From: an uncultured Bacteroidota bacterium
GTDB lineage: Bacteria > Bacteroidota > Bacteroidia > UKL13-3
Assembly (NCBI GenBank): GCA_903850915.1
Contig: CAINMV010000006.1
Coordinates: forward strand, 1 to 57,328
Direction: 5' to 3'
Length of the DNA: 57,328 nucleotides
Positions 1 to 57,328 of the stretch are shown piece after piece; within the stretch, counting starts at the first letter, position 1, and each line of letters begins with the position of its first letter. A program made the translations under genes and the position numbers. The notes under the pieces were generated by a model that searched no databases, was not told where the DNA came from, and saw only the letters and a program-made list of their open reading frames with translations.

Positions 1-187
1 AGCCTTCCAAATTCCATTGTTAGTTCTTTTTATTGTCATAGTAATTCTGATAATTAATGGTTTCTTACTTTGGTATCTAAAATCGCCCCAATTACTAGTA
101 GTATTACATATTACACTAGCTGCAGTACTTTTCTGTAGTCAGTTTTATATATATAGTTTTATAAAATTAAAAAAAGGAAACATATAA
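1..187 (+). CDS. ctaA: Heme A synthase (COX15/CtaA family), C-terminal fragment
   Basis: The frame that starts at base 2 is open from the window edge to a TAA at 185-187 and encodes 61 residues of a membrane protein. It shows one full hydrophobic helix, a short loop, then a second helix with a His near its start and the pattern A-x2-LFxxQ, as in the last helices of COX15/CtaA proteins, where the His is a heme ligand. The stop overlaps the next start (TAATG), so it is translationally coupled to ctaB. CtaA oxidises heme O to heme A for cytochrome oxidase, which fits the genes that follow. The assignment rests on a short fragment plus context; the 5' part lies outside the window. Confidence 0.72.
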   Translation, partial: AFQIPLLVLFIVIVILIINGFLLWYLKSPQLLVVLHITLAAVLFCSQFYIYSFIKLKKGNI

Positions 188-1104
188 TGTCTCCAATTAA
201 CATGCAAGAAAAAGCAATGGCATTAAGCTCTTCAACTGCTTACTCCTTGAAGCACCGCTTAAGGGATTATGGTCAGTTAATGAAGTTTCGTCTATCGTTG
301 TCGGTGGTGTTTTCCTCTGCAATGGGATATTTGCTTGCTTGTAAAGCTGGTATAGTATGGTACGACCTCATCAACTTATGTTTGGGTGGATTTCTTATTG
401 TGGGCTCCTCTAATGGAATCAATCAAATTATCGAGCGCAACTACGACAAGTTGATGACACGTACTGAAAACCGTCCAATGGCAACACAACGTCTAGGATT
501 GTTAGAGGCTGGAGTTTTTTGTTTGATTTTAGGTATCGCAGGTGTTGCAATCTTAGGTCTAGGGCTGAATAAATTAACGGGACTATTGGGCTTATTGTCC
601 TTAATTAGTTATGCATTCATTTATACTCCTTTAAAAAGAGTAACATCATGGAGTGTGCATGCTGGGGCTTTCCCTGGAGCAGCTTCACCAATGATTGGGT
701 GGGTAGCTTATACTGGTCAAATTGATACGGGGGCGATCATTCTTTTTATTTTCCAATTTGTATGGCAGTTTCCACACTTTTGGAGTATTGCCTGGATATT
801 AAATGATGATTACCTAAAGGCAGGATATAATATGTTGCCTTCAAAAGGTGGTCGAAATAAAAATAGTGCTTTGCAAAGTCTTTTATTTTCAGTGGCCTTG
901 TTGCCAATTTGCTTTGCTATGTACTACTTTCATTATGTAGGTATTTACTCTACATTGTTAGCCGCTGCTGTAACGATATACTTTATATATACGGCCTTTG
1001 CATTATACAAAAGCCTTGAAATAAAAGACGCTAGACGTCTTATGTTTACTTCATTTTTTTATTTTCCGGTTATTTTCATCGCTTTTGTAATAGATAAAAT
1101 TTAA
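187..1104 (+). CDS. ctaB: Protoheme IX farnesyltransferase (heme O synthase)
   Basis: UbiA-superfamily membrane prenyltransferase of 305 residues that adds a farnesyl group to heme B to make heme O, the precursor of heme A. Visible family marks are the first Asp-rich motif (N-x3-D-x2-MxRTxxRP, about residues 84-97), a second conserved stretch beginning YTPLKR (about 146), and the WQFPHFW...DDYxxAGxxMLP block (about 193-217). Several membrane helices are evident. The ATG overlaps the stop of the preceding ctaA fragment by one base and the next gene starts 3 bp after its stop, so this is a tight operon. Also called cyoE in other species; the surrounding aa3/caa3-type oxidase genes favour the ctaB name. 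Confidence 0.93.
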   Translation: MSPINMQEKAMALSSSTAYSLKHRLRDYGQLMKFRLSLSVVFSSAMGYLLACKAGIVWYDLINLCLGGFLIVGSSNGINQIIERNYDKLMTRTENRPMATQRLGLLEAGVFCLILGIAGVAILGLGLNKLTGLLGLLSLISYAFIYTPLKRVTSWSVHAGAFPGAASPMIGWVAYTGQIDTGAIILFIFQFVWQFPHFWSIAWILNDDYLKAGYNMLPSKGGRNKNSALQSLLFSVALLPICFAMYYFHYVGIYSTLLAAAVTIYFIYTAFALYKSLEIKDARRLMFTSFFYFPVIFIAFVIDKI

Positions 1105-1106
1105 AA

Positions 1107-1721
1107 ATGAACGCAACGAAAAACAAAATAGCTTCCCAATCAACGCAGCCGCAGATTATGGAAAATCAGCGATTGATTTTGTGGTGCTTTTTAGTGGCAA
1201 GTATTTTAATGTTTGGTGGTTTAACCAGTGCTTATATTGTGCGCATGGCGCAAGGTAATTGGTATAAATTCGATATCCCAAATATTTTCTTCTTGAGTTG
1301 TTTTGTGATTATGGGAAGTAGCGCTAGTATGATTGTCGCCTATCGTGCTGCAAAAAACGATGAGCTGAACCAAGTGAAATATGGTTTGTGGGGCGCTTTC
1401 GCCTTAGGAGTGCTTTTTTTTATTATGCAAATTCAAGGTTGGAAAGATTTAGTTTCTCACGATATATTCTTTTCGCCCAAGCGCACCGACAATGGTGACT
1501 TAACACCACTGATATCCGGTTCTTTCTTCTATGTCATCTCAGGTATCCATTTAGTGCATGTTATAGCGGGATTAATTTTCATGCTTATCGTATTGGTGAA
1601 ATCATACCAATGGAAGGTTCATAAAAAAAATATGCTTACTATAAGTCTTGCGAGTTCCTTTTGGCACTTTGTTGGGATACTTTGGATTTATTTGTATTTG
1701 TTTTTAAAATATTGGAATTAA
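1107..1721 (+). CDS. Cytochrome c oxidase subunit III family protein (first copy)
   Basis: Heme-copper oxidase subunit III family, 204 residues with about five hydrophobic helices. The helix with SGIHLVHVIAG (about 142-152) and the final W-H-F-V...W-x-Y-L-Y-LF helix (about 187-200) are typical of CoxC/CyoC-like proteins. It is an integral inner-membrane subunit that stabilises the catalytic core. It starts 3 bp after ctaB and is followed by a second, longer subunit III. Two consecutive subunit III genes are a usual feature of Bacteroidota oxidase operons. The short form lacks the first helices of the mitochondrial type, as expected for this subgroup. Confidence 0.88.
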   Translation: MNATKNKIASQSTQPQIMENQRLILWCFLVASILMFGGLTSAYIVRMAQGNWYKFDIPNIFFLSCFVIMGSSASMIVAYRAAKNDELNQVKYGLWGAFALGVLFFIMQIQGWKDLVSHDIFFSPKRTDNGDLTPLISGSFFYVISGIHLVHVIAGLIFMLIVLVKSYQWKVHKKNMLTISLASSFWHFVGILWIYLYLFLKYWN

Positions 1722-1751
1722 AATTATAAATTATTAAATTATTTAAATACG

Positions 1752-2525
1752 ATGTCGCACGCAGCCGAAAGTACATTACCTACTAAATTATGGGGAGGAG
1801 GCCGTTCTCCTTTCAATGTAGAATATGGAAAATTAATGATGTGGATTTTTCTCCTATCAGATGCTTTTACATTCTCTGCATTGTTAATTTCCTATGGAAC
1901 CATACGCTATAGCTTTCCACCAGCGGAAGTTCATGCTTCAATCCCATTTGGTTCGCATATAGAGATGGAAGAACTACATCACTTTTTCACACCATCTACA
2001 CCGGGTGCTGAATTAGCAGTTGGGGTGCAACCGCATTGGCCTAGTCCGGATTTAGTGTTTAATCACTTCCCATTCTTGCATGGTCATCACTTGCCATTAC
2101 TTTTCGTGAGTTTAATGACTTTTATTCTCATCTTCAGTTCGGTGACAATGGTATTGGCTGTTGAAGCGGGTAATCGAAACGATAAGCAAACAGTAGCCAA
2201 GTTTATGTATTGGACCATTGCTGGTGGTATCGGATTCTTAAGTTGTCAGGCTTGGGAGTGGACACAATTTATACACGCAGGGGCTAACCTACAAAATAAT
2301 CCCTTCGGGCCAGTCGCGTTTGCTGACTTGTTTTTCATTGTAACTGGCTTCCACGGCTTCCATGTGCTTTCAGGTGTGGTATTAAATATCGTAATTACAT
2401 CGAATGTTTTAAAAGGAACGTATGAGCGCAGAGGCCACTATGATATGGTAGAGAAGGTTGGATTGTATTGGCACTTTGTAGATTTAGTTTGGGTATTCGT
2501 ATTCACATTCTATTATTTGATCTAA
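1752..2525 (+). CDS. Cytochrome c oxidase subunit III (second copy)
   Basis: Second subunit III-type protein, 257 residues. The N-terminus has LWGGGRSPFNVEYGK followed by a helix. A His-rich loop lies between helices (about residues 75-118, with HHFFTP and HFPFLHGHHLP). The GFHGFHVLSG motif (about 198-207) and the terminal YWHFVDLVWVF helix (about 239-249) are signature subunit III elements. It is an inner-membrane oxidase subunit, probably for the same enzyme as the upstream copy. The gene follows 30 bp after the first copy. Its last codons contain the TTG of a promoter-like match that could serve the next gene. Confidence 0.92.
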   Translation: MSHAAESTLPTKLWGGGRSPFNVEYGKLMMWIFLLSDAFTFSALLISYGTIRYSFPPAEVHASIPFGSHIEMEELHHFFTPSTPGAELAVGVQPHWPSPDLVFNHFPFLHGHHLPLLFVSLMTFILIFSSVTMVLAVEAGNRNDKQTVAKFMYWTIAGGIGFLSCQAWEWTQFIHAGANLQNNPFGPVAFADLFFIVTGFHGFHVLSGVVLNIVITSNVLKGTYERRGHYDMVEKVGLYWHFVDLVWVFVFTFYYLI

Positions 2526-2547
2526 ATCAATCTTCAATCTAAATTTG
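2517..2547 (+). promoter_or_regulatory. Predicted Bacteroidota-type promoter before the subunit IV gene
   Basis: TTG at 2517-2519, 20 bases, then TAAATTTG at 2540-2547. This matches the Bacteroidota sigma form TTG-N19..21-TAnnTTTG. It is 56 bp upstream of the subunit IV start, within a 78 bp gap that is the largest in this operon. It would allow subunit IV to be expressed apart from ctaA-B and both subunit III genes. Sequence match only; a hit of this kind is expected by chance about once in several tens of kb. Confidence 0.4.
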
Positions 2548-2603
2548 AACGCGAAAATTAAAAACATCAACTTTTATACAATTTACAAATAACCATAAAC
2601 AAT

Positions 2604-2936
2604 ATGTCATCATCAGTAGATTTTCAAGAATTTGAACGCCACGCTCCAGATCCTGAAGCGAAAAAAGATATTTGGAAAACATTTTGGATTCTTCTCGGCT
2701 TAACTCTCGTGGATTTGGCCTTTTATTTCTTTATTCCTGTTGGGATGACTAGAAACATTATCTTCATTCTATTGGGAATAGTAAAAGCCTATTTTATTGT
2801 TGGTACCTTTATGCACATGAAACATGAGAAAATGGCGTTGATTTTAATGATTATTGTACCTGTGATTTTCATTTGTGCCTTAATCGGCGTTTCTATGTAT
2901 GAAGGAAACTTCTGGTTTAATTTACACTGGAAATAA
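2604..2936 (+). CDS. Cytochrome c oxidase subunit IV family protein
   Basis: Small 110-residue protein with three hydrophobic helices (about 24-42, 49-70, 77-97) and the segment IVKAYFIVGTFMHMKHEK. The YFIVGTFMHMKHE pattern at the end of helix 2 is the mark of the prokaryotic subunit IV (COX4_pro/CyoD-like) family. It is an accessory inner-membrane subunit of the oxidase encoded by this operon. An intrinsic terminator follows directly, so it is probably the last gene of the main transcript, with the SCO gene downstream reached by readthrough or its own promoter. Confidence 0.88.
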   Translation: MSSSVDFQEFERHAPDPEAKKDIWKTFWILLGLTLVDLAFYFFIPVGMTRNIIFILLGIVKAYFIVGTFMHMKHEKMALILMIIVPVIFICALIGVSMYEGNFWFNLHWK

Positions 2937-2957
2937 TTCGAATTAACAATTAAACCC

Positions 2958-2992
2958 AAAAGCCCAGATGTGTAGAACGATGGGCTTTTTTT
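2958..2992 (+). terminator. Intrinsic terminator after the oxidase subunits
   Basis: A 9-base arm AAAAGCCCA (2958-2966) and its exact complement TGGGCTTTT (2981-2989) flank a 14-base loop, followed by more T residues to 2992. The run of T after a GC-centred stem is a classic rho-independent terminator. It lies between subunit IV and the SCO gene, whose ATG is only 8 bases beyond the T run. Confidence 0.8.
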
Positions 2993-2999
2993 ATGTGCT

Positions 3000-3659
3000 A
3001 TGAGCGGAAGAATAAAATCAATTGTCGTTACCTTTTTTATTATTGGAATCCCGATGCTTTTTATGTTTATGATGAAGTGCGGTCGAACTGTTTATCATCC
3101 GCTTCCTCATTTAGGCGAAATTCACGGGATAAAGGAAAATGGCGACACGCTGTTTCATACCATCGATAATTTTGAGTTTACAGATCAACTTAATCGCAAG
3201 GTAACCAATAAAAATTTCGAAGGGTGTATTTATGTGGCTAACTATTTCTTTACCACCTGCACAAGCATTTGTCCTCGGATGAACGCTAATTTACAGCGTG
3301 TTTACGATCGTTATAAGGACAATCCGAAGGTGAAATTTATTTCTCATACAGTAGATCCAGACCACGATACGCCCGAGGCACTGCTGCAATATTCGAACAA
3401 TTTGAATGCCGACCCTAACAAATGGTATTTTGTTACAGGTGTCAAAGACAGTTTATATACAATCGCTTCTCGAAGTTATTTAATTCGCGCCGGTGAAGGC
3501 GATTCCAAGCCTGTTAGCTTTGGTCATGATAATAACCTTACCCTAGTTGATCAAAATCGATATATTAGAGCTACTGTGGATGGACTAGCTCCAGAAAAGA
3601 TGGACGAGCTTATTGATGCTATTCAACTGCTTTTGACTGAAATGAAGAATCAAAAATAA
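3000..3659 (+). CDS. SCO1/SenC family copper chaperone
   Basis: Thioredoxin-fold protein of 219 residues that delivers copper to the CuA centre of cytochrome oxidase. An N-terminal hydrophobic anchor (about 8-25) precedes the periplasmic domain. The copper-binding pair is the CxxxC motif at Cys87 and Cys91 (TTCTSICPRM), with the expected later His at about 176 (FGHDNN). The family phrase SHTVDPDHDTPE lies at about 115-126. Length and all key residues are normal for SCO. It sits directly behind a terminator and 18 bp before a DUF420 gene, the usual companion in oxidase loci. Confidence 0.92.
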   Translation: MSGRIKSIVVTFFIIGIPMLFMFMMKCGRTVYHPLPHLGEIHGIKENGDTLFHTIDNFEFTDQLNRKVTNKNFEGCIYVANYFFTTCTSICPRMNANLQRVYDRYKDNPKVKFISHTVDPDHDTPEALLQYSNNLNADPNKWYFVTGVKDSLYTIASRSYLIRAGEGDSKPVSFGHDNNLTLVDQNRYIRATVDGLAPEKMDELIDAIQLLLTEMKNQK

Positions 3660-3677
3660 ATCAGATAACATTATAAC

Positions 3678-4238
3678 ATGAATCAATCTCCAACTCAAGA
3701 CAAACAGAATACCGATAAACTTGTATTTAGAAGTGTTCTAGGTATTTCAATTTTCGTATTTATTACAGTCGTTGTTTTAAATAGGCAAGTGCTTCCTAAA
3801 CCCGAATTAATTCCATCATGGACTTACTTCCTTCCCAAACTCAACGCATTCATTAATGGCACTTGTTCTTTGTTGCTTTTGTTGTCACTTTATTTTATCA
3901 AACAGAAAAACATCTCAGCACATAAAAACATCAACTTGCTTACGTTTGGCTTGTCGAGTGTTTTTTTGGTAGGCTATATCTTATTTCATTGGCTAGCTGG
4001 AGACACGCATTATCCTGAGGATGCTCCTTTTAGAGGCCTTTACTTCTTCATTTTAATTACACATATCGTGCTAGCAGCTACGGTGCTTCCGTTGATTTTA
4101 CTTTCGTTTTATAGAGGCTTGCAAATGCAAGTCGATAAACACAAGAAACTCGTTCGTTTTACATTTCCAATTTGGCTTTATGTAACAGTAACTGGAGTGA
4201 TTGTTTACTTAATGATTTCACCATATTATCCGGTCTAA
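3678..4238 (+). CDS. DUF420 family membrane protein
   Basis: A 186-residue protein with about five predicted membrane helices. Marks of DUF420 (CtaM-like) proteins are the PxLNAxxNGxxxLLL stretch (about residues 53-69) and the HWLAGDTHYPE... segment with conserved His. Members of this family accompany cytochrome oxidase and SCO genes, and CtaM in Firmicutes is needed for oxidase assembly; a similar assembly role is inferred here. It is the last gene of the respiratory block and is convergent with the ABC permease gene on the other strand. Confidence 0.85.
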   Translation: MNQSPTQDKQNTDKLVFRSVLGISIFVFITVVVLNRQVLPKPELIPSWTYFLPKLNAFINGTCSLLLLLSLYFIKQKNISAHKNINLLTFGLSSVFLVGYILFHWLAGDTHYPEDAPFRGLYFFILITHIVLAATVLPLILLSFYRGLQMQVDKHKKLVRFTFPIWLYVTVTGVIVYLMISPYYPV

Positions 4239-4338
4239 TCTATCAATTCAACGACTTTGTTAAATTATGAATAGGCTTTCTTTGGCTAGCAATGACATTT
4301 TTCCATGGCGCATTAATTAACGCTAATTCATAGCTGAA

Positions 4339-4359
4339 ATAAACTAAAATTTAGTTTAT
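4339..4359. repeat. Perfect short inverted repeat between convergent genes
   Basis: Two 10-base arms, ATAAACTAAA and TTTAGTTTAT, are exact complements around a single A. It lies in the 182 bp gap between the convergent DUF420 and ABC permease genes. As RNA it could form a weak A/U stem in either direction, but there is no GC core or clear T tract, so it may equally be a protein-binding palindrome or chance in A/T-rich DNA. Confidence 0.4.
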
Positions 4360-4420
4360 GCCCAATTATTTCCACCTACAAAATGGAGATTGAGAAAACT
4401 AGAAATGCATGGTTGTATGC

Positions 4421-5512
4421 TTATTCCCAACGGAAAACTCTTGAGGCTGTATAGTAAATTATAATACCCCAAAGTATTAATGCTCCTAATGGTTGCCATA
4501 TTTCGATAAGGTTATATCCGTCATATGCAATTTTGCGCAGTGCATCGTTTAAGTGCGTTAATGGAAGTATATTGCATATTGGCTGCATCCATTTCGGAAA
4601 GGACTCAATAGGGAAAAATGTACCTGAAAGCATTAATTGTGGCAATGTAATTAAGTTTGCGAATGGCGGAATGACACTTTCTGTTTTAGCCAATCCGGAA
4701 ATCACAAACCCAAAACCCATAAAAACCAAAAAAGCAAGGGAAGAAACAATGGTCATATTTAGCACCGTAACCCAACCATTCACGAGTGTAAAATTAAAGG
4801 CATAATGTCCTACAAAAAGTATTATTAAGGTGGTTATCACCTGAAAAAATAATCGGCTAAATGCTTCTCCTAAAATGATATACTGTCGCTTAATTGGTGT
4901 TGCGAAAAATCGTTTTAACACCAATGTGTTTCTTAAGAAAAAGAAAGTGAAGGCGGTGCCAAAAATAGCTAGGCTTAATATCGAAAATCCAAGTTGGCCG
5001 GGCAATACAAAATCTATTGCTTCATAGGTTCTATCTGTGCTAACATCGGGGATAATTTGTGCAATTTTATTGCCCTGAGCATAAATGCCTAAACGGTCTT
5101 TGTTTTCAATAGCCGCAAGGCGCGTCATAATGCTTCCTGCTGTATTTCCTTGCGCTGCATTAAATCTAACTTTTACTAGCATAGGCAGGCCTGGAGCTGT
5201 TTCATTAATTGTAATAACGGCTACAATATCTTTTTTTGTTAGCATTTCATCACAACTATCTTTCGATAAATTGGGTGTAACCTCAAACGCTGTGTCAGCT
5301 ATAAGTGCATCATATATAGGGTTGCTTATGTTGCTCTCTTTTGAAATAGCCACATGATATTTGCCAATTCCTCCTTTTCCCAAATAACCGAATATGATAA
5401 TAAATATCATCGGAAAGAAGACACCGAAAACAATGCTGCTTGGGTTTTTGAGCTGGGATCTTAAACTCGCTTTGGTAATAGCGAGCATTGCTCTTGCTTG
5501 ATTGTATTCCAT
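4421..5512 (-). CDS. ABC-2 type transporter permease
   Basis: Permease of 363 residues. An N-terminal helix (about 25-45) is followed by a large extracytoplasmic domain of about 120 residues and then five C-terminal helices. The block LITLPQLMLSGTFFPIESFPKWMQ...LPLTHLNDALR (about 285-325) is diagnostic of ABC-2/DrrB-like efflux permeases. It would work with an ATPase to export a drug, lipid or other substrate; the substrate cannot be told. The likely ATPase partner is the divergent gene at 5747-6511, an unusual arrangement because most pairs are in one operon. Confidence 0.9.
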   Translation of the reverse strand: MEYNQARAMLAITKASLRSQLKNPSSIVFGVFFPMIFIIIFGYLGKGGIGKYHVAISKESNISNPIYDALIADTAFEVTPNLSKDSCDEMLTKKDIVAVITINETAPGLPMLVKVRFNAAQGNTAGSIMTRLAAIENKDRLGIYAQGNKIAQIIPDVSTDRTYEAIDFVLPGQLGFSILSLAIFGTAFTFFFLRNTLVLKRFFATPIKRQYIILGEAFSRLFFQVITTLIILFVGHYAFNFTLVNGWVTVLNMTIVSSLAFLVFMGFGFVISGLAKTESVIPPFANLITLPQLMLSGTFFPIESFPKWMQPICNILPLTHLNDALRKIAYDGYNLIEIWQPLGALILWGIIIYYTASRVFRWE

Positions 5513-5711
5513 AACGCAAGAATAGCTATTTTTCAGTAGAATTGCGTAGAATGCTTGGTCTATTTTATCTGTATAAAATGTTAAATCTTTGGAAAATTAG
5601 GTGTCTTGAGTTGATTTTAAAACTTACCTGCACTTGTTTTTAATTTCACAACAAGAGCGGTTTATGATATTAAGCCGTAACATATCTTTAGCCACTAAGC
5701 CCTCTAATGTC

Positions 5712-5742
5712 TTGAGATTTCCAATCGGTATCCTTACATTTG
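5712..5742 (+). promoter_or_regulatory. Predicted promoter of the ABC ATPase gene
   Basis: TTG at 5712-5714, 20 bases, then TACATTTG at 5735-5742, a full match to TTG-N19..21-TAnnTTTG. The ATG of the ATPase gene is at 5747, only four bases after the -7 box, where transcription would be expected to begin. The mRNA is therefore predicted to be leaderless or nearly so. Confidence 0.6.
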
Positions 5743-5746
5743 CTCC

Positions 5747-6511
5747 ATGAGCAACACAATCATCTCGGTAAGAAATCTGGTAAAAAAGTATGGCGCTTTT
5801 ATTGCCGTCAATGATATTAGTTTTGATGTGAAAGAAGGTGAAATTTTCGGCTTGCTTGGCCCCAATGGCGCAGGTAAAACCACAACACTAGAAATTTTAG
5901 AAACATTAAAAGAAAAAACTTCAGGTGTGGTATCAATTAAAGGTTTTTCTGTAGATAAAGATCCATCAGAAATAAAAAAGATAATCGGAGTTCAATTGCA
6001 GTCGTCAGGATATTATCCGAATATAAACTTACTAGAGATTTTGGATTTATTTGCGGGGCTATACAACAAGAAGATTGATCCGTATACTGTACTAGATAAA
6101 GTGAATTTACGCGACAAGGCCAAGAGTAAGTTTAAAGAAATGAGTGGTGGCCAAAAACAACGATTTAGTATTGCTACTACCTTAATTAACACACCTCAAA
6201 TAATTTTTCTCGATGAACCTACAACAGGACTCGATCCTCAAGCCCGTCGAAATCTTTGGGATCTAATTCGTGAAATACGTAGTAATGGTTCTACTGTCAT
6301 TATTACAACGCATTATATGGATGAGGCTGAACAACTTTGTGACCGTGTTGGTGTAATGGACGCAGGAAGGATTATCGCCATCGATACCCCTGATCAGCTC
6401 ATCGACAATTTAATTGCAAAAGGGTTTAAACGTGATAAGCAAGTGAAGGAAGCGAATCTAGAAGATGTGTTTCTTGATTTAACAGGTAAAGATATACGCG
6501 ACGAAGAATAA
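5747..6511 (+). CDS. ABC transporter ATP-binding protein (DrrA-like)
   Basis: ATPase of 254 residues with Walker A GPNGAGKTT (38-46), a Q-loop glutamine near 83, signature SGGQK (133-137), Walker B IIFLDEP (152-158), D-loop GLDP and the switch His in TTHYMDEAE. The C-terminal EANLEDVFLDLTG stretch is the usual tail of CcmA/DrrA-type ATPases paired with ABC-2 permeases. It probably powers the divergently encoded permease at 4421-5512. A promoter match lies immediately upstream, placing the transcription start at or near the ATG. Confidence 0.93.
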   Translation: MSNTIISVRNLVKKYGAFIAVNDISFDVKEGEIFGLLGPNGAGKTTTLEILETLKEKTSGVVSIKGFSVDKDPSEIKKIIGVQLQSSGYYPNINLLEILDLFAGLYNKKIDPYTVLDKVNLRDKAKSKFKEMSGGQKQRFSIATTLINTPQIIFLDEPTTGLDPQARRNLWDLIREIRSNGSTVIITTHYMDEAEQLCDRVGVMDAGRIIAIDTPDQLIDNLIAKGFKRDKQVKEANLEDVFLDLTGKDIRDEE

Positions 6512-6538
6512 AGAGATTGTCGTTAAAAACTGATGCTA

Positions 6539-8839
6539 TTAAAACTGGTAGGTAATCCCCAAAGAAGGTAATACGGGAAGTTGGTTTACACGTTTGTAAT
6601 TTACTCGGTCGAAATAAAATATATTGTCTCTATTGTATACGTTGGTTACGCCAGCAGTTACATGCAATTCATCTTTATTCTTTAATTTATACGTTAGTTG
6701 ATAAGAAACATCCATGCGATGAAACCAGGGCAGTCTGCCTAAATTCAAATCAGCATAAATTATCCCTAACTTGCCATTGGCGGTGGTATAATTTGAACTC
6801 ACACCGTTGGTCATCGGAAGGTATTCAAAAAAGGCTTGTGTCTCGGTGAAAGGGAATCCTGAACCCAAACTCCAACGGGCATTAAATTCTTGTTTTATTT
6901 TCTTTCCAAAATGATACGATCCTACTAAATTCACTGTATGTCTTCTGTCAAAATGAGGCAAGTATTTTCGAACTCCATCATAACGCCACACGTTCACATA
7001 ACTATAAACCATCCAAAGATATACATGTTTGTTGTCGTATTTGTAGGTAACATCAAAGCCACTAGCACTGCCTTCCTCAATAATATAGTCGATCCGCTGA
7101 TATGCAGGACGAGAGGCATTGAGGTCGTTATCATCAAAAATTTTATCCCTATTAACATTGGTGATTTGATCAAAACGCTTTACAAATGTTTCGATGTTAA
7201 TGTCTGAATTTTCGGTTACACTTATTTCAAATCCTGCTACAGCATGACGCGATTTCTGCAATGCGTTTTTTACTTTTTTTCCGTTGAATTCAGATGGCAA
7301 ATCATCCGGACCAGATAAGAATCCATAAAATAAATTCACGACGTCTTTATCGCTAACAGCACTCATTAGGTTTTGAGAATAATAGCCGGCACTCGCTTTG
7401 AAACGGAATCTTGGATTGATAATGTATTTTAACGCAATGCGTGGTTCTAACGTTTGAACGCCAAGCGAAGAATAACGCATTAGCCGAAGACCAGGTTCTA
7501 ATACAATTTTTTCGGTCACATAGCGATATTTAGCAAAGCCACTCAGCTCCATTGTATATTGGTCTTCATCAATTTTGCGATTAAGGTCATTGTAAATCTC
7601 GTAATTAGTACTTATACCATTAATTTCGATGCCATATTTCCATTCATTTTTGCCATTATATGAGGTGAAGTTCAATGCTGTGTTAAAGTTGCTGATTTTA
7701 CTCGAGCGAGGCTTACTATCTAATTCTGTTTGGGTGATGCCATATTGTGAATAAGCGAAAACGCCATTCACAACTGTTGGTGAACCATCGGGTATCAATA
7801 GGAAGTTGGAACCAAAGCCATTGGACTTCCATTTATATGCCGTGGATCCGGGATAGTTGACCGCATCGTTGAAAGAAAATCCAAAAACATTAAATTTACT
7901 GCCATTATTCGAGTTGAAAGCTAGTTTCCCATAAGCATCTTGAAATGAATATGGTAAAGTGGCTTTTATGTATGGATATAAGATAGGCGATGACTTATCA
8001 AGGTATGAGTTTTTATATGAAACTAAGAAGGAACTGGAGGTGCTGTTTTCCTTGAATTTTTTGAGCGGACCTTCTAAAATTATTTTCGAGGAGAACGGAT
8101 TTACTCCAATTTTACCAGACAGCTTTTTTTTGTTCCCATCACGAGAGGTAACATCAATGACTGCCGAAACACGACCACCATATTGCACATTAAATCCAGC
8201 AGAATACACATCTACGTTTTTAATAATGTCGCTTTCAAAAACTGAGAACAAACCAATGGAGTGAAAAGGATTATAAATAATCATGCCATCCAACATTACT
8301 TTATTCTGTACCGGTGACCCTCCTCTAATATAAAGCTGACCACCTTGATCACCAGTAAAAACTACACCAGGAAGCACTTGGAGGTATTGGGCTAAGTCGG
8401 GTTCGCCAGCCACAGTAGGTAACATTTTAAGTTCTTTGGGTGTGATTTTATTTACGGACACGCTTGGGTCTGTCTTTTTACGTTGCTTGTCTGCTTTTAC
8501 CTCTACATCTACCAGCTCGTATAGCTTTGGTTTGAGGTAAAAATTCTTTGAGGTGATTCTTCCTGATTTTATTAGAACGCTCTGCTGAACTGAATCGTAG
8601 CCAATAGCAAAAACTTTAATTTGATACTCGCCTTCTGCAATTTTATTGAAGTTGTATAACCCGTTCAGGTCACTAAGGGTGTTGAGCTTGGTGTTAATTA
8701 GGATAACATTGGAAAAGGGCAAGGTTTCACCATTGTCGGTATCATATATAAAACCACGTAATTCTCCAGTTTGAGAAAACAAGAAATTAGTAAATAGCGT
8801 GGCGGCAAGCAGAATTAGCTGACGGAAATTTAAATCCAT
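6539..8839 (-). CDS. TonB-dependent receptor with carboxypeptidase-regulatory-like domain
   Basis: Outer-membrane receptor of 766 residues. A signal peptide ends around residue 23 (...NFLFSQ). A beta-sandwich CarboxypepD_reg-like domain follows (about 25-110; GELRGFIYDTDNGE...LPFSNV). The plug domain (about 130-235) holds LPTVAGEPDLAQYLQVLPGV, LYIRGGSPVQNKVMLDG and YSAGFNVQYGGR. The rest is a beta barrel ending in Phe. It should take up a siderophore, vitamin or oligosaccharide by TonB-driven transport, but no substrate can be named. There is no SusD-like partner nearby, so it is not a classical polysaccharide-utilisation pair. It ends 27 bp from the convergent ABC ATPase gene. Confidence 0.92.
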   Translation of the reverse strand: MDLNFRQLILLAATLFTNFLFSQTGELRGFIYDTDNGETLPFSNVILINTKLNTLSDLNGLYNFNKIAEGEYQIKVFAIGYDSVQQSVLIKSGRITSKNFYLKPKLYELVDVEVKADKQRKKTDPSVSVNKITPKELKMLPTVAGEPDLAQYLQVLPGVVFTGDQGGQLYIRGGSPVQNKVMLDGMIIYNPFHSIGLFSVFESDIIKNVDVYSAGFNVQYGGRVSAVIDVTSRDGNKKKLSGKIGVNPFSSKIILEGPLKKFKENSTSSSFLVSYKNSYLDKSSPILYPYIKATLPYSFQDAYGKLAFNSNNGSKFNVFGFSFNDAVNYPGSTAYKWKSNGFGSNFLLIPDGSPTVVNGVFAYSQYGITQTELDSKPRSSKISNFNTALNFTSYNGKNEWKYGIEINGISTNYEIYNDLNRKIDEDQYTMELSGFAKYRYVTEKIVLEPGLRLMRYSSLGVQTLEPRIALKYIINPRFRFKASAGYYSQNLMSAVSDKDVVNLFYGFLSGPDDLPSEFNGKKVKNALQKSRHAVAGFEISVTENSDINIETFVKRFDQITNVNRDKIFDDNDLNASRPAYQRIDYIIEEGSASGFDVTYKYDNKHVYLWMVYSYVNVWRYDGVRKYLPHFDRRHTVNLVGSYHFGKKIKQEFNARWSLGSGFPFTETQAFFEYLPMTNGVSSNYTTANGKLGIIYADLNLGRLPWFHRMDVSYQLTYKLKNKDELHVTAGVTNVYNRDNIFYFDRVNYKRVNQLPVLPSLGITYQF

Positions 8840-8952
8840 TATTTTATAAACGGCGAATGTACTAAAAAAACAACTTTGCGACTGCTTTAATGACCAATTG
8901 AATGTTAAAAGAAAAGAAATTTTGGAGAATAAATCGATGTGAAGTTAATATT

Positions 8953-9750
8953 TTAAAACTCCACCAAGTCTTCCATCTCTAGCGTTAGGATTTCCGGCCC
9001 ACCCGATTCGGTGATGCATAGTGTATGCTCATATTGTGCAGAAAGCTTACCATCAATAGTTCGCGCGGTCCAATTGTCCCACTTGTCAATTTTTGTTCTT
9101 GCTTTACCTGCATTAATCATGGGCTCCACAGTAAATACCATGCCTGGTTTCAAAGTATAGTCGCGATGGGTTTCACTATTATGGCAAACCTCGGGCTCCT
9201 CATGAAAACTTAGTCCAACGCCATGACCGCAAAACTCAAAAACAACGCTACATCCGTTGGCTCGTGCGTGTTTTTCAATTGCTTTGCCAATATTACTAAG
9301 GCGATTGCCATTATAACATTGTTTTAGTCCTTCATCCAAGCAGCATTTGGCTACCTTCATTAAGTTGCTGGCGTAGGCACTAACTTCTCCAACTTTAAAC
9401 ATAGTGCAGGTGTCGCCAAAATAACCATTATAGATCGTTGTTACATCAATATTTAAAATATCTCCATCTCTTAGCACTGTTTTATTGTCGGGAATACCAT
9501 GACATACCACATCATTGATACTAGTGCAGCAAGAAGATGGAAAAGAATGGTAATGAAGCGTGGCAGGAAGGGCTTGATGATCGAAGATAAACTCTTTGCA
9601 TTTTTTATCCAAATAAGCAGTTGTTATTCCCGGTTGCACCAAGGGTTTAAGATAGGCCAGTGTTGAGGCCGCCAATTTCCCACTCTCGCGAATACCAGCA
9701 ATTTGCTCAGGTGTTTTAATAATGATTTTTCGGTTACTGTCGTTAGCCAT
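8953..9750 (-). CDS. map: Type I methionine aminopeptidase
   Basis: Cytosolic metallopeptidase that removes the initiator Met from nascent proteins, 265 residues from the chosen start. Metal ligands are visible: two Asp in DILNIDVT and GYFGDTC, His in CGHGVG, Glu in TVEPM and Glu in QYEHT. The substrate-binding His is in ALPATLHYHSFP and a further His in SFHEEP. I chose the ATG at 9750 over an in-frame ATG at 9783. The shorter form has the normal family length, and a promoter match (TTG-N21-TACCTTTG, 9790-9759) would start transcription just before 9750. The longer form adds 11 residues that are not typical. Confidence 0.93.
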   Translation of the reverse strand: MANDSNRKIIIKTPEQIAGIRESGKLAASTLAYLKPLVQPGITTAYLDKKCKEFIFDHQALPATLHYHSFPSSCCTSINDVVCHGIPDNKTVLRDGDILNIDVTTIYNGYFGDTCTMFKVGEVSAYASNLMKVAKCCLDEGLKQCYNGNRLSNIGKAIEKHARANGCSVVFEFCGHGVGLSFHEEPEVCHNSETHRDYTLKPGMVFTVEPMINAGKARTKIDKWDNWTARTIDGKLSAQYEHTLCITESGGPEILTLEMEDLVEF

Positions 9751-9758
9751 AGCAGCAG

Positions 9759-9790
9759 CAAAGGTAACAAATATGGGGCGCACATTGCAA
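9759..9790 (-). promoter_or_regulatory. Predicted promoter of map
   Basis: Read on the minus strand: TTG at 9790-9788, 21 bases, then TACCTTTG at 9766-9759. The -7 box is a full match and the spacer is one base longer than in the other matches here. The start codon chosen for map (9750) lies 8 bases after the box, which implies a very short or absent leader. It also argues against the upstream in-frame ATG at 9783, which lies inside the promoter. Confidence 0.5.
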
Positions 9791-9904
9791 CCATTAGAGA
9801 GTTAAAATTCAAGATGTCTCGATGGTAGAGAGAAAACTAAGAGTGCAAAAGGTAGTATAAACAATTGCAAAGTCTAAATCACATATAATAACCCAGAGTG
9901 GTAT

Positions 9905-10681
9905 TTAGTTTTCATCTCTTTTTTTGCAGATTAAAACATTGTAGTAGGTGTCTTCCTGAACTTTAAATTCAATGAGCATACTTCGTTCGATAACGGTTTG
10001 ATGTCCTTTATGAAGCAATAAAATGGTAAACCCGATTCTTTCAAAGAAATCAAAAAATTCTTCCTTGCTTGATCCTGCTTTTTGCAGTCCATATGGCCAA
10101 AATTCAGAAATTATTTGGATATTCGGGTTGGACTCAAGCAGCTTCTTCGCACCACGGTAAACCGCCATTTCAAAGCCTTGAACATCTACCTTTAGGAAAT
10201 TTGCGTGCAAGATGAAATCGTCGAGGCATAAGCAATCTACCTGATATTTCGAAGCATACGTATCAGGTGCATAGGCACGATGATCTACATTTTTATTTGC
10301 AGAGGTGTAAAACTCAAGTGATCCGGAATGGCCCCCCACAGCGGCATTTTTTATTAGTATATTCTTGTGGCTTTTGGTTGCTTGATGTAGTCGCTTGAAA
10401 TTATAGGTGTCGGGTTCAAAGCTATAAACCTTGCCTTGAATTCCAACCAATTTAGAAAACATCAGGGAATAAAAACCGATGTTCGCGCCGACATCAACTA
10501 TTGTGTCGCCGGGTTTAATGATGCTATTAAAAAGTTTAACTATTTGATGATCTTGATTTTTTTTAAATGCAAAATACATTACACGGTAAAGACCAAAGAA
10601 ATGATGGAACAGGAAATGAGTGAATTTATAAAAGAATTGCGAACGCAAAGTTAGTTCAATTAAAAAGGTCCAATATCGCAC
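9905..10681 (-). CDS. FkbM family SAM-dependent methyltransferase
   Basis: A 258-residue class I methyltransferase. The SAM-binding motif I is IVDVGANIGFYSLMF (about 60-74), followed by an acidic SFEPD (about 87-91). The LKVDVQGFEMAVYRGA stretch (about 163-178) is the conserved FkbM motif, and ISEFWPYGL follows near 195. FkbM enzymes O-methylate sugars, polyketides or lipids. The nearness of the polysaccharide locus suggests a sugar or glycolipid target, but this is inference. It is separated from porQ, also on this strand, by 140 bp with no gene. Confidence 0.9.
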   Translation of the reverse strand: MRYWTFLIELTLRSQFFYKFTHFLFHHFFGLYRVMYFAFKKNQDHQIVKLFNSIIKPGDTIVDVGANIGFYSLMFSKLVGIQGKVYSFEPDTYNFKRLHQATKSHKNILIKNAAVGGHSGSLEFYTSANKNVDHRAYAPDTYASKYQVDCLCLDDFILHANFLKVDVQGFEMAVYRGAKKLLESNPNIQIISEFWPYGLQKAGSSKEEFFDFFERIGFTILLLHKGHQTVIERSMLIEFKVQEDTYYNVLICKKRDEN

Positions 10682-10821
10682 CGCTACAACCTACTACCCT
10701 TGCTGTATTCCTACCCTGGGGGAGTTCATAAGGAGCTGGTCGTATCGGACCCGTTGCGAAGATATTATAAATTTTCGGATTAGACGATTTTTTTTAAGAT
10801 GAAGCTAAGTAAAATTGAATT

Positions 10822-11868
10822 CTATTTTTTTAATTTCCAGTCTCTTAATTGTGTTACAAGACTAAAATTATTATTAGAAACACCTGGAATAAAAAATGCG
10901 CCACCATAGCTAAATTGAAATTTACTTACTTTTATTCCGATACCCCAAGAGAAGCCGGCCATGCCCTTTTTTGAAAGTCCATCACCGCCGAGTATCAGTT
11001 CTTTTCTTCGCTGATAGTTATAGCCAAATCGTATGTTGAAGTTTTTGGTGAATAGAAATTCACCTCCAAAAACAATATGACGCATTAATTTTTCTGGAAA
11101 GGTTGGAACCAGAATATTGGGTTCATTGGTGGTTAGGTTAATTGTGGTTCCAGATGCATTAGAATCGATGTAGGTGATATTAAACTTTTGCAGGTTGTTC
11201 GCCACCAAGAAATAACGAAACGGCATGTGGGCAAGCTGCTTGCTAATCCCTATCTGAATCTGACAGGGTAATGATTCTTGATTCTTTGCATAGCGCGAAA
11301 GTTGATATCCTAAGTTTCGAATTAAGAAAGATGCCACAAATCGCGACGTATCGGAATGATGATAGGTGGCGGCAAAATCTGCCGCAATACCTGTAGATTG
11401 ATAACTTTCGATACTGCTATAAATAAACTTCAAATTTGTGCCAAAATTCCAGTGCTTCAAATGTTTATTATAGCCTAACTGGAAGCTATAGTCTGCTGCC
11501 GAGAAGGTGCCTTGCTTTTCGCCGGTGGCATCTGCACGTGTGAAGTTTCCATAATTATAATACTGCATGCCAAAAAGAAAAGTGCCGACACTGTCTTTGT
11601 GCCAAGCATATGCTGTTGAGCCGGCCGAGATGCCCGCTGGCAGATGAATATAGTTTAATGTTGCTTGGCCATTCATCGTGGCTTGAAGTAATGCGGGATT
11701 TTGAAATCCAACATTTAGGTCGTTTGCCCAAGTAACCAATGTAGTGCCTCCATAGGCTACACTTCGAGCGTTTGGCGATGTATTTAAGAACTTAAAAACG
11801 CCTTGTCCACCAAGCTGTCCGAAGCACAACATGGGTGTAAAAAACAAAAAAGAAAGTATTCGAAGCAT
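10822..11868 (-). CDS. porQ: Type IX secretion system protein PorQ
   Basis: Outer-membrane beta-barrel protein of 348 residues with a signal peptide (MLRILSFLFFTPMLCFGQ). The mature N-terminus (LGGQGVFKFLNTSPNARSVAYGG) and the following DLNVGFQNPALL are the recognisable start of PorQ/PorV-like proteins. Length and the C-terminal strands (RRKELILGGDGLSKKGMAGFSWG) fit PorQ better than PorV. In Porphyromonas gingivalis PorQ forms the attachment complex with PorU, PorV and PorZ, holding PorZ, which binds A-LPS, at the cell surface. An in-frame ATG at 11886 would add six residues. The gene borders the polysaccharide locus, transcribed divergently. Confidence 0.82.
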   Translation of the reverse strand: MLRILSFLFFTPMLCFGQLGGQGVFKFLNTSPNARSVAYGGTTLVTWANDLNVGFQNPALLQATMNGQATLNYIHLPAGISAGSTAYAWHKDSVGTFLFGMQYYNYGNFTRADATGEKQGTFSAADYSFQLGYNKHLKHWNFGTNLKFIYSSIESYQSTGIAADFAATYHHSDTSRFVASFLIRNLGYQLSRYAKNQESLPCQIQIGISKQLAHMPFRYFLVANNLQKFNITYIDSNASGTTINLTTNEPNILVPTFPEKLMRHIVFGGEFLFTKNFNIRFGYNYQRRKELILGGDGLSKKGMAGFSWGIGIKVSKFQFSYGGAFFIPGVSNNNFSLVTQLRDWKLKK

Positions 11869-12006
11869 AGCTGTTTGAGCATTCAATGATAAGAAAATTG
11901 TATCATTTTGAGCGCATTTTTTATTTATGAAAGTTAAATCTCAGGCTAACCATCTCATTTAAGAAACTTGAACCGCCGTTAGCTCGCCAAAATGCCTAAA
12001 TTAACA

Positions 12007-12036
12007 TTGTAATATTATTTTAAAATATTAACTTTG
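12007..12036 (+). promoter_or_regulatory. Predicted promoter of the polysaccharide locus
   Basis: TTG at 12007-12009, 19 bases, then TAACTTTG at 12029-12036, a full match to TTG-N19..21-TAnnTTTG. It lies in the divergent porQ/epimerase gap, 60 bases before the chosen ATG at 12097. No equally good match was seen at any later gap of the locus up to 43186, so this could drive most of the ~31 kb cluster. Confidence 0.6.
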
Positions 12037-12096
12037 TATTTTTATTGTTAGTCTGTAGTTGTTTATGTGACTGACGTGGCTTTGCTTTGTAATATC

Positions 12097-13047
12097 ATGA
12101 GAGTTTTAGTTACCGGTGGCGCCGGATTTATTGGCAGTAATATCGTGGAGGCCCTCTTGAAAAGGGAGGATGTCACACAGGTCATTGTGCTCGATAATTT
12201 TAGTACAGGTTTCGAGAAAAATATAATGTCGTATCTGAAACATTCCAAATTCAACTTCATTTTTGGAGATATTACCGATTGTAAAACGTGCAAAGATGCT
12301 TGTGCTTTAGCAGATGTGGTTTGCCATCAAGCTGCGCTTGGCAGTGTTCCACGAAGTATTGTTAACCCACAAGCTACACATGCGGTAAACGTTGATGGTT
12401 TTTTTAATATGCTTGATGCAGCGCGATTGCAAGGTATTAGACGCTTCGTTTATGCTTCATCATCGAGTGTTTATGGCGATGCTAGTTACTCGCCCAAGGT
12501 TGAAGATCATGTGGGTGAATTGCTTTCACCTTATGCTGTTACAAAAAAAACGAATGAGCTCTACGCGAATAATTATCACCTCAACTATGGAATGGAAGTC
12601 ATCGGGTTGCGTTATTTTAATGTATTCGGCCCAAAGCAAGACCCCAATGGAAACTATGCGGCGGTCATACCATTGTTTTTTAAGGCAGCACTCAATAATA
12701 GCTCACCCAAAATCTATGGTGACGGTTCTATCACACGAGATTTTACCTATATTGAAAATGTAGTTAATGCAAATTTAAATGCTCTTACAACGGATAATCG
12801 CAAGGCATTTGGCAAGGTATACAATATTGCATGTGGCCATACCACCACATTAACTCAAATTTGGAATCATATTAAAGAGTTGACCAATTCTAATGCCATT
12901 GCAGTATATAAGGCCCAGAGGCCTGGAGATATTTTACATAGTTTGGCGGACATATCACTTGCGAAGGTCAATCTTGAATATATTCCGCACATTGATGTAG
13001 AAGAAGGGTTACGAAAAAGTGTAGAGTGGTACCAGCAGGAGTATTAA
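12097..13047 (+). CDS. NAD-dependent sugar epimerase (UDP-GlcNAc/GlcNAcA 4-epimerase type)
   Basis: Extended short-chain dehydrogenase/reductase of 316 residues. It has the Rossmann motif GGAGFIG (7-13), the catalytic Ser of the ASSSSVYG block (about 120-127), and Tyr146/Lys150 (YAVTK). The phrases LGSVPRSI, RYFNVFGPKQDPNG and DGSITRDFTYIENV match the WbpP/TviC-like UDP-HexNAc 4-epimerases. It would interconvert a UDP-GlcNAc-type and UDP-GalNAc-type sugar for the glycan. I chose ATG 12097, which gives the normal MRVLVTGGAG start; an in-frame GTG at 12067 would add ten residues not seen in the family. First gene of the locus. Confidence 0.88.
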   Translation: MRVLVTGGAGFIGSNIVEALLKREDVTQVIVLDNFSTGFEKNIMSYLKHSKFNFIFGDITDCKTCKDACALADVVCHQAALGSVPRSIVNPQATHAVNVDGFFNMLDAARLQGIRRFVYASSSSVYGDASYSPKVEDHVGELLSPYAVTKKTNELYANNYHLNYGMEVIGLRYFNVFGPKQDPNGNYAAVIPLFFKAALNNSSPKIYGDGSITRDFTYIENVVNANLNALTTDNRKAFGKVYNIACGHTTTLTQIWNHIKELTNSNAIAVYKAQRPGDILHSLADISLAKVNLEYIPHIDVEEGLRKSVEWYQQEY

Positions 13048-13078
13048 AATTTTTCAACAATCAAAACAATCGCACATC

Positions 13079-13762
13079 ATTAACAATCTAAAGTATATTG
13101 TTGTTATTCTTGCTCGGGCGGGCAGCAAGCGCTTACTAAATAAAAATACATTGTCGCTTATTGGCAAGCCTTTACTTGCACATTCTATAGAATATGCGCA
13201 ACAATGCAATGCAATTCAGGCAGTTTTTGTTTCTACCGATGATGAAGCAATTGCCGATGTTGCTAAAGGCTATGGTGCAAAAGTTATTATGCGTAACGAA
13301 ACATTATCTAATGATAAGGCGAAGTCAAGCGACTCTTTGCGTCATGCAGTTGAAGAAATAGCATTGTTAAATGTCGCATTCGATGCTGTTGTATTATTGC
13401 AAACTACAAGCCCATTTCGACCTGCCGAACTCTTGGATAACTGTATCAACAAATTCGAAGAATCACTATGCGATAGCTTATTTACTGTTAGTACAGTGAA
13501 AAGGAAATTGGGTGAAATTCGGAACAATATGTTTTATCCTTTAAACTATGAATTTGAACAACGTAGTCAGGACCTTTCGGCTTGTTACTTTGAAAATGGG
13601 TTAGTCTATATTGTTAAAAAGGAAGTAATTAATCAAGGACTAATATTCACACCACAAGCATTCCCTTTCGTTATCGATGGATGGGAATCAACAATCGATA
13701 TCGATACCTTAGACGATTTCGAATATGCATCGTATCTCTTTCATAAGCACGAAAAGCAATAA
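13079..13762 (+). CDS. neuA: CMP-nonulosonate (CMP-sialic acid type) synthetase
   Basis: Acylneuraminate cytidylyltransferase family. It activates a nonulosonic acid with CTP for glycosyl transfer. The nucleotide-binding motif IVVILARAGSKRLLNKN is at about residues 6-22, followed by IGKPLL, VSTDDEAIADVAKGYGA, LLQTTSPFR and the C-terminal DIDTLDDFEYA. No ATG, GTG or TTG occurs in any frame between the epimerase stop (13047) and this motif. The first in-frame canonical start is a TTG at 13151, which would remove the essential motif. I therefore place the start at the ATT at 13079 (227 residues). Alternatives are ATC 13076, ATT 13049 or a sequencing error. neuB follows 16 bp later. Confidence 0.85.
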   Translation: MNNLKYIVVILARAGSKRLLNKNTLSLIGKPLLAHSIEYAQQCNAIQAVFVSTDDEAIADVAKGYGAKVIMRNETLSNDKAKSSDSLRHAVEEIALLNVAFDAVVLLQTTSPFRPAELLDNCINKFEESLCDSLFTVSTVKRKLGEIRNNMFYPLNYEFEQRSQDLSACYFENGLVYIVKKEVINQGLIFTPQAFPFVIDGWESTIDIDTLDDFEYASYLFHKHEKQ

Positions 13763-13778
13763 GTTTAATTCATAAAAT

Positions 13779-14825
13779 ATGGCTCCTTTTATTCAAATAG
13801 CGCATCGTAAAATTGGTGCTGACTATGATCCGCTTGTCATTGCCGAACTTGGAATTAATCATAATGGGTCATTACAAACGGCGAAAGTCATGGTAGATGC
13901 AGCTCTGCGTGCTGGTGCTGAGGTTATTAAACACCAAACGCATATTGTTGAAGATGAAATGAGTGGGGCCGCAAAAAATGTAATTCCTGGCAATGCGGAT
14001 ATATCAATTTATGAGATAATGTCTCAATGTGCCTTAAATACGGCCGATGAATTGGAGTTAAAGAACTATGTGGAATCTCAAGGAGCAATTTTTATAAGTA
14101 CACCCTTTTCACGCGCAGCAGCAAATCGTTTGCATTCATTTGATGTGCCGGCTTATAAAATTGGTAGTGGAGAATGTAATAATTATCCGTTACTCGAACA
14201 TATTGCTGCTTTTGGCAAGCCAATATTATTGAGCACGGGAATGAATACCATTGAAAGCGTGGCGAAAGCAGTGGCCATTTTCAATAAACATAATACGCCC
14301 TTTGCATTATTACACACCACAAATTTATATCCTACACCCAATCACCTAGTGCGACTTGGAGCGATGCAAGAGCTAGCCGTTGCTTTTCCAGAAGTGCCTT
14401 ACGGACTTAGCGATCACACGTTAAATAATCTGGCCTGTTTGGGTGCGGTGGCCTTGGGAGCTTCAATACTTGAGCGTCATTTTACGGATACCATGAAGCG
14501 TGAAGGTCCAGATATCATTTGTTCGATGGATGAACAAGCATGTCGAGATTTAATTGAACAAAGTAAAATAATGAAGGCGATGCGGGGTGGGATAAAGGAG
14601 CCTGCAAAAGAAGAACAGGTGACCATGGATTTTGCCTTTGCAACGGTAGTGACAATTAAAAATGTAAAAGCGGGTGAGCACTTCACCAAAGATAATATTT
14701 GGGTAAAAAGGCCTGGTACCGGACCAATCAAAGCGGTCGATTTCGAAAGGGTACTCGGCAAAATTTCATGTGCCGACTTAGGCAACGATCAATTTGTTGA
14801 TTGGAGTCATTTTGTTGATGGGTAA
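13779..14825 (+). CDS. neuB: N-acetylneuraminate (nonulosonic acid) synthase
   Basis: Condenses phosphoenolpyruvate with ManNAc or a related hexose to form sialic or another nonulosonic acid. The 348-residue protein has the TIM-barrel domain (about 1-270) with [20 protein letters not shown]-like [43 protein letters not shown] and ERHFTDT. The SAF/antifreeze-like C-terminal domain (about 285-345) holds [15 protein letters not shown]. All family marks are present. The last codons overlap the neuC ATG by 8 bp. NeuB, LegI and PseI cannot be separated with certainty by eye; the neighbouring NeuC-type gene argues against PseI. Confidence 0.92.
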
Positions 14826-15942
14826 AAAAATTGTTTTTCTTACTGGTACTCGTGCTGATTTTGGTAAGCTGAAATCACTGATTGAAATAACACAGTCTAA
14901 CTCAAACTATGAAGTTTCAATTTTTGCCACAGGAATGCACATGCATCATAAATATGGGTATACTGTAAACGAGATTGTAAAATGTGGTTTCCCCAACATT
15001 TATCGATTTATCAATTTTACGTCAGAAGAAACCATGGATCTTACGCTCGCCAAAACGATCGAAGGTTTTTCAGCTTTTGTAAAGGAAAATCAACCGGATC
15101 TAATTATTGTACACGGCGACAGGGTAGAGGCATTGGCGGGTGCTATTGTGGGTGCGTTGAATAATATTTTAGTAGGGCATATCGAAGGCGGAGAGGTATC
15201 TGGAACCATCGATGAATTAATACGCCATTCGGTAAGTAAATTGTCACACATCCATTTTGTGTCCAACGACCAGGCAGGAAGGAGGCTTATTCAAATGGGC
15301 GAAATGGAATCGTCGGTATATAGCATTGGCTCTCCTGACATTGACATTATGTTCTCCGAGCATCTTCCGAAAATTGAAGAGGTGAAACGATATTATGAAA
15401 TACCATTTTCAGATTATGCCGTAGCTATGTTTCATCCTGTTACCACCGAGGTGAAACAGATTAGAAACTATGCAGAAAACTTCTCAAAATCTTTGTTAGA
15501 TAGCAACCTAAACTATATCCTGATTTATCCCAATAACGACTTAGGCTCGTCAGAAATACTAAGCGTTTACGATAAAACAATGTTGAATTCAAAGATTCGA
15601 ATTTTCCCATCCGTACGTTTCGAGTATTTTTTGGTCCTACTAAAATATGCTAAATTTATAATTGGAAATTCGAGTGCTGGAATTCGCGAGGCGCCTTACT
15701 ATGGCATTCCAAGTGTAAACATTGGCACTCGGCAAAACAATCGCTCTTTAAATACCGAAATTCTTAACTGCAATTATGACATCTTTAGTATTAGTTCCTC
15801 AATTCAAAAGGCGATTAATTCGCCAAAGCTTGCATATTCTCAACATTTCGGTGCCGGCGAAAGTGATATAAAGTTTATCGGGATTTTGAATAAAGAATCC
15901 TTTTGGGCTATATCCAAACAAAAGGTATTTAAAGATATTTAA
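14818..15942 (+). CDS. neuC: UDP-GlcNAc 2-epimerase, hydrolysing (NeuC/LegG type)
   Basis: A 374-residue GT-B-fold enzyme that hydrolyses UDP-GlcNAc (or a related UDP-sugar) and epimerises C2 to give ManNAc for NeuB. The start [13 protein letters not shown], the [10 protein letters not shown] and GHIEGGE motifs (about 105-133), [24 protein letters not shown], and the C-terminal [24 protein letters not shown] are those of the hydrolysing family. I chose the ATG at 14818, which overlaps the neuB stop by 8 bp; a TTG at 14794 would add a non-family hydrophobic leader. A NeuC versus LegG call depends on the substrate; no 4,6-dehydratase for a legionaminic route is visible here. Confidence 0.88.
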
Positions 15943-15954
15943 TCTGTAGTTTTT

Positions 15955-16806
15955 ATGGAAGAAAGTAAAGTGGAATGGGATTTAGTTATCGAACCAACGC
16001 AATCGTTGTTTGTACTTAATTTTCGAGAATTATGGCGTTATCGCGATCTTCTCGCCATGTTTGTAAAGCGCGACTTTGTAAGTTTTTACAAGCAAACAAT
16101 ATTGGGTCCGGCATGGTTTTTTATACAACCAATTTTCACTACGCTTGTTTTTGTTTTTGTCTTTGGCAATCTTGCCCATATGAGTACTGATGGATTGCCT
16201 CAATTTTTATTTTACTTAACAGGTATAACTGCATGGAACTATTTTTCGGATTGTATAACCAAAACTAGCAATGTGTTTGCCGCGAATGCCGGTATTTTTG
16301 GAAAAGTATATTTCCCTCGTTTAATAATGCCATTGAGTATTATTGTTAGCAATTTGGTTCGTTTCGGAGTGCAAATGTTATTACTTCTTTTTACAATGCT
16401 TTATTTTGGATTGAAGGGTGCCGATTTTCATATTACCTGGGCTCTTGGGCTTTTCCCCTTGCTCGTATCTATAATGGCATTGTTAGGGTTAGGGCTTGGA
16501 TTAATTATCACATCACTCACCACTAAATATAAGGACTTAACCTTTTTAATTGCCTTCGGTATGCAACTATTAATGTATGCCACCACAGTTATTTATCCAT
16601 TAAGTTCAGCTCCTGAACGTTATAAAGATATTATTGCACTAAATCCAATGACATCTATTATTGAAGCCTTCCGTTTTGCATTTTTAGGAAAAGGGGAGCT
16701 CACGTTGTGGAGTATATGTTACTCCACTTTCCTAACACTTATATGTCTTATCATCGGAGTTCTTGTTTTTAATCGAACGGAACGCAATTTTGTCGATACC
16801 ATTTGA
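15955..16806 (+). CDS. wzm: ABC transporter permease for polysaccharide export (Wzm type)
   Basis: Inner-membrane permease of 283 residues with six hydrophobic helices. The N-terminal FRELWRYRDLLAMFVKRDFVSFYKQTILGPAWFFIQP (about 24-60) and later ALNPMTSIIEAFRFAFLG (about 229-246) are conserved in TagG/Wzm-like exporters. It should move an undecaprenyl-linked glycan across the inner membrane with the Wzt ATPase encoded 124 bp downstream. It starts 12 bp after neuC. Confidence 0.92.
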   Translation: MEESKVEWDLVIEPTQSLFVLNFRELWRYRDLLAMFVKRDFVSFYKQTILGPAWFFIQPIFTTLVFVFVFGNLAHMSTDGLPQFLFYLTGITAWNYFSDCITKTSNVFAANAGIFGKVYFPRLIMPLSIIVSNLVRFGVQMLLLLFTMLYFGLKGADFHITWALGLFPLLVSIMALLGLGLGLIITSLTTKYKDLTFLIAFGMQLLMYATTVIYPLSSAPERYKDIIALNPMTSIIEAFRFAFLGKGELTLWSICYSTFLTLICLIIGVLVFNRTERNFVDTI

Positions 16807-16930
16807 TGTTTTGTAGAATCGCGATGGAATAAAACAATTACTTAAATTACGTTAAATGTAAGTTTTATATCGCAATGAAAAGTTGAAATGTTAGAAATTT
16901 ACAATATAATAAAAAGCCATCTTTCCATTT

Positions 16931-18232
16931 ATGAGTAGCGCAATACAGGTTGAGAATTTGTCAAAAATTTATCAGCTTGGTCAGTTTGGAACCAAGACTT
17001 TATCTAAAGATGTTGAGCGATGGTGGGTTACCAAGGTAATGGGTAAAGAAGATCCCTTTCTGAAAATTGGCGAGGTGAACACTCGTGATTCTAAGTCATC
17101 TCAAGATTGGGTTTATAGTTTGAAGGACATTAACTTCGAAATTGAGCAAGGGGATGCCGTGGGTATAATAGGCCGCAATGGAGCCGGCAAGAGCACCTTG
17201 TTAAAGATTCTGTCAAGAGTAACAAGTCCTACTACTGGTAGAGTTAATATTAAAGGAAGGGTAGCTAGTTTATTGGAGGTGGGTACAGGCTTTCATCCCG
17301 AATTAACAGGGAGGGAAAATATATATCTTAATGGTGCAATTTTAGGTATGAGAAAGAAAGAGATTGATCGCACTTTTGACGCGATAGTTGATTTTAGTGG
17401 CGTAGAGCGTTATATTGATACCCCTGTAAAGCGCTATAGCAGTGGAATGTATGTCAGATTAGCATTTGCTGTGGCAGCTCATTTAGAAAGTGAAATATTA
17501 ATAGTCGATGAGGTGTTGGCCGTCGGTGATGCAGATTTTCAAAAGAAATGTTTGGGTAAAATGGGCGCAATTAGCAAAGGCGAAGGAAGAACGGTTTTGT
17601 TTGTCAGTCATTCAATGGCTTCTATTATCGCATTGTGCCGCAAGTCTATATTGTTACAGAATGGAAGCATAGCTGCATTGGGTGAAACTGGCACTATTGT
17701 TAATAGGTATATAAATTTGAGCGGAATTGGTAAGTCTGAGTATATGGAGCATGAAATTATTTTAAATCAAGCATATGAATGGGCTAAATTTAAAACAATA
17801 CGCACTTCGGGAAATTCAGGAATTACGAATAGCTTTAGCATTAATGAGGAGATAAAGATTGAGATAGAGTATGAGGTGTTAAGAGACAACGAAATCATCC
17901 ATCCCAGCATTCATCTACTCGATAATTTAGGTACCACCATTTTAGCAACATTTAATGGCACATCTGCAAATTTAAATAAAGATCCATTTTTCAGTATGCC
18001 ACTTTCAAAAGGCAACTATAAGTCCATATGCTCCATCCCTGCTTTTTTTCTTAACGACGCAAATTATAAAGTCAGTTGTTTTTTGGTGCCGGAGAACGCC
18101 TCTAAAATGGCAATTGCAAAGGAGATATTATTGTTTTCTGTTTCAGAAACTGGTGAAATGCGTCAAGAGTTTCATGGCGGTTGGGTTGGTTTAATAAGGC
18201 CTAGGATGGCGTGGATGACCTCAAAATTGTAG
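16931..18232 (+). CDS. wzt: ABC transporter ATPase with C-terminal glycan-binding domain (Wzt type)
   Basis: Polysaccharide-export ATPase of 433 residues. The nucleotide-binding domain (about 1-250) has a long insertion before the Walker A motif GRNGAGKST (81-89). It also has the TGRENIYLNG loop, signature YSSGM, Walker B ILIVDEVLAVGD and the switch His in FVSHSM. The extra C-terminal domain of about 170 residues (SIHLLDNLGTTILATFNGTS...) resembles the Wzt carbohydrate-binding jelly-roll, which recognises the capped end of the O-antigen and couples capping to export. Works with Wzm. No gene is seen in the 124 bp before it. Confidence 0.92.
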   Translation: MSSAIQVENLSKIYQLGQFGTKTLSKDVERWWVTKVMGKEDPFLKIGEVNTRDSKSSQDWVYSLKDINFEIEQGDAVGIIGRNGAGKSTLLKILSRVTSPTTGRVNIKGRVASLLEVGTGFHPELTGRENIYLNGAILGMRKKEIDRTFDAIVDFSGVERYIDTPVKRYSSGMYVRLAFAVAAHLESEILIVDEVLAVGDADFQKKCLGKMGAISKGEGRTVLFVSHSMASIIALCRKSILLQNGSIAALGETGTIVNRYINLSGIGKSEYMEHEIILNQAYEWAKFKTIRTSGNSGITNSFSINEEIKIEIEYEVLRDNEIIHPSIHLLDNLGTTILATFNGTSANLNKDPFFSMPLSKGNYKSICSIPAFFLNDANYKVSCFLVPENASKMAIAKEILLFSVSETGEMRQEFHGGWVGLIRPRMAWMTSKL

Positions 18233-18250
18233 TTTTTCCACTTACGTGAT

Positions 18251-19225
18251 GTGCCTTTTTTCAACAAATTAAGCGTTTCTAAATTGATAACAGTTGCTAT
18301 AATTACCTACAATAGACCGCTATATTTAAAGGAAGCCATTGAGGCTGTTTTGTCGCAAACATTTGTAGATTTTGAACTACTTATTTGTGATAATGGATCA
18401 GATATTGAAACCCAAAAGCTCATTAGTTACTATCAAGATGAAAGAATTGTTTTAGAAACAAATCCAACGAATGATATCGAATTTTACAATGTTCCTTTTA
18501 GTAAATTAACACGCCCATGGCTTCTTATTACGCATGATGACGATATAATGAACGCGGACTTCTTAGAACGTATGTTGCCTATTTTAGTCAACACTGAAAT
18601 TATTGGGTTAGGTTGTAATATGGCCTATATCAATGAGAATTCGGTTTTAACAGGTGATTTCTTTAAAAAGGAGGAGGATAGTATATTGGAGATAAAATCA
18701 AGTTTTGTTTCGCATTATCTTAAAGGCGAGTCTATTCCATGTCCGACCGTAATTATGCGGAAGGATTTTTTTACTCAAAATAAGATTAAAATGGACTTTA
18801 ATGTTGGTCGCGCGGCTGACCAATTTATGTGGTCGAAGGTTATTAATGCTGGAGGTATGTTGGCAATGTATAACAAATCGTTGTATAAATATCGAATTCA
18901 TAATACACAAGAATCGAATATTAATAAGGGTATAATGGAATGTGAGCTTTTGATAGCTTGGTTTAACGATACTCAAATTTGCAGCAAAATAGAAAGATTA
19001 ATGTTGCTTAGAAAACTTCGAAACTTGTATTATTTAAACTCTGAGCTAGTTGGTGAAATTGACATTCAGTGTATTGCATTTTTCACAACATTAAAATACC
19101 GCAGTTTTATCCCGGTGCTCTTTTTTTTCGAGTTGAAAATACATGGGTTGTTTCACCCAAGCCAAAAAATCAAAAGTAAATTGCAGTTGCTTTTTTTGCG
19201 AATTAATAAAATTGTTTCAAATTGA
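18251..19225 (+). CDS. Family 2 glycosyltransferase
   Basis: GT-A fold transferase of 324 residues. The N-terminal nucleotide-sugar domain shows TVAIITYNRPLYLKEAIEAVLSQTF (about 14-38), LICDNGSD and the metal-binding THDDDI (DxD, about 94-99). The middle GRAADQFMW region holds the likely acceptor-side motif. It adds one sugar to the growing glycan on the cytosolic face; donor and linkage are unknown. The annotated start is GTG 18251, and an in-frame TTG at 18281 would also give a normal GT2 N-terminus. It overlaps the next gene by the bases TTGA. Confidence 0.85.
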   Translation: MPFFNKLSVSKLITVAIITYNRPLYLKEAIEAVLSQTFVDFELLICDNGSDIETQKLISYYQDERIVLETNPTNDIEFYNVPFSKLTRPWLLITHDDDIMNADFLERMLPILVNTEIIGLGCNMAYINENSVLTGDFFKKEEDSILEIKSSFVSHYLKGESIPCPTVIMRKDFFTQNKIKMDFNVGRAADQFMWSKVINAGGMLAMYNKSLYKYRIHNTQESNINKGIMECELLIAWFNDTQICSKIERLMLLRKLRNLYYLNSELVGEIDIQCIAFFTTLKYRSFIPVLFFFELKIHGLFHPSQKIKSKLQLLFLRINKIVSN

Positions 19226-20010
19226 CATTAGTATCTATTATCGTTCCGTGTTACAATCAAGGTCAGTTTCTTAATGACGCACTTAATTCTGTTTTTAACC
19301 AATCACATTCAAATTGGGAGTGTATAATTGTAAATGATGGCTCTTCAGATTCAACGGAAGAAATCGCGATGGTGTGGATTAAAAAAGATGCTCGGTTTAA
19401 ATTGACAACAACCTTAAATGGTGGGCTCGCTATGGCCAGAAATAATGGCATTAAGCATGCTAATGGTGCTTTTGTCTTGCCTTTAGATGCCGACGATAGG
19501 ATTTCAGATGATTATATTCAGATTGCGTTGAAGCTTATGGAGAAATCAGATTTGGTAAAGTTGGTTTATGCTAAAGGATATAAGTTTGGCGTTGAATCAG
19601 GCATTTGGAAATTGCCAACATTCTCGTTGCTTAATTTAGCAAGAAGCAATATGATTCACTGTTCTGCGCTATTTCGAAGGTCCGATTGGGAAAGGGTTGG
19701 TGGTTACGACACAAACATGAAATATGGTTTAGAAGATTGGGAATTCTGGATCGCTATTTTAAAAGATGGAGGGGAGGTTAAATTTATAGATAGGGTTTGT
19801 TTCTATTATCGAATAAGGGCTAATTCTATGGTTCGAAGTATTAATTATGAAGAACGAAAATACACTGAAGAATATGTTGCCAAAAAACACATTTTCTTTT
19901 TTCTTAAAAACTATAGTTTATTACTCGAAAGTAATAGTCAAGCATCAGCTATTCTATCAAGTAGAAAACGGATTGCAATAAGGTTTATTAAGTTGATATT
20001 CTCTAGATAG
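19222..20010 (+). CDS. Family 2 glycosyltransferase
   Basis: A 262-residue GT2 enzyme beginning at a TTG that overlaps the previous stop (TTGA). It has TLVSIIVPCYNQGQFLNDALNSV, IIVNDGSSDSTEEIA, the acceptor-side LAMARNNGIKHANGAFVLPLDADD with a DADD metal motif (about 88-91), and YGLEDWEFWI (about 167-176), whose ED is the usual catalytic-base region. A polysaccharide-assembly role is inferred from position. Neither sugar nor linkage can be read from the sequence. Confidence 0.88.
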   Translation: MTLVSIIVPCYNQGQFLNDALNSVFNQSHSNWECIIVNDGSSDSTEEIAMVWIKKDARFKLTTTLNGGLAMARNNGIKHANGAFVLPLDADDRISDDYIQIALKLMEKSDLVKLVYAKGYKFGVESGIWKLPTFSLLNLARSNMIHCSALFRRSDWERVGGYDTNMKYGLEDWEFWIAILKDGGEVKFIDRVCFYYRIRANSMVRSINYEERKYTEEYVAKKHIFFFLKNYSLLLESNSQASAILSSRKRIAIRFIKLIFSR

Positions 20011-20042
20011 CTTAATTAATAGCGTTTCATTCTCGATTCACA

Positions 20043-20909
20043 ATGATAAAATCGGAAATATTAGTATCGTTTATAATTGTTAACTTTAATACCGAAGAAC
20101 TTGTAATAAAGGCGATTGCTTCGATTCTTGAAAATTGCCAGGCAATTCGTTTTGAAGTAATTGTTGTTGATAATAGCTCTACTAATACCGAGTTTCGTTC
20201 AAAACTAAATCTGATTCCACATGTTTATTATTGGCCTTTAGGAAACAATGTTGGTTTTGGTCGCGCTAATAACTTTGGTTTTGATAAGTCGATTGGAGAT
20301 TTTGTTTTTTTGTTAAATTCTGATGCCTATTTGTTGGATGAAACCACAATTCTAGCTATGATGGATTTTCTAAATGAGAACAGTCAAGTCGCTTGTGTAG
20401 GTGGATGTTTGCTAACCGAAGATTGTAATATCAATATTTCCTTTGGTAACTTTTATACTCCTCAGAGAGCATTTTACGACTTAGGGTTATATCATTGTTC
20501 CACTGATTTCTTTCATAAGCATTTGGCAACGTCTTTGTATTGTAGTTTTACAAAACCCACTGCGGTTAATTATTTAACTGCTGCTGCAATTATGATAAAA
20601 CGACACGTGATTAAAGAGTTGTCTTTTTTTGACCCCGACTTTTTTATGTATTATGAAGATATGGAATTGTGTTATAGATATAAAAAGGCTGGTTATGATT
20701 CTGTGATTTTACCTCAGCTAAAAATTGTTCATCTTGGCGGCCAATCAATTTCAACTTTGGATAACAATTATTTAAACAAGGAAATTATGCGTAGCCGATA
20801 CTTATTCCTCAGGAAGTCAAATGGGGTTTTTATCGCAAGTTTTCTCTATTCACTCTTTCTCATACAAAGGGCTTATTACAACGTTAGAAAAGCGCTACGT
20901 CGTATTTAA
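20043..20909 (+). CDS. Family 2 glycosyltransferase, rhamnosyltransferase-like
   Basis: A 288-residue GT2 enzyme with SFIIVNFNTEELV (about 9-21), VVDNSS, GNNVGFGRANNFG (about 77-89), FLLNSDA (a variant of the metal motif, about 98-104) and the FFMYYEDMELCYRYKKAGY segment (about 204-222). This combination is typical of the WbbL/RfbF-like group, many of which add rhamnose; no dTDP-rhamnose genes are visible in the window, so the donor stays open. The C-terminus has a hydrophobic, basic stretch that may contact the membrane. Confidence 0.88.
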   Translation: MIKSEILVSFIIVNFNTEELVIKAIASILENCQAIRFEVIVVDNSSTNTEFRSKLNLIPHVYYWPLGNNVGFGRANNFGFDKSIGDFVFLLNSDAYLLDETTILAMMDFLNENSQVACVGGCLLTEDCNINISFGNFYTPQRAFYDLGLYHCSTDFFHKHLATSLYCSFTKPTAVNYLTAAAIMIKRHVIKELSFFDPDFFMYYEDMELCYRYKKAGYDSVILPQLKIVHLGGQSISTLDNNYLNKEIMRSRYLFLRKSNGVFIASFLYSLFLIQRAYYNVRKALRRI

Positions 20910-20994
20910 AATTAGAATATCAATATTTGGGAAATAATAACATTTTTAAACTTATCTCAAGTCCACACTAATCGGAGTGTTCATTATTAAAAAA

Positions 20995-22011
20995 ATGGTA
21001 GATAAACGATGTTTAATATACGCTAATGCTAAGGAACAAGGGGAGGGTGGGGGCTTTACTTATTTGGATGCGGTGACCCACTATTTAAGTGAAAATGGCT
21101 TTATCCTCGATTGGCCTGAAAATGAAAATCAAGTAGGTAATACAAACAGATGGCTTGCAATACTAGGCCGTATATTAAAGGAAAGAAATAACTATCAAGT
21201 AGTGCTTTTTAAAAGCAACTATATCCCTTCTTTTACCCTCAACTCGAATGCAATACTCCTTGTTGATTTTCCATTTAAAAATAATTTAAATTGGTTAGAT
21301 AAATTAAAGTTAACACGAATTCGGCACATAGTTTGTAACTCAATTTTTACTGCACAAGCTATAAAAAAGTATTGGAATGTTAAAGCGGAGGTGCTTTATC
21401 CACCAACAATGTTATCTAAGAATAGTTGGGATGGCAAAAAAAACAAGATTATACTCACGGTGGGTAGGTTCGTTAATTCCAATCGAGCTAAGCGGCAAGA
21501 TGTATTAATTGAAGCATTTAAAACGCTTTGTGCTCGAGGCCTTCTAGGCTATCGCTTAGTATTGGCTGGCTATGTTCAGGATGAGCAATACATTGATTCG
21601 CTTAAGCAGCTTTCGGAAAATTATCCCATTGATTTTTATCCGAATGTGTCGAGGGCCAAGTTAATTGATCTTTATGAAGATTCTATGTTTTATTGGCATG
21701 CTTGTGGCTATCAAGTTAATTCTGACTTGAATCCTGAGCATGTCGAACATTTTGGAATAGCCGTTGCTGATGCTTTAGCTTTCGGTTGTATCCCTTTTAT
21801 TTATGGAAATGGCGGGCCTTTAGAGATAATCGAATCAGGAAAGTGTGGTGAGGTTTGGATGACAAAGCAAGAGTTAATTCAAAAAACAGAAATGTATTGC
21901 AGTGCGCCGATATTAGTAAACGCGAAACGTAAAATAGGGTTAATGCGAAGTCAATTATTTAGCCTTGAAAATTTTGAAAATAAGTTGGATTTTATTTTAG
22001 CTGATGCATAA
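20995..22011 (+). CDS. Family 4-type glycosyltransferase
   Basis: GT-B enzyme of about 338 residues from ATG 20995; a GTG at 20977 would add six residues. N-terminal acceptor domain with GEGGGFTYLDAV. C-terminal nucleotide-sugar domain with ILTVGRFVNSNRAKRQDVLIEAF (about 147-169), YRLVLAGYV and a GT4 end motif region EHVEHFGIAVADALAFGCIPFIYGNGGPLEII (about 242-273). The last contains the Glu and Gly-rich donor-site features in slightly altered form (HFG in place of the more common EGF). It overlaps wecB by 8 bp. Confidence 0.85.
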   Translation: MVDKRCLIYANAKEQGEGGGFTYLDAVTHYLSENGFILDWPENENQVGNTNRWLAILGRILKERNNYQVVLFKSNYIPSFTLNSNAILLVDFPFKNNLNWLDKLKLTRIRHIVCNSIFTAQAIKKYWNVKAEVLYPPTMLSKNSWDGKKNKIILTVGRFVNSNRAKRQDVLIEAFKTLCARGLLGYRLVLAGYVQDEQYIDSLKQLSENYPIDFYPNVSRAKLIDLYEDSMFYWHACGYQVNSDLNPEHVEHFGIAVADALAFGCIPFIYGNGGPLEIIESGKCGEVWMTKQELIQKTEMYCSAPILVNAKRKIGLMRSQLFSLENFENKLDFILADA

Positions 22012-23134
22012 TAGAAAAAGGTGGCTGGTAATTTTCGGCACGCGCCCTGAAGCAATTAAAATGGCACCTTTGGTGAAGTTAATGGAATCGCACACGGAAA
22101 TCGATTTTCGTGTTTGTGTCACCGCGCAACACCGTGGTTTATTGGATCAGGTGCTTTCGTTTTATCAAATTACGCCGCACTATGATTTGGATTTGATGCA
22201 GGCAAATCAAAATTTAAATGAATTTTCAGCGAGGCTTTTTAATGCTATTAATGAAGTTTATTGTAAATGGGAGCCAGATTTGGTATTCGTTCATGGCGAC
22301 ACTACAACGTCTATGATATGCGCTATTGCCGCCTTTAATCTTCAAATAAAAATAGCGCACATTGAGGCGGGTTTGCGAACGTTAGATTTAAAATCACCCT
22401 TCCCCGAGGAGATGAATCGACAAGTTACAGCGCGCATGGCCGATTTTCATTTTGCACCAACAGAGAAGGCTACAAAAAACTTAATTAATGAAGGAATACA
22501 TCTTGCTAAAATTTTACTAGTCGGCAACACCGTTATAGACTCATTGTTACTAACTATTGAAAAAATTAAGACAGGCTATGAAAATGATGAAATAATTAAA
22601 ATTAAAAAAACGATAGATTCAAATTTACCATTCATACTTGTTACAGGTCATAGAAGGGAAAACTTCGGAGACGGCTTTTTAAATATTTGTAACTCCTTGA
22701 AGGAAATCACGAAACAAAACAAGGTTCAGATAATTTATCCAGTCCATTTGAACCCTAATGTGCAAAAGACTGTGATGGCAATCCTTGGTGATGTTGATAA
22801 TGTACATCTAATAGCACCTGTGAGTTACCCAACTTTCGTTTGGCTTATGCAAGGTTCTAAATTTATAATTACTGACTCTGGTGGAGTACAGGAGGAAGCG
22901 CCTGTTTTAGGCAAGCCCATAATTGTATTGAGAAATACTTCAGAACGTCCGGAAGTAATTGAAGCAGGAGCCGCCGTCCTGGTAGGAACCAACGGTGAAG
23001 CTATCCTTGAAGAAGCGAATCGGCTTCTTCAAGATGAGTTGTACTTCTTTAAACGCGCTGTGACAATTTCCCCTTATGGTAATGGTGACGCTGCAAATAA
23101 AATTGTAGATTATTTACTTGAAATGAATCCGTAA
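22004..23134 (+). CDS. wecB: UDP-GlcNAc 2-epimerase, non-hydrolysing
   Basis: Interconverts UDP-GlcNAc and UDP-ManNAc, or the diamino-uronic analogues in WbpI enzymes. The 376-residue protein has IFGTRPEAIKMAPL (about 10-23), the HGDTTTSM motif, AHIEAGLRTLDLKSPFPEEMNRQ (about 110-132, the His-Glu-Arg active site), TGHRRENFG (about 214-222) and the substrate loop TDSGGVQEEAP (about 286-296). Full family length. It is distinct from the hydrolysing NeuC-type enzyme in the same locus, so the cluster holds two UDP-GlcNAc 2-epimerases with different products. WecB versus WbpI cannot be decided from motifs alone. Confidence 0.93.
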   Translation: MHNRKRWLVIFGTRPEAIKMAPLVKLMESHTEIDFRVCVTAQHRGLLDQVLSFYQITPHYDLDLMQANQNLNEFSARLFNAINEVYCKWEPDLVFVHGDTTTSMICAIAAFNLQIKIAHIEAGLRTLDLKSPFPEEMNRQVTARMADFHFAPTEKATKNLINEGIHLAKILLVGNTVIDSLLLTIEKIKTGYENDEIIKIKKTIDSNLPFILVTGHRRENFGDGFLNICNSLKEITKQNKVQIIYPVHLNPNVQKTVMAILGDVDNVHLIAPVSYPTFVWLMQGSKFIITDSGGVQEEAPVLGKPIIVLRNTSERPEVIEAGAAVLVGTNGEAILEEANRLLQDELYFFKRAVTISPYGNGDAANKIVDYLLEMNP

Positions 23135-23149
23135 CCAGCTTTTATAGTC

Positions 23150-24400
23150 ATGTCATTGAAAAACATTCTTGTTGTTGCCGAAAATTTAGATGTGGATGCT
23201 AGCAGCGGCGCCAAGGCAAACCAAGCCCTAATAATGAATTTTTATAGAGCGGGTTTTAACGTTCGGGTATTACACTATACCCGTAAAGATATTGTTTTGA
23301 AAGGGATAGAAGTTGTTTCTATACCTGAAACAAAGTTTACATTTTTTTACTTTTTAAGTCGGTCACAAAGGATTTTGACAAGGATGTTGAAGTTTAATAT
23401 GCATCATTGGCTTGAAGGTCTCTTTGGTTTTTCGTTCACCTTTTTTAATGATTGTAATAGCATTGTTAGGTCAATAAGAAATGAAAACATAGAAAATGTT
23501 GACCTCCTCATTTCACTTAGTCAAGGTTCAAGCTTTCGCCCACATTACGCCTTACTGAAAATGCCAGAGTATCATGAAAAATGGATGGCTTATATTCATG
23601 ATCCTTATCCGTTTCATTTTTATCCGCGTCCTTATAATTTTGTTCAGCCTGGCTTTAGAAAGAAAGAAGAATTTTTTCTTAAGTTGTCGCAAAAAGCTAA
23701 ATATTCGGCATTTCCTAGTATGTTGCTTAAGTCATGGATGACTAGCTATTTTCCTGCGTTTAATGATACGGGCATAATTCTGCCACATCAACTTACACAA
23801 GAAGTGGCCATATCTTCGGAATTCTCAACGTTGATTCTAAGACGTAAATTCACAATGCTTCATTCGGGTAATATGATGCCTCAGCGAGATCCATCGTTTT
23901 TGTTAATGGCCTTTGTGAAGTTTCTTAGTATGCATCCAGATGCAATCAATGATGCTGCTTTAATTTTTATAGGTCCTTTGCAAACAAATGATGCCGTCAT
24001 TAATAAATATAAGGCAGATTGCGAGAACATATCTTTTGTGAATAAGCAAGTTGCATTTAAAGAAATCTTGAAGCTTCAAAACCAAGCACAAGTAAATGTT
24101 ATTTTGGAGTCTGTTGCCGAAATTAGTCCTTTTCTGCCAGGGAAATTTCCACATTGTGTTGCTGCTGATAAGCCTATCTTACTTTTATGTCCCTACTATA
24201 GTGAAAGTAAAAGGTTATTGGGCGAAAAATATCCATATTGGGCAGAAGCCAATGATGTTGATAAGATAGCTGCAATAATTCTAGAACTTTTTCTTTCTTT
24301 TAAGGAAAGCAAATCAGAAGTATCTTTAAATCGGCCAGATCTTTTGGCGTATTGCGACTATAAATATTTGAAGGAGCAATTGGTGAAAATTGGCAATTAA
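23150..24400 (+). CDS. GT-B fold glycosyltransferase, unclassified
   Basis: A 416-residue protein with a GT-B outline. The N-terminal half starts ILVVAENLDVDASSGAKANQALI and includes DLLISLSQGSSFRPHYALLK and YIHDPYPFHFYPRPY. The C-terminal half starts FTMLHSGNMMPQRDPSFLLMAF (about 236-257), then LIFIGPLQ and VILESVAEISPFLPGKFPHCVAADKPILLL, the likely donor-binding region with Glu and Pro/Gly residues. The motifs are only distantly like GT4. It lies between wecB and a second poorly classified gene. A glycosyltransferase role is likely from fold pattern and context; specificity unknown. Confidence 0.65.
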   Translation: MSLKNILVVAENLDVDASSGAKANQALIMNFYRAGFNVRVLHYTRKDIVLKGIEVVSIPETKFTFFYFLSRSQRILTRMLKFNMHHWLEGLFGFSFTFFNDCNSIVRSIRNENIENVDLLISLSQGSSFRPHYALLKMPEYHEKWMAYIHDPYPFHFYPRPYNFVQPGFRKKEEFFLKLSQKAKYSAFPSMLLKSWMTSYFPAFNDTGIILPHQLTQEVAISSEFSTLILRRKFTMLHSGNMMPQRDPSFLLMAFVKFLSMHPDAINDAALIFIGPLQTNDAVINKYKADCENISFVNKQVAFKEILKLQNQAQVNVILESVAEISPFLPGKFPHCVAADKPILLLCPYYSESKRLLGEKYPYWAEANDVDKIAAIILELFLSFKESKSEVSLNRPDLLAYCDYKYLKEQLVKIGN

Positions 24401-24520
24401 GATACAGCATACTTCTCTATTCTCTAAGCTTTAAAGGGTTCACGTCAGTGCTGGACTTAAAATTGTAAAGTAGGTAATTTACGTATCCAAAACATATTTC
24501 ATTTTTAATATAAATACTTA

Positions 24521-25921
24521 TTGAAAAAGTCAAATAAATTAGGCGTTGTAATCACAGATGGTGTAGGTTTTAGAAACTTCATTTTAAGTGATTTCATCAA
24601 CGAAGCGAAAGTCCAATTTGATGAGGTGGTGGTATTATCCTGCCTTGCCAAAGAAGCATTTCAAAACATAGATTGTAAAGTGATAGAATTGGTGGTTTTT
24701 GAAGAGTCATCATTGACTTGGTTTTTTCGCAAGCTTAAAGAGATTGCACATTTACAACGTCACCGAAAGGGAAATTTTGGCATTCAAGATAACTTTGAAT
24801 TAAATAATACGAAATCGAAATCTTTACGAGGCAAGGCCACTCGGCTCGCTTATTTGATTACGAATTTATTTTATAGTGAATTTTGGATTCAGTTTTATTT
24901 TCAATTACAGTGCCTATCATTTAAAAACAATAAAATATCAAAAAGTTATAATGATATTCTAAAGCAAGAGGATTTCTCACTTTTGTTCTTCACGCACCAA
25001 CGTCCTCCCTATATAGCGCCACTGATCGCACAAGCCTATTCTCTAAAAATAAGAACGGCTACTTTTATATTTAGCTGGGACAATCTGGCTTCGAAAGGCA
25101 GGATGGCCGGTAATTTTGATTATTATTTGGTTTGGAATCCTTTAATGAAAAGCGACCTAATGCAGTTTTATCCATCGGTAATGGAGGATTCAGTCAAAGA
25201 AGTTGGAACGCCTCAGTTTGAACCTTATGTTTTAGAACGCTTTGCATCAACACAATGTGCTTTTTTTGAGAAGTTTAATCTTGATGAGAATCTGAAAACG
25301 ATCTGTTTTAGCTGTGGCGATATTTCCACTAGTAAAAATGATGCGTTGTATATTGTGACTGTTGCTCAAGGGATTGTCGATGGTCGAATTCCGCCGATTA
25401 ATTTTTTAGTTCGAACCTCGCCTGCGGAAGACCCATATCGTTTTAATGATCTCATTGCTGCTTATCCGCTTATTCGCTGGAATTTCCCTAAGTGGATTCA
25501 AATTAGAGAAAACCATCAGGAAGCCTGGTCTCAACGTATACCTTCAATTGAAGATATCACGGATCTAAGAAGCATTTTAACCTATACCGATATAAACATC
25601 AATATGCTATCTACAATGAGTTTAGATTTTATGTTGTTTGATAAACCAGTCATTAATACAGTGTTCGGTGACGGAATAAATGGGTTATACAATGATCAAC
25701 GTTTTTTGAATTATGCACATATTATAAATGTAGTGAAAAGTGAGGCTACGCAAATTGCAAAAAATAAAGACGAGCTATTCCGGTCAATAAATTATTATTA
25801 TAATAATCCAAATGCAGATCGAGCAAAGCGGGAATACTTATTGAAACTTCAAGTGTGTAATTCTCTTGAAGGAACAAGTGCAAGAATAACGCGTGCTTTA
25901 TTAGAATGGACTCACGTTTGA
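24521..25921 (+). CDS. Surface-carbohydrate biosynthesis protein, putative GT-B transferase
   Basis: A 466-residue protein from a TTG start. I do not recognise a named family. The N-terminus (LGVVITDGVGFRNFILSDF) and the central RTATFIFSWDNLASKGRMAGNFDYYLVWNPLMKSDL region (about 180-215) look like the hinge of a GT-B or CDP-glycerol transferase-like fold, and CGDISTSKNDALYIV may open the second domain (about 260). The closing part has SILTYTDININMLSTMSLDFMLFDKPVINT, similar to donor-site segments. No signal peptide is seen. It overlaps the next gene by 16 bp. A transferase role is inferred from context. Confidence 0.5.
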   Translation: MKKSNKLGVVITDGVGFRNFILSDFINEAKVQFDEVVVLSCLAKEAFQNIDCKVIELVVFEESSLTWFFRKLKEIAHLQRHRKGNFGIQDNFELNNTKSKSLRGKATRLAYLITNLFYSEFWIQFYFQLQCLSFKNNKISKSYNDILKQEDFSLLFFTHQRPPYIAPLIAQAYSLKIRTATFIFSWDNLASKGRMAGNFDYYLVWNPLMKSDLMQFYPSVMEDSVKEVGTPQFEPYVLERFASTQCAFFEKFNLDENLKTICFSCGDISTSKNDALYIVTVAQGIVDGRIPPINFLVRTSPAEDPYRFNDLIAAYPLIRWNFPKWIQIRENHQEAWSQRIPSIEDITDLRSILTYTDININMLSTMSLDFMLFDKPVINTVFGDGINGLYNDQRFLNYAHIINVVKSEATQIAKNKDELFRSINYYYNNPNADRAKREYLLKLQVCNSLEGTSARITRALLEWTHV

Positions 25922-26985
25922 GAAAAAAAATAGCTGTTGTTTGTAATTATCGACTGATGCCAGAACGTGTTGGTGGTATGGATCGTTTTTTTTGGACTTT
26001 CGATGCCTCCTGCAACGAAGCGGGCTACAATGTAATTTGGTTTTTCCCGAATTCTGCGAATCATGAAGGATATGAAAAACTAAATATTGTCTCTGCGGAT
26101 AAACATAGTTTAGAATCTGCGTTTTTAGATTATATAAACCACAATGCTTCTTTTGATACGTTGATTACTCACTTCGTGGAATTATGTTCGCCATTCTTTA
26201 AGAAAGTGAAAATGGCATGTAAGATTAGAACTGTGGTGGTTGATCACAACCCAAGGCCTTTAGGTGGGTATTCTTTGAAGACCATGGTTGTTAAAAGGGT
26301 TAAAAGTCTACTTTATTCGCAATATATCGATTTGTTTGTTGGAGTTTCTCAATATACTGAAGCACATATTATAAAGGATTTTGGGTCATACTTAAACTCA
26401 AAAACTATAGTTGTTTATAATGGTATTGAATGTGCTTTGTTTTTAAAAAGGCGTATTAGAAATAATTTCAAACCCACTTTTATTGTGGCAAGTCATTTAA
26501 GGGAGTCAAAAGGAATTCAGGATTTAATTCAAGCAGTATCCATTTTGCCAGATGAGATTAAAAGTGAACTAAAAATTGATATTTATGGAGAAGGACCATT
26601 TAAGGATTCTTTAGCGATGTTAATTCATAGTCTCGATTTGGATTCTGTTTTTGTTTTTAAAGGAAGTGTCCCTAACTTATATTCAATTTATTCTCAATAT
26701 GATTATTTATTGCAGCCCACGCACATGGAATGTTTTAGCATGTCTATTTTGGAGAGCTTGAGTGCGAATGTTCCGGTAATTACCACTTCAGTTGGGGGTA
26801 ATGAAGAAGTAATTACAAATAATGAAAATGGGTTTATTTATGAACCTCAAGATATCTTAGCATTAGCAGCAATTTTAGAAAACATCTTTTTAGGGAAGCA
26901 TATTATCTCGGGTAATATAAATAATGCCATCGAATCAAGGTTTTCAATAGAAAAAATGGTTCAACAGTATATAAAAATAATTTGA
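25906..26985 (+). CDS. Family 4 glycosyltransferase
   Basis: A 359-residue GT-B enzyme. The N-terminal acceptor domain contains VGGMDRFFWTF. The C-terminal GT4 domain begins TFIVASHLRESKGIQDLIQAV (about 190-210) and has KIDIYGEGPFKDSL, VFKGSVPNLYSIYSQYDYLLQPTHMECFSMSILESLSANVPVITTSVGGNEEVI (about 245-300) with the E-x7-E type donor motif (ECFSMSILE). Overlaps its upstream neighbour by 16 bp and its downstream neighbour by TTGA, showing tight coupling. Confidence 0.9.
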   Translation: MDSRLRKKIAVVCNYRLMPERVGGMDRFFWTFDASCNEAGYNVIWFFPNSANHEGYEKLNIVSADKHSLESAFLDYINHNASFDTLITHFVELCSPFFKKVKMACKIRTVVVDHNPRPLGGYSLKTMVVKRVKSLLYSQYIDLFVGVSQYTEAHIIKDFGSYLNSKTIVVYNGIECALFLKRRIRNNFKPTFIVASHLRESKGIQDLIQAVSILPDEIKSELKIDIYGEGPFKDSLAMLIHSLDLDSVFVFKGSVPNLYSIYSQYDYLLQPTHMECFSMSILESLSANVPVITTSVGGNEEVITNNENGFIYEPQDILALAAILENIFLGKHIISGNINNAIESRFSIEKMVQQYIKII

Positions 26986-28127
26986 AAATAGCATTTCTAA
27001 CACCTGAATATCCCCACCCATTAATAGGGAACTCTGGAGGCATAGGAACAAGTATTTGGGGCTTGGCGCATAGTTTAGCAAGTTTAGGAAACGATGTTCG
27101 CGTATTGGTATATGGGCAAACGAAGGATGATATCTTTAGTGATAGTGGGGTGCTGATTCAGCAAATAGAAAATGTAAAGTTTAAAGGGTTATCTTGGTTT
27201 CTAACGCGTAAGAAAATCGAAAGTGTTATTAATCGATTGTATAGTGACCGCAAAATAGATTTAGTAGAAGCACCTGATTGGACAGGAATAACATCATTTA
27301 TACAAACGAGCTGTCCTATTGTAATTCGCTTACATGGTAGCGATACGTACTTCTGTCATTTAGACAATCGTCCTGTAAAATGGTTCAACCGTTATCATGA
27401 GAAAAGGGCATTGGCAATGGCGAATGGGCATATTTCGGTAAGTCAATATACAGCCGATACAACGAATAAATTATTTGGATTGAAAATCCCTTTCAAAATA
27501 ATCCCCAATGGAGTCGATGCTTCTTTGTTTTTTTCAAAAACGGAGCAAAACTGTGAAAAGCCGACTATCTTATATTTTGGTACAATCATTCGCAAGAAAG
27601 GAGTGCTAGAATTGCCATCTATTTTTAGTGCTGTTGTTAAACAGATTCCTAATGCGCAACTGTTGCTTATTGGAAAGGATGCGCCAGATTTAATTTCCGG
27701 AAATTCATCTACATGGGCTTTAATGGCTTCAGAATTTAGTGCGGAAGCAAAAGCAAATGTGAGCTTAGTTGGAGCGGTGCCGTATGGGAATATCGTTAGC
27801 GAAATTCAACATGCAACGGTATGCATCTTTCCATCATTTGCTGAAGCCCTTCCTTTAGCTTGGCTTGAGGCGATGGCTTCAAAAAAAGCTATGGTGGTAA
27901 GTAACATTGGATGGGCAAATGAAATGCTTGATGATTGTAAGAGTGCATACCTAGTAAATCCAAGAGATCATCAATTATTCGCATCTCGTATCATTGAATT
28001 TATTCGCAACAGCGAACGCCGTCAACAATTTGGTGATGCGGCACAAAAGAAGATTTTGGATGTTTTTGATTTCTCCGTTGTTGCACATCAAAATATTGAG
28101 TTTTACAACGCGCTGTTGCTTAAATGA
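26982..28127 (+). CDS. Family 4 glycosyltransferase
   Basis: A 381-residue GT-B enzyme starting at a TTG that overlaps the previous stop (TTGA). The N-terminal domain has FLTPEYPHPLIGNSGGIGTSIWGLAHSL, the glycine-rich acceptor loop of GT4, and VIRLHGSDTYF. The C-terminal domain has IPNGVDASLF, ILYFGTIIRKKGVLELP (about 192-208), LLLIGKDAPD and FPSFAEALPLAWLEAMASKKAMVVSNIGWANEML (about 285-318) carrying the E-x7-E donor motif. It is a well-formed enzyme, the most canonical GT4 of the locus. Donor unknown. Confidence 0.92.
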   Translation: MKIAFLTPEYPHPLIGNSGGIGTSIWGLAHSLASLGNDVRVLVYGQTKDDIFSDSGVLIQQIENVKFKGLSWFLTRKKIESVINRLYSDRKIDLVEAPDWTGITSFIQTSCPIVIRLHGSDTYFCHLDNRPVKWFNRYHEKRALAMANGHISVSQYTADTTNKLFGLKIPFKIIPNGVDASLFFSKTEQNCEKPTILYFGTIIRKKGVLELPSIFSAVVKQIPNAQLLLIGKDAPDLISGNSSTWALMASEFSAEAKANVSLVGAVPYGNIVSEIQHATVCIFPSFAEALPLAWLEAMASKKAMVVSNIGWANEMLDDCKSAYLVNPRDHQLFASRIIEFIRNSERRQQFGDAAQKKILDVFDFSVVAHQNIEFYNALLLK

Positions 28128-29677
28128 CAATTCTGGTCCATAATAAACAAAAAGTTATTGGAGTGTTCGATAAGAATTTCCAAAATAAACAACAGAGTAT
28201 AAGCGAAAATTTTTCTGAAGCACTTTTTCAATTGGCGAAACTACATCCTGGTGAAGTTGTAATTTGGTGCGAAGAAAAGTATTTTGCACAAATTGCCTTC
28301 GAACAGATTCTAACATTGTTTCATCATGATAAGATGATGCTTTCTTTTGCAATCTCCAGGGATTATTATTTTTCGGATCTCCTTGAATATATTGATCAAA
28401 GTCCTTTTGCAAGAATTAGCCATAGTTCGCGCTCGGCAACTTGGATTATGAGTGCAGATATTGGACTAGTTCATGCTTCAGTTTTAAATGTCTTAAGCCC
28501 TTCTGATTTCTTTCATCGCGATGCAAATTATTTTTTAAGTTCTTTGGCTAAAATGCTCATGCCTCTTGGGTTAATGTGTTATTCAGAGCCAGCGCTCTGT
28601 CAGGTTGTATTAAAGAATAACGCAGAAATAGTCAAGGCCTCATTATTCCAACATGCTAAATTTATAGCGCAGCATTACCGGCACCGTTGGTTGTTATTGT
28701 TTACATTGAATTTATTTATTTACGATAAAATTTTTTCTTTATTGCCAATTATTGCGAGTTTAGTTTACAGGCAAAAGCGAATCAATTCAAATTTGTTGGA
28801 TTGCATTGTTTTGGAAAAATCCAAAGTCCTGTTATCCTCAAAAACAATTGATGTTTTAATCCCCACCTTGGGTAGAAAAGACTATTTATTCGCATTTTTA
28901 ATTGATCTTTCAGAGCAAACACTACTGCCAAAAAATGTTATCATCATTGAACAGCCTATTGATGGTCAGTTAGAATCTCAGTTGCCTTTTCTAGTTTCGC
29001 AAAAATGGCCATTTGTCATCAAGCATGCGTTCATAAATCAAAGAGGTGTATGCAATGCTCGTAATCTTGGCCTTTCAATGGTTAGCAGTGATTGGGTGTT
29101 TTTCGGGGATGATGATATCCGAGTTGAAAATGATTTTTTGGAGGGCATATTGCAAAAATCGCTTGATTTTAGTAATGGGGTAATTACGGCTTCTTGCCTG
29201 CAGGTTATAGAACAACAAAAGTTAAGAACAACTGCACAGTGGCCTACCTTTGGTGCTGGATGCTCGCTTGTCAAAGCTAACCTTTTAGTGGGGCTTAAAT
29301 TTAATATGGGGTATGAGTTTGGTTATGGAGAAGATGATGATTTTGGACTGCAGCTAAGATCAAAAGGATTGGATGTTTTGTATGTTCCAAATCCAGCCAT
29401 ATTGCATCTAAAGGCACCGATAGGTGGCTTTAGATGCAAACCGGTTTTGGCTTGGAGTAAAGATTTGATACAACCGAAACCATCACCGACCATTCTATTG
29501 AAATTTCTTCTTCATAATTCAGAAAAACAACTTTTGGGCTATAAGACGATTTTATTTCTGAAATTAATGCTCAAAAATAAATCTTTTAATAGTCATAAAT
29601 TCTTCAAGCTTTTTGTTCTTCAATGGAATCAGAGTATGCTTTGGGCGAAAAAACTAAAAGTACAAACTTCTTATTAA
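28124..29677 (+). CDS. Two-domain protein with C-terminal family 2 glycosyltransferase
   Basis: A 517-residue protein. The C-terminal GT2 domain (about 243-445) has IDVLIPTLGRKDYLFAFLIDLSEQ, NQRGVCNARNLGLSMVSSDWVFFGDDDIRVE with a GDDD metal motif, and the GYGEDDDFGLQLRSKG catalytic-base region. The first ~240 residues have no motif I know. They include ATWIMSADIGLVHASVLN and a hydrophobic stretch (about 188-210) that may sit on the membrane, and could be a degenerate second GT-A-like domain. Start ATG overlaps the previous stop (ATGA). Role in glycan assembly inferred. Confidence 0.75.
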   Translation: MTILVHNKQKVIGVFDKNFQNKQQSISENFSEALFQLAKLHPGEVVIWCEEKYFAQIAFEQILTLFHHDKMMLSFAISRDYYFSDLLEYIDQSPFARISHSSRSATWIMSADIGLVHASVLNVLSPSDFFHRDANYFLSSLAKMLMPLGLMCYSEPALCQVVLKNNAEIVKASLFQHAKFIAQHYRHRWLLLFTLNLFIYDKIFSLLPIIASLVYRQKRINSNLLDCIVLEKSKVLLSSKTIDVLIPTLGRKDYLFAFLIDLSEQTLLPKNVIIIEQPIDGQLESQLPFLVSQKWPFVIKHAFINQRGVCNARNLGLSMVSSDWVFFGDDDIRVENDFLEGILQKSLDFSNGVITASCLQVIEQQKLRTTAQWPTFGAGCSLVKANLLVGLKFNMGYEFGYGEDDDFGLQLRSKGLDVLYVPNPAILHLKAPIGGFRCKPVLAWSKDLIQPKPSPTILLKFLLHNSEKQLLGYKTILFLKLMLKNKSFNSHKFFKLFVLQWNQSMLWAKKLKVQTSY

Positions 29678-29765
29678 GTTAAGTTCTTTTGCTTGAATCA
29701 AAAGATGTTGAAATCAAAAAAAAGGATTCGATTAATAATAGACTCGATAAATTTCAAATCAAGAA

Positions 29766-30764
29766 GTGAAAGTTAGTTTGATAATCTGCACCCACATGCG
29801 CCCTTCATCTATTAATGGGCTACTAGTTTCATTGCAGAGTCAAACACTTCAGCCCGATGTAATTATCATTATTGATGGCTCAACCAATAAGGATACCTAT
29901 GAACTATTAAATCATCGATTAGACACAAGGTTGACTTATTTCCTCGTACCACCTGAATTAAGAGGACTCACCAAGCAAAGAAACTTTGGTATTAGCAAGG
30001 TAGCAAAGGATATTGACGTTGTCTGTTTTTTGGATGACGATGTGTTATTAGAATCTGATTATTTTGAGCAGCTGATTAAAACATATAGTATTTATCCAGA
30101 AGCATTAGGTGTTGGCGGTTATATTCAAAATGAGGTGGTTTGGAGCAAGGCCAACAAAAGTGTTACTGCGATAACGCAATTTCAATTTGATGGCTGGGTT
30201 CGAAATGAGAGTGTCCGATTTGTATTACGGAAAAAACTTGCTTTGGATAGTGATTGCCCACCAGGTTGTATGCCCCAATTCGGGCATGGCAGAAGTCTCT
30301 CCTTTATACCACCATCAGGTAAAATATATCGTGTTGAACAATTGATGGGAGGTGTATCATCATTCAGGAGGAGCATTTTTGAGGAAGTCAAATTTTCTGA
30401 GTATTTTGAGGGCTATGGCTTGTATGAAGATGCGGACTTTACAATTCGAGTATCTAAAATTGGTCCACTATTTATTAATACAAATGCAAAAATCAATCAT
30501 TATCATGAACCTTTAGGTAGGCCCAATCACTTTCAATTTGGCAAAATGGTGGTTCGAAATGGTTGGTATGTTTGGCGTGTTAAAAATCCGAATCCAAATA
30601 TCATCGAAAAAATAAAATGGCATAGCATAACACATATCTTGCTTCTGATACGTTTTTCAAATTGCTTCTTTACCTCCGCTCACCTGGACGCTTTCTCGGA
30701 ATCCTTAGGAAGGAAATGGGGTTGGCTTACTTTATTCTGGAACAAACCTAATATTAGAAACTAA
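29766..30764 (+). CDS. Family 2 glycosyltransferase
   Basis: A 332-residue GT2 enzyme from a GTG start (KVSLIICTHMRPSSINGLLVSLQSQ). It has IIIDGSTNKD, the acceptor-side LRGLTKQRNFGIS (about 74-86), VVCFLDDDVLLE with the DDD metal motif (about 92-103), a GGVSSFRRSIF segment and YGLYEDADFTIRVSK (about 217-231). The C-terminal KMVVRNGWYVWRVKNPNPN is also seen in other large Bacteroidota GT2 enzymes. It begins 88 bp after the previous gene, a gap with no gene in it. Sugar and linkage unknown. Confidence 0.88.
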   Translation: MKVSLIICTHMRPSSINGLLVSLQSQTLQPDVIIIIDGSTNKDTYELLNHRLDTRLTYFLVPPELRGLTKQRNFGISKVAKDIDVVCFLDDDVLLESDYFEQLIKTYSIYPEALGVGGYIQNEVVWSKANKSVTAITQFQFDGWVRNESVRFVLRKKLALDSDCPPGCMPQFGHGRSLSFIPPSGKIYRVEQLMGGVSSFRRSIFEEVKFSEYFEGYGLYEDADFTIRVSKIGPLFINTNAKINHYHEPLGRPNHFQFGKMVVRNGWYVWRVKNPNPNIIEKIKWHSITHILLLIRFSNCFFTSAHLDAFSESLGRKWGWLTLFWNKPNIRN

Positions 30765-30769
30765 AAATA

Positions 30770-31894
30770 TTGAAATTTACTATCATCACTCATGTGAATC
30801 ATGGCTTCGACAATGAAGGGTATTTTGCTTATGAGCCTTATGTGAGGGAAATGAATATCTGGTTAAAATATGCCAGTGAGGTAGAGGTTGTTGCGCCTCA
30901 TTCAAAAATAGTAAAGGAGCCGATTCATTCGCAATATCTTCATTCAAATTTAATTTTTTCAAAAGTTTCACTGTTAGATTTTACCTCCTTAGCACGTGTC
31001 TTAAAATCCATATTTGTACTTCCTAGGATTATTATAACTGTTTTTTTAGCCATGCGTCGAGCAGATCATATTCATCTACGCTGTCCTGGTAATATGGGTT
31101 TAATAGGTTGCTTTCTGCAAGTTTTTTTCCCACGTAAAATTAAAACAGCAAAATATGCCGGTAATTGGGATCCGAAGAGCAAGCAACCTTGGAGTTATAG
31201 GTTGCAGCAACGAATACTGAAGAATTTATTTCTTACGAGAAATATGCAGGTATTGGTATATGGCCAATGGCCTAACCAAACAAAAAACATACTACCATTT
31301 TTCACAGCTTCATATACTGAAAAAGAAGCAGTGCTTGTTCCTTTACGTTTGTTGAAAAAAAGCAGTCAGTTTCGGATTATATTTGTAGGTAGTCTCACAA
31401 AGAATAAAAATCCATTGTTAAGTTTAAAAGTTGCCCTTAGACTGCGTGAAATCGGATTGTTGCCAGAACTTCATTTTTATGGAGACGGATTAGAGCTCCA
31501 AGTGCTAGAGAATTTTGTGTATGAAAATCTTATGGAGTCTTATGTTAGCTTTCATGGGAATTGTGATAAAGAAACATTAAAGCTAGCTTATCAGGAAAGT
31601 CATTTTTTAGTTTTCCTTTCACGCAGTGAAGGCTGGCCTAAGGTAGTGGCAGAAGCAATGTTTTGGGGTTGTGTGCCTATTACAACAGCTGTTTCATGTC
31701 TTCCCGAAATGCTAAATGGTGGAGTGTGTGGCGACTTAATCGCCGCCAATGCGCAAGAAGGCGTGAAGGCAATTTGTAGCTATCTTGAGTTGAATAAGGA
31801 TTACCAAAAAACGGCACAAGAGGCAATGCATTGGTCTCGAAAATTTACATTAGATAATTTCGAAACGGAAATAAAAAAACAAATATATGCTTAG
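30770..31894 (+). CDS. Family 4 glycosyltransferase
   Basis: A 374-residue GT-B enzyme from a TTG start. The N-terminal domain has FTIITHVNHGFDNEGYFAYEPYVREM and HIHLRCPGNMG. The C-terminal domain starts FRIIFVGSLTKNKNPLLSLKVAL (about 199-221) and continues with LHFYGDGLELQVLENF and VFLSRSEGWPKVVAEAMFWGCVPITTAVSCLPEML (about 282-316), where EGWPKVVAE is the donor E-x7-E motif. It overlaps the next gene by 8 bp. Confidence 0.9.
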   Translation: MKFTIITHVNHGFDNEGYFAYEPYVREMNIWLKYASEVEVVAPHSKIVKEPIHSQYLHSNLIFSKVSLLDFTSLARVLKSIFVLPRIIITVFLAMRRADHIHLRCPGNMGLIGCFLQVFFPRKIKTAKYAGNWDPKSKQPWSYRLQQRILKNLFLTRNMQVLVYGQWPNQTKNILPFFTASYTEKEAVLVPLRLLKKSSQFRIIFVGSLTKNKNPLLSLKVALRLREIGLLPELHFYGDGLELQVLENFVYENLMESYVSFHGNCDKETLKLAYQESHFLVFLSRSEGWPKVVAEAMFWGCVPITTAVSCLPEMLNGGVCGDLIAANAQEGVKAICSYLELNKDYQKTAQEAMHWSRKFTLDNFETEIKKQIYA

Positions 31895-32999
31895 GCAAGA
31901 ACCCAAAGTTAGGGTTATGCAACTCGTAGATTCTTTACAGTTGGGTGGTACCGAAAAAATGGCGGTGCTAATTGCAAATGAATTGAGCGGTCAAGTTGGA
32001 TTTGAAAGTTATCTATACGTTACTCATGCTGGAGGCCAATTGGTGCATGAGGTAAACAATAAGGTGGCATTAATACAAGGCGATAAATCGTCCTTTTTCG
32101 ATTTACTATCTTTTTTGAAATTGCTCCTTGCAATTCGTAAAAATAAAATTCATATACTGCATGCACATTCGAGTTCCTTGGTGTGGGCTTCATGCATTAA
32201 GCTGTTTTGCTTTAGAAGAGTTTTTTTGGTTTGGCATATTCATCATGGTGCTATTGACAAACTAACCAGCTGGGAGATTAAAATTTTATCCTTCGCTGCG
32301 AAAGCAGTTAATGATACAATTGTTGTAAACTCAAGTTATATATCTATTGCAATAGAGCGTTTTAATATTAAGAAAGAAAAAATTAGCTATATCCCTAATT
32401 TTACGAATATAAAAGTTAGTAAATCGGAAGTTATAAATTGGAATGTAGGCGAGCGTATTAAAATAATTATGATTGCAAATCTTAGGCCTCAGAAGGATTT
32501 TGATTTGCTCATTGATGTTGTTAAGTTATTAAAGACTAAGAACCTAAATTTTATTGTTCGAAATTATGGATTCGATCTTAATGATTCTTATGCTAAATAT
32601 ATCAAGAAGAGGGTTTTAGATGAGCAATTGGATCATTGGTTGCAACTTTGCGGGCCATGCAATGATATTGCAACTGTTGCTGCTGGAGCCAATATCGCAA
32701 TTTTAACGTCTGAATCCGAGGGTTTGCCTCTTACCTTATTGGAATATGGATTGATGAAAATACCTGTTGTTTCTACAAATGTAGGAGAGTGTAAATCAGT
32801 TCTTTTAAATGGGGAAGGAGGAATTTTAGTTGATGCAAAAAATGCCTATGATTTTGTTGAAGCCATATTGTGGATTACTTCTAATGTAAATTTCGCTCAA
32901 GAAATGGCTAACAATTTATATTTTAATGTTATTAAAAGCCATAGTAAGGAGGGCTTTATGAAACGACTGCTAATAATTTATAGTGCTTTGAAAGGCTAA
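31887..32999 (+). CDS. Family 4 glycosyltransferase
   Basis: A 370-residue GT-B enzyme. N-terminal domain with VMQLVDSLQLGGTEKMAVLIANEL (the GGTE acceptor loop, about 20-23), ILHAHSSSLVWAS and VWHIHHG. C-terminal domain with IIMIANLRPQKDFDLLIDVVKLL (about 193-215) and ILTSESEGLPLTLLEYGLMKIPVVSTNVGECKSVL (about 274-308) with the E-x7-E motif. Overlaps its upstream neighbour by 8 bp and precedes the ligase gene by 8 bp. The pattern is that of WcaA/Wbp-type cytosolic transferases; the donor is not readable. Confidence 0.92.
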   Translation: MLRQEPKVRVMQLVDSLQLGGTEKMAVLIANELSGQVGFESYLYVTHAGGQLVHEVNNKVALIQGDKSSFFDLLSFLKLLLAIRKNKIHILHAHSSSLVWASCIKLFCFRRVFLVWHIHHGAIDKLTSWEIKILSFAAKAVNDTIVVNSSYISIAIERFNIKKEKISYIPNFTNIKVSKSEVINWNVGERIKIIMIANLRPQKDFDLLIDVVKLLKTKNLNFIVRNYGFDLNDSYAKYIKKRVLDEQLDHWLQLCGPCNDIATVAAGANIAILTSESEGLPLTLLEYGLMKIPVVSTNVGECKSVLLNGEGGILVDAKNAYDFVEAILWITSNVNFAQEMANNLYFNVIKSHSKEGFMKRLLIIYSALKG

Positions 33000-33007
33000 T
33001 ATTATAA

Positions 33008-34420
33008 ATGAAATTAACAAATAAAGCAAGACATGCGTTAATAGCATTGCATTTTTTACTTGGCTTAATTGCAGTGTATGCGGCCTCGTTTTTTAAGTTC
33101 TATTACCTAGGTTTTTTCATGGTTTCCATTTTCATAATCGTATTTAAAGAGACAACAAAAAACCGTATAACACCCTTTATTATTGCCTACTTCGTAGGCA
33201 TGGAGTTGTTAATTCGATTGTCGGGTGCAATTTTACTTGACCAGTTTGGCAAATATTCCATAATCCTTCTGATATTAGTTTCTTTAATAAAAACCAATAG
33301 AATCTATCACATAAAACCTAAGGTATTTGTTCTATTCATTATGTTAATGTTAGTCTCGTTGCTTTTCATGAATGAATCATATAATCGAAATGTTGAATTG
33401 GTTAGTTTTTATCTTTCAGGACCAATTTGCCTGGCACTATGTGTGATTTACTTCTATCAGATGAAGATGGAATTTAATCGCGATTTCATGGGGATTTTGT
33501 TCGTATCTATGCTGCCCATTATGGCTTCTTTGGTTTGTATTTTTTTGAAGTCAAAAAGTGTCCAGATTGATGATTTGATATATGGGGCAAATTCAAGCCA
33601 AAGTGGTGGTTATGGTCCAAATCAAGTTGCGGTTGTTCTAGGCTATGCCATCGTAGTTGTTATAGCAGCTGCAATGTTTAAAAAGCCAATAACAGGATAT
33701 TTTCTATTTGATATTATTTTATTGCTAGTATTAGTATATCGTATTTTAATTACATTTAGTCGTGGGGGGTTTATCTCTGCCATAATCTCAATTGTAATCG
33801 CGATGGCTTACGTTCGTTTTAAAAACAGAAATTTTTTCAACACGAATAAGAGAGCCGTCTTTTTCGTTCTGTTTGGTTTTGTTTTAATTGGATTATCTTG
33901 GTATAAAACGAACGAAACAACTGGCAATAAACTTGCAGAGCGTTATGATGGATACACGGGGGATACGAAATATTCTGATCGTCGCGAGTTCTCTAGTGGA
34001 CGAGATAAACTAATGCTCATCGAGTTGGAGGTTTTTCGTGATAACTGGATTGTAGGTGTAGGTCCAGGTATGGCAACGCCATACCGCAGTGCTTTGTTTC
34101 GTCGAGGTGAGGAAACCGTAGCAAGTCATACCGAATTCACAAGGATGCTCGCTGAACATGGATTGTATGGCTTATTAGCACTGCTAATTTTGTTTCTTTT
34201 TCCTCTAGTTCGATTGCGAAAAGTAAACAACAGTACCGAAGGATTTGTGCTGGTATTGTTCGTTACGTTAAGCATCTTAACATTATCTCATAATTCTCAT
34301 CGACTTGTTCTTCCTTCGTTTTTATACGGAATGGCTTTTGTGCATTTGTATTCTGGGGAATTAGATTCTAAACGTGTTAAACTCGGAATTATAAACAACG
34401 ATTTAGAAAGAAAAAATTGA
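33008..34420 (+). CDS. O-antigen ligase / polymerase family protein
   Basis: Integral membrane protein of 470 residues with about eleven hydrophobic helices and a large periplasmic loop after RILITFSRGGFISAI (about 246-260). The Wzy_C/WaaL signature region follows, with EVFRDNWIVGVGPGMA (about 342-357), then SHTEFTRMLAEHGLYGLLALL (about 374-394). Such proteins either polymerise O-units (Wzy) or ligate the glycan to lipid A-core (WaaL) on the periplasmic side. With an ABC exporter present, a ligase role is more consistent than a polymerase role, but sequence alone does not decide. Confidence 0.85.
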   Translation: MKLTNKARHALIALHFLLGLIAVYAASFFKFYYLGFFMVSIFIIVFKETTKNRITPFIIAYFVGMELLIRLSGAILLDQFGKYSIILLILVSLIKTNRIYHIKPKVFVLFIMLMLVSLLFMNESYNRNVELVSFYLSGPICLALCVIYFYQMKMEFNRDFMGILFVSMLPIMASLVCIFLKSKSVQIDDLIYGANSSQSGGYGPNQVAVVLGYAIVVVIAAAMFKKPITGYFLFDIILLLVLVYRILITFSRGGFISAIISIVIAMAYVRFKNRNFFNTNKRAVFFVLFGFVLIGLSWYKTNETTGNKLAERYDGYTGDTKYSDRREFSSGRDKLMLIELEVFRDNWIVGVGPGMATPYRSALFRRGEETVASHTEFTRMLAEHGLYGLLALLILFLFPLVRLRKVNNSTEGFVLVLFVTLSILTLSHNSHRLVLPSFLYGMAFVHLYSGELDSKRVKLGIINNDLERKN

Positions 34421-34438
34421 ATTGTTTAAAAACCAACT

Positions 34439-35476
34439 ATGATAATTCAGTTCGGAAATAAATTAAGTAAAAAAGGAAAATCCGAAAGTTTTATGGAGTC
34501 GTTGAACCCAAAACTTAAGTCAGAAGGTTTCGCATGCTCAATGTATTCTGATAAAAGGAGTGTTTTTTTTCGAATGTTAGACATGGTTTTCGAATTGTTA
34601 AAGCACCGGAAAATGGTTGAATTGGTTATTATTCACTCCTTTAGCACCTTGGCATTCTGGTATACTTTTTTCATAACTTTGATATCTAAAGGTTTAAATT
34701 TGCCATTAGTAATTGTGCTTCATGGTGGCGACTATCCAAGGCGATTAAAAAAATACCCAGTAGCATGCCGCCTTATCTTTAAAAATGCTAATTTAAATAT
34801 TTCTCCTTCACTTTATTTGCAAAGGGCTTTTCAAAAAGAGGGATATGAAGTAGTCTATGTCCCGAATTTCGTCGATATAACCGCTTGCCCATATATGGTG
34901 CATCAGTCAAATTCAATCAATTTGTTGTGGGTGCGGGCGTTTAGCGAGATATATAATCCGTTATTATTTGTTGAAATAGTCCAACTATTGTCTTCCCAAG
35001 GATATGAGGTTAATGCCGCGATGGTGGGTCCGGATTCGGATGGCTCACTCCAAAATGTTCGGATGAAAATTATAGAACTTCAGCTGGAAAATAAAGTCTT
35101 AATTACAGGCAAATTGGAAAAGCAGGAATGGTTTGAGCTATCCAAAAATTATAGCTATTTTATAAATACCACAAATTCCGACAACAGACCCATCAGTGTT
35201 ATCGAGGCTATGGCACTTGGGTTACCAGTTATAAGTACAAATGTAGGCGGTCTTCCTGATTTAATCGAACATAATGTCAACGGTGTATTGGTTAATCCAA
35301 ATCAAGCGCCGCTTTTTGTAGATGCTATCTTAAAATTATATGAGAATCCTACATTATATAAAACGTTAGCGGAAACTGCGCGGCACAATGTAATGCAATT
35401 TGATTGGCGTGAATTGAAAGATGTATGGCTTAACTTAATTTATACTCACAAAAGAGATCTTGACATTAAAGGATAA
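34439..35476 (+). CDS. Family 4 glycosyltransferase
   Basis: A 345-residue GT-B enzyme. The N-terminal half includes QFGNKLSKKGKSESF and LVIVLHGGDYPRRLKK. The C-terminal half has INLLWVRAFSEIYNPLLFVEIVQLL (about 159-183) and NTTNSDNRPISVIEAMALGLPVISTNVGGLPDLI (about 242-275), where the donor motif carries D or N in place of the first Glu (SDNRPISVIE). That substitution is common in part of the family. Overlaps the CapK-like gene downstream by 17 bp. Confidence 0.9.
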   Translation: MIIQFGNKLSKKGKSESFMESLNPKLKSEGFACSMYSDKRSVFFRMLDMVFELLKHRKMVELVIIHSFSTLAFWYTFFITLISKGLNLPLVIVLHGGDYPRRLKKYPVACRLIFKNANLNISPSLYLQRAFQKEGYEVVYVPNFVDITACPYMVHQSNSINLLWVRAFSEIYNPLLFVEIVQLLSSQGYEVNAAMVGPDSDGSLQNVRMKIIELQLENKVLITGKLEKQEWFELSKNYSYFINTTNSDNRPISVIEAMALGLPVISTNVGGLPDLIEHNVNGVLVNPNQAPLFVDAILKLYENPTLYKTLAETARHNVMQFDWRELKDVWLNLIYTHKRDLDIKG

Positions 35477-36845
35477 GATTTATCAAAATTCTCCGGTATT
35501 GATGCAGAATGCATTAGTATCGGCATATGGCTATTGGTGGAAAAAGAGGAGATATGGTGGTGCATTTGAAGATGAATTATATAAATGTAAAAATCATGAG
35601 TCGATGACTATCGAAGCTTTGCATGAGTACCAAACTCTAATGCTACGAAAGCTGCTTCAACATGCCTTTCAAAATGTCCCTTTTTATTCTAGAAAATACA
35701 AGGCCGCAGGTTTTATTGCTGATGATTTCAAACGCTTTGAATTAGAGGATCTGAAAAAATTACCAATTCTGGAAAAGGAGGAGTTACGGAAATTTGGAAA
35801 TTCAACTTTGCTATCATCAAACAGAGATAAAATGGGCTCGTTTTTTTTAAGTAGTGGAAGTACGGGCACTCCTGTTCAAGTTTATTTAAGTGAGTTTGTA
35901 CATCAAAAAATAATGGCCGCTTATGAGGCAAGGGTGCGCAATTGGGCTGGCTTGGATAGGGCAATGGCGCGTGGGATGATTGGTGGAAGGCGTGTGGTAA
36001 ATGATGCAAATGCAGAACCTCCCTACTTTCGATATAACATCTTTGAAAAACAAGTGTATTTTTCCGCTTATCATATCAACAATAGAAACAGCGAAAATTA
36101 TTTATACGGTATGCGAAAGCATGGCATAGCATATATGTCAGGTTATGCGATGAGTAATTATCATTTGGCTCAGTTCTTTTTAGAAAAAGGATTGACACCT
36201 CCACAATTAAAAGCTATTTTAACATCTAGTGAAAAACTAACAGCACCGATGCGCTTGTTACTTAATAAAACATACCAATGCGAAACTTTCGATGCGTATA
36301 GCAGTGTGGAAAATTGCGGGCTGATTTCCGAGAATGAATTTCATCAAAAGCTTATCAGTGAAGATATCGGTATCGTTGAAGTGCTCGATGAGTTTAATAA
36401 TGATACAACAGAAGGGGCATTGATCTCTACAGGCTTCTTGAATTTTGATCAGCCATTAATTCGATATCGCATCGGCGATTTTATTAAGCTTGCAGACCAA
36501 CAAGAAACAAAATGCAAGCGGCCTTTCCGTATCGTTGAAGAAGTAATTGGTAGAACTGAGGATGTGGTGTTGGGTTTGGATGGTCGTAAAATGGTTCGCT
36601 TTCATAGCTTATTTCTCGATATCAAAAACCTTCAAAGAGCTCAAATTATACAGCAAGGTGATGGTGAAATTGAAATTATTATACAAGCGCAACAGCCTAT
36701 AAATAAAGAAGGTATAACACTCATCGAACAGCGATTAAAAAGTCAACTCGGTGAGGTAAACACAACGTTTACTATAGTTGATGAAATCCCAATAACTTTA
36801 AATGGGAAATTTAAAGCAGTAATCTCTAATATCAAATTACGTTGA
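35460..36845 (+). CDS. CapK/PaaK-like adenylate-forming enzyme
   Basis: ANL-superfamily enzyme of 461 residues from a TTG start, related to phenylacetate-CoA ligase and to CapK of capsule clusters. The phosphate-binding loop is FFLSSGSTGTPVQVYLSE (about 123-140). The adenine-region motif is AYSSVENCGLISEN (about 278-291), followed by LIRYRIGDF (about 335-343) and IVEEVIGRTEDVVLGLDGRK. It lacks none of the visible core motifs. It would activate a carboxylic acid as an acyl-adenylate, possibly for acylating a sugar. No CoA or carrier-protein partner is recognisable. Coupled to GT4 upstream and methyltransferase downstream. Confidence 0.87.
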   Translation: MTLKDKIYQNSPVLMQNALVSAYGYWWKKRRYGGAFEDELYKCKNHESMTIEALHEYQTLMLRKLLQHAFQNVPFYSRKYKAAGFIADDFKRFELEDLKKLPILEKEELRKFGNSTLLSSNRDKMGSFFLSSGSTGTPVQVYLSEFVHQKIMAAYEARVRNWAGLDRAMARGMIGGRRVVNDANAEPPYFRYNIFEKQVYFSAYHINNRNSENYLYGMRKHGIAYMSGYAMSNYHLAQFFLEKGLTPPQLKAILTSSEKLTAPMRLLLNKTYQCETFDAYSSVENCGLISENEFHQKLISEDIGIVEVLDEFNNDTTEGALISTGFLNFDQPLIRYRIGDFIKLADQQETKCKRPFRIVEEVIGRTEDVVLGLDGRKMVRFHSLFLDIKNLQRAQIIQQGDGEIEIIIQAQQPINKEGITLIEQRLKSQLGEVNTTFTIVDEIPITLNGKFKAVISNIKLR

Positions 36846-37513
36846 GTCCAATCGAAAAGTATTTTGAATGGGATGTGCACCACTGGAGTAAGGCGATTCC
36901 TGTTTGGGAAAAGGTGCTCGAAGGCAAGGCATACAATGCTGCGCTTGAACTTGGTTCTCGAAGTGGCGGACTTAGTCTATGGTTGGCGGAACGTTATAAC
37001 GTAAAGGTTATTTGCAGTGATATCCAATCACCGGAAATGGCGGCCAAGGAAAGGTATAAAGGGCATACATTGAAAGGTCAAATAACATTCGATTCATTAG
37101 ATATTTTAAAAATTGCATATCCTTCCAATTCATTTGATATTGTCGTCTTTAAGTCAGTGCTCGGAGCGTTGGGTTCATTCTCGAATCAGCAGTTGGCAAT
37201 GCAGGAAATATATCGAATTTTAAAGCCAGGTGGAGTGCTTTTGTTTGCGGAAAACTTAAAGAGCTCTCGCCTTCATGCGTTTGCACGCAAAATATTTGTG
37301 CCATGGGGTGCGCGTTGGTGTTATTTAAATGTCAATGAGATTAATGCTCTCACATTTCCTTTTGTTGAGAAGGAAATACAAACAGCGGGCTTTATCTCCA
37401 TTTTACTGCCGAATAAAATTAAAAATATGGGGTATATATTTGATGATTGGCTTGATCGAAATAATTATTTTAGCCGACTTAAATATATTTGCTTCGGTTA
37501 TGCAATTAAATAA
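36842..37513 (+). CDS. Class I SAM-dependent methyltransferase
   Basis: A 223-residue protein from a TTG that overlaps the previous stop (TTGA). Motif I is ALELGSRSGGLSLWLAE (about 34-50), an unusual variant with SRSG in place of GxGxG. It is followed by VICSDIQS, SFDIVVFKSVLGALG and YRILKPGGVLLFAENL (about 122-137). The fold is that of Methyltransf_11/UbiE-like enzymes. In this position it probably methylates a sugar hydroxyl or a chain end; Wzt-linked systems often use a terminal methyl as a chain-length cap, but this is only suggestive. Confidence 0.85.
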   Translation: MSPIEKYFEWDVHHWSKAIPVWEKVLEGKAYNAALELGSRSGGLSLWLAERYNVKVICSDIQSPEMAAKERYKGHTLKGQITFDSLDILKIAYPSNSFDIVVFKSVLGALGSFSNQQLAMQEIYRILKPGGVLLFAENLKSSRLHAFARKIFVPWGARWCYLNVNEINALTFPFVEKEIQTAGFISILLPNKIKNMGYIFDDWLDRNNYFSRLKYICFGYAIK

Positions 37514-38452
37514 ATGATACTAAGTGTCCTTATCCCAGTTTATAACGAGAAGGAGTATATTCATAATCTAATTGGTAGCCTGTTGTCGAATTTGCCTTCC
37601 GAGAGTGAGGTTTTTTTCATCGATGGTAACTCCACGGATGGCACTATTGAAGTTCTTATGGACTATTCTATTAATGACGACAGGATTCATTTTGTGATGA
37701 ATGAACTTCGTTATGTTAGTCATGGTTTTAATAAGGCTTTCCCTTTAACTACAGGAAAATATGTCTGTTTGTTGGGCGCTCATGCTGAATACTCAAAGTC
37801 TTTTTTTGAAGCCGGACTAAACAATCTAGATGACGATAGTTGCGATGTGGTTGGAGGCCCATTAATTCAAATAGGCAAGTCAAAGTGGGGTGAAGCCATC
37901 GCCAATGCTATGAGCTCTAAGTTTGGTGTTGGAAATACTGAATTCAGAACAGAATCAAAGAAGAAGTATGTAGATAGTGTCGCTTTTGCAATGTATAAAA
38001 GGGAGGTTTTTAATGCAGCGGGATTGCTTGACCAGTCGCTTATTAGAAATCAAGACGATGAATTGCATTACAGGTTAAATTCGCAGGGATTTCGTATTCT
38101 GATGGTTCCCGAAATGGCATGTAAATATTATGTGCGAGAAAACTTATCACAGCTTTTTTCTCAATACTATCAGTATGGCCTTTATAAGCCCATGGTGCTT
38201 AAAAAGGTAAAATCTTCCATGCGGATACGTCACTTAATCCCATTTTTTTTTGTTATATACCTAATATTGTTGCCAATAGTTACTTTTGTTCCGGTTTTCG
38301 TGTTGCCACTGGTCGTATATATTTTGCTCGTTGGGCATTTTGCATATCACAATCCGTTATCGTGGTTGCAAAAAGGCTATTCCATTTTTGTATTTCCAAC
38401 ATTGCATATTAGCTATGGCCTCGGATTTATGCTTGGACTTTTTAAAAAGTAA
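37514..38452 (+). CDS. Family 2 glycosyltransferase with C-terminal membrane helices
   Basis: A 312-residue protein. The GT2 domain (about 1-220) has LSVLIPVYNEKEYIHNLIGSL, FFIDGNSTDGTIEVL, FNKAFPLTTGKYVCLLGAHAEY (AHAE in place of the DxD metal motif) and NQDDELHYRLNSQGF. Two or three hydrophobic helices follow from about 240. This layout is that of ExoA-like succinoglycan transferases, which work at the membrane. It starts directly after the methyltransferase stop. The gene's last ~170 bases are also open in another frame, which is not a separate gene. Confidence 0.88.
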   Translation: MILSVLIPVYNEKEYIHNLIGSLLSNLPSESEVFFIDGNSTDGTIEVLMDYSINDDRIHFVMNELRYVSHGFNKAFPLTTGKYVCLLGAHAEYSKSFFEAGLNNLDDDSCDVVGGPLIQIGKSKWGEAIANAMSSKFGVGNTEFRTESKKKYVDSVAFAMYKREVFNAAGLLDQSLIRNQDDELHYRLNSQGFRILMVPEMACKYYVRENLSQLFSQYYQYGLYKPMVLKKVKSSMRIRHLIPFFFVIYLILLPIVTFVPVFVLPLVVYILLVGHFAYHNPLSWLQKGYSIFVFPTLHISYGLGFMLGLFKK

Positions 38453-38456
38453 ATGT

Positions 38457-39101
38457 ATGTCTAGTTATAAAAATATTCTTGTGCTTGCTCCACATACTGA
38501 CGACGGTGAGCTAGGTTGTGGAGGTACCATCGCTCGTTTTTTGCAGGAAGGTGCAAATGTATATTACGCCGCATTCTCCACAGCACAAGAAAGTGTGCCT
38601 TCTGGCTTTGATAAGGATATTTTAAAAACAGAAGTGCGCGCTGCCACCAAGGTTTTAGGGATTCCAGAAAAACAGCTCTTTGTTTATGATTTTCAAGTGC
38701 GCAAACTTAATTACGTTCGACAAGAAATTCTTGAGGAATTAATCCAATTGCGTAAAAAAATAAATTTTGATTTGGTTCTGATGCCTTCCTTGAAGGATTT
38801 ACATCAAGATCATAAAACAATAGCTGAAGAAGGACTACGCGCCTTCAAGCAAACGAATATCTGGTGTTATGAGCTGATTTGGAATAACCTTTCTTTCAAT
38901 ACTCAATGCTTTGTAAAGCTCGAATCAAAACATATTGAAAAGAAAGTAGAAGCATTACAAGAATATCGATCTCAAGCATCCCGCGATTATATGAGCCGTG
39001 AGTTTATCTTTGCCTTGGCTAAAACCCGCGGCGTTCAAATTGGATCTTCGTATGCCGAAGCATTTGAAGTCATTCGGCTTATACTTCCTCAACCTGAATA
39101 A
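38457..39101 (+). CDS. PIG-L family deacetylase
   Basis: Zinc-dependent N-deacetylase of 214 residues. The catalytic motif is LVLAPHTDDGELGCGGT (about 8-24), with the metal-binding His13 and Asp pair. The second metal/active-site motif is DLHQDHKTIAEEG (about 114-126). PIG-L enzymes remove N-acetyl groups from GlcNAc-type sugars. I chose ATG 38457, 4 bp after the preceding stop; the longer in-frame extension to 38286 lies wholly inside the upstream glycosyltransferase and has no family similarity. It is followed by an ATP-grasp ligase gene after 12 bp, suggesting deacetylation then re-amidation. Confidence 0.9.
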   Translation: MSSYKNILVLAPHTDDGELGCGGTIARFLQEGANVYYAAFSTAQESVPSGFDKDILKTEVRAATKVLGIPEKQLFVYDFQVRKLNYVRQEILEELIQLRKKINFDLVLMPSLKDLHQDHKTIAEEGLRAFKQTNIWCYELIWNNLSFNTQCFVKLESKHIEKKVEALQEYRSQASRDYMSREFIFALAKTRGVQIGSSYAEAFEVIRLILPQPE

Positions 39102-39113
39102 TTAAGATACCTC

Positions 39114-40163
39114 ATGCACAAACTTTTGCTCACCGGCGCAGGTGCTCCAGGCGGACCAGGAATTATAAAGGCATTGCAGGAGTCAGGTCAATTTCTATTG
39201 GTGGTAGCCGATGCAGATTACAACGCTGCAGGAAGATTTCTCAATCCACTTTTTGAAGTTATCCCTAAGGCCGATGACCCTATTTTTATTGCAGAGTTAA
39301 AGCGCATTTGTGAAAAGTATGAAATCGAGGTTGTCTTACCCCTAGTTACAAAAGAACTGTTTTCATTGGCAAAAGCAAAATGTGTTTTTGCTACGCAAAA
39401 TATTAAAATCATTGTAAGCAATCACGAAGAGCTTCAATTAGCCAACGATAAAAGTAAGTTGTATCATCATTTACGCAAGCATCAAATTACCGTGCCTGAT
39501 TTTTATGTCGTAAAAACGGTAGAAGATTTTGTGGCAGCAGCAACGAAACTGGGATATCCAGAGCAGCCATTCTGCTTTAAACCTTCCGTTGGTAATGGAA
39601 GTCGAGGTTTTCGAATCGTATCAGATGCTATAGATGCCTCTGATTTACTCTTCAATCACAAACCCAACAACACCTATATAGGCTACGATCAAGCGCTGTC
39701 GATACTTACGAAACAGTCATTTCCAGAGCTGTTGGTTTCCGAGTATCTTCCGGGTGAAGAGTTTTCTGTTGATACCATTATAAAAGAGGGTGAACCTCAG
39801 TTGATACTTCCTCGACATCGTACAGCAATGCGGGAAGGCATCAGCATACGTGGCGAATTTGTAAATCATCAAGGAATCATCAACTATTGTAAAGAGATCT
39901 TGAAGTGCTTGCCATTGCATGGCCCTGTCGGCATTCAGGTGAAACAGGCTGTGGATGGAAGCTATAAAATTTTAGAAATCAATCCACGCATACAAGGCAC
40001 CTCCACCGCTGCTTTAGGGATGGGTATTAACTTACCACAGTTGTCGGTGTTGCAAGAGTTCGGGCCAATAGCCTTAATGCAACCGAGTAATATTCTGTGG
40101 GGAACGCAGTTTATTCGCTACTATTCAGAGGTCTTTCCTCCATTTCAACCTACTAATTCTTGA
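39114..40163 (+). CDS. ATP-grasp ligase, CarB/PylC-like
   Basis: A 349-residue ATP-grasp enzyme. The preATP-grasp domain starts LLLTGAGAPGGPGIIKAL (about 4-21). The ATP-grasp domain has FCFKPSVGNGSRGFRIVSD (about 152-170), LLVSEYLPGEEFSVDTI (about 203-219) and the Mg-binding KILEINPRIQGTSTAALGMGIN (about 287-308). Such enzymes join a carboxylate to an amine through an acyl phosphate. In surface-glycan clusters they are found with amino-sugar genes, so amidation of a sugar amine is a fair guess. No glutaminase partner is present, so carbamoyl-phosphate synthesis is not likely. Overlaps the next start by TTGA. Confidence 0.85.
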   Translation: MHKLLLTGAGAPGGPGIIKALQESGQFLLVVADADYNAAGRFLNPLFEVIPKADDPIFIAELKRICEKYEIEVVLPLVTKELFSLAKAKCVFATQNIKIIVSNHEELQLANDKSKLYHHLRKHQITVPDFYVVKTVEDFVAAATKLGYPEQPFCFKPSVGNGSRGFRIVSDAIDASDLLFNHKPNNTYIGYDQALSILTKQSFPELLVSEYLPGEEFSVDTIIKEGEPQLILPRHRTAMREGISIRGEFVNHQGIINYCKEILKCLPLHGPVGIQVKQAVDGSYKILEINPRIQGTSTAALGMGINLPQLSVLQEFGPIALMQPSNILWGTQFIRYYSEVFPPFQPTNS

Positions 40164-41191
40164 TCATCAAAGTCATGCCCCCAATTTATTTCGCCGTTCT
40201 TGGTTGCGGACATATCGGTAAACGACATGCTGCAATGATTCTGCAAAATGAATCCGCTTGCTTAAAGGCGCTAATCGATATCAATATTTCGATGCATGAT
40301 GAGCTTGTCGCAGCATACCCTGGAGTGCCAGTTTTTAAAAGCTTGGAAGAGTTTTTAAGCGCAAAAATCTCCATCGATGTACTTAATATCGCCACGCCTA
40401 ACGGACTTCATGCTGAGCAAGCCTTGATAGCGCTCGAGCATAATTTTCATGTGGTAATCGAAAAGCCTATGAGCCTAAGTTGTCTTAGTAGTCAACAGGT
40501 TATATCCAAAGCAACACAAATGAAAAGGCAAGTGTTTTGTGTTATGCAAAACAGATATAGTCCGCCTAGCCTATGGTTAAAAGAAACAGTCTCTTCAGGT
40601 GTGCTTGGTAAAATTTATATGGTACAAGTCAACTGCTTTTGGAATCGTGATGAACGCTATTACAATAAAAAAGGATGGCATGGCACTCGCGCATTGGATG
40701 GTGGAACACTATTTACACAGTTTTCGCATTTCGTTGATCTAATGTATTGGGTGTTTGGAGATATCACAAACATCAAAGCGCGATTCGACGACTTCAATCA
40801 TGCTAATCTTACCGATTTTGAGGATAGTGGTTTTGTGAGTTTTGATTTTGTAAATGGTGGAATGGGAAGTTTTAACTATAGTACTAGTGTTTGGGATAAA
40901 AACCTGGAGAGTAGTATGACCATCATCGGTGAAAATGGTACCGTAAAAGTAGGAGGGCAGTACATGGATAAGGTGGAATATTGCCATATCAAAAACTACG
41001 AATGGAAAGAATTGGAAGTAACCAATCCCCCCAACGATTATGGTCAATACAAAGGCTCTGCTGCAAATCATCATTTTATTATCGAAAATGTAATCGATGT
41101 ATTACGTCATGGCGAAGCCATCACCACCAATGCCATGGAAGGTTTGCAGGTGGTCGATATTATTGAGCGTATCTATAGCTTCAAAAACTAA
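40160..41191 (+). CDS. Gfo/Idh/MocA oxidoreductase, WlbA/WbpB-like
   Basis: NAD-dependent oxidoreductase, 343 residues from the TTG coupled to the previous stop, or 338 from ATG 40175. Rossmann motif AVLGCGHIGKRHA (about 12-24), the EKPMSLS motif (about 100-106), and the substrate half with QNRYSPPSLWLKETV, LGKIYMVQVNCFWNRDERYYNKKGWHGT and ALDGGTLFTQFSHFVDLMYW. The last phrases closely follow the UDP-GlcNAcA 3-dehydrogenases WlbA/WbpB. Those enzymes oxidise C3 so that a DegT partner can add an amine, and a DegT gene follows here. Which UDP-sugar it uses cannot be proven from motifs. Confidence 0.85.
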   Translation: MIIKVMPPIYFAVLGCGHIGKRHAAMILQNESACLKALIDINISMHDELVAAYPGVPVFKSLEEFLSAKISIDVLNIATPNGLHAEQALIALEHNFHVVIEKPMSLSCLSSQQVISKATQMKRQVFCVMQNRYSPPSLWLKETVSSGVLGKIYMVQVNCFWNRDERYYNKKGWHGTRALDGGTLFTQFSHFVDLMYWVFGDITNIKARFDDFNHANLTDFEDSGFVSFDFVNGGMGSFNYSTSVWDKNLESSMTIIGENGTVKVGGQYMDKVEYCHIKNYEWKELEVTNPPNDYGQYKGSAANHHFIIENVIDVLRHGEAITTNAMEGLQVVDIIERIYSFKN

Positions 41192-41385
41192 ACCTGTTTT
41201 GTGCTTCATAGTTCTATTGCTATTTTGATGTTTTCAATGGCATCATTTTTTCTCGCGATTAAACATAATTAGGCATTCTATTCCATTAGCAATTTAGAAT
41301 GTATTTGGTAATTTCATTTCTGGTTACAATTACGCCCCTCTTTTTTTAAATCTCCCTCAAAATTATTTGAATAAAAAATTATAAA

Positions 41386-42597
41386 ATGTTACCATTTTCA
41401 CCGCCACGAATAGACCAGAAAATAATTGACGAAGTGATAGATACCTTGCAATCCGGATGGATTACCACCGGTCCTAAAACGAAACGATTTGAAAGGAATC
41501 TTGAAGCGTATGCGGACTGCCGGCGTGTATTGTGTTTAAACTCGGCTACGGCCGGATTAGAAACAATGCTGCGCTGGTTTGGCGTAACCTTAGGTGATGA
41601 AGTAATACTCCCAGCATATACCTATAGCGCAACGGCAAATGTGATAATTCACTGTGGTGCCATACCCGTTTTTGTAGATGTCAATGAACACGATTTCAAT
41701 ATCAACGTAGAGAAAATTAGAGAGGCAATTACAGATAAAACAAAGGTGATTATGCCTGTCGACTTTGGGGGTATGCCATGTGATTATGATGCTATAAATG
41801 AGATGGTACGCTCCAATGCCATCATAAATAAATTTATTGCAGCCACGCTCGAACAACAGCAGCTTGGTCGAATATTAGTTTTGAGCGATGCTGCACATTC
41901 GATAGGTTCTAGATATAATGGCAAAAGGGCTGGATCGTTTACTGACGTTTCGATTTTATCGTTTCATGCTGTTAAAAATTTAACAACCGCCGAGGGTGGC
42001 GCAATTTGCCTTAATTTACAGGAATTTGACAACGACATGATTTATAATCAACTTAGCATTGCCACCCTGCATGGCCAAAATAAAGATGCCTTAGCTAAAA
42101 CACAACCTGGAAATTGGCGTTACGACATTGTGGAGGCAGGTTACAAATACAATATGACCGACATTCTAGCAAGCATTGGTCTCGTTGAACTTGCGCGCTA
42201 TGAAGACGAGACGTTGCCAAAACGAAAATTGATTTGTGAGCGCTACAATTTCGCATTTGCGCCTTGTTCATGGGCTATTCTTCCGTGTTTTGTCAGCGAT
42301 GAAAAGGAGTCGTCCTACCATCTTTTCCCATTAAGGATTAAGGGGGTTAGCGAGATGCAACGCGACCAAATTATTACGACTATAAGTCGTAATGGTGTTA
42401 ATGTTAATGTTCATTTTCTTCCAGTTCCTGCAATGAGTTATTATCGAAAGTTGGGGTATAATATTGAAAATTACCCGCAGGCAAAAGCAAATTATGAAAT
42501 AGAAATTAGCCTTCCTGTATATTTTAACCTTGCTGAAACGGAAGTGGAATTTGTGATAAAAACAGTTAAAGATGCGGTATATGAAGTTTTGGGTTAA
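41386..42597 (+). CDS. DegT/DnrJ/EryC1/StrS sugar aminotransferase
   Basis: PLP-dependent nucleotide-sugar aminotransferase of 403 residues. The PLP Lys is Lys197 in LSFHAVKNLTTAEGG, and the ring-binding Asp is at about 168 in VLSDAAHSIGS. Other marks are LNSATAGLE (about 51-59), LPAYTYSATAN (about 75-85), MPVDFGG, and the C-terminal HFLPVP. With the WlbA-like oxidoreductase it would make a 3-amino sugar (WbpE/WlbC/PorR role). A PglE/ArnB-like 4-aminotransferase role is the alternative. It follows a 194 bp gap in which I see no gene and no good promoter match. Confidence 0.92.
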   Translation: MLPFSPPRIDQKIIDEVIDTLQSGWITTGPKTKRFERNLEAYADCRRVLCLNSATAGLETMLRWFGVTLGDEVILPAYTYSATANVIIHCGAIPVFVDVNEHDFNINVEKIREAITDKTKVIMPVDFGGMPCDYDAINEMVRSNAIINKFIAATLEQQQLGRILVLSDAAHSIGSRYNGKRAGSFTDVSILSFHAVKNLTTAEGGAICLNLQEFDNDMIYNQLSIATLHGQNKDALAKTQPGNWRYDIVEAGYKYNMTDILASIGLVELARYEDETLPKRKLICERYNFAFAPCSWAILPCFVSDEKESSYHLFPLRIKGVSEMQRDQIITTISRNGVNVNVHFLPVPAMSYYRKLGYNIENYPQAKANYEIEISLPVYFNLAETEVEFVIKTVKDAVYEVLG

Positions 42598-43186
42598 ACG
42601 AATCGTAGATTTTATTTTTGCTTTGTTGGGTTTGGTGATACTAATTCCATCGTTTGCTTTAATAGCGATAGTAATTAACCAAGATAGTAAAGGTGGTATA
42701 ATTTATAAACAGGTGCGTGTGGGCTTAAACCGACGGAATTTTAAAGTATGGAAGTTTCGCACGATGTATACTATGTCGGATAAAGTTTTGAATTTAACCG
42801 TTGGCAATAACGATTTGAGAATCACCAAAGTAGGTCTTTGGTTGCGTAAATATAAACTCGATGAATTGCCTCAGTTGGTAAATGTACTGGTTGGAGATAT
42901 GAGCTTTGTTGGTCCGCGGCCGGAAGTGGTAAAATATGTCGATTTATACTCGGAGGAGCAACTGCAAGTGCTATCGATGAAGCCCGGTATTACTGATTTA
43001 GCCTCAATCCGCTACCGCAATGAGAATGAGCTATTGGCGAGTGTTGAGGACCCCGAAAATTATTATATCAACGTGCTTATGCCGGAGAAACTGAATTTGA
43101 ATTTATTCTATATTAGGAATCAATCCTTGTTATTGGACATAAAGTTAATAATTAAGACCATAATTTTTATCTTTGTAAAAAGTTAA
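42581..43186 (+). CDS. Initiating sugar-phosphate transferase (PglC/WcaJ family)
   Basis: Bacterial sugar transferase (polyisoprenyl-phosphate hexose-1-phosphate transferase) of about 201 residues; ATG 42572 would add three residues. A single N-terminal re-entrant hydrophobic segment (about 6-31) precedes the catalytic domain with GLNRRNFKVWKFRTM, the KLDELPQLVNVLVGDMSFVGPRPEV block (about 92-116) and KPGITDLASIRYRNE. It is the short PglC-like form without the extra membrane domain of WcaJ. It would start glycan synthesis by putting the first sugar phosphate on undecaprenyl phosphate. It overlaps the aminotransferase gene and closes the locus. Confidence 0.92.
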   Translation: MKFWVKRIVDFIFALLGLVILIPSFALIAIVINQDSKGGIIYKQVRVGLNRRNFKVWKFRTMYTMSDKVLNLTVGNNDLRITKVGLWLRKYKLDELPQLVNVLVGDMSFVGPRPEVVKYVDLYSEEQLQVLSMKPGITDLASIRYRNENELLASVEDPENYYINVLMPEKLNLNLFYIRNQSLLLDIKLIIKTIIFIFVKS

Positions 43187-43285
43187 TTGTTACTTGATTC
43201 TTATTTTTAGCTTATTTTCGGATGCAAAAAAAGAACTTGCGCGTATAGATTACAATCGGGTAAAAATAAAATTTTAACTCACTCA

Positions 43286-46200
43286 ATGATGAAACAACGT
43301 ATACTTATTCTTACTTTTCTCCTGCTGATATCCATTCGGGGATTGTTTGCACAATGCGGTACCATAGCGTTTTCGGGTAATGACACTTCTGGTTGTACAC
43401 CCCTAATAGTAAAGTTTACGGCAATAAATTTCCCTGTCGGTTCAGAGTTTGCCTGGGATTTTGGTGGTGGCTATAGTAGTCAATCGGCAGCCGACTCCAC
43501 AAAAACTAAAGTTTACAATACACTAGGCTTGTATAACGTTACCTTAAAGGTATTTCTACCAACTGGTGGCACCTGTGTGCTCACAAAAAACAATTATGTC
43601 TTTGTTTCCTCGCCTCCAACAGTGCAATTCACAATAAACAAAACAATGCTTTGTAATGGAGGCGATACGGTTACATTTACCGATGTTACATCGCGTTCGC
43701 AAAGCCGTGATTGGCTGATTGATGGTGTGAGTTATATTAATGGTCCGAAGATACTTAAGCATTATTTTGGCTTAACAGGGTTTAAGTCGGTTTCACTTGC
43801 TGTACATGACTCTTTAGGTTGTAACGCTGTTAGCAATATCGACTCGGCGGTACAGGTGGTTAACGCACCAACATTAAGTTTTGTGGCTAGCACAATCACA
43901 GGTTGTACACCTGTAAACGTTACATTCACGCCCACAATCTCTGGATTGGGAACACAGAAAATTGTCTCATATTCTTGGGTTATAACTGGCAGTACCGCAC
44001 CATTTAGCACGGATTCAATTCCATCAGTTACCTATAATTTACAAGGTAGTTATTCTGTTTCGCTTTCGGTAACTACCGATTTGGGATGCACGTATTCACT
44101 TACCAAGCCCAGCTATATCAATGTGGGAAGTGCCATTACAGTGAACTTCCTTGCGAACAACGTAAATACCTGTCGCAACCAAATTGTTAGATTGGTGAAC
44201 ACCACGGTTGGATTGCCTCTGCCTGGCATCTTCCGTTGGGTTCTGCCTGCCAATGCCATTGTAACCGGTGGCGATACCACGAAAGATACCATCTACTTGA
44301 AGTTTAATATAATAGGAACTTACGACATTTCTTTGAAATATATACGCAATGGATGTGTCTCCATAAAAACAGTAACTAATTACCTTAATGTTCGTTCACC
44401 ATTGGCAAGCTTCACTACCGCCGATGCGGTGAGTTGCACTTTTCCAGATACTGTTTTAATGAATAATACCAGTACGGTTCCACTAACTGGCGTAACTTCA
44501 TACAGCTGGATTGTGTATGATATTAATAAAGTTACTACATTACTTTCGTCCACATTAAAAAACCCAACTTTTATCATTAATAAATTAGGCAAATTTGATG
44601 TCCGATTAATTGTTTCTAATACCAATGGATGCTCAGATACACTGCGTGTCGCTAATTTTATCACGGTTGATTCAGTGAATGCCAATTTCTTACCTACACC
44701 TGCTATTGCTTGCCCAAAACAAAAAATTCAATTTACAGATCTTACCAATATCTTCTCATCTAAGGCACCTGCACGATATCGTTGGACTTTCTATAGCTTG
44801 GATAGTATACACACGCTTGATTTCTCAGCCAACGGTAACGATACCATCGCTAATCCAGTTGTGCGATATGATTCTTTGGGAACATACAATGTGCGTATGA
44901 TTGTGTTTAATAAATTTGGCTGTGCTGATACCGTATATCGTTCAAGTGCGGTAACTATAGCTACGCCAATTGCCTCCTTTTCCACCGCCGACTCTAATGT
45001 GTGTCATGGTGACTCAGTTGCACTAAACGCGCAAACAGCACCTTTGATGCCAAATTACAGCCACTTTTGGACAATACAACATAAGGACAGTAATATTACA
45101 ATTGCAGGAACCGGCAGTACATTTAAAACACGGCTTACAACACCGGGTGTTTATCACGTTAGTTACAAGGTATTAAATGATACTTTTTGTTCGGACAGCA
45201 TACGTATATTATCGTATTTAAAGGTCGGAGGTGTTAAGTCCACGATATCTTCGGATAAGTTAACTTCCTGCGCTCCTGGAATAATAAATTTCACATCAAC
45301 CACAGTCTATAATTTCCATTATAAAGATACCGCTTCTGCCATTACTTACCAGTGGAATTGTATTCCAATAAGTAATGGCGCAACCATGACCGGATTCACC
45401 ATATTAAATCAAGGTATGGGTATTACGGGTATCAACTTCACCCAGAATGGAACTTACACCATTAATTGTTTAGTAACCAACAGCGATGGTTGTCGTTATA
45501 TTGATACCGTGAATGGCCCAATTACGGTTAATATTGGTGCAAAGTCGATGTTTATGTTGAATAGTGTTTATTGCATCTACGACACCGCCAATGTTATTGA
45601 CTTTTCAGCATTAAATCCGGTAACATATAATTGGATTTCAGACGGTACGATAAATTTTTTACCTAATACCTCTGTTCCTACTCCCAGACTGGCATTCTCA
45701 GCCGTTGGACCGCATACTGTAAAATTAATTACCACTTCCATTGATGGATGTACTGATACAGCTTCAATGACGTTGAATATTTCCAAGCCTCTTGCTGATT
45801 TTATTAGCACAGATACGTTGAACGCTTGTGGACCGGTTCTTGTTAATTTTAAAAGTCGTTCATCGAGCGATGTAACTTTATTTACCTGGAACTTTGGCGA
45901 TGGATCACCATTATACACCACTAAAGATACTGTGATTTCGCATATCTATGCTATTGTAAATGGACAATCTGTTTTTAGTGTGACGCTAAAGGTAGAAAAT
46001 GCCTTTGGATGCAAAGATCAAATCACAAAGACCAATTTTATTAAAATTGTTACGGCGGTGCCATATTTTAAAATGTCGAACAATAAAGGCTGTGAGCCTT
46101 TAAGAGTGCACTTTGTAGATAGCAGTAGAAATGTAATGAAATTCTATTTTAATTATGGTTTTGGTCCGATAGATTCAACCACCATAGGTGATAAAACATA

Positions 46201-48250
46201 TACCTTGTCAAGTCCGAAGGCTTTGTATTCAGTATATAAGCCATACTTAATTGTAACAGACCGTTCAGGATTATGCTCGCAAATTTATCAGCCACTCGAT
46301 AGCATCGTTGTATATAGTAACCCAGAAGCTGGATTTTATGTAATTGATAGCACAGATTGCTCCCCTTTTGTAGTAAACTTTATTGATACTTCCCACGGAG
46401 CAACACGTTGGAAATGGGATTTCGAAAACGATGGTATTATTGATGATACCATACAATCACCTTCACATTCATACACTATCGGCGGCGTATACTCTGTAAA
46501 ACTTATTGTAACCAATGCCTATGGTTGCACCGATACCTTGATTAAAAATAATTACATCACCGCATTTGGTAAACCGGTAGCCGATTTCTCGGCTTCTGAT
46601 ACTGTGGTATGCCCGCATACTGCTGTTACATTCAACAACAAATCCACCTTCTCGAGTCCAATAACAACCTACCATTGGGATTTTGGAGTTCCTGGGATAT
46701 TATCTGACACTTCTGATTATGCCAACCCAGCGCCATTTATTTACGATAATCCGGGTAGCTATACCGTAACATTATACATTAAAGATGCTAATGGATGTTC
46801 GGATACACAGATTGTTACCAATAGAGTAATCGTTTTGGATTCATTCCCACCTTCCCAGCCACAGCTTTATTATATTACGGTGGTTAATGACAATGATATA
46901 AAAATGGTTTGGAGTGGCAACACTGCTCCCGACTTCAAAGCATATAATGTATACAGAAGTGCCGGTGCTGCCTTCACTCCATTGGTTACAAAATCGGTAG
47001 TCACAGATACTAGTTATACCGACAACACGGGTATCAATGTGAAGTCGCAACCCTATAGCTATAACATGGATGCCGCTGATATCTGTCAGTATCGAACAGC
47101 GCGCAGTATTACCCATAGAAGCATTTTTTTGGATGCAACAACACTTACCCAGAATAGTAATTCAATTACGTGGACGTCATATCAAGGTTGGCCTTCAGGT
47201 ACCTATGCATATAAGCTATATCGAAGCAATTCCTATGCAGGTACTTATCTGTTTTATGCGCAATTACCAGATGTCGATACCGATTTCGTAGATGTGAATC
47301 TCTGCGATTCGGACTATTATTATTATGTTGAAGCATTTCAGCCAGCAACCGGATTGATTTCAAGAAGTAACATCGATTTCAACCATCCTCCTTTCTATAT
47401 TCCGAACTTGCCATTGGAGTTATATCGAGCCACGGTAATAAACGATAAAGATGTTTATTTAGAATGGGATTCAACAAGTGCAATAAGCACCAATATGAAA
47501 CGTTACTTGGTTGATAAAATGGATGCCTCTGGTACATATAAAAATATTGCGGCTGTAACCAATGGCAGTTATGTCGACAAGAAGGTGGATGTGCATGCGC
47601 AAAGTTATTCTTATCAAATTAGAATGGAGGACTATTGTGGCAATGTCAATCCAGCATCTAACGTAGGAAAGAGTATTTACTTCGCAGTTTCGAATGTCGA
47701 TTACACGCTATATTTCAATTGGACCCCATATCTCGATTGGGCAAATGGAGTGCAATCATATCTAATTGAAATGTTCGATTTTAAAACCAATGCATATAAG
47801 TTGATAACAGTAGTGCCTGGAACAGAAACATCATTTATCGACAATAACTTCTACAATACGGACACGGCATATTGCTTCCGTATCCGCGCTATCGAAGCTG
47901 TTCAAAGTATTCCTGATACTAGTTTAAGTAACACCGATTGCCTTCAACTGCCTCCAAAAATTAACATTCCGAATGCGTTCAGTCCAAACAACGATGGTAT
48001 CAATGATATTTTCTTTGCGCAAGGGGTTTTCATTCAAAATTTAACAGGCAAGGCGTCTATCGATTATCAATTGCGTATTTATGATCGTTGGGGGATGTTG
48101 TTGTTTGAAACTAACGATATTAATAAAGGATGGGATGGCACCTATGGCGGCAAGCCATGTGAACTCGGGGTTTATGTTTATGATCTGAGGGCTACTGGAA
48201 TCGATCGACATCGCTTTAATTATAAGGGCACTTTGCAGTTGTTACGATAG
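43286..48250 (+). CDS. Large secreted PKD-repeat protein with type B T9SS sorting domain
   Basis: A 1654-residue extracellular protein. A signal peptide ends near residue 22 (...IRGLFAQ). The body to about 1195 is a tandem array of roughly a dozen PKD-like domains, with WDFG or WxF cores, GxYxVxLxVxNxxGCxDT ends and repeated Cys pairs. The clearest are WNFGDGSP, WDFENDG and WDFGVPG. About 1200-1550 looks like fibronectin type III-type repeats. The last ~100 residues start INIPNAFSPNNDGINDIFF and include RIYDRWGMLLFET, GWDGTYGGKP and GVYVYDLRA: the gliding-motility-associated C-terminal (type B) signal for export by the T9SS. Adhesin or surface-layer role inferred. Its position next to the glycan locus and near porQ is notable. 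Confidence 0.93.
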   Translation: MMKQRILILTFLLLISIRGLFAQCGTIAFSGNDTSGCTPLIVKFTAINFPVGSEFAWDFGGGYSSQSAADSTKTKVYNTLGLYNVTLKVFLPTGGTCVLTKNNYVFVSSPPTVQFTINKTMLCNGGDTVTFTDVTSRSQSRDWLIDGVSYINGPKILKHYFGLTGFKSVSLAVHDSLGCNAVSNIDSAVQVVNAPTLSFVASTITGCTPVNVTFTPTISGLGTQKIVSYSWVITGSTAPFSTDSIPSVTYNLQGSYSVSLSVTTDLGCTYSLTKPSYINVGSAITVNFLANNVNTCRNQIVRLVNTTVGLPLPGIFRWVLPANAIVTGGDTTKDTIYLKFNIIGTYDISLKYIRNGCVSIKTVTNYLNVRSPLASFTTADAVSCTFPDTVLMNNTSTVPLTGVTSYSWIVYDINKVTTLLSSTLKNPTFIINKLGKFDVRLIVSNTNGCSDTLRVANFITVDSVNANFLPTPAIACPKQKIQFTDLTNIFSSKAPARYRWTFYSLDSIHTLDFSANGNDTIANPVVRYDSLGTYNVRMIVFNKFGCADTVYRSSAVTIATPIASFSTADSNVCHGDSVALNAQTAPLMPNYSHFWTIQHKDSNITIAGTGSTFKTRLTTPGVYHVSYKVLNDTFCSDSIRILSYLKVGGVKSTISSDKLTSCAPGIINFTSTTVYNFHYKDTASAITYQWNCIPISNGATMTGFTILNQGMGITGINFTQNGTYTINCLVTNSDGCRYIDTVNGPITVNIGAKSMFMLNSVYCIYDTANVIDFSALNPVTYNWISDGTINFLPNTSVPTPRLAFSAVGPHTVKLITTSIDGCTDTASMTLNISKPLADFISTDTLNACGPVLVNFKSRSSSDVTLFTWNFGDGSPLYTTKDTVISHIYAIVNGQSVFSVTLKVENAFGCKDQITKTNFIKIVTAVPYFKMSNNKGCEPLRVHFVDSSRNVMKFYFNYGFGPIDSTTIGDKTYTLSSPKALYSVYKPYLIVTDRSGLCSQIYQPLDSIVVYSNPEAGFYVIDSTDCSPFVVNFIDTSHGATRWKWDFENDGIIDDTIQSPSHSYTIGGVYSVKLIVTNAYGCTDTLIKNNYITAFGKPVADFSASDTVVCPHTAVTFNNKSTFSSPITTYHWDFGVPGILSDTSDYANPAPFIYDNPGSYTVTLYIKDANGCSDTQIVTNRVIVLDSFPPSQPQLYYITVVNDNDIKMVWSGNTAPDFKAYNVYRSAGAAFTPLVTKSVVTDTSYTDNTGINVKSQPYSYNMDAADICQYRTARSITHRSIFLDATTLTQNSNSITWTSYQGWPSGTYAYKLYRSNSYAGTYLFYAQLPDVDTDFVDVNLCDSDYYYYVEAFQPATGLISRSNIDFNHPPFYIPNLPLELYRATVINDKDVYLEWDSTSAISTNMKRYLVDKMDASGTYKNIAAVTNGSYVDKKVDVHAQSYSYQIRMEDYCGNVNPASNVGKSIYFAVSNVDYTLYFNWTPYLDWANGVQSYLIEMFDFKTNAYKLITVVPGTETSFIDNNFYNTDTAYCFRIRAIEAVQSIPDTSLSNTDCLQLPPKINIPNAFSPNNDGINDIFFAQGVFIQNLTGKASIDYQLRIYDRWGMLLFETNDINKGWDGTYGGKPCELGVYVYDLRATGIDRHRFNYKGTLQLLR

Positions 48251-48274
48251 TATTTAAACGTAATAATACTGAAT

Positions 48275-48316
48275 AAAAAAAATCAATCCATGGCTTACCA
48301 GGGAACGATTTTTTTT
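48275..48316. terminator. Symmetrical bidirectional terminator
   Basis: A nested hairpin: A8-TC (48275-48284), two unpaired bases, TCCATGG, a CTTA loop, CCAGGGA (one A-G mismatch in this stem), two unpaired bases, then GA-T8 (48307-48316). Each strand gives an A-tract, a GC-bearing stem and a T-tract, so it can end transcription from the PKD-protein gene on + and the convergent glycosyltransferase on minus. Confidence 0.82.
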
Positions 48317-48342
48317 ATTTATGCCTAAATCTCTTGTGTGCT

Positions 48343-49644
48343 TTATTTCGTGAGTTTCATTACCGCATCAGACAGTAGTTTTGCCTGATGTCGGCTTTCA
48401 TAGCGAGATAAATCTATTGTATTCAGATCCAAATTCGAGTTCGTATTCCATGCATGAGCAAGGGCTGTTAAGTACAGGTAAATCGCATCTTCTTCGGCGT
48501 GGTCGAAACTTTTTCCTCTCTGGTTTTCCGCAATTAATTCTGCTACATCGCCATTTGGATTGGCAAGGGCAAGAATGGGTTTCTGGCTAGCAAAGTATTC
48601 GAAAATTTTACCTGGTATTATGCCTTCATTGTTTTCGTTCTGTGGCACAATCAAAAGTAAGGCGGTACTTTTCATTAAGTAATTTATCGATTCGGAATGA
48701 CTTACCATACCTGTAAACTCTGTTAAAGAACCTAATCCATTGGCTTTAATAAGGTCATTTATACCGTCGGATGCCATACCCACAAAGCGAAGTTGTAAGG
48801 GTGCAATATTTTGGTCAGCCAATCGTTTTACCGCACGAAGAAAAGCGACGGGATTATAACTGTCAGCGATGGTGCCGGTATAGGTAATTGTCAACGATTT
48901 CTCAGACGGCGCAGACTTTCGGTTTGTAAAATGGTCTGCATCATAACCAACATAAAGTATCTCGAAGTTTTCTGATTTAATCTTTGTGCTTTTCTTCAAA
49001 AATAATTCCCTAAAATTCTTACTACAGGTTATAAGTTGATCGGCCTGCTCTAAAACATCCAACTCCATTCGTTTATTCATGCGAAGGGCAAACGGAAGGT
49101 GGTATAGCTTTTTAAAGTAATAGATGTCTGTCCATGGATCAGTGAGGTCGCATATCCATTTAACGCCAAGTTTGCGCTTAAGCTCCAATCCAATTAGATG
49201 AGTAGATTGGGGCGGACTTGTGGTGTATACGATATCAATATTTTCTTCTTTAATTATTTTCTCGGCTTGCGCAACTGCAAAGTCAAACCAACCTTTGCGA
49301 GGGTCTGGAAAATAAAAGTTGCCTCGAATAAAACGCGCTACTTTCTGAAGAAAGCTAGGATGGCTTTCATTAGCAAAACCGGCTGTTGGAACGCTTTTTT
49401 TAACGAATCGCTTATAGTATTTATAATGTTCGTTAGTGTTGGTGCGGTACACACGAATGCGTGCAGGAATTTCGCGCAATAGCCCCTCGTCGGTGCCTTG
49501 GTAAGACGCGACATCCGGATTAACAGTAATTACAATAGGCTCAACACCAAATTGCATTAAATTCTTCACCAACGTCATGGGGCGTTGCACACCAGCACCT
49601 ACTGCCGGCGGAAAATAATAGGTGATGAAGAGGATTTTTTTCAT
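48343..49644 (-). CDS. Family 4-type glycosyltransferase
   Basis: A 433-residue GT-B enzyme. The N-terminus KKILFITYYFPPAVGAGVQRPMTLVKNLMQFG has the glycine-rich acceptor loop of WbuB-like GT4 enzymes. It continues with DIVYTTSPPQSTHLIGLELKRK and KWICDLTDPWTDIYYF. The donor domain has LTITYTGTIADSYNPVAFLRAVKRL (about 252-276) and NNEGIIPGKIFEYFASQKPILALANP (about 343-368). I chose the ATG at 49644, giving the standard start; an ATG at 49668 would add eight residues. It follows the CarB-half gene by 40 bp on the same strand, so the two are probably cotranscribed. It may serve the same surface glycan as the main locus. Confidence 0.9.
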   Translation of the reverse strand: MKKILFITYYFPPAVGAGVQRPMTLVKNLMQFGVEPIVITVNPDVASYQGTDEGLLREIPARIRVYRTNTNEHYKYYKRFVKKSVPTAGFANESHPSFLQKVARFIRGNFYFPDPRKGWFDFAVAQAEKIIKEENIDIVYTTSPPQSTHLIGLELKRKLGVKWICDLTDPWTDIYYFKKLYHLPFALRMNKRMELDVLEQADQLITCSKNFRELFLKKSTKIKSENFEILYVGYDADHFTNRKSAPSEKSLTITYTGTIADSYNPVAFLRAVKRLADQNIAPLQLRFVGMASDGINDLIKANGLGSLTEFTGMVSHSESINYLMKSTALLLIVPQNENNEGIIPGKIFEYFASQKPILALANPNGDVAELIAENQRGKSFDHAEEDAIYLYLTALAHAWNTNSNLDLNTIDLSRYESRHQAKLLSDAVMKLTK

Positions 49645-49684
49645 AATAATAACCGTGAATAAATCCACTGTAGACGAATCGAAT

Positions 49685-50866
49685 TTACCGGCTTAGGTAC
49701 ATGCTTTTCTCTCGATAGAGCTCACGGAAGGTAGGGTCGTTAAGGTCTTTTATAAACAAAATGGCTTCGCCAGTGGATTTCATCTCTGGGCCAAGTTCTT
49801 TATTCACACCCGGAAACTTATCAAAGCTAAAAACAGGTTGCTTTATGGCGTAGCCATTTTGCTTTGGAACGATGGTGAAATCTTTAATTTTGTGTGTGCC
49901 AAGCATCACTTTCGCTGCATAATTTATATATGGCACATCATAGGCTTTTGCAATAAAAGGCACTGTTCTGCTCGCTCTTGGATTGGCCTCTATTACGTAT
50001 ACCATTTCATTCTTAATGGCAAATTGGATGTTTAATAATCCTTTTACATTTAAGGCAAGCGCAATGCGCTTGCTGTATTCGGTCATAGTGTCTTTTACTT
50101 TTTCGCTTAAAGAAAATGGAGGAAGCACAGCACTACTGTCGCCACTATGTATTCCTGCAGGTTCAATATGTTCCATCATGCCGATGATATGTACATCTTC
50201 TCCATCACAAATACTGTCCGTTTCAGCCTCTTCTGCGCGGTCTAGGAAATGATCGATTAGTACCCTATTGCCAGGCAAATCGCCAAGAAGCGATATTACT
50301 GCATTTTCGAGGTCTTCGTCATTAATTACGATCTTCATCCCTTGTCCTCCCAACACGTAGCTAGGGCGAACCAACACGGGATACCCTACCTCTTTGGCTA
50401 CGCGAAGCGCATCATCTGCATCTTCTGCCACACCATATTTTGGATATGGTATTCCTAAGGCTTTCAGCAAGTCGCTAAACGAACCGCGGTCTTCTGCACG
50501 GTCCATATCATTGTATTGTGTCCCAAAAATGGGGATATTGTTTTCGTGCAGTTTCTGTGCTAATTTCAGGGCAGTTTGTCCGCCGAGTTGCACAATAACA
50601 CCATCAGGTTTTTCGTAGTCGATAATTTCACGAAGATGTTCCCAATAAACAGGTTCAAAATAAAGTTTATCTGCAATATCGAAGTCCGTGCTTACCGTCT
50701 CCGGATTGCAGTTTACCATTATAGTTTCGAAGCCCACTTCTCGTGCTGCTAAGACACCGTGAACACAGCTATAGTCGAATTCAATGCCTTGCCCAATTCT
50801 ATTGGGGCCGGAACCTAATACCACTACTTTTTTAAGTGAGGTTACTTTACTTTCGTTGTTGCTCAT
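49685..50866 (-). CDS. carB: Carbamoyl-phosphate synthase large subunit, C-terminal ATP-grasp half only
   Basis: A 393-residue protein matching the second synthetase unit of CarB (about residues 550-940 of the E. coli enzyme). It has VLGSGPNRIGQGIEFDYSCVH (about 15-35), NCNPETVSTD, VIVQLGGQTALKLA, VRPSYVLGGQGMKIV, DAEEAE-type DRAEEAETDSICDG, MEHIEPAGIHSGDS and VIEANPRASRTVPF (about 292-305). The first half of CarB and the C-terminal MGS-like regulatory domain are absent. The gene has its own clean ATG and a promoter-like match upstream. The DNA beyond is a divergent gene, so this is a free-standing half, not a frameshift. The partner half must be encoded elsewhere. Confidence 0.9.
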   Translation of the reverse strand: MSNNESKVTSLKKVVVLGSGPNRIGQGIEFDYSCVHGVLAAREVGFETIMVNCNPETVSTDFDIADKLYFEPVYWEHLREIIDYEKPDGVIVQLGGQTALKLAQKLHENNIPIFGTQYNDMDRAEDRGSFSDLLKALGIPYPKYGVAEDADDALRVAKEVGYPVLVRPSYVLGGQGMKIVINDEDLENAVISLLGDLPGNRVLIDHFLDRAEEAETDSICDGEDVHIIGMMEHIEPAGIHSGDSSAVLPPFSLSEKVKDTMTEYSKRIALALNVKGLLNIQFAIKNEMVYVIEANPRASRTVPFIAKAYDVPYINYAAKVMLGTHKIKDFTIVPKQNGYAIKQPVFSFDKFPGVNKELGPEMKSTGEAILFIKDLNDPTFRELYREKSMYLSR

Positions 50867-50875
50867 AGATGACTG

Positions 50876-50905
50876 CGAAGGTAATTAAAGTGCGTTGCAT
50901 TTCAA
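50876..50905 (-). promoter_or_regulatory. Possible promoter of the carB half gene
   Basis: Read on the minus strand: TTG at 50905-50903, 19 bases, then TACCTTCG at 50883-50876. This differs from TAnnTTTG at one base. The gene start at 50866 lies nine bases after the box. It supports transcription of this CarB half as an independent unit. Confidence 0.35.
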
Positions 50906-51022
50906 TAGGGGGTATGGCTGAATTTTAGGTGAGTTTAGGAATTACGACTCTGTGCATAACTTGTTATGACTTAACGCACGAAATACGTGATTTTCGCCGT
51001 TTAATTCATACACTTTATAGCC

Positions 51023-51679
51023 ATGAAATTTTTTATTGATACCGCCAATCTTAACCAAATAAAAGAAGCGAACGACCTCGGAATTCTTGATGGGGTGACC
51101 ACAAACCCAAGCCTAATGGCAAAAGAAGGAATCACCGGTTCCGCCAATATAATTAAGCATTATACCGATATATGTGCTATGGTAAACGGAGATGTTAGCG
51201 CTGAGGTAATTAGCACCGATTTTGAGGGTATTGTGCGCGAAGGCGAGATGCTTGCTGCCTTGCATAAAAATATTGTGGTGAAGGTTCCTATGATAAAAGA
51301 AGGCATAAAAGCCATTAAATATTTTAGTTCAAAAGGTATCCGCACCAACTGTACGTTGGTGTTTGGGGCTGGGCAAGCCATCCTTGCTGCTAAGGCGGGT
51401 GCCACTTATATTTCACCTTTCCTAGGGCGCCTCGATGATATTAGTTATGATGGAATATCCTTAATCGAACAGATTGTACATATATACAACATACAATGTT
51501 ACGATACGCAAGTATTGGCCGCATCCATTCGTAACCCCGTGCATATTATTAAATGTGCTGAAGCTGGAGCCGATGTGGTTACTAGTCCGCTCGATTCAAT
51601 TTTAGCTTTATTAAAACATCCACTTACGGATATTGGTTTGGAGAAATTTCTTGCCGATTATAAAAAAGGTAACCAATAG
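51023..51679 (+). CDS. Transaldolase / fructose-6-phosphate aldolase family
   Basis: A 218-residue TIM-barrel aldolase of the short TalC/FSA type. N-terminus [35 protein letters not shown]. Schiff-base Lys at 87 in [39 protein letters not shown] (about 109-139) and the C-terminal phosphate-binding area GADVVTSP. It likely acts in the non-oxidative pentose phosphate pathway, swapping a dihydroxyacetone unit between sugar phosphates. Transaldolase and true fructose-6-phosphate aldolase activity cannot be separated without checking individual active-site residues. It is divergent from the CarB half. Confidence 0.92.
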
Positions 51680-51755
51680 TTTTTTTAATGATATCCAAAC
51701 CTGTGGTTTTGAAAACACCATTTATCTGGCTTAAACCTTATTATTCGCTAACGTT

Positions 51756-52676
51756 TTGCACGCTGTAATCGACCTTGGTACAAATACCTTTCATTTGTTA
51801 CTAGCAAAAGTTGTTGGTGACAATGAAGTGCAAGAGGTTTTTAAATTAAAGCTTCCGGTGAAACTTGGCCAAGGGGGTATCAATAATAAAACCATTACCC
51901 CGGATGCCTTTGAACGGGGTATAAGCGCCCTGCACGACTTCAAAAAGATTATAGAAGAGTACGGGATTACCAAAGTTTTCGCTTTCGCTACCTCCGCCAT
52001 CCGTGGTGCCGACAATGGATTCGAATTTGTGCAAGTAGCAAAGCAAGAAACCGGTATCGAAATCAATGTCATCAGTGGTGATGAGGAGGCTGACCTCATC
52101 TTTAACGGGGTACGACATACAATAGCGCTCACCGAAGAAAAAGTGATGGTGATGGATATTGGTGGTGGAAGCGTAGAGTTTATTATTGCAAATAAAAATC
52201 AGACTTTTTGGAAACATAGTTTTTTGCTGGGAGCTGCCCGTTTGCTCGAAGTTTACCATACTACCGACCCCATCTCTATGGTAGAGCAAAATGCGCTACT
52301 TGGTTATCTCGATCAAGAATTGCGGCTTTTAAAAGAGGCCGTGGCCATCCATCCAGTTGAAACCTTAATTGGTTCTGCAGGATCGTTTGAAAGTTTGGTG
52401 GAGATGATAGAAGCCAACCTCGACAAAAAACTTAATTTTAAACACAGCTGTCCGGTTTCTATCGAAGATTACAATGTTATACATGATCTGATTTTAAAGT
52501 CTACACACGATGAACGCATGCGTTTTAAGGGATTAATTCCTTATAGGGGAGAGATGATTGTGATGAGTTTTATGCTTATCGATTTTGTGCTTCGAAACTT
52601 TGACATTAAATGGCTTTTTGCCTCCGACTACTCTTTAAAAGAAGGCGCCTTATTTAAAATGAACGAACAAAAATAG
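51756..52676 (+). CDS. Ppx/GppA family phosphatase
   Basis: Actin-like ASKHA-fold hydrolase of 306 residues that splits polyphosphate or pppGpp. It has AVIDLGTNTFHLLLA (3-17, phosphate-1 motif), VFAFATSAIRGADNG (about 75-89) and VMVMDIGGGSVEFIIANK (phosphate-2, about 129-146). The adenosine-side GSAGSFESL is at about 207-215. The single catalytic domain without a C-terminal HD domain is the short form common in Bacteroidota. The start is a TTG at 51756; no ATG is available before the first conserved motif. No polyphosphate kinase gene is next to it. Confidence 0.9.
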   Translation: MHAVIDLGTNTFHLLLAKVVGDNEVQEVFKLKLPVKLGQGGINNKTITPDAFERGISALHDFKKIIEEYGITKVFAFATSAIRGADNGFEFVQVAKQETGIEINVISGDEEADLIFNGVRHTIALTEEKVMVMDIGGGSVEFIIANKNQTFWKHSFLLGAARLLEVYHTTDPISMVEQNALLGYLDQELRLLKEAVAIHPVETLIGSAGSFESLVEMIEANLDKKLNFKHSCPVSIEDYNVIHDLILKSTHDERMRFKGLIPYRGEMIVMSFMLIDFVLRNFDIKWLFASDYSLKEGALFKMNEQK

Positions 52677-52772
52677 ACGACGTGTTGAAAAATAGTTGAC
52701 ATTCACCCCATAACTTCACCGCATAAACAACAGAGAACTATCAATAAATTTTTTTACTTTTGCCTTTCATTT

Positions 52773-53315
52773 ATGAATAGATTTAACAATGCCACTTTTA
52801 CCCTACTGGGTTTAATATTTTTAGTAGCAGCTTTGCGTATCACCCATGTGTTGCCAAACAATTTTGCACCTATTACAGCTTTATGTCTTCTTGGGAGCGC
52901 ATATTTCACCCGTCGCTGGATGGCATTTGTATTCCCTGCAGCCATTATGTTAGTTAGCGATTTTGCTTTAGGTTTCGATAGTGCGATATCCACATTCGGA
53001 GTTTATTTTTCCTATTTCCTTATAGTAATTATGGGGTTTGCCTTAACTAACAGCGTAAAAGCGAGTCGTGTTTTGGGTATCACAATATCTTCTTCTTTTT
53101 TGTTTTTCGTTGTCACCAATTTCATCTGTTGGATGGGCAATCCAATTTATTCCCAAGATTTCAGTGGTTTAATATTTAATTATGTTGGTGCTATTCCATT
53201 TTTCAGATCTTCTTTTATCAGCGATATCTTTTTCAGTGGCTTATTTTTTGCTGCTTTCGAATTCATCAAGATAAAGTTTCCGAAGTTCGCTGCGGTGCCT
53301 AACTCCAAAAAATAG
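52773..53315 (+). CDS. DUF6580-type integral membrane protein
   Basis: A 180-residue protein with about five hydrophobic helices. The start of the family pattern is ALRITHVLPNNFAPITALCLLGSAYF (about 20-45), followed by LVSDFALGF and FICWMGNPIYSQDFSGLIFNYVGAIPFFRSSFISDIFFSGLFF (about 111-153). It is related to putative transport proteins of the ECF S-component-like kind; a substrate is unknown. A TACTTTTG box at 52755-52762, ten bases before the ATG, resembles the Bacteroidota -7 element but no TTG lies at the expected distance upstream. Confidence 0.78.
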   Translation: MNRFNNATFTLLGLIFLVAALRITHVLPNNFAPITALCLLGSAYFTRRWMAFVFPAAIMLVSDFALGFDSAISTFGVYFSYFLIVIMGFALTNSVKASRVLGITISSSFLFFVVTNFICWMGNPIYSQDFSGLIFNYVGAIPFFRSSFISDIFFSGLFFAAFEFIKIKFPKFAAVPNSKK

Positions 53316-53514
53316 TAATAGTTAAGGTTTTCTTTATTTATTCGCTTTTCCGAACTGTATTTTTTGTAAAATCTGCTGGAGTTTTTATTCACCTCTATCG
53401 AGGCATTCTGTTTCCAGAATTGTGATTTGGTGATACGATTAGCGTCGCAGGTGCTTCCCGTTTGTAGCATTGCGACCCGACGAACATTTAGCGCCTTTAT
53501 TGAGTCCGGTTTGT

Positions 53515-53532
53515 AGCGCTTTAGGTGCAACC
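53515..53532 (+). repeat. Flanking repeat, left copy
   Basis: AGC-GCT-TTAGGTGC-AACC. It is matched at 13 of 18 positions, including an 8-base core TTAGGTGC, by the complement of 54067-54084. The two copies face each other on either side of the decayed transposase gene and look like the REP-type sites that such enzymes recognise. Related partial words (GCAGGTGC near 53448, GCACCTCTAA near 54115) occur nearby. Confidence 0.45.
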
Positions 53533-53549
53533 TGAAAGCCTGCTAGCAG

Positions 53550-54023
53550 TTAAAAATGCTTTCGGTCGAAGAATTCGAATAAATATTTTTCATTATATGC
53601 AATTTTAAACTTTTGCAGTAATTCAAGATGTTTTTCTTTAAAGGTTTTCTTATGATGATGATGTTCCTGGTTCAAAATTCAATTTGCAACTCGGTCAATT
53701 TGGCTTTTTGAATATGAGAATGTGCCAAACACTTCCTGCCAAAAGAATTTACTATTTAGTCATTGGCTATCATTTATGAAATCGGAAGAGTCCGTTTTGA
53801 CATCTCTAATTAAATCGGAAATGGCGATTTTAGGTTCCCATTCAATGAGAATGTGTGCATGATCGGGCATGCAAAAAATAGATGATATTTTTAGTTCTCT
53901 TTTCTGAACTGTTCCAGAAATAAATTTGTGAAAATTATCTCTGTTTGATTTAGGAATAAGGCTTTACCTTCCTTTAACAGCGAAGACCAATTGAACGTAA
54001 ATTTGCGAGTACGTATTTGCCAT
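53550..54023 (-). pseudogene. REP-associated tyrosine transposase (IS200-like, Y1_Tnp), decayed
   Basis: Reading the minus strand from ATG 54023 to TAA 53550 gives one unbroken frame of 157 codons interrupted by three in-frame stops and no frameshift. Recognisable blocks are MANTYSQIYVQLVFAVKGR, then stop, then SLIPKSNRDNFHKFISG, the HUH-type metal/catalytic motif MPDHAHILIEW, DLIRDVKTDSSDFIND, stop after SQ, KFFWQEVFGTFSYSKSQIDRV, stop after AN, ILNQEHHHHKKTF and the C-terminal region. The expected length is complete. These enzymes process REP hairpins as single-strand nickases. The stops (TAA, TGA, TGA) make a full product impossible under the standard code, so it is a pseudogene that kept its frame. 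The rest of the 916 bp gap (53316-54231) holds no gene I can support. Confidence 0.88.
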
Positions 54024-54066
54024 AGGTGTATTTATTAAGGCAATTATAGTTAAATTCAATTTAACT

Positions 54067-54084
54067 AGTCGCACCTAAGATGCT
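54067..54084 (-). repeat. Flanking repeat, right copy (inverted)
   Basis: Inverted partner of the repeat at 53515-53532, sharing the core TTAGGTGC when read on the minus strand. It lies 43 bp upstream of the transposase pseudogene's start. Its divergence from the left copy fits the decayed state of the gene between them. Confidence 0.45.
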
Positions 54085-54231
54085 AAAATTTTTGACGGGA
54101 TTTCGAAGATTTTCGCACCTCTAACCTGTAATAACAAGGCAACCTAAATCCCCCACGTTTTTTGGGGTATAAAAAATCCAAGTATATTATCGAAACATCC
54201 TTTATTTTGCACCTTGAAATAAGAGAAAGAC

Positions 54232-55773
54232 ATGCAAAATAAATTTGACCTACTCCAGCACAAGCGTGCCGAAAGCCTTTTAGGAGGCGGAGAGAAACGC
54301 ATCGAAGATCAACATAAAAAAGGGAAACTTACCGCCCGCGAGCGCCTGCAATTTTTGTTAGATGAAGGTAGTTTTAATGAAATAGGAGCCCTTGTTACCC
54401 ATCGAAGCAAAGATTTTGGAATGGAAAATCAGCAATTTCCTGGAGATGGCGTCATCACTGGCTACGGGAAAATTAATGGTCGATTGGCATATGTTTTCTC
54501 ACAGGATTTTACCGTTTTTGGAGGTTCGTTGAGCGAAACTCATGCAGAGAAAATTTGCAAAGTGATGGATTTAGCACTTAAAAATGGTGCGCCCTTAATT
54601 GGTTTAAACGACAGTGGTGGTGCTCGCATACAAGAAGGTGTGGTGTCGTTAGGAGGATATGCAGACATTTTCTACCGCAATACTATTGCTAGCGGTGTTA
54701 TTCCTCAGATTTCTGCTATTATGGGCCCTTGTGCCGGAGGAGCTGTTTATAGCCCCGCCATCACCGACTTTATAATGATGGTAGAAAACACCAGCTATAT
54801 GTTTGTAACTGGGCCCAACGTGGTAAAAACGGTGACACACGAGGAGGTTACTAGCGAGGCCTTGGGAGGAGCTAGCGTTCACAGTGCTAAAAGTGGCGTT
54901 GCCCATTTTAGTTGCGTCAATGAAATAGAGTGTATCAACAACATTAAAAGGATACTTAGTTACATGCCTTCCAACTGCGAAGAAAAGTCGCCGATGGTAT
55001 CGTATTCTGGAGGCGACGAGAAACGCACCAAGCTGAATGGTATAATACCTAAAAATCCAAATCAGCCTTACGACATCAGAGAGGTTATTGAAGAAGTAAC
55101 GGATGTGGACAGTTTCTTTGAAGTACATAAAAACTTCGCTGAAAATATCGTAGTAGGCTTTGGGCGACTTGCCGGCAGAAGCATTGGTATTGTTGCCAAT
55201 CAGCCGGCCTTTCTTGCCGGTGTTTTAGACATTAATTCCTCTACCAAGGCGGCCAGATTTGTGCGTTTTTGTGATTGTTTTAATATTCCACTTTTAGTGT
55301 TTGAAGACGTTCCAGGCTTTTTGCCAGGAACCGATCAAGAGTGGCATGCTATTATTACCAATGGAGCCAAGCTTTTGTATGCTTTTAGCGAAGCCACAGT
55401 GCCACGAATTACCGTAATTACCCGCAAAGCCTATGGCGGTGCATACGACGTAATGAATAGCAAGCATATTGGTGCCGACCTTAACTTTGCATGGCCTACT
55501 GCCGAGATTGCCGTGATGGGTGCAAAGGGCGCTGCAGAAATAATATTCAAAAAAGAGATTACCGAAGCTGCCGACAGCTTGGCTAAGGCGGTCGAAAAAG
55601 AAGCCGAGTATGCAGAGCTCTTTGCCAATCCGTATCGTGCAGCAGAACGTGGTTTTATCGATGATGTAATATTCCCAGAAGAAACACGCACTCGTTTAAT
55701 TGCCGGATTTGAGATGTTACAAAACAAAGTAGTAAACCAACCCCGAAAAAAACATGGCAACATCCCACTCTAA
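54232..55773 (+). CDS. Acyl-CoA carboxylase beta subunit (propionyl-CoA carboxylase type)
   Basis: Carboxyltransferase subunit of 513 residues that moves CO2 from carboxybiotin to propionyl- or another acyl-CoA. The crotonase-fold halves show [58 protein letters not shown] (about 122-143) and [21 protein letters not shown] (oxyanion-hole glycines, about 163-183). The second half has [30 protein letters not shown] and [12 protein letters not shown] (about 363-374), then [19 protein letters not shown]. Full family length. No biotin carboxylase or biotin carrier gene is adjacent, so the alpha subunit lies elsewhere. It follows the transposase remnant and stands alone. Confidence 0.93.
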
Positions 55774-55831
55774 CTACTATCGACTCAATACTATCGACTT
55801 ACTGCTCAAAACTATCGCCTAACCACCATCC

Positions 55832-56893
55832 TTGAATCTCCTTAAAAATAGTACCATAATTATTATAGGCATCGTTATCGCGAATGTATTGGCTTATGCT
55901 TTTCATTTTATTTCTGGGCGTATGTTGGGGCCAGGGCAATATGGAGAGGTTGGGTCACTAATGGCTCTGTTTACATTAGTGTCAATGCCTGCATCTGCAT
56001 TAGCGGGTTCAATTTCAAAGTTCACCTCGCGTTTTTTTGTGGATGAAGAGTATTCTAAAATAGCAGCGTTGAGAAAACGCATGCAACGAGATGTGTTATT
56101 GTTTTCTGGTATTGTAATCATAGTTTTCGCTGTTTTCTCTTCGTATATCGCTAGCTATTTAAAAATAGATTCTGTGTTTCCAATCATTATAGTTGGTATT
56201 ACGCTGCTTTTTTCTTTGTTACTTACATTAAACAGAGGCGTTTTGCAGGGGTTGAAAAAGTTTAAGGCCATTAGTTTGAATAGTATTATTGAGGCCTTTG
56301 CACGTTTAGTTCTATTGGCTTTATTCCTTTACTTTGGAGGCAGTGTAAGCGCCACTGTGATGGCTTATGGATTTGCCTATTTTGTTGCTTATTTGTTGGT
56401 GTTTCCTTTAATAAAGGAGGTTTCCATGGCAACCAAGGAAGGCGATCTAATTGATATGAAATCCGTATATCGGTTTAGTATTCAGGTGTTCTTAGTAAAT
56501 ATAACATTACAGTCACTTACTAATCTTCCGTCGTTGTTTATCAAGCATTATTACTCCAATGAATTTAACGGATACTGGACGGCTGCCTTGAATATTGCCA
56601 GAATATCACAATTTGTTACAGGAGCCATATCTATGGTAATGTTCCCTGAAATTGTAGCAGAGAAAAACCATCAACTAAGAACAAAGATATTTCAAAAATC
56701 GATGTTCTTTGTCTTTCTATCCTCCTTAGCAGTAACGCTGGTGATGTTTTTAATGCCACAGTTTATTATTATGGTATTGTATGGCAATAAGTTTCTTGGT
56801 GCAGCCCCACTTCTGGGTTGGTTGGGCCTTGCTATGGCGTTTATCGGTTCCATCCAGGTCTGGATAAATTACAAGTTGGCAAAGCTAGATTAA
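55832..56893 (+). CDS. Oligosaccharide flippase / MATE-like membrane protein, short
   Basis: A 353-residue protein from a TTG start, with about ten hydrophobic helices. The FHFISGRMLGPGQYGEVGSLMALFTLVSMP segment (about 26-55) and the EAFARLVLLALFLYFGG region are typical of Wzx/MVF-like lipid-linked oligosaccharide flippases. The family usually has 12 to 14 helices and 420-500 residues. This one stops soon after GWLGLAMAFIGSIQVWINY and may have lost its last helices. An 11-base direct repeat, AGCTAGATTAA, ends at the stop (56883-56893) and recurs at 56948-56958. No frame downstream continues the protein. An IS-type sequence begins about 140 bp later. Confidence 0.75.
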   Translation: MNLLKNSTIIIIGIVIANVLAYAFHFISGRMLGPGQYGEVGSLMALFTLVSMPASALAGSISKFTSRFFVDEEYSKIAALRKRMQRDVLLFSGIVIIVFAVFSSYIASYLKIDSVFPIIIVGITLLFSLLLTLNRGVLQGLKKFKAISLNSIIEAFARLVLLALFLYFGGSVSATVMAYGFAYFVAYLLVFPLIKEVSMATKEGDLIDMKSVYRFSIQVFLVNITLQSLTNLPSLFIKHYYSNEFNGYWTAALNIARISQFVTGAISMVMFPEIVAEKNHQLRTKIFQKSMFFVFLSSLAVTLVMFLMPQFIIMVLYGNKFLGAAPLLGWLGLAMAFIGSIQVWINYKLAKLD

Positions 56894-57034
56894 GTAAGGG
56901 TTGGTTAGCCATATCTTTAATATTGCCTAGTTGTTAGGCTAAAAGTTAGCTAGATTAAATCTATAAAAAATCAAATAAAAGGGTTTGACTTTTTTTTACT
57001 ACTTCAAATTAAAACAATTTAATATACATGTAAT

Positions 57035-57328
57035 CACAGTAGTGTCCGGTAAAAATATATAAAAGTTCTTTGAAATTCTAGACAGATAAGAGTTATAGCC
57101 GAAAATATGACGGTGACGATTTGAATTGGATTCCATCCTTTTCGCGTATAATTCACGATGAATCAGGGTAAGTATGTTTTCGCGCAAGTTGTTACTTTTT
57201 TACCAGCACGAATTTTTGATCGGTGTTCGGCTCAATTTAACGGCAATAAGTGGACGAAGCATTTTTCATGTTGGAATCAAATGATGTGCATGATGTTTGG
57301 GCAATTAAGTGGAAGAGAAAGTTTACGA
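57035..57328 (+). mobile_element. IS4-type insertion sequence, left end
   Basis: The last ~290 bases hold the 5' part of an IS4-family transposase gene and about 120 bp of leader. The word AGTGTCCGGTAAAA at 57041-57054 resembles the terminal repeats of IS4-type elements as I remember them. The left boundary is placed near 57035 on that basis and is approximate. The right end is outside the window, so inverted repeats and target duplication cannot be checked. Confidence 0.6.
57158..57328 (+). CDS. IS4 family transposase, N-terminal fragment
   Basis: An open frame from ATG 57158 to the window edge, 57 residues, starting NQGKYVFAQVVTFLPARIF and continuing through WTKHFSCWNQMMCMMFGQLSGRESLR. This is the DUF4372-type N-terminal domain found in many Bacteroidota IS4 transposases (pattern GKYVFAQ...FLP...F, then HFxCWNQxxCMxFGQLxxRxS). 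No stop or frameshift appears in the visible part. The catalytic DDE domain lies beyond the window, so activity cannot be judged. Confidence 0.85.
   Translation, partial: MNQGKYVFAQVVTFLPARIFDRCSAQFNGNKWTKHFSCWNQMMCMMFGQLSGRESLR

Follow-up and report, generated by a model that had tools for sequence, protein, structure and literature searches.

Split carbamoyl-phosphate synthases (CPS) occur in thermophiles and archaea, and in the archaeon Methanocaldococcus jannaschii the two halves of the large subunit, CarB, come from two genes, as in the enzyme described here, but with a separate origin. CPS.B of Aquifex aeolicus is presumably longer than the corresponding half described here and carries a regulatory domain. 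The Aquifex enzyme likewise consists of separate N- and C-terminal synthetase halves plus a glutaminase (CPS.A, CPS.B, and GLN), and these three proteins are described as reassembling into one 171-kDa complex (PMC6022934). Aquifex is, however, a hyperthermophile of another phylum, whereas in the present case the MGS domain is absent and the fission is lineage-specific and repeated. CarB of E. coli shares 50% identity over each half and all 26 catalytic and tunnel residues checked, but it is fused, carries the MGS regulatory domain, and its gene adjoins carA. Its halves are reported to fold independently and to be functionally equivalent apart from regulation (PMC6245113). The fused, MGS-less CarB proteins of Bacteroidota (about 940 aa; for example in Pedobacter, Sphingobacterium, Mucilaginibacter, and Maribacter) have the same domains and C-terminus as the protein described below, with C-half identities of 69-81% in these four genera, but form one polypeptide, not two. 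No report of a split or MGS-less CarB in Bacteroidota was found in the titles and abstract openings searched, a literature with most subscription journals outside its coverage, and the word 'carbamoyl' is absent from the main text of an archaeal fusion/fission survey (PMC11237513).

The window analyzed here is the entire contig G000:C6 (57,328 bp) of a 2.94-Mb genome in 37 contigs that is 99.65% complete. At 49685-50866 on the minus strand it holds an ATG-started ORF of 393 aa, carB.C, which we identify by profile and structure matches, residue alignment, and orthologues as a free-standing C-terminal (carbamoyl-phosphate) half of the CPS large subunit without MGS. The initial annotation had described a clean start and a protein covering the second ATP-grasp unit of CarB only, and both descriptions hold. 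In the NCBIfam CarB model (1058 positions) the protein matches 543-918 with 551 bits, Pfam recognizes CPSase_L_D1 and CPSase_L_D2 (pre-ATP-grasp and ATP-grasp) as its only CarB domains, and the top solved-structure match is residues 557-918 of E. coli CarB (PDB 1bxr; whole-sequence E 6.8e-188). Both full-length NCBIfam CarB cut-offs, one of them at 599 bits, are missed by this half alone. The Pfam search found neither the oligomerisation nor the MGS domain in carB.C, and the C-terminus lies near the E. coli domain boundary where MGS would begin, only 7 residues being aligned past E. coli position 936; the MGS-like domain, usual in CarB but dispensable for catalysis, is thus missing from the window protein, as had been noted.

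The N-terminal half, whose search had been recommended, was found elsewhere in the genome as a separate 550-aa ORF, carB.N (G000:C37:81762-83411). It scores 838 bits over positions 1-543 of the CarB model, contains CPSase_L_D1, D2, and the oligomerisation domain D3, and is the only match in this genome to the N-half query at E<=1e-100. Judging by where they lie on their contigs, the halves are at least about 88 kb from each other. carB.N is located directly downstream of adk, an order kept in 4/4 of the g1 genomes (the genus of the window) in which an N-half was found; adk was named in G000 and identified by similarity in the others. A single carA gene (449.9 bits) is located on a third contig, C10. 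Apart from the window gene, the search of this genome returned carB.N, as a 35% match within a 552-aa frame, and two ATP-grasp matches that were weak (26% identity); a full-length carB was not found elsewhere in it. carB.C as a paralogue of an intact carB with another role was rejected on these grounds, and the split-CarB reading is upheld: the genome has separate carA, carB.N, and carB.C, and no fused carB was found in it.

Among the nine split genomes of the family, the N-half is present in eight and carA in seven. The N-half was not found at E<=1e-100 in G002, a 99% complete g1 genome, which we take as an assembly gap because an N-half is present in the closely related G004. Of 15 genomes searched for carA, 13 yielded the gene, the two negatives being G004 (89% complete) and G060 (87% complete). 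The genes can also be far apart in fused relatives, as in G079, where carA and carB are about 1.05 Mb from each other on one contig; scattered CPS genes are therefore not peculiar to the split members.

Since the genome is a draft in 37 contigs, and an outside case, G225, does resemble a gene broken at contig ends, an assembly break or frameshift in an intact carB has to be weighed. There is no break at 50866: 6.4 kb separate the ORF from the nearer contig end, both halves are contig-internal, have a start as well as a stop codon, and are flanked by unrelated sequence, and a free C-half is found in 5/5 g1 genomes as well as in genera g5 and g13 and in four other named records. An artefact has a negligible probability and is rejected for practical purposes on the five g1 genomes. 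carB.C is genuine and conserved, and it encodes half of an enzyme that probably serves pyrimidine synthesis.

In order to assess the catalytic residues, the halves were aligned with CarB of E. coli K-12 (L290) and 16 other CarB proteins. The N-site, C-site, tunnel, and ornithine-site positions are those of the literature, and all 30 residue letters, including four of the ornithine site, fit the E. coli K-12 sequence. With 275/548 (N-half) and 190/380 (C-half) identical positions to E. coli CarB, the two halves of the window's genome keep 8/8 N-site residues for bicarbonate and ATP in carB.N, 8/8 C-site residues for carbamate and ATP in the window gene (49685-50866), and 10/10 carbamate-tunnel or interdomain residues, the last being the conservation that remained to be checked. 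Of the four ornithine-site residues, two are changed (E892Q and L895F), which bears on control and not on catalysis. Both CarB halves are under strong purifying selection, with dN of 0.025-0.069 in g1, where synonymous sites were saturated in 7/8 comparisons, and 0.014-0.025 in g5; in the 5/12 unsaturated comparisons of the two genera together, dN/dS was 0.012-0.028. Three pairs of fused CarB gave dN of 0.013-0.033.

With the gene structure, all three genes, the residue conservation, the purifying selection, and the distribution observed, carB.C is very likely the CPS.B of a three-gene, MGS-less, glutamine-dependent CPS (CarA, CarB.N, and CarB.C) of the Aquifex type that arose by fission of an MGS-less CarB. 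In such an enzyme carA would provide the glutaminase, carB.N the bicarbonate-phosphorylating and oligomerisation domains, and carB.C the carbamate-phosphorylating domain. CarB.N and CarB.C would very probably reassociate non-covalently, CarA would supply ammonia to the N-half, and carbamate would travel through the conserved tunnel into the C-half, where a second ATP would yield carbamoyl phosphate for aspartate carbamoyltransferase and hence pyrimidines. We infer the physical reassociation, the activity, and the lack of allosteric control from these genes. A different reading has the C-half working without the N-half, either as a homodimeric ammonia-dependent CPS or as some other ATP-grasp ligase. 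According to PMC6022934, both partial reactions are catalyzed by isolated halves of the split CPS of Aquifex, and Methanobrevibacter smithii is reported to have a 'smallest CPS' of 41 kDa with a single domain, but the latter assignment is disputed on phylogenetic grounds (PMC11915815). The occurrence of N-half and carA in the split genomes given above, as well as the retention of every tunnel and interdomain residue checked, argue against an independent C-half, which we regard as quite improbable.

The initial annotation treated loss of the MGS domain as a feature of the split half, a view that does not survive comparison with the fused CarB of relatives, which has frames of about 940 aa ending at the same residue as carB.C. 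In 59/59 aligned fused CarB (44 family rows and 15 from other families), the match to the N-half stops at 546-548 and that to the C-half starts at 1-4; the two are separated by <=8 residues, and 0-1 residue follows the C-half match. A causal role of the split in MGS loss is accordingly rejected; as fused relatives are usually about 940 aa, MGS was already missing before any split among the relatives sampled, and carB.C would have originated by fission at the inter-half linker of an already MGS-less CarB of about 940 aa, the form kept by the fused relatives. Without MGS, UMP, IMP, and ornithine should give no response at the classical site. The loss of ornithine control that had been predicted may matter little here. 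The single carbamoyltransferase found in the genome is the aspartate carbamoyltransferase PyrB (L306; G000:C23:59336-59767), so that ornithine control would have little to act on, and the CPS probably serves pyrimidines. An ornithine-type carbamoyltransferase was not found in the search of this genome, which suggests that the organism has no carbamoylation route to arginine. Bacteroidetes as a wider group are described as making arginine through succinylated intermediates, so that free ornithine is not the carbamoyl acceptor (PMC7311316). Such a route may explain why MGS loss was tolerated.

Upstream of carB.C, a fructose-6-phosphate aldolase gene starts at 51023 on the plus strand, and this divergent neighbour bears out the earlier statement that the first half of CarB is not upstream. 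The divergent intergenic region of 156 bp (50867-51022) holds whatever promoter carB.C uses on the minus strand, and promoter scans gave no convincing box in it. A promoter-like match had been put forward, but it carries no weight: 10 sigma-70-like sites were counted in 48100-51300 vs 7.9 (sd 3.2) in shuffled sequences, and none of them lies on the minus strand within the 156 bp. A scan with the consensus of a Bacteroidota-type -7 box gave an imperfect match only. Downstream, the ORF list, Pfam, and neighbourhood comparison place a group-1 glycosyltransferase at 48343-49644 on the minus strand, with a likely ATG start at 49644 and a gap of 40 bp. Cotranscription of the two genes had been considered meaningful. 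The pairing varies across g1, however: an opposite-strand gene lies between them in G001 and G002, the gap is about 0.5 kb in G003, and in L034, apparently the G004 record, carB.C is followed by a gene on the opposite strand, with no glycosyltransferase before the contig end. A functional operon is therefore rejected; the pairing is incidental and the glycosyltransferase is outside the system. The window also encodes, at 43286-48250, a 1654-aa protein whose C-terminal region (47948-48247) matches a CHU_C-domain protein located between the CarB halves of g13.

The recommended survey of related genomes showed that the split is not confined to the window's genome. The C-half matched 61 of 64 family genomes in 63 match rows, of which nine are free C-halves in frames of 395-446 aa, distributed over g1 (5/5 genomes), g5 (3/3), and g13 (1/1). 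In the other 54 rows the frames run upstream of the C-half; 48 measure 940-990 aa and the remaining six 543-805 aa; of the latter, five start within 1.3 kb of a contig start and the sixth belongs to G077. A draw across the class gave matches at E<=1e-100 in 183 of 197 genomes, and among the matches listed only G000, G008, and G225 had frames under 500 aa. The two CarB parts of G225 both stop at or near contig ends, and this genome was rejected as a split carB, a contig-end break being most likely. The 14 genomes without a C-half match at that threshold (G093, G099, G116, G130, G136, G150, G159, G165, G188, G190, G213, G215, G226, and G236) may carry a different and more distant CarB, perhaps with an MGS domain. 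G051, a member of the family, has two fused, full-length carB genes (L182 and L183; G051:C1:96650-99600 and 736300-739250). G245, of another family, has C-type matches at G245:C1:198371-199540 and 211592-212761, where a second C-type carB in a 603-aa frame lies about 12 kb from a fused carB, and only one N-type match at E<=1e-100.

The 80 named loci comprise five free C-halves (L034, which is of g1, and L077, L085, L092, and L094), 74 fused genes, and L111, which is cut by a contig end. Three of the four split named genomes outside g1 have a separate N-half frame (588, 548, and 621 aa), and none was found in the genome of L094. The cut falls in the same linker every time, the N-halves ending shortly after ...YFYSTF and the C-halves starting shortly before NES or a near match. 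A wide FastTree tree of 87 rows, from which L034, whose genus G000 and G003 represent, and L050, L060, L080, L099, and L111, all cut by contig ends, were left out, needs five state changes, that is, splits or rejoinings, of which four are forced by starred branches. The same linker has thus been cut repeatedly, in g1, in g5 and g13, and in further Chitinophagaceae-like lineages.

In the only g13 genome, G016, both halves are on one contig in the order N - gene 1 - gene 2 - C. Judged by their N-termini, the two intervening genes appear lipoprotein-like, gene 2 carrying a CHU_C domain of type IX secretion. The g5 genomes have their two halves on separate contigs; in G008 and G020 the N-half is followed by gene 1 (33-38% identity to G016), and in G060 the C-half is preceded by gene 2 (44% identity to G016), whereas the N-half of G060 is at a contig end and its neighbour is not visible. 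The C-half of G008 and that of G020 have no adjacent gene 2. Relatives of gene 1 occur in 4/15 genomes, all in g5 or g13; G016 has an additional copy at another site, the sole copy of G060 is unlinked, and CHU_C-type matches to gene 2 occur in 15/15 genomes, the only strong one besides G016 being in G060. Both inserted genes are thus shared at the same half ends, though together in no single g5 genome, and a single ancestral N-1-2-C arrangement is therefore probable for g5 and g13. Genus g4 is represented by G007 alone (91% complete), whose fused CarB is flanked differently and which gave no gene-1 match in the 15-genome search. In the CarB tree, g4 groups with g5 and g13 at 100/100 with the order of the three left unsettled (g5+g13 support 71/25; g13+g4 not rejected, p 0.42). 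With the species genes (RpoB, RpoC, and nine proteins of the ribosomal L2 operon region), g4 falls next to g13 (100/99), and g5+g13 without g4, a group named after a first tree was seen, is rejected (p 3e-5). The fused g4 CarB nested inside a split clade suggests re-fusion, a claim carried by one draft genome, and the straightforward reading is one split followed by rejoining in g4.

We therefore tentatively consider, at somewhat less than an even chance, that CarB fission is both repeated and reversible, MGS being gone, the linker cut independently in g1, in g5+g13, in L085/L092, in L077, and in L094, and the halves rejoined in g4. It is also quite possible, though short of probable, that the g4 gene is not a re-fusion and that g5 and g13 split separately, that a duplicated carB lost complementary halves, or that a cassette passed between g5 and g13. 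The CarB tree would allow this, and two full-length carB genes in one genome do occur, as in G051, but the species genes and the two shared inserted genes speak against it. The linker length of G007 was dropped as proof of re-fusion, as it varies among fused Bacteroidota CarB. A single split for all split family members as a clade without g4 is rejected (p 1e-59). A single-split clade that includes g4 is borderline on CarB (p 0.055 and 0.052) and has p 0.50 on the larger species set, and RpoB alone joins g1 to the g5/g13/g4 group with support 93; g1 may or may not share the split event of g5 and g13.

The mechanism of a three-gene CPS is thus expected and known, and the present case stands apart by its phylum, by the absence of MGS, by cutting on several occasions, and by a possible re-fusion. 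For annotation pipelines that score whole-length CarB, the C-half is a warning, as it alone falls under both NCBIfam cut-offs. The Bacteroidota offer a repeated split in an already MGS-less enzyme with fused sister lineages available for comparison, which makes it testable whether a tunnelling enzyme depends on the covalent joining of its two active sites. Repeated and reversible fission, if true, would be a natural series on why this joint opens and closes.
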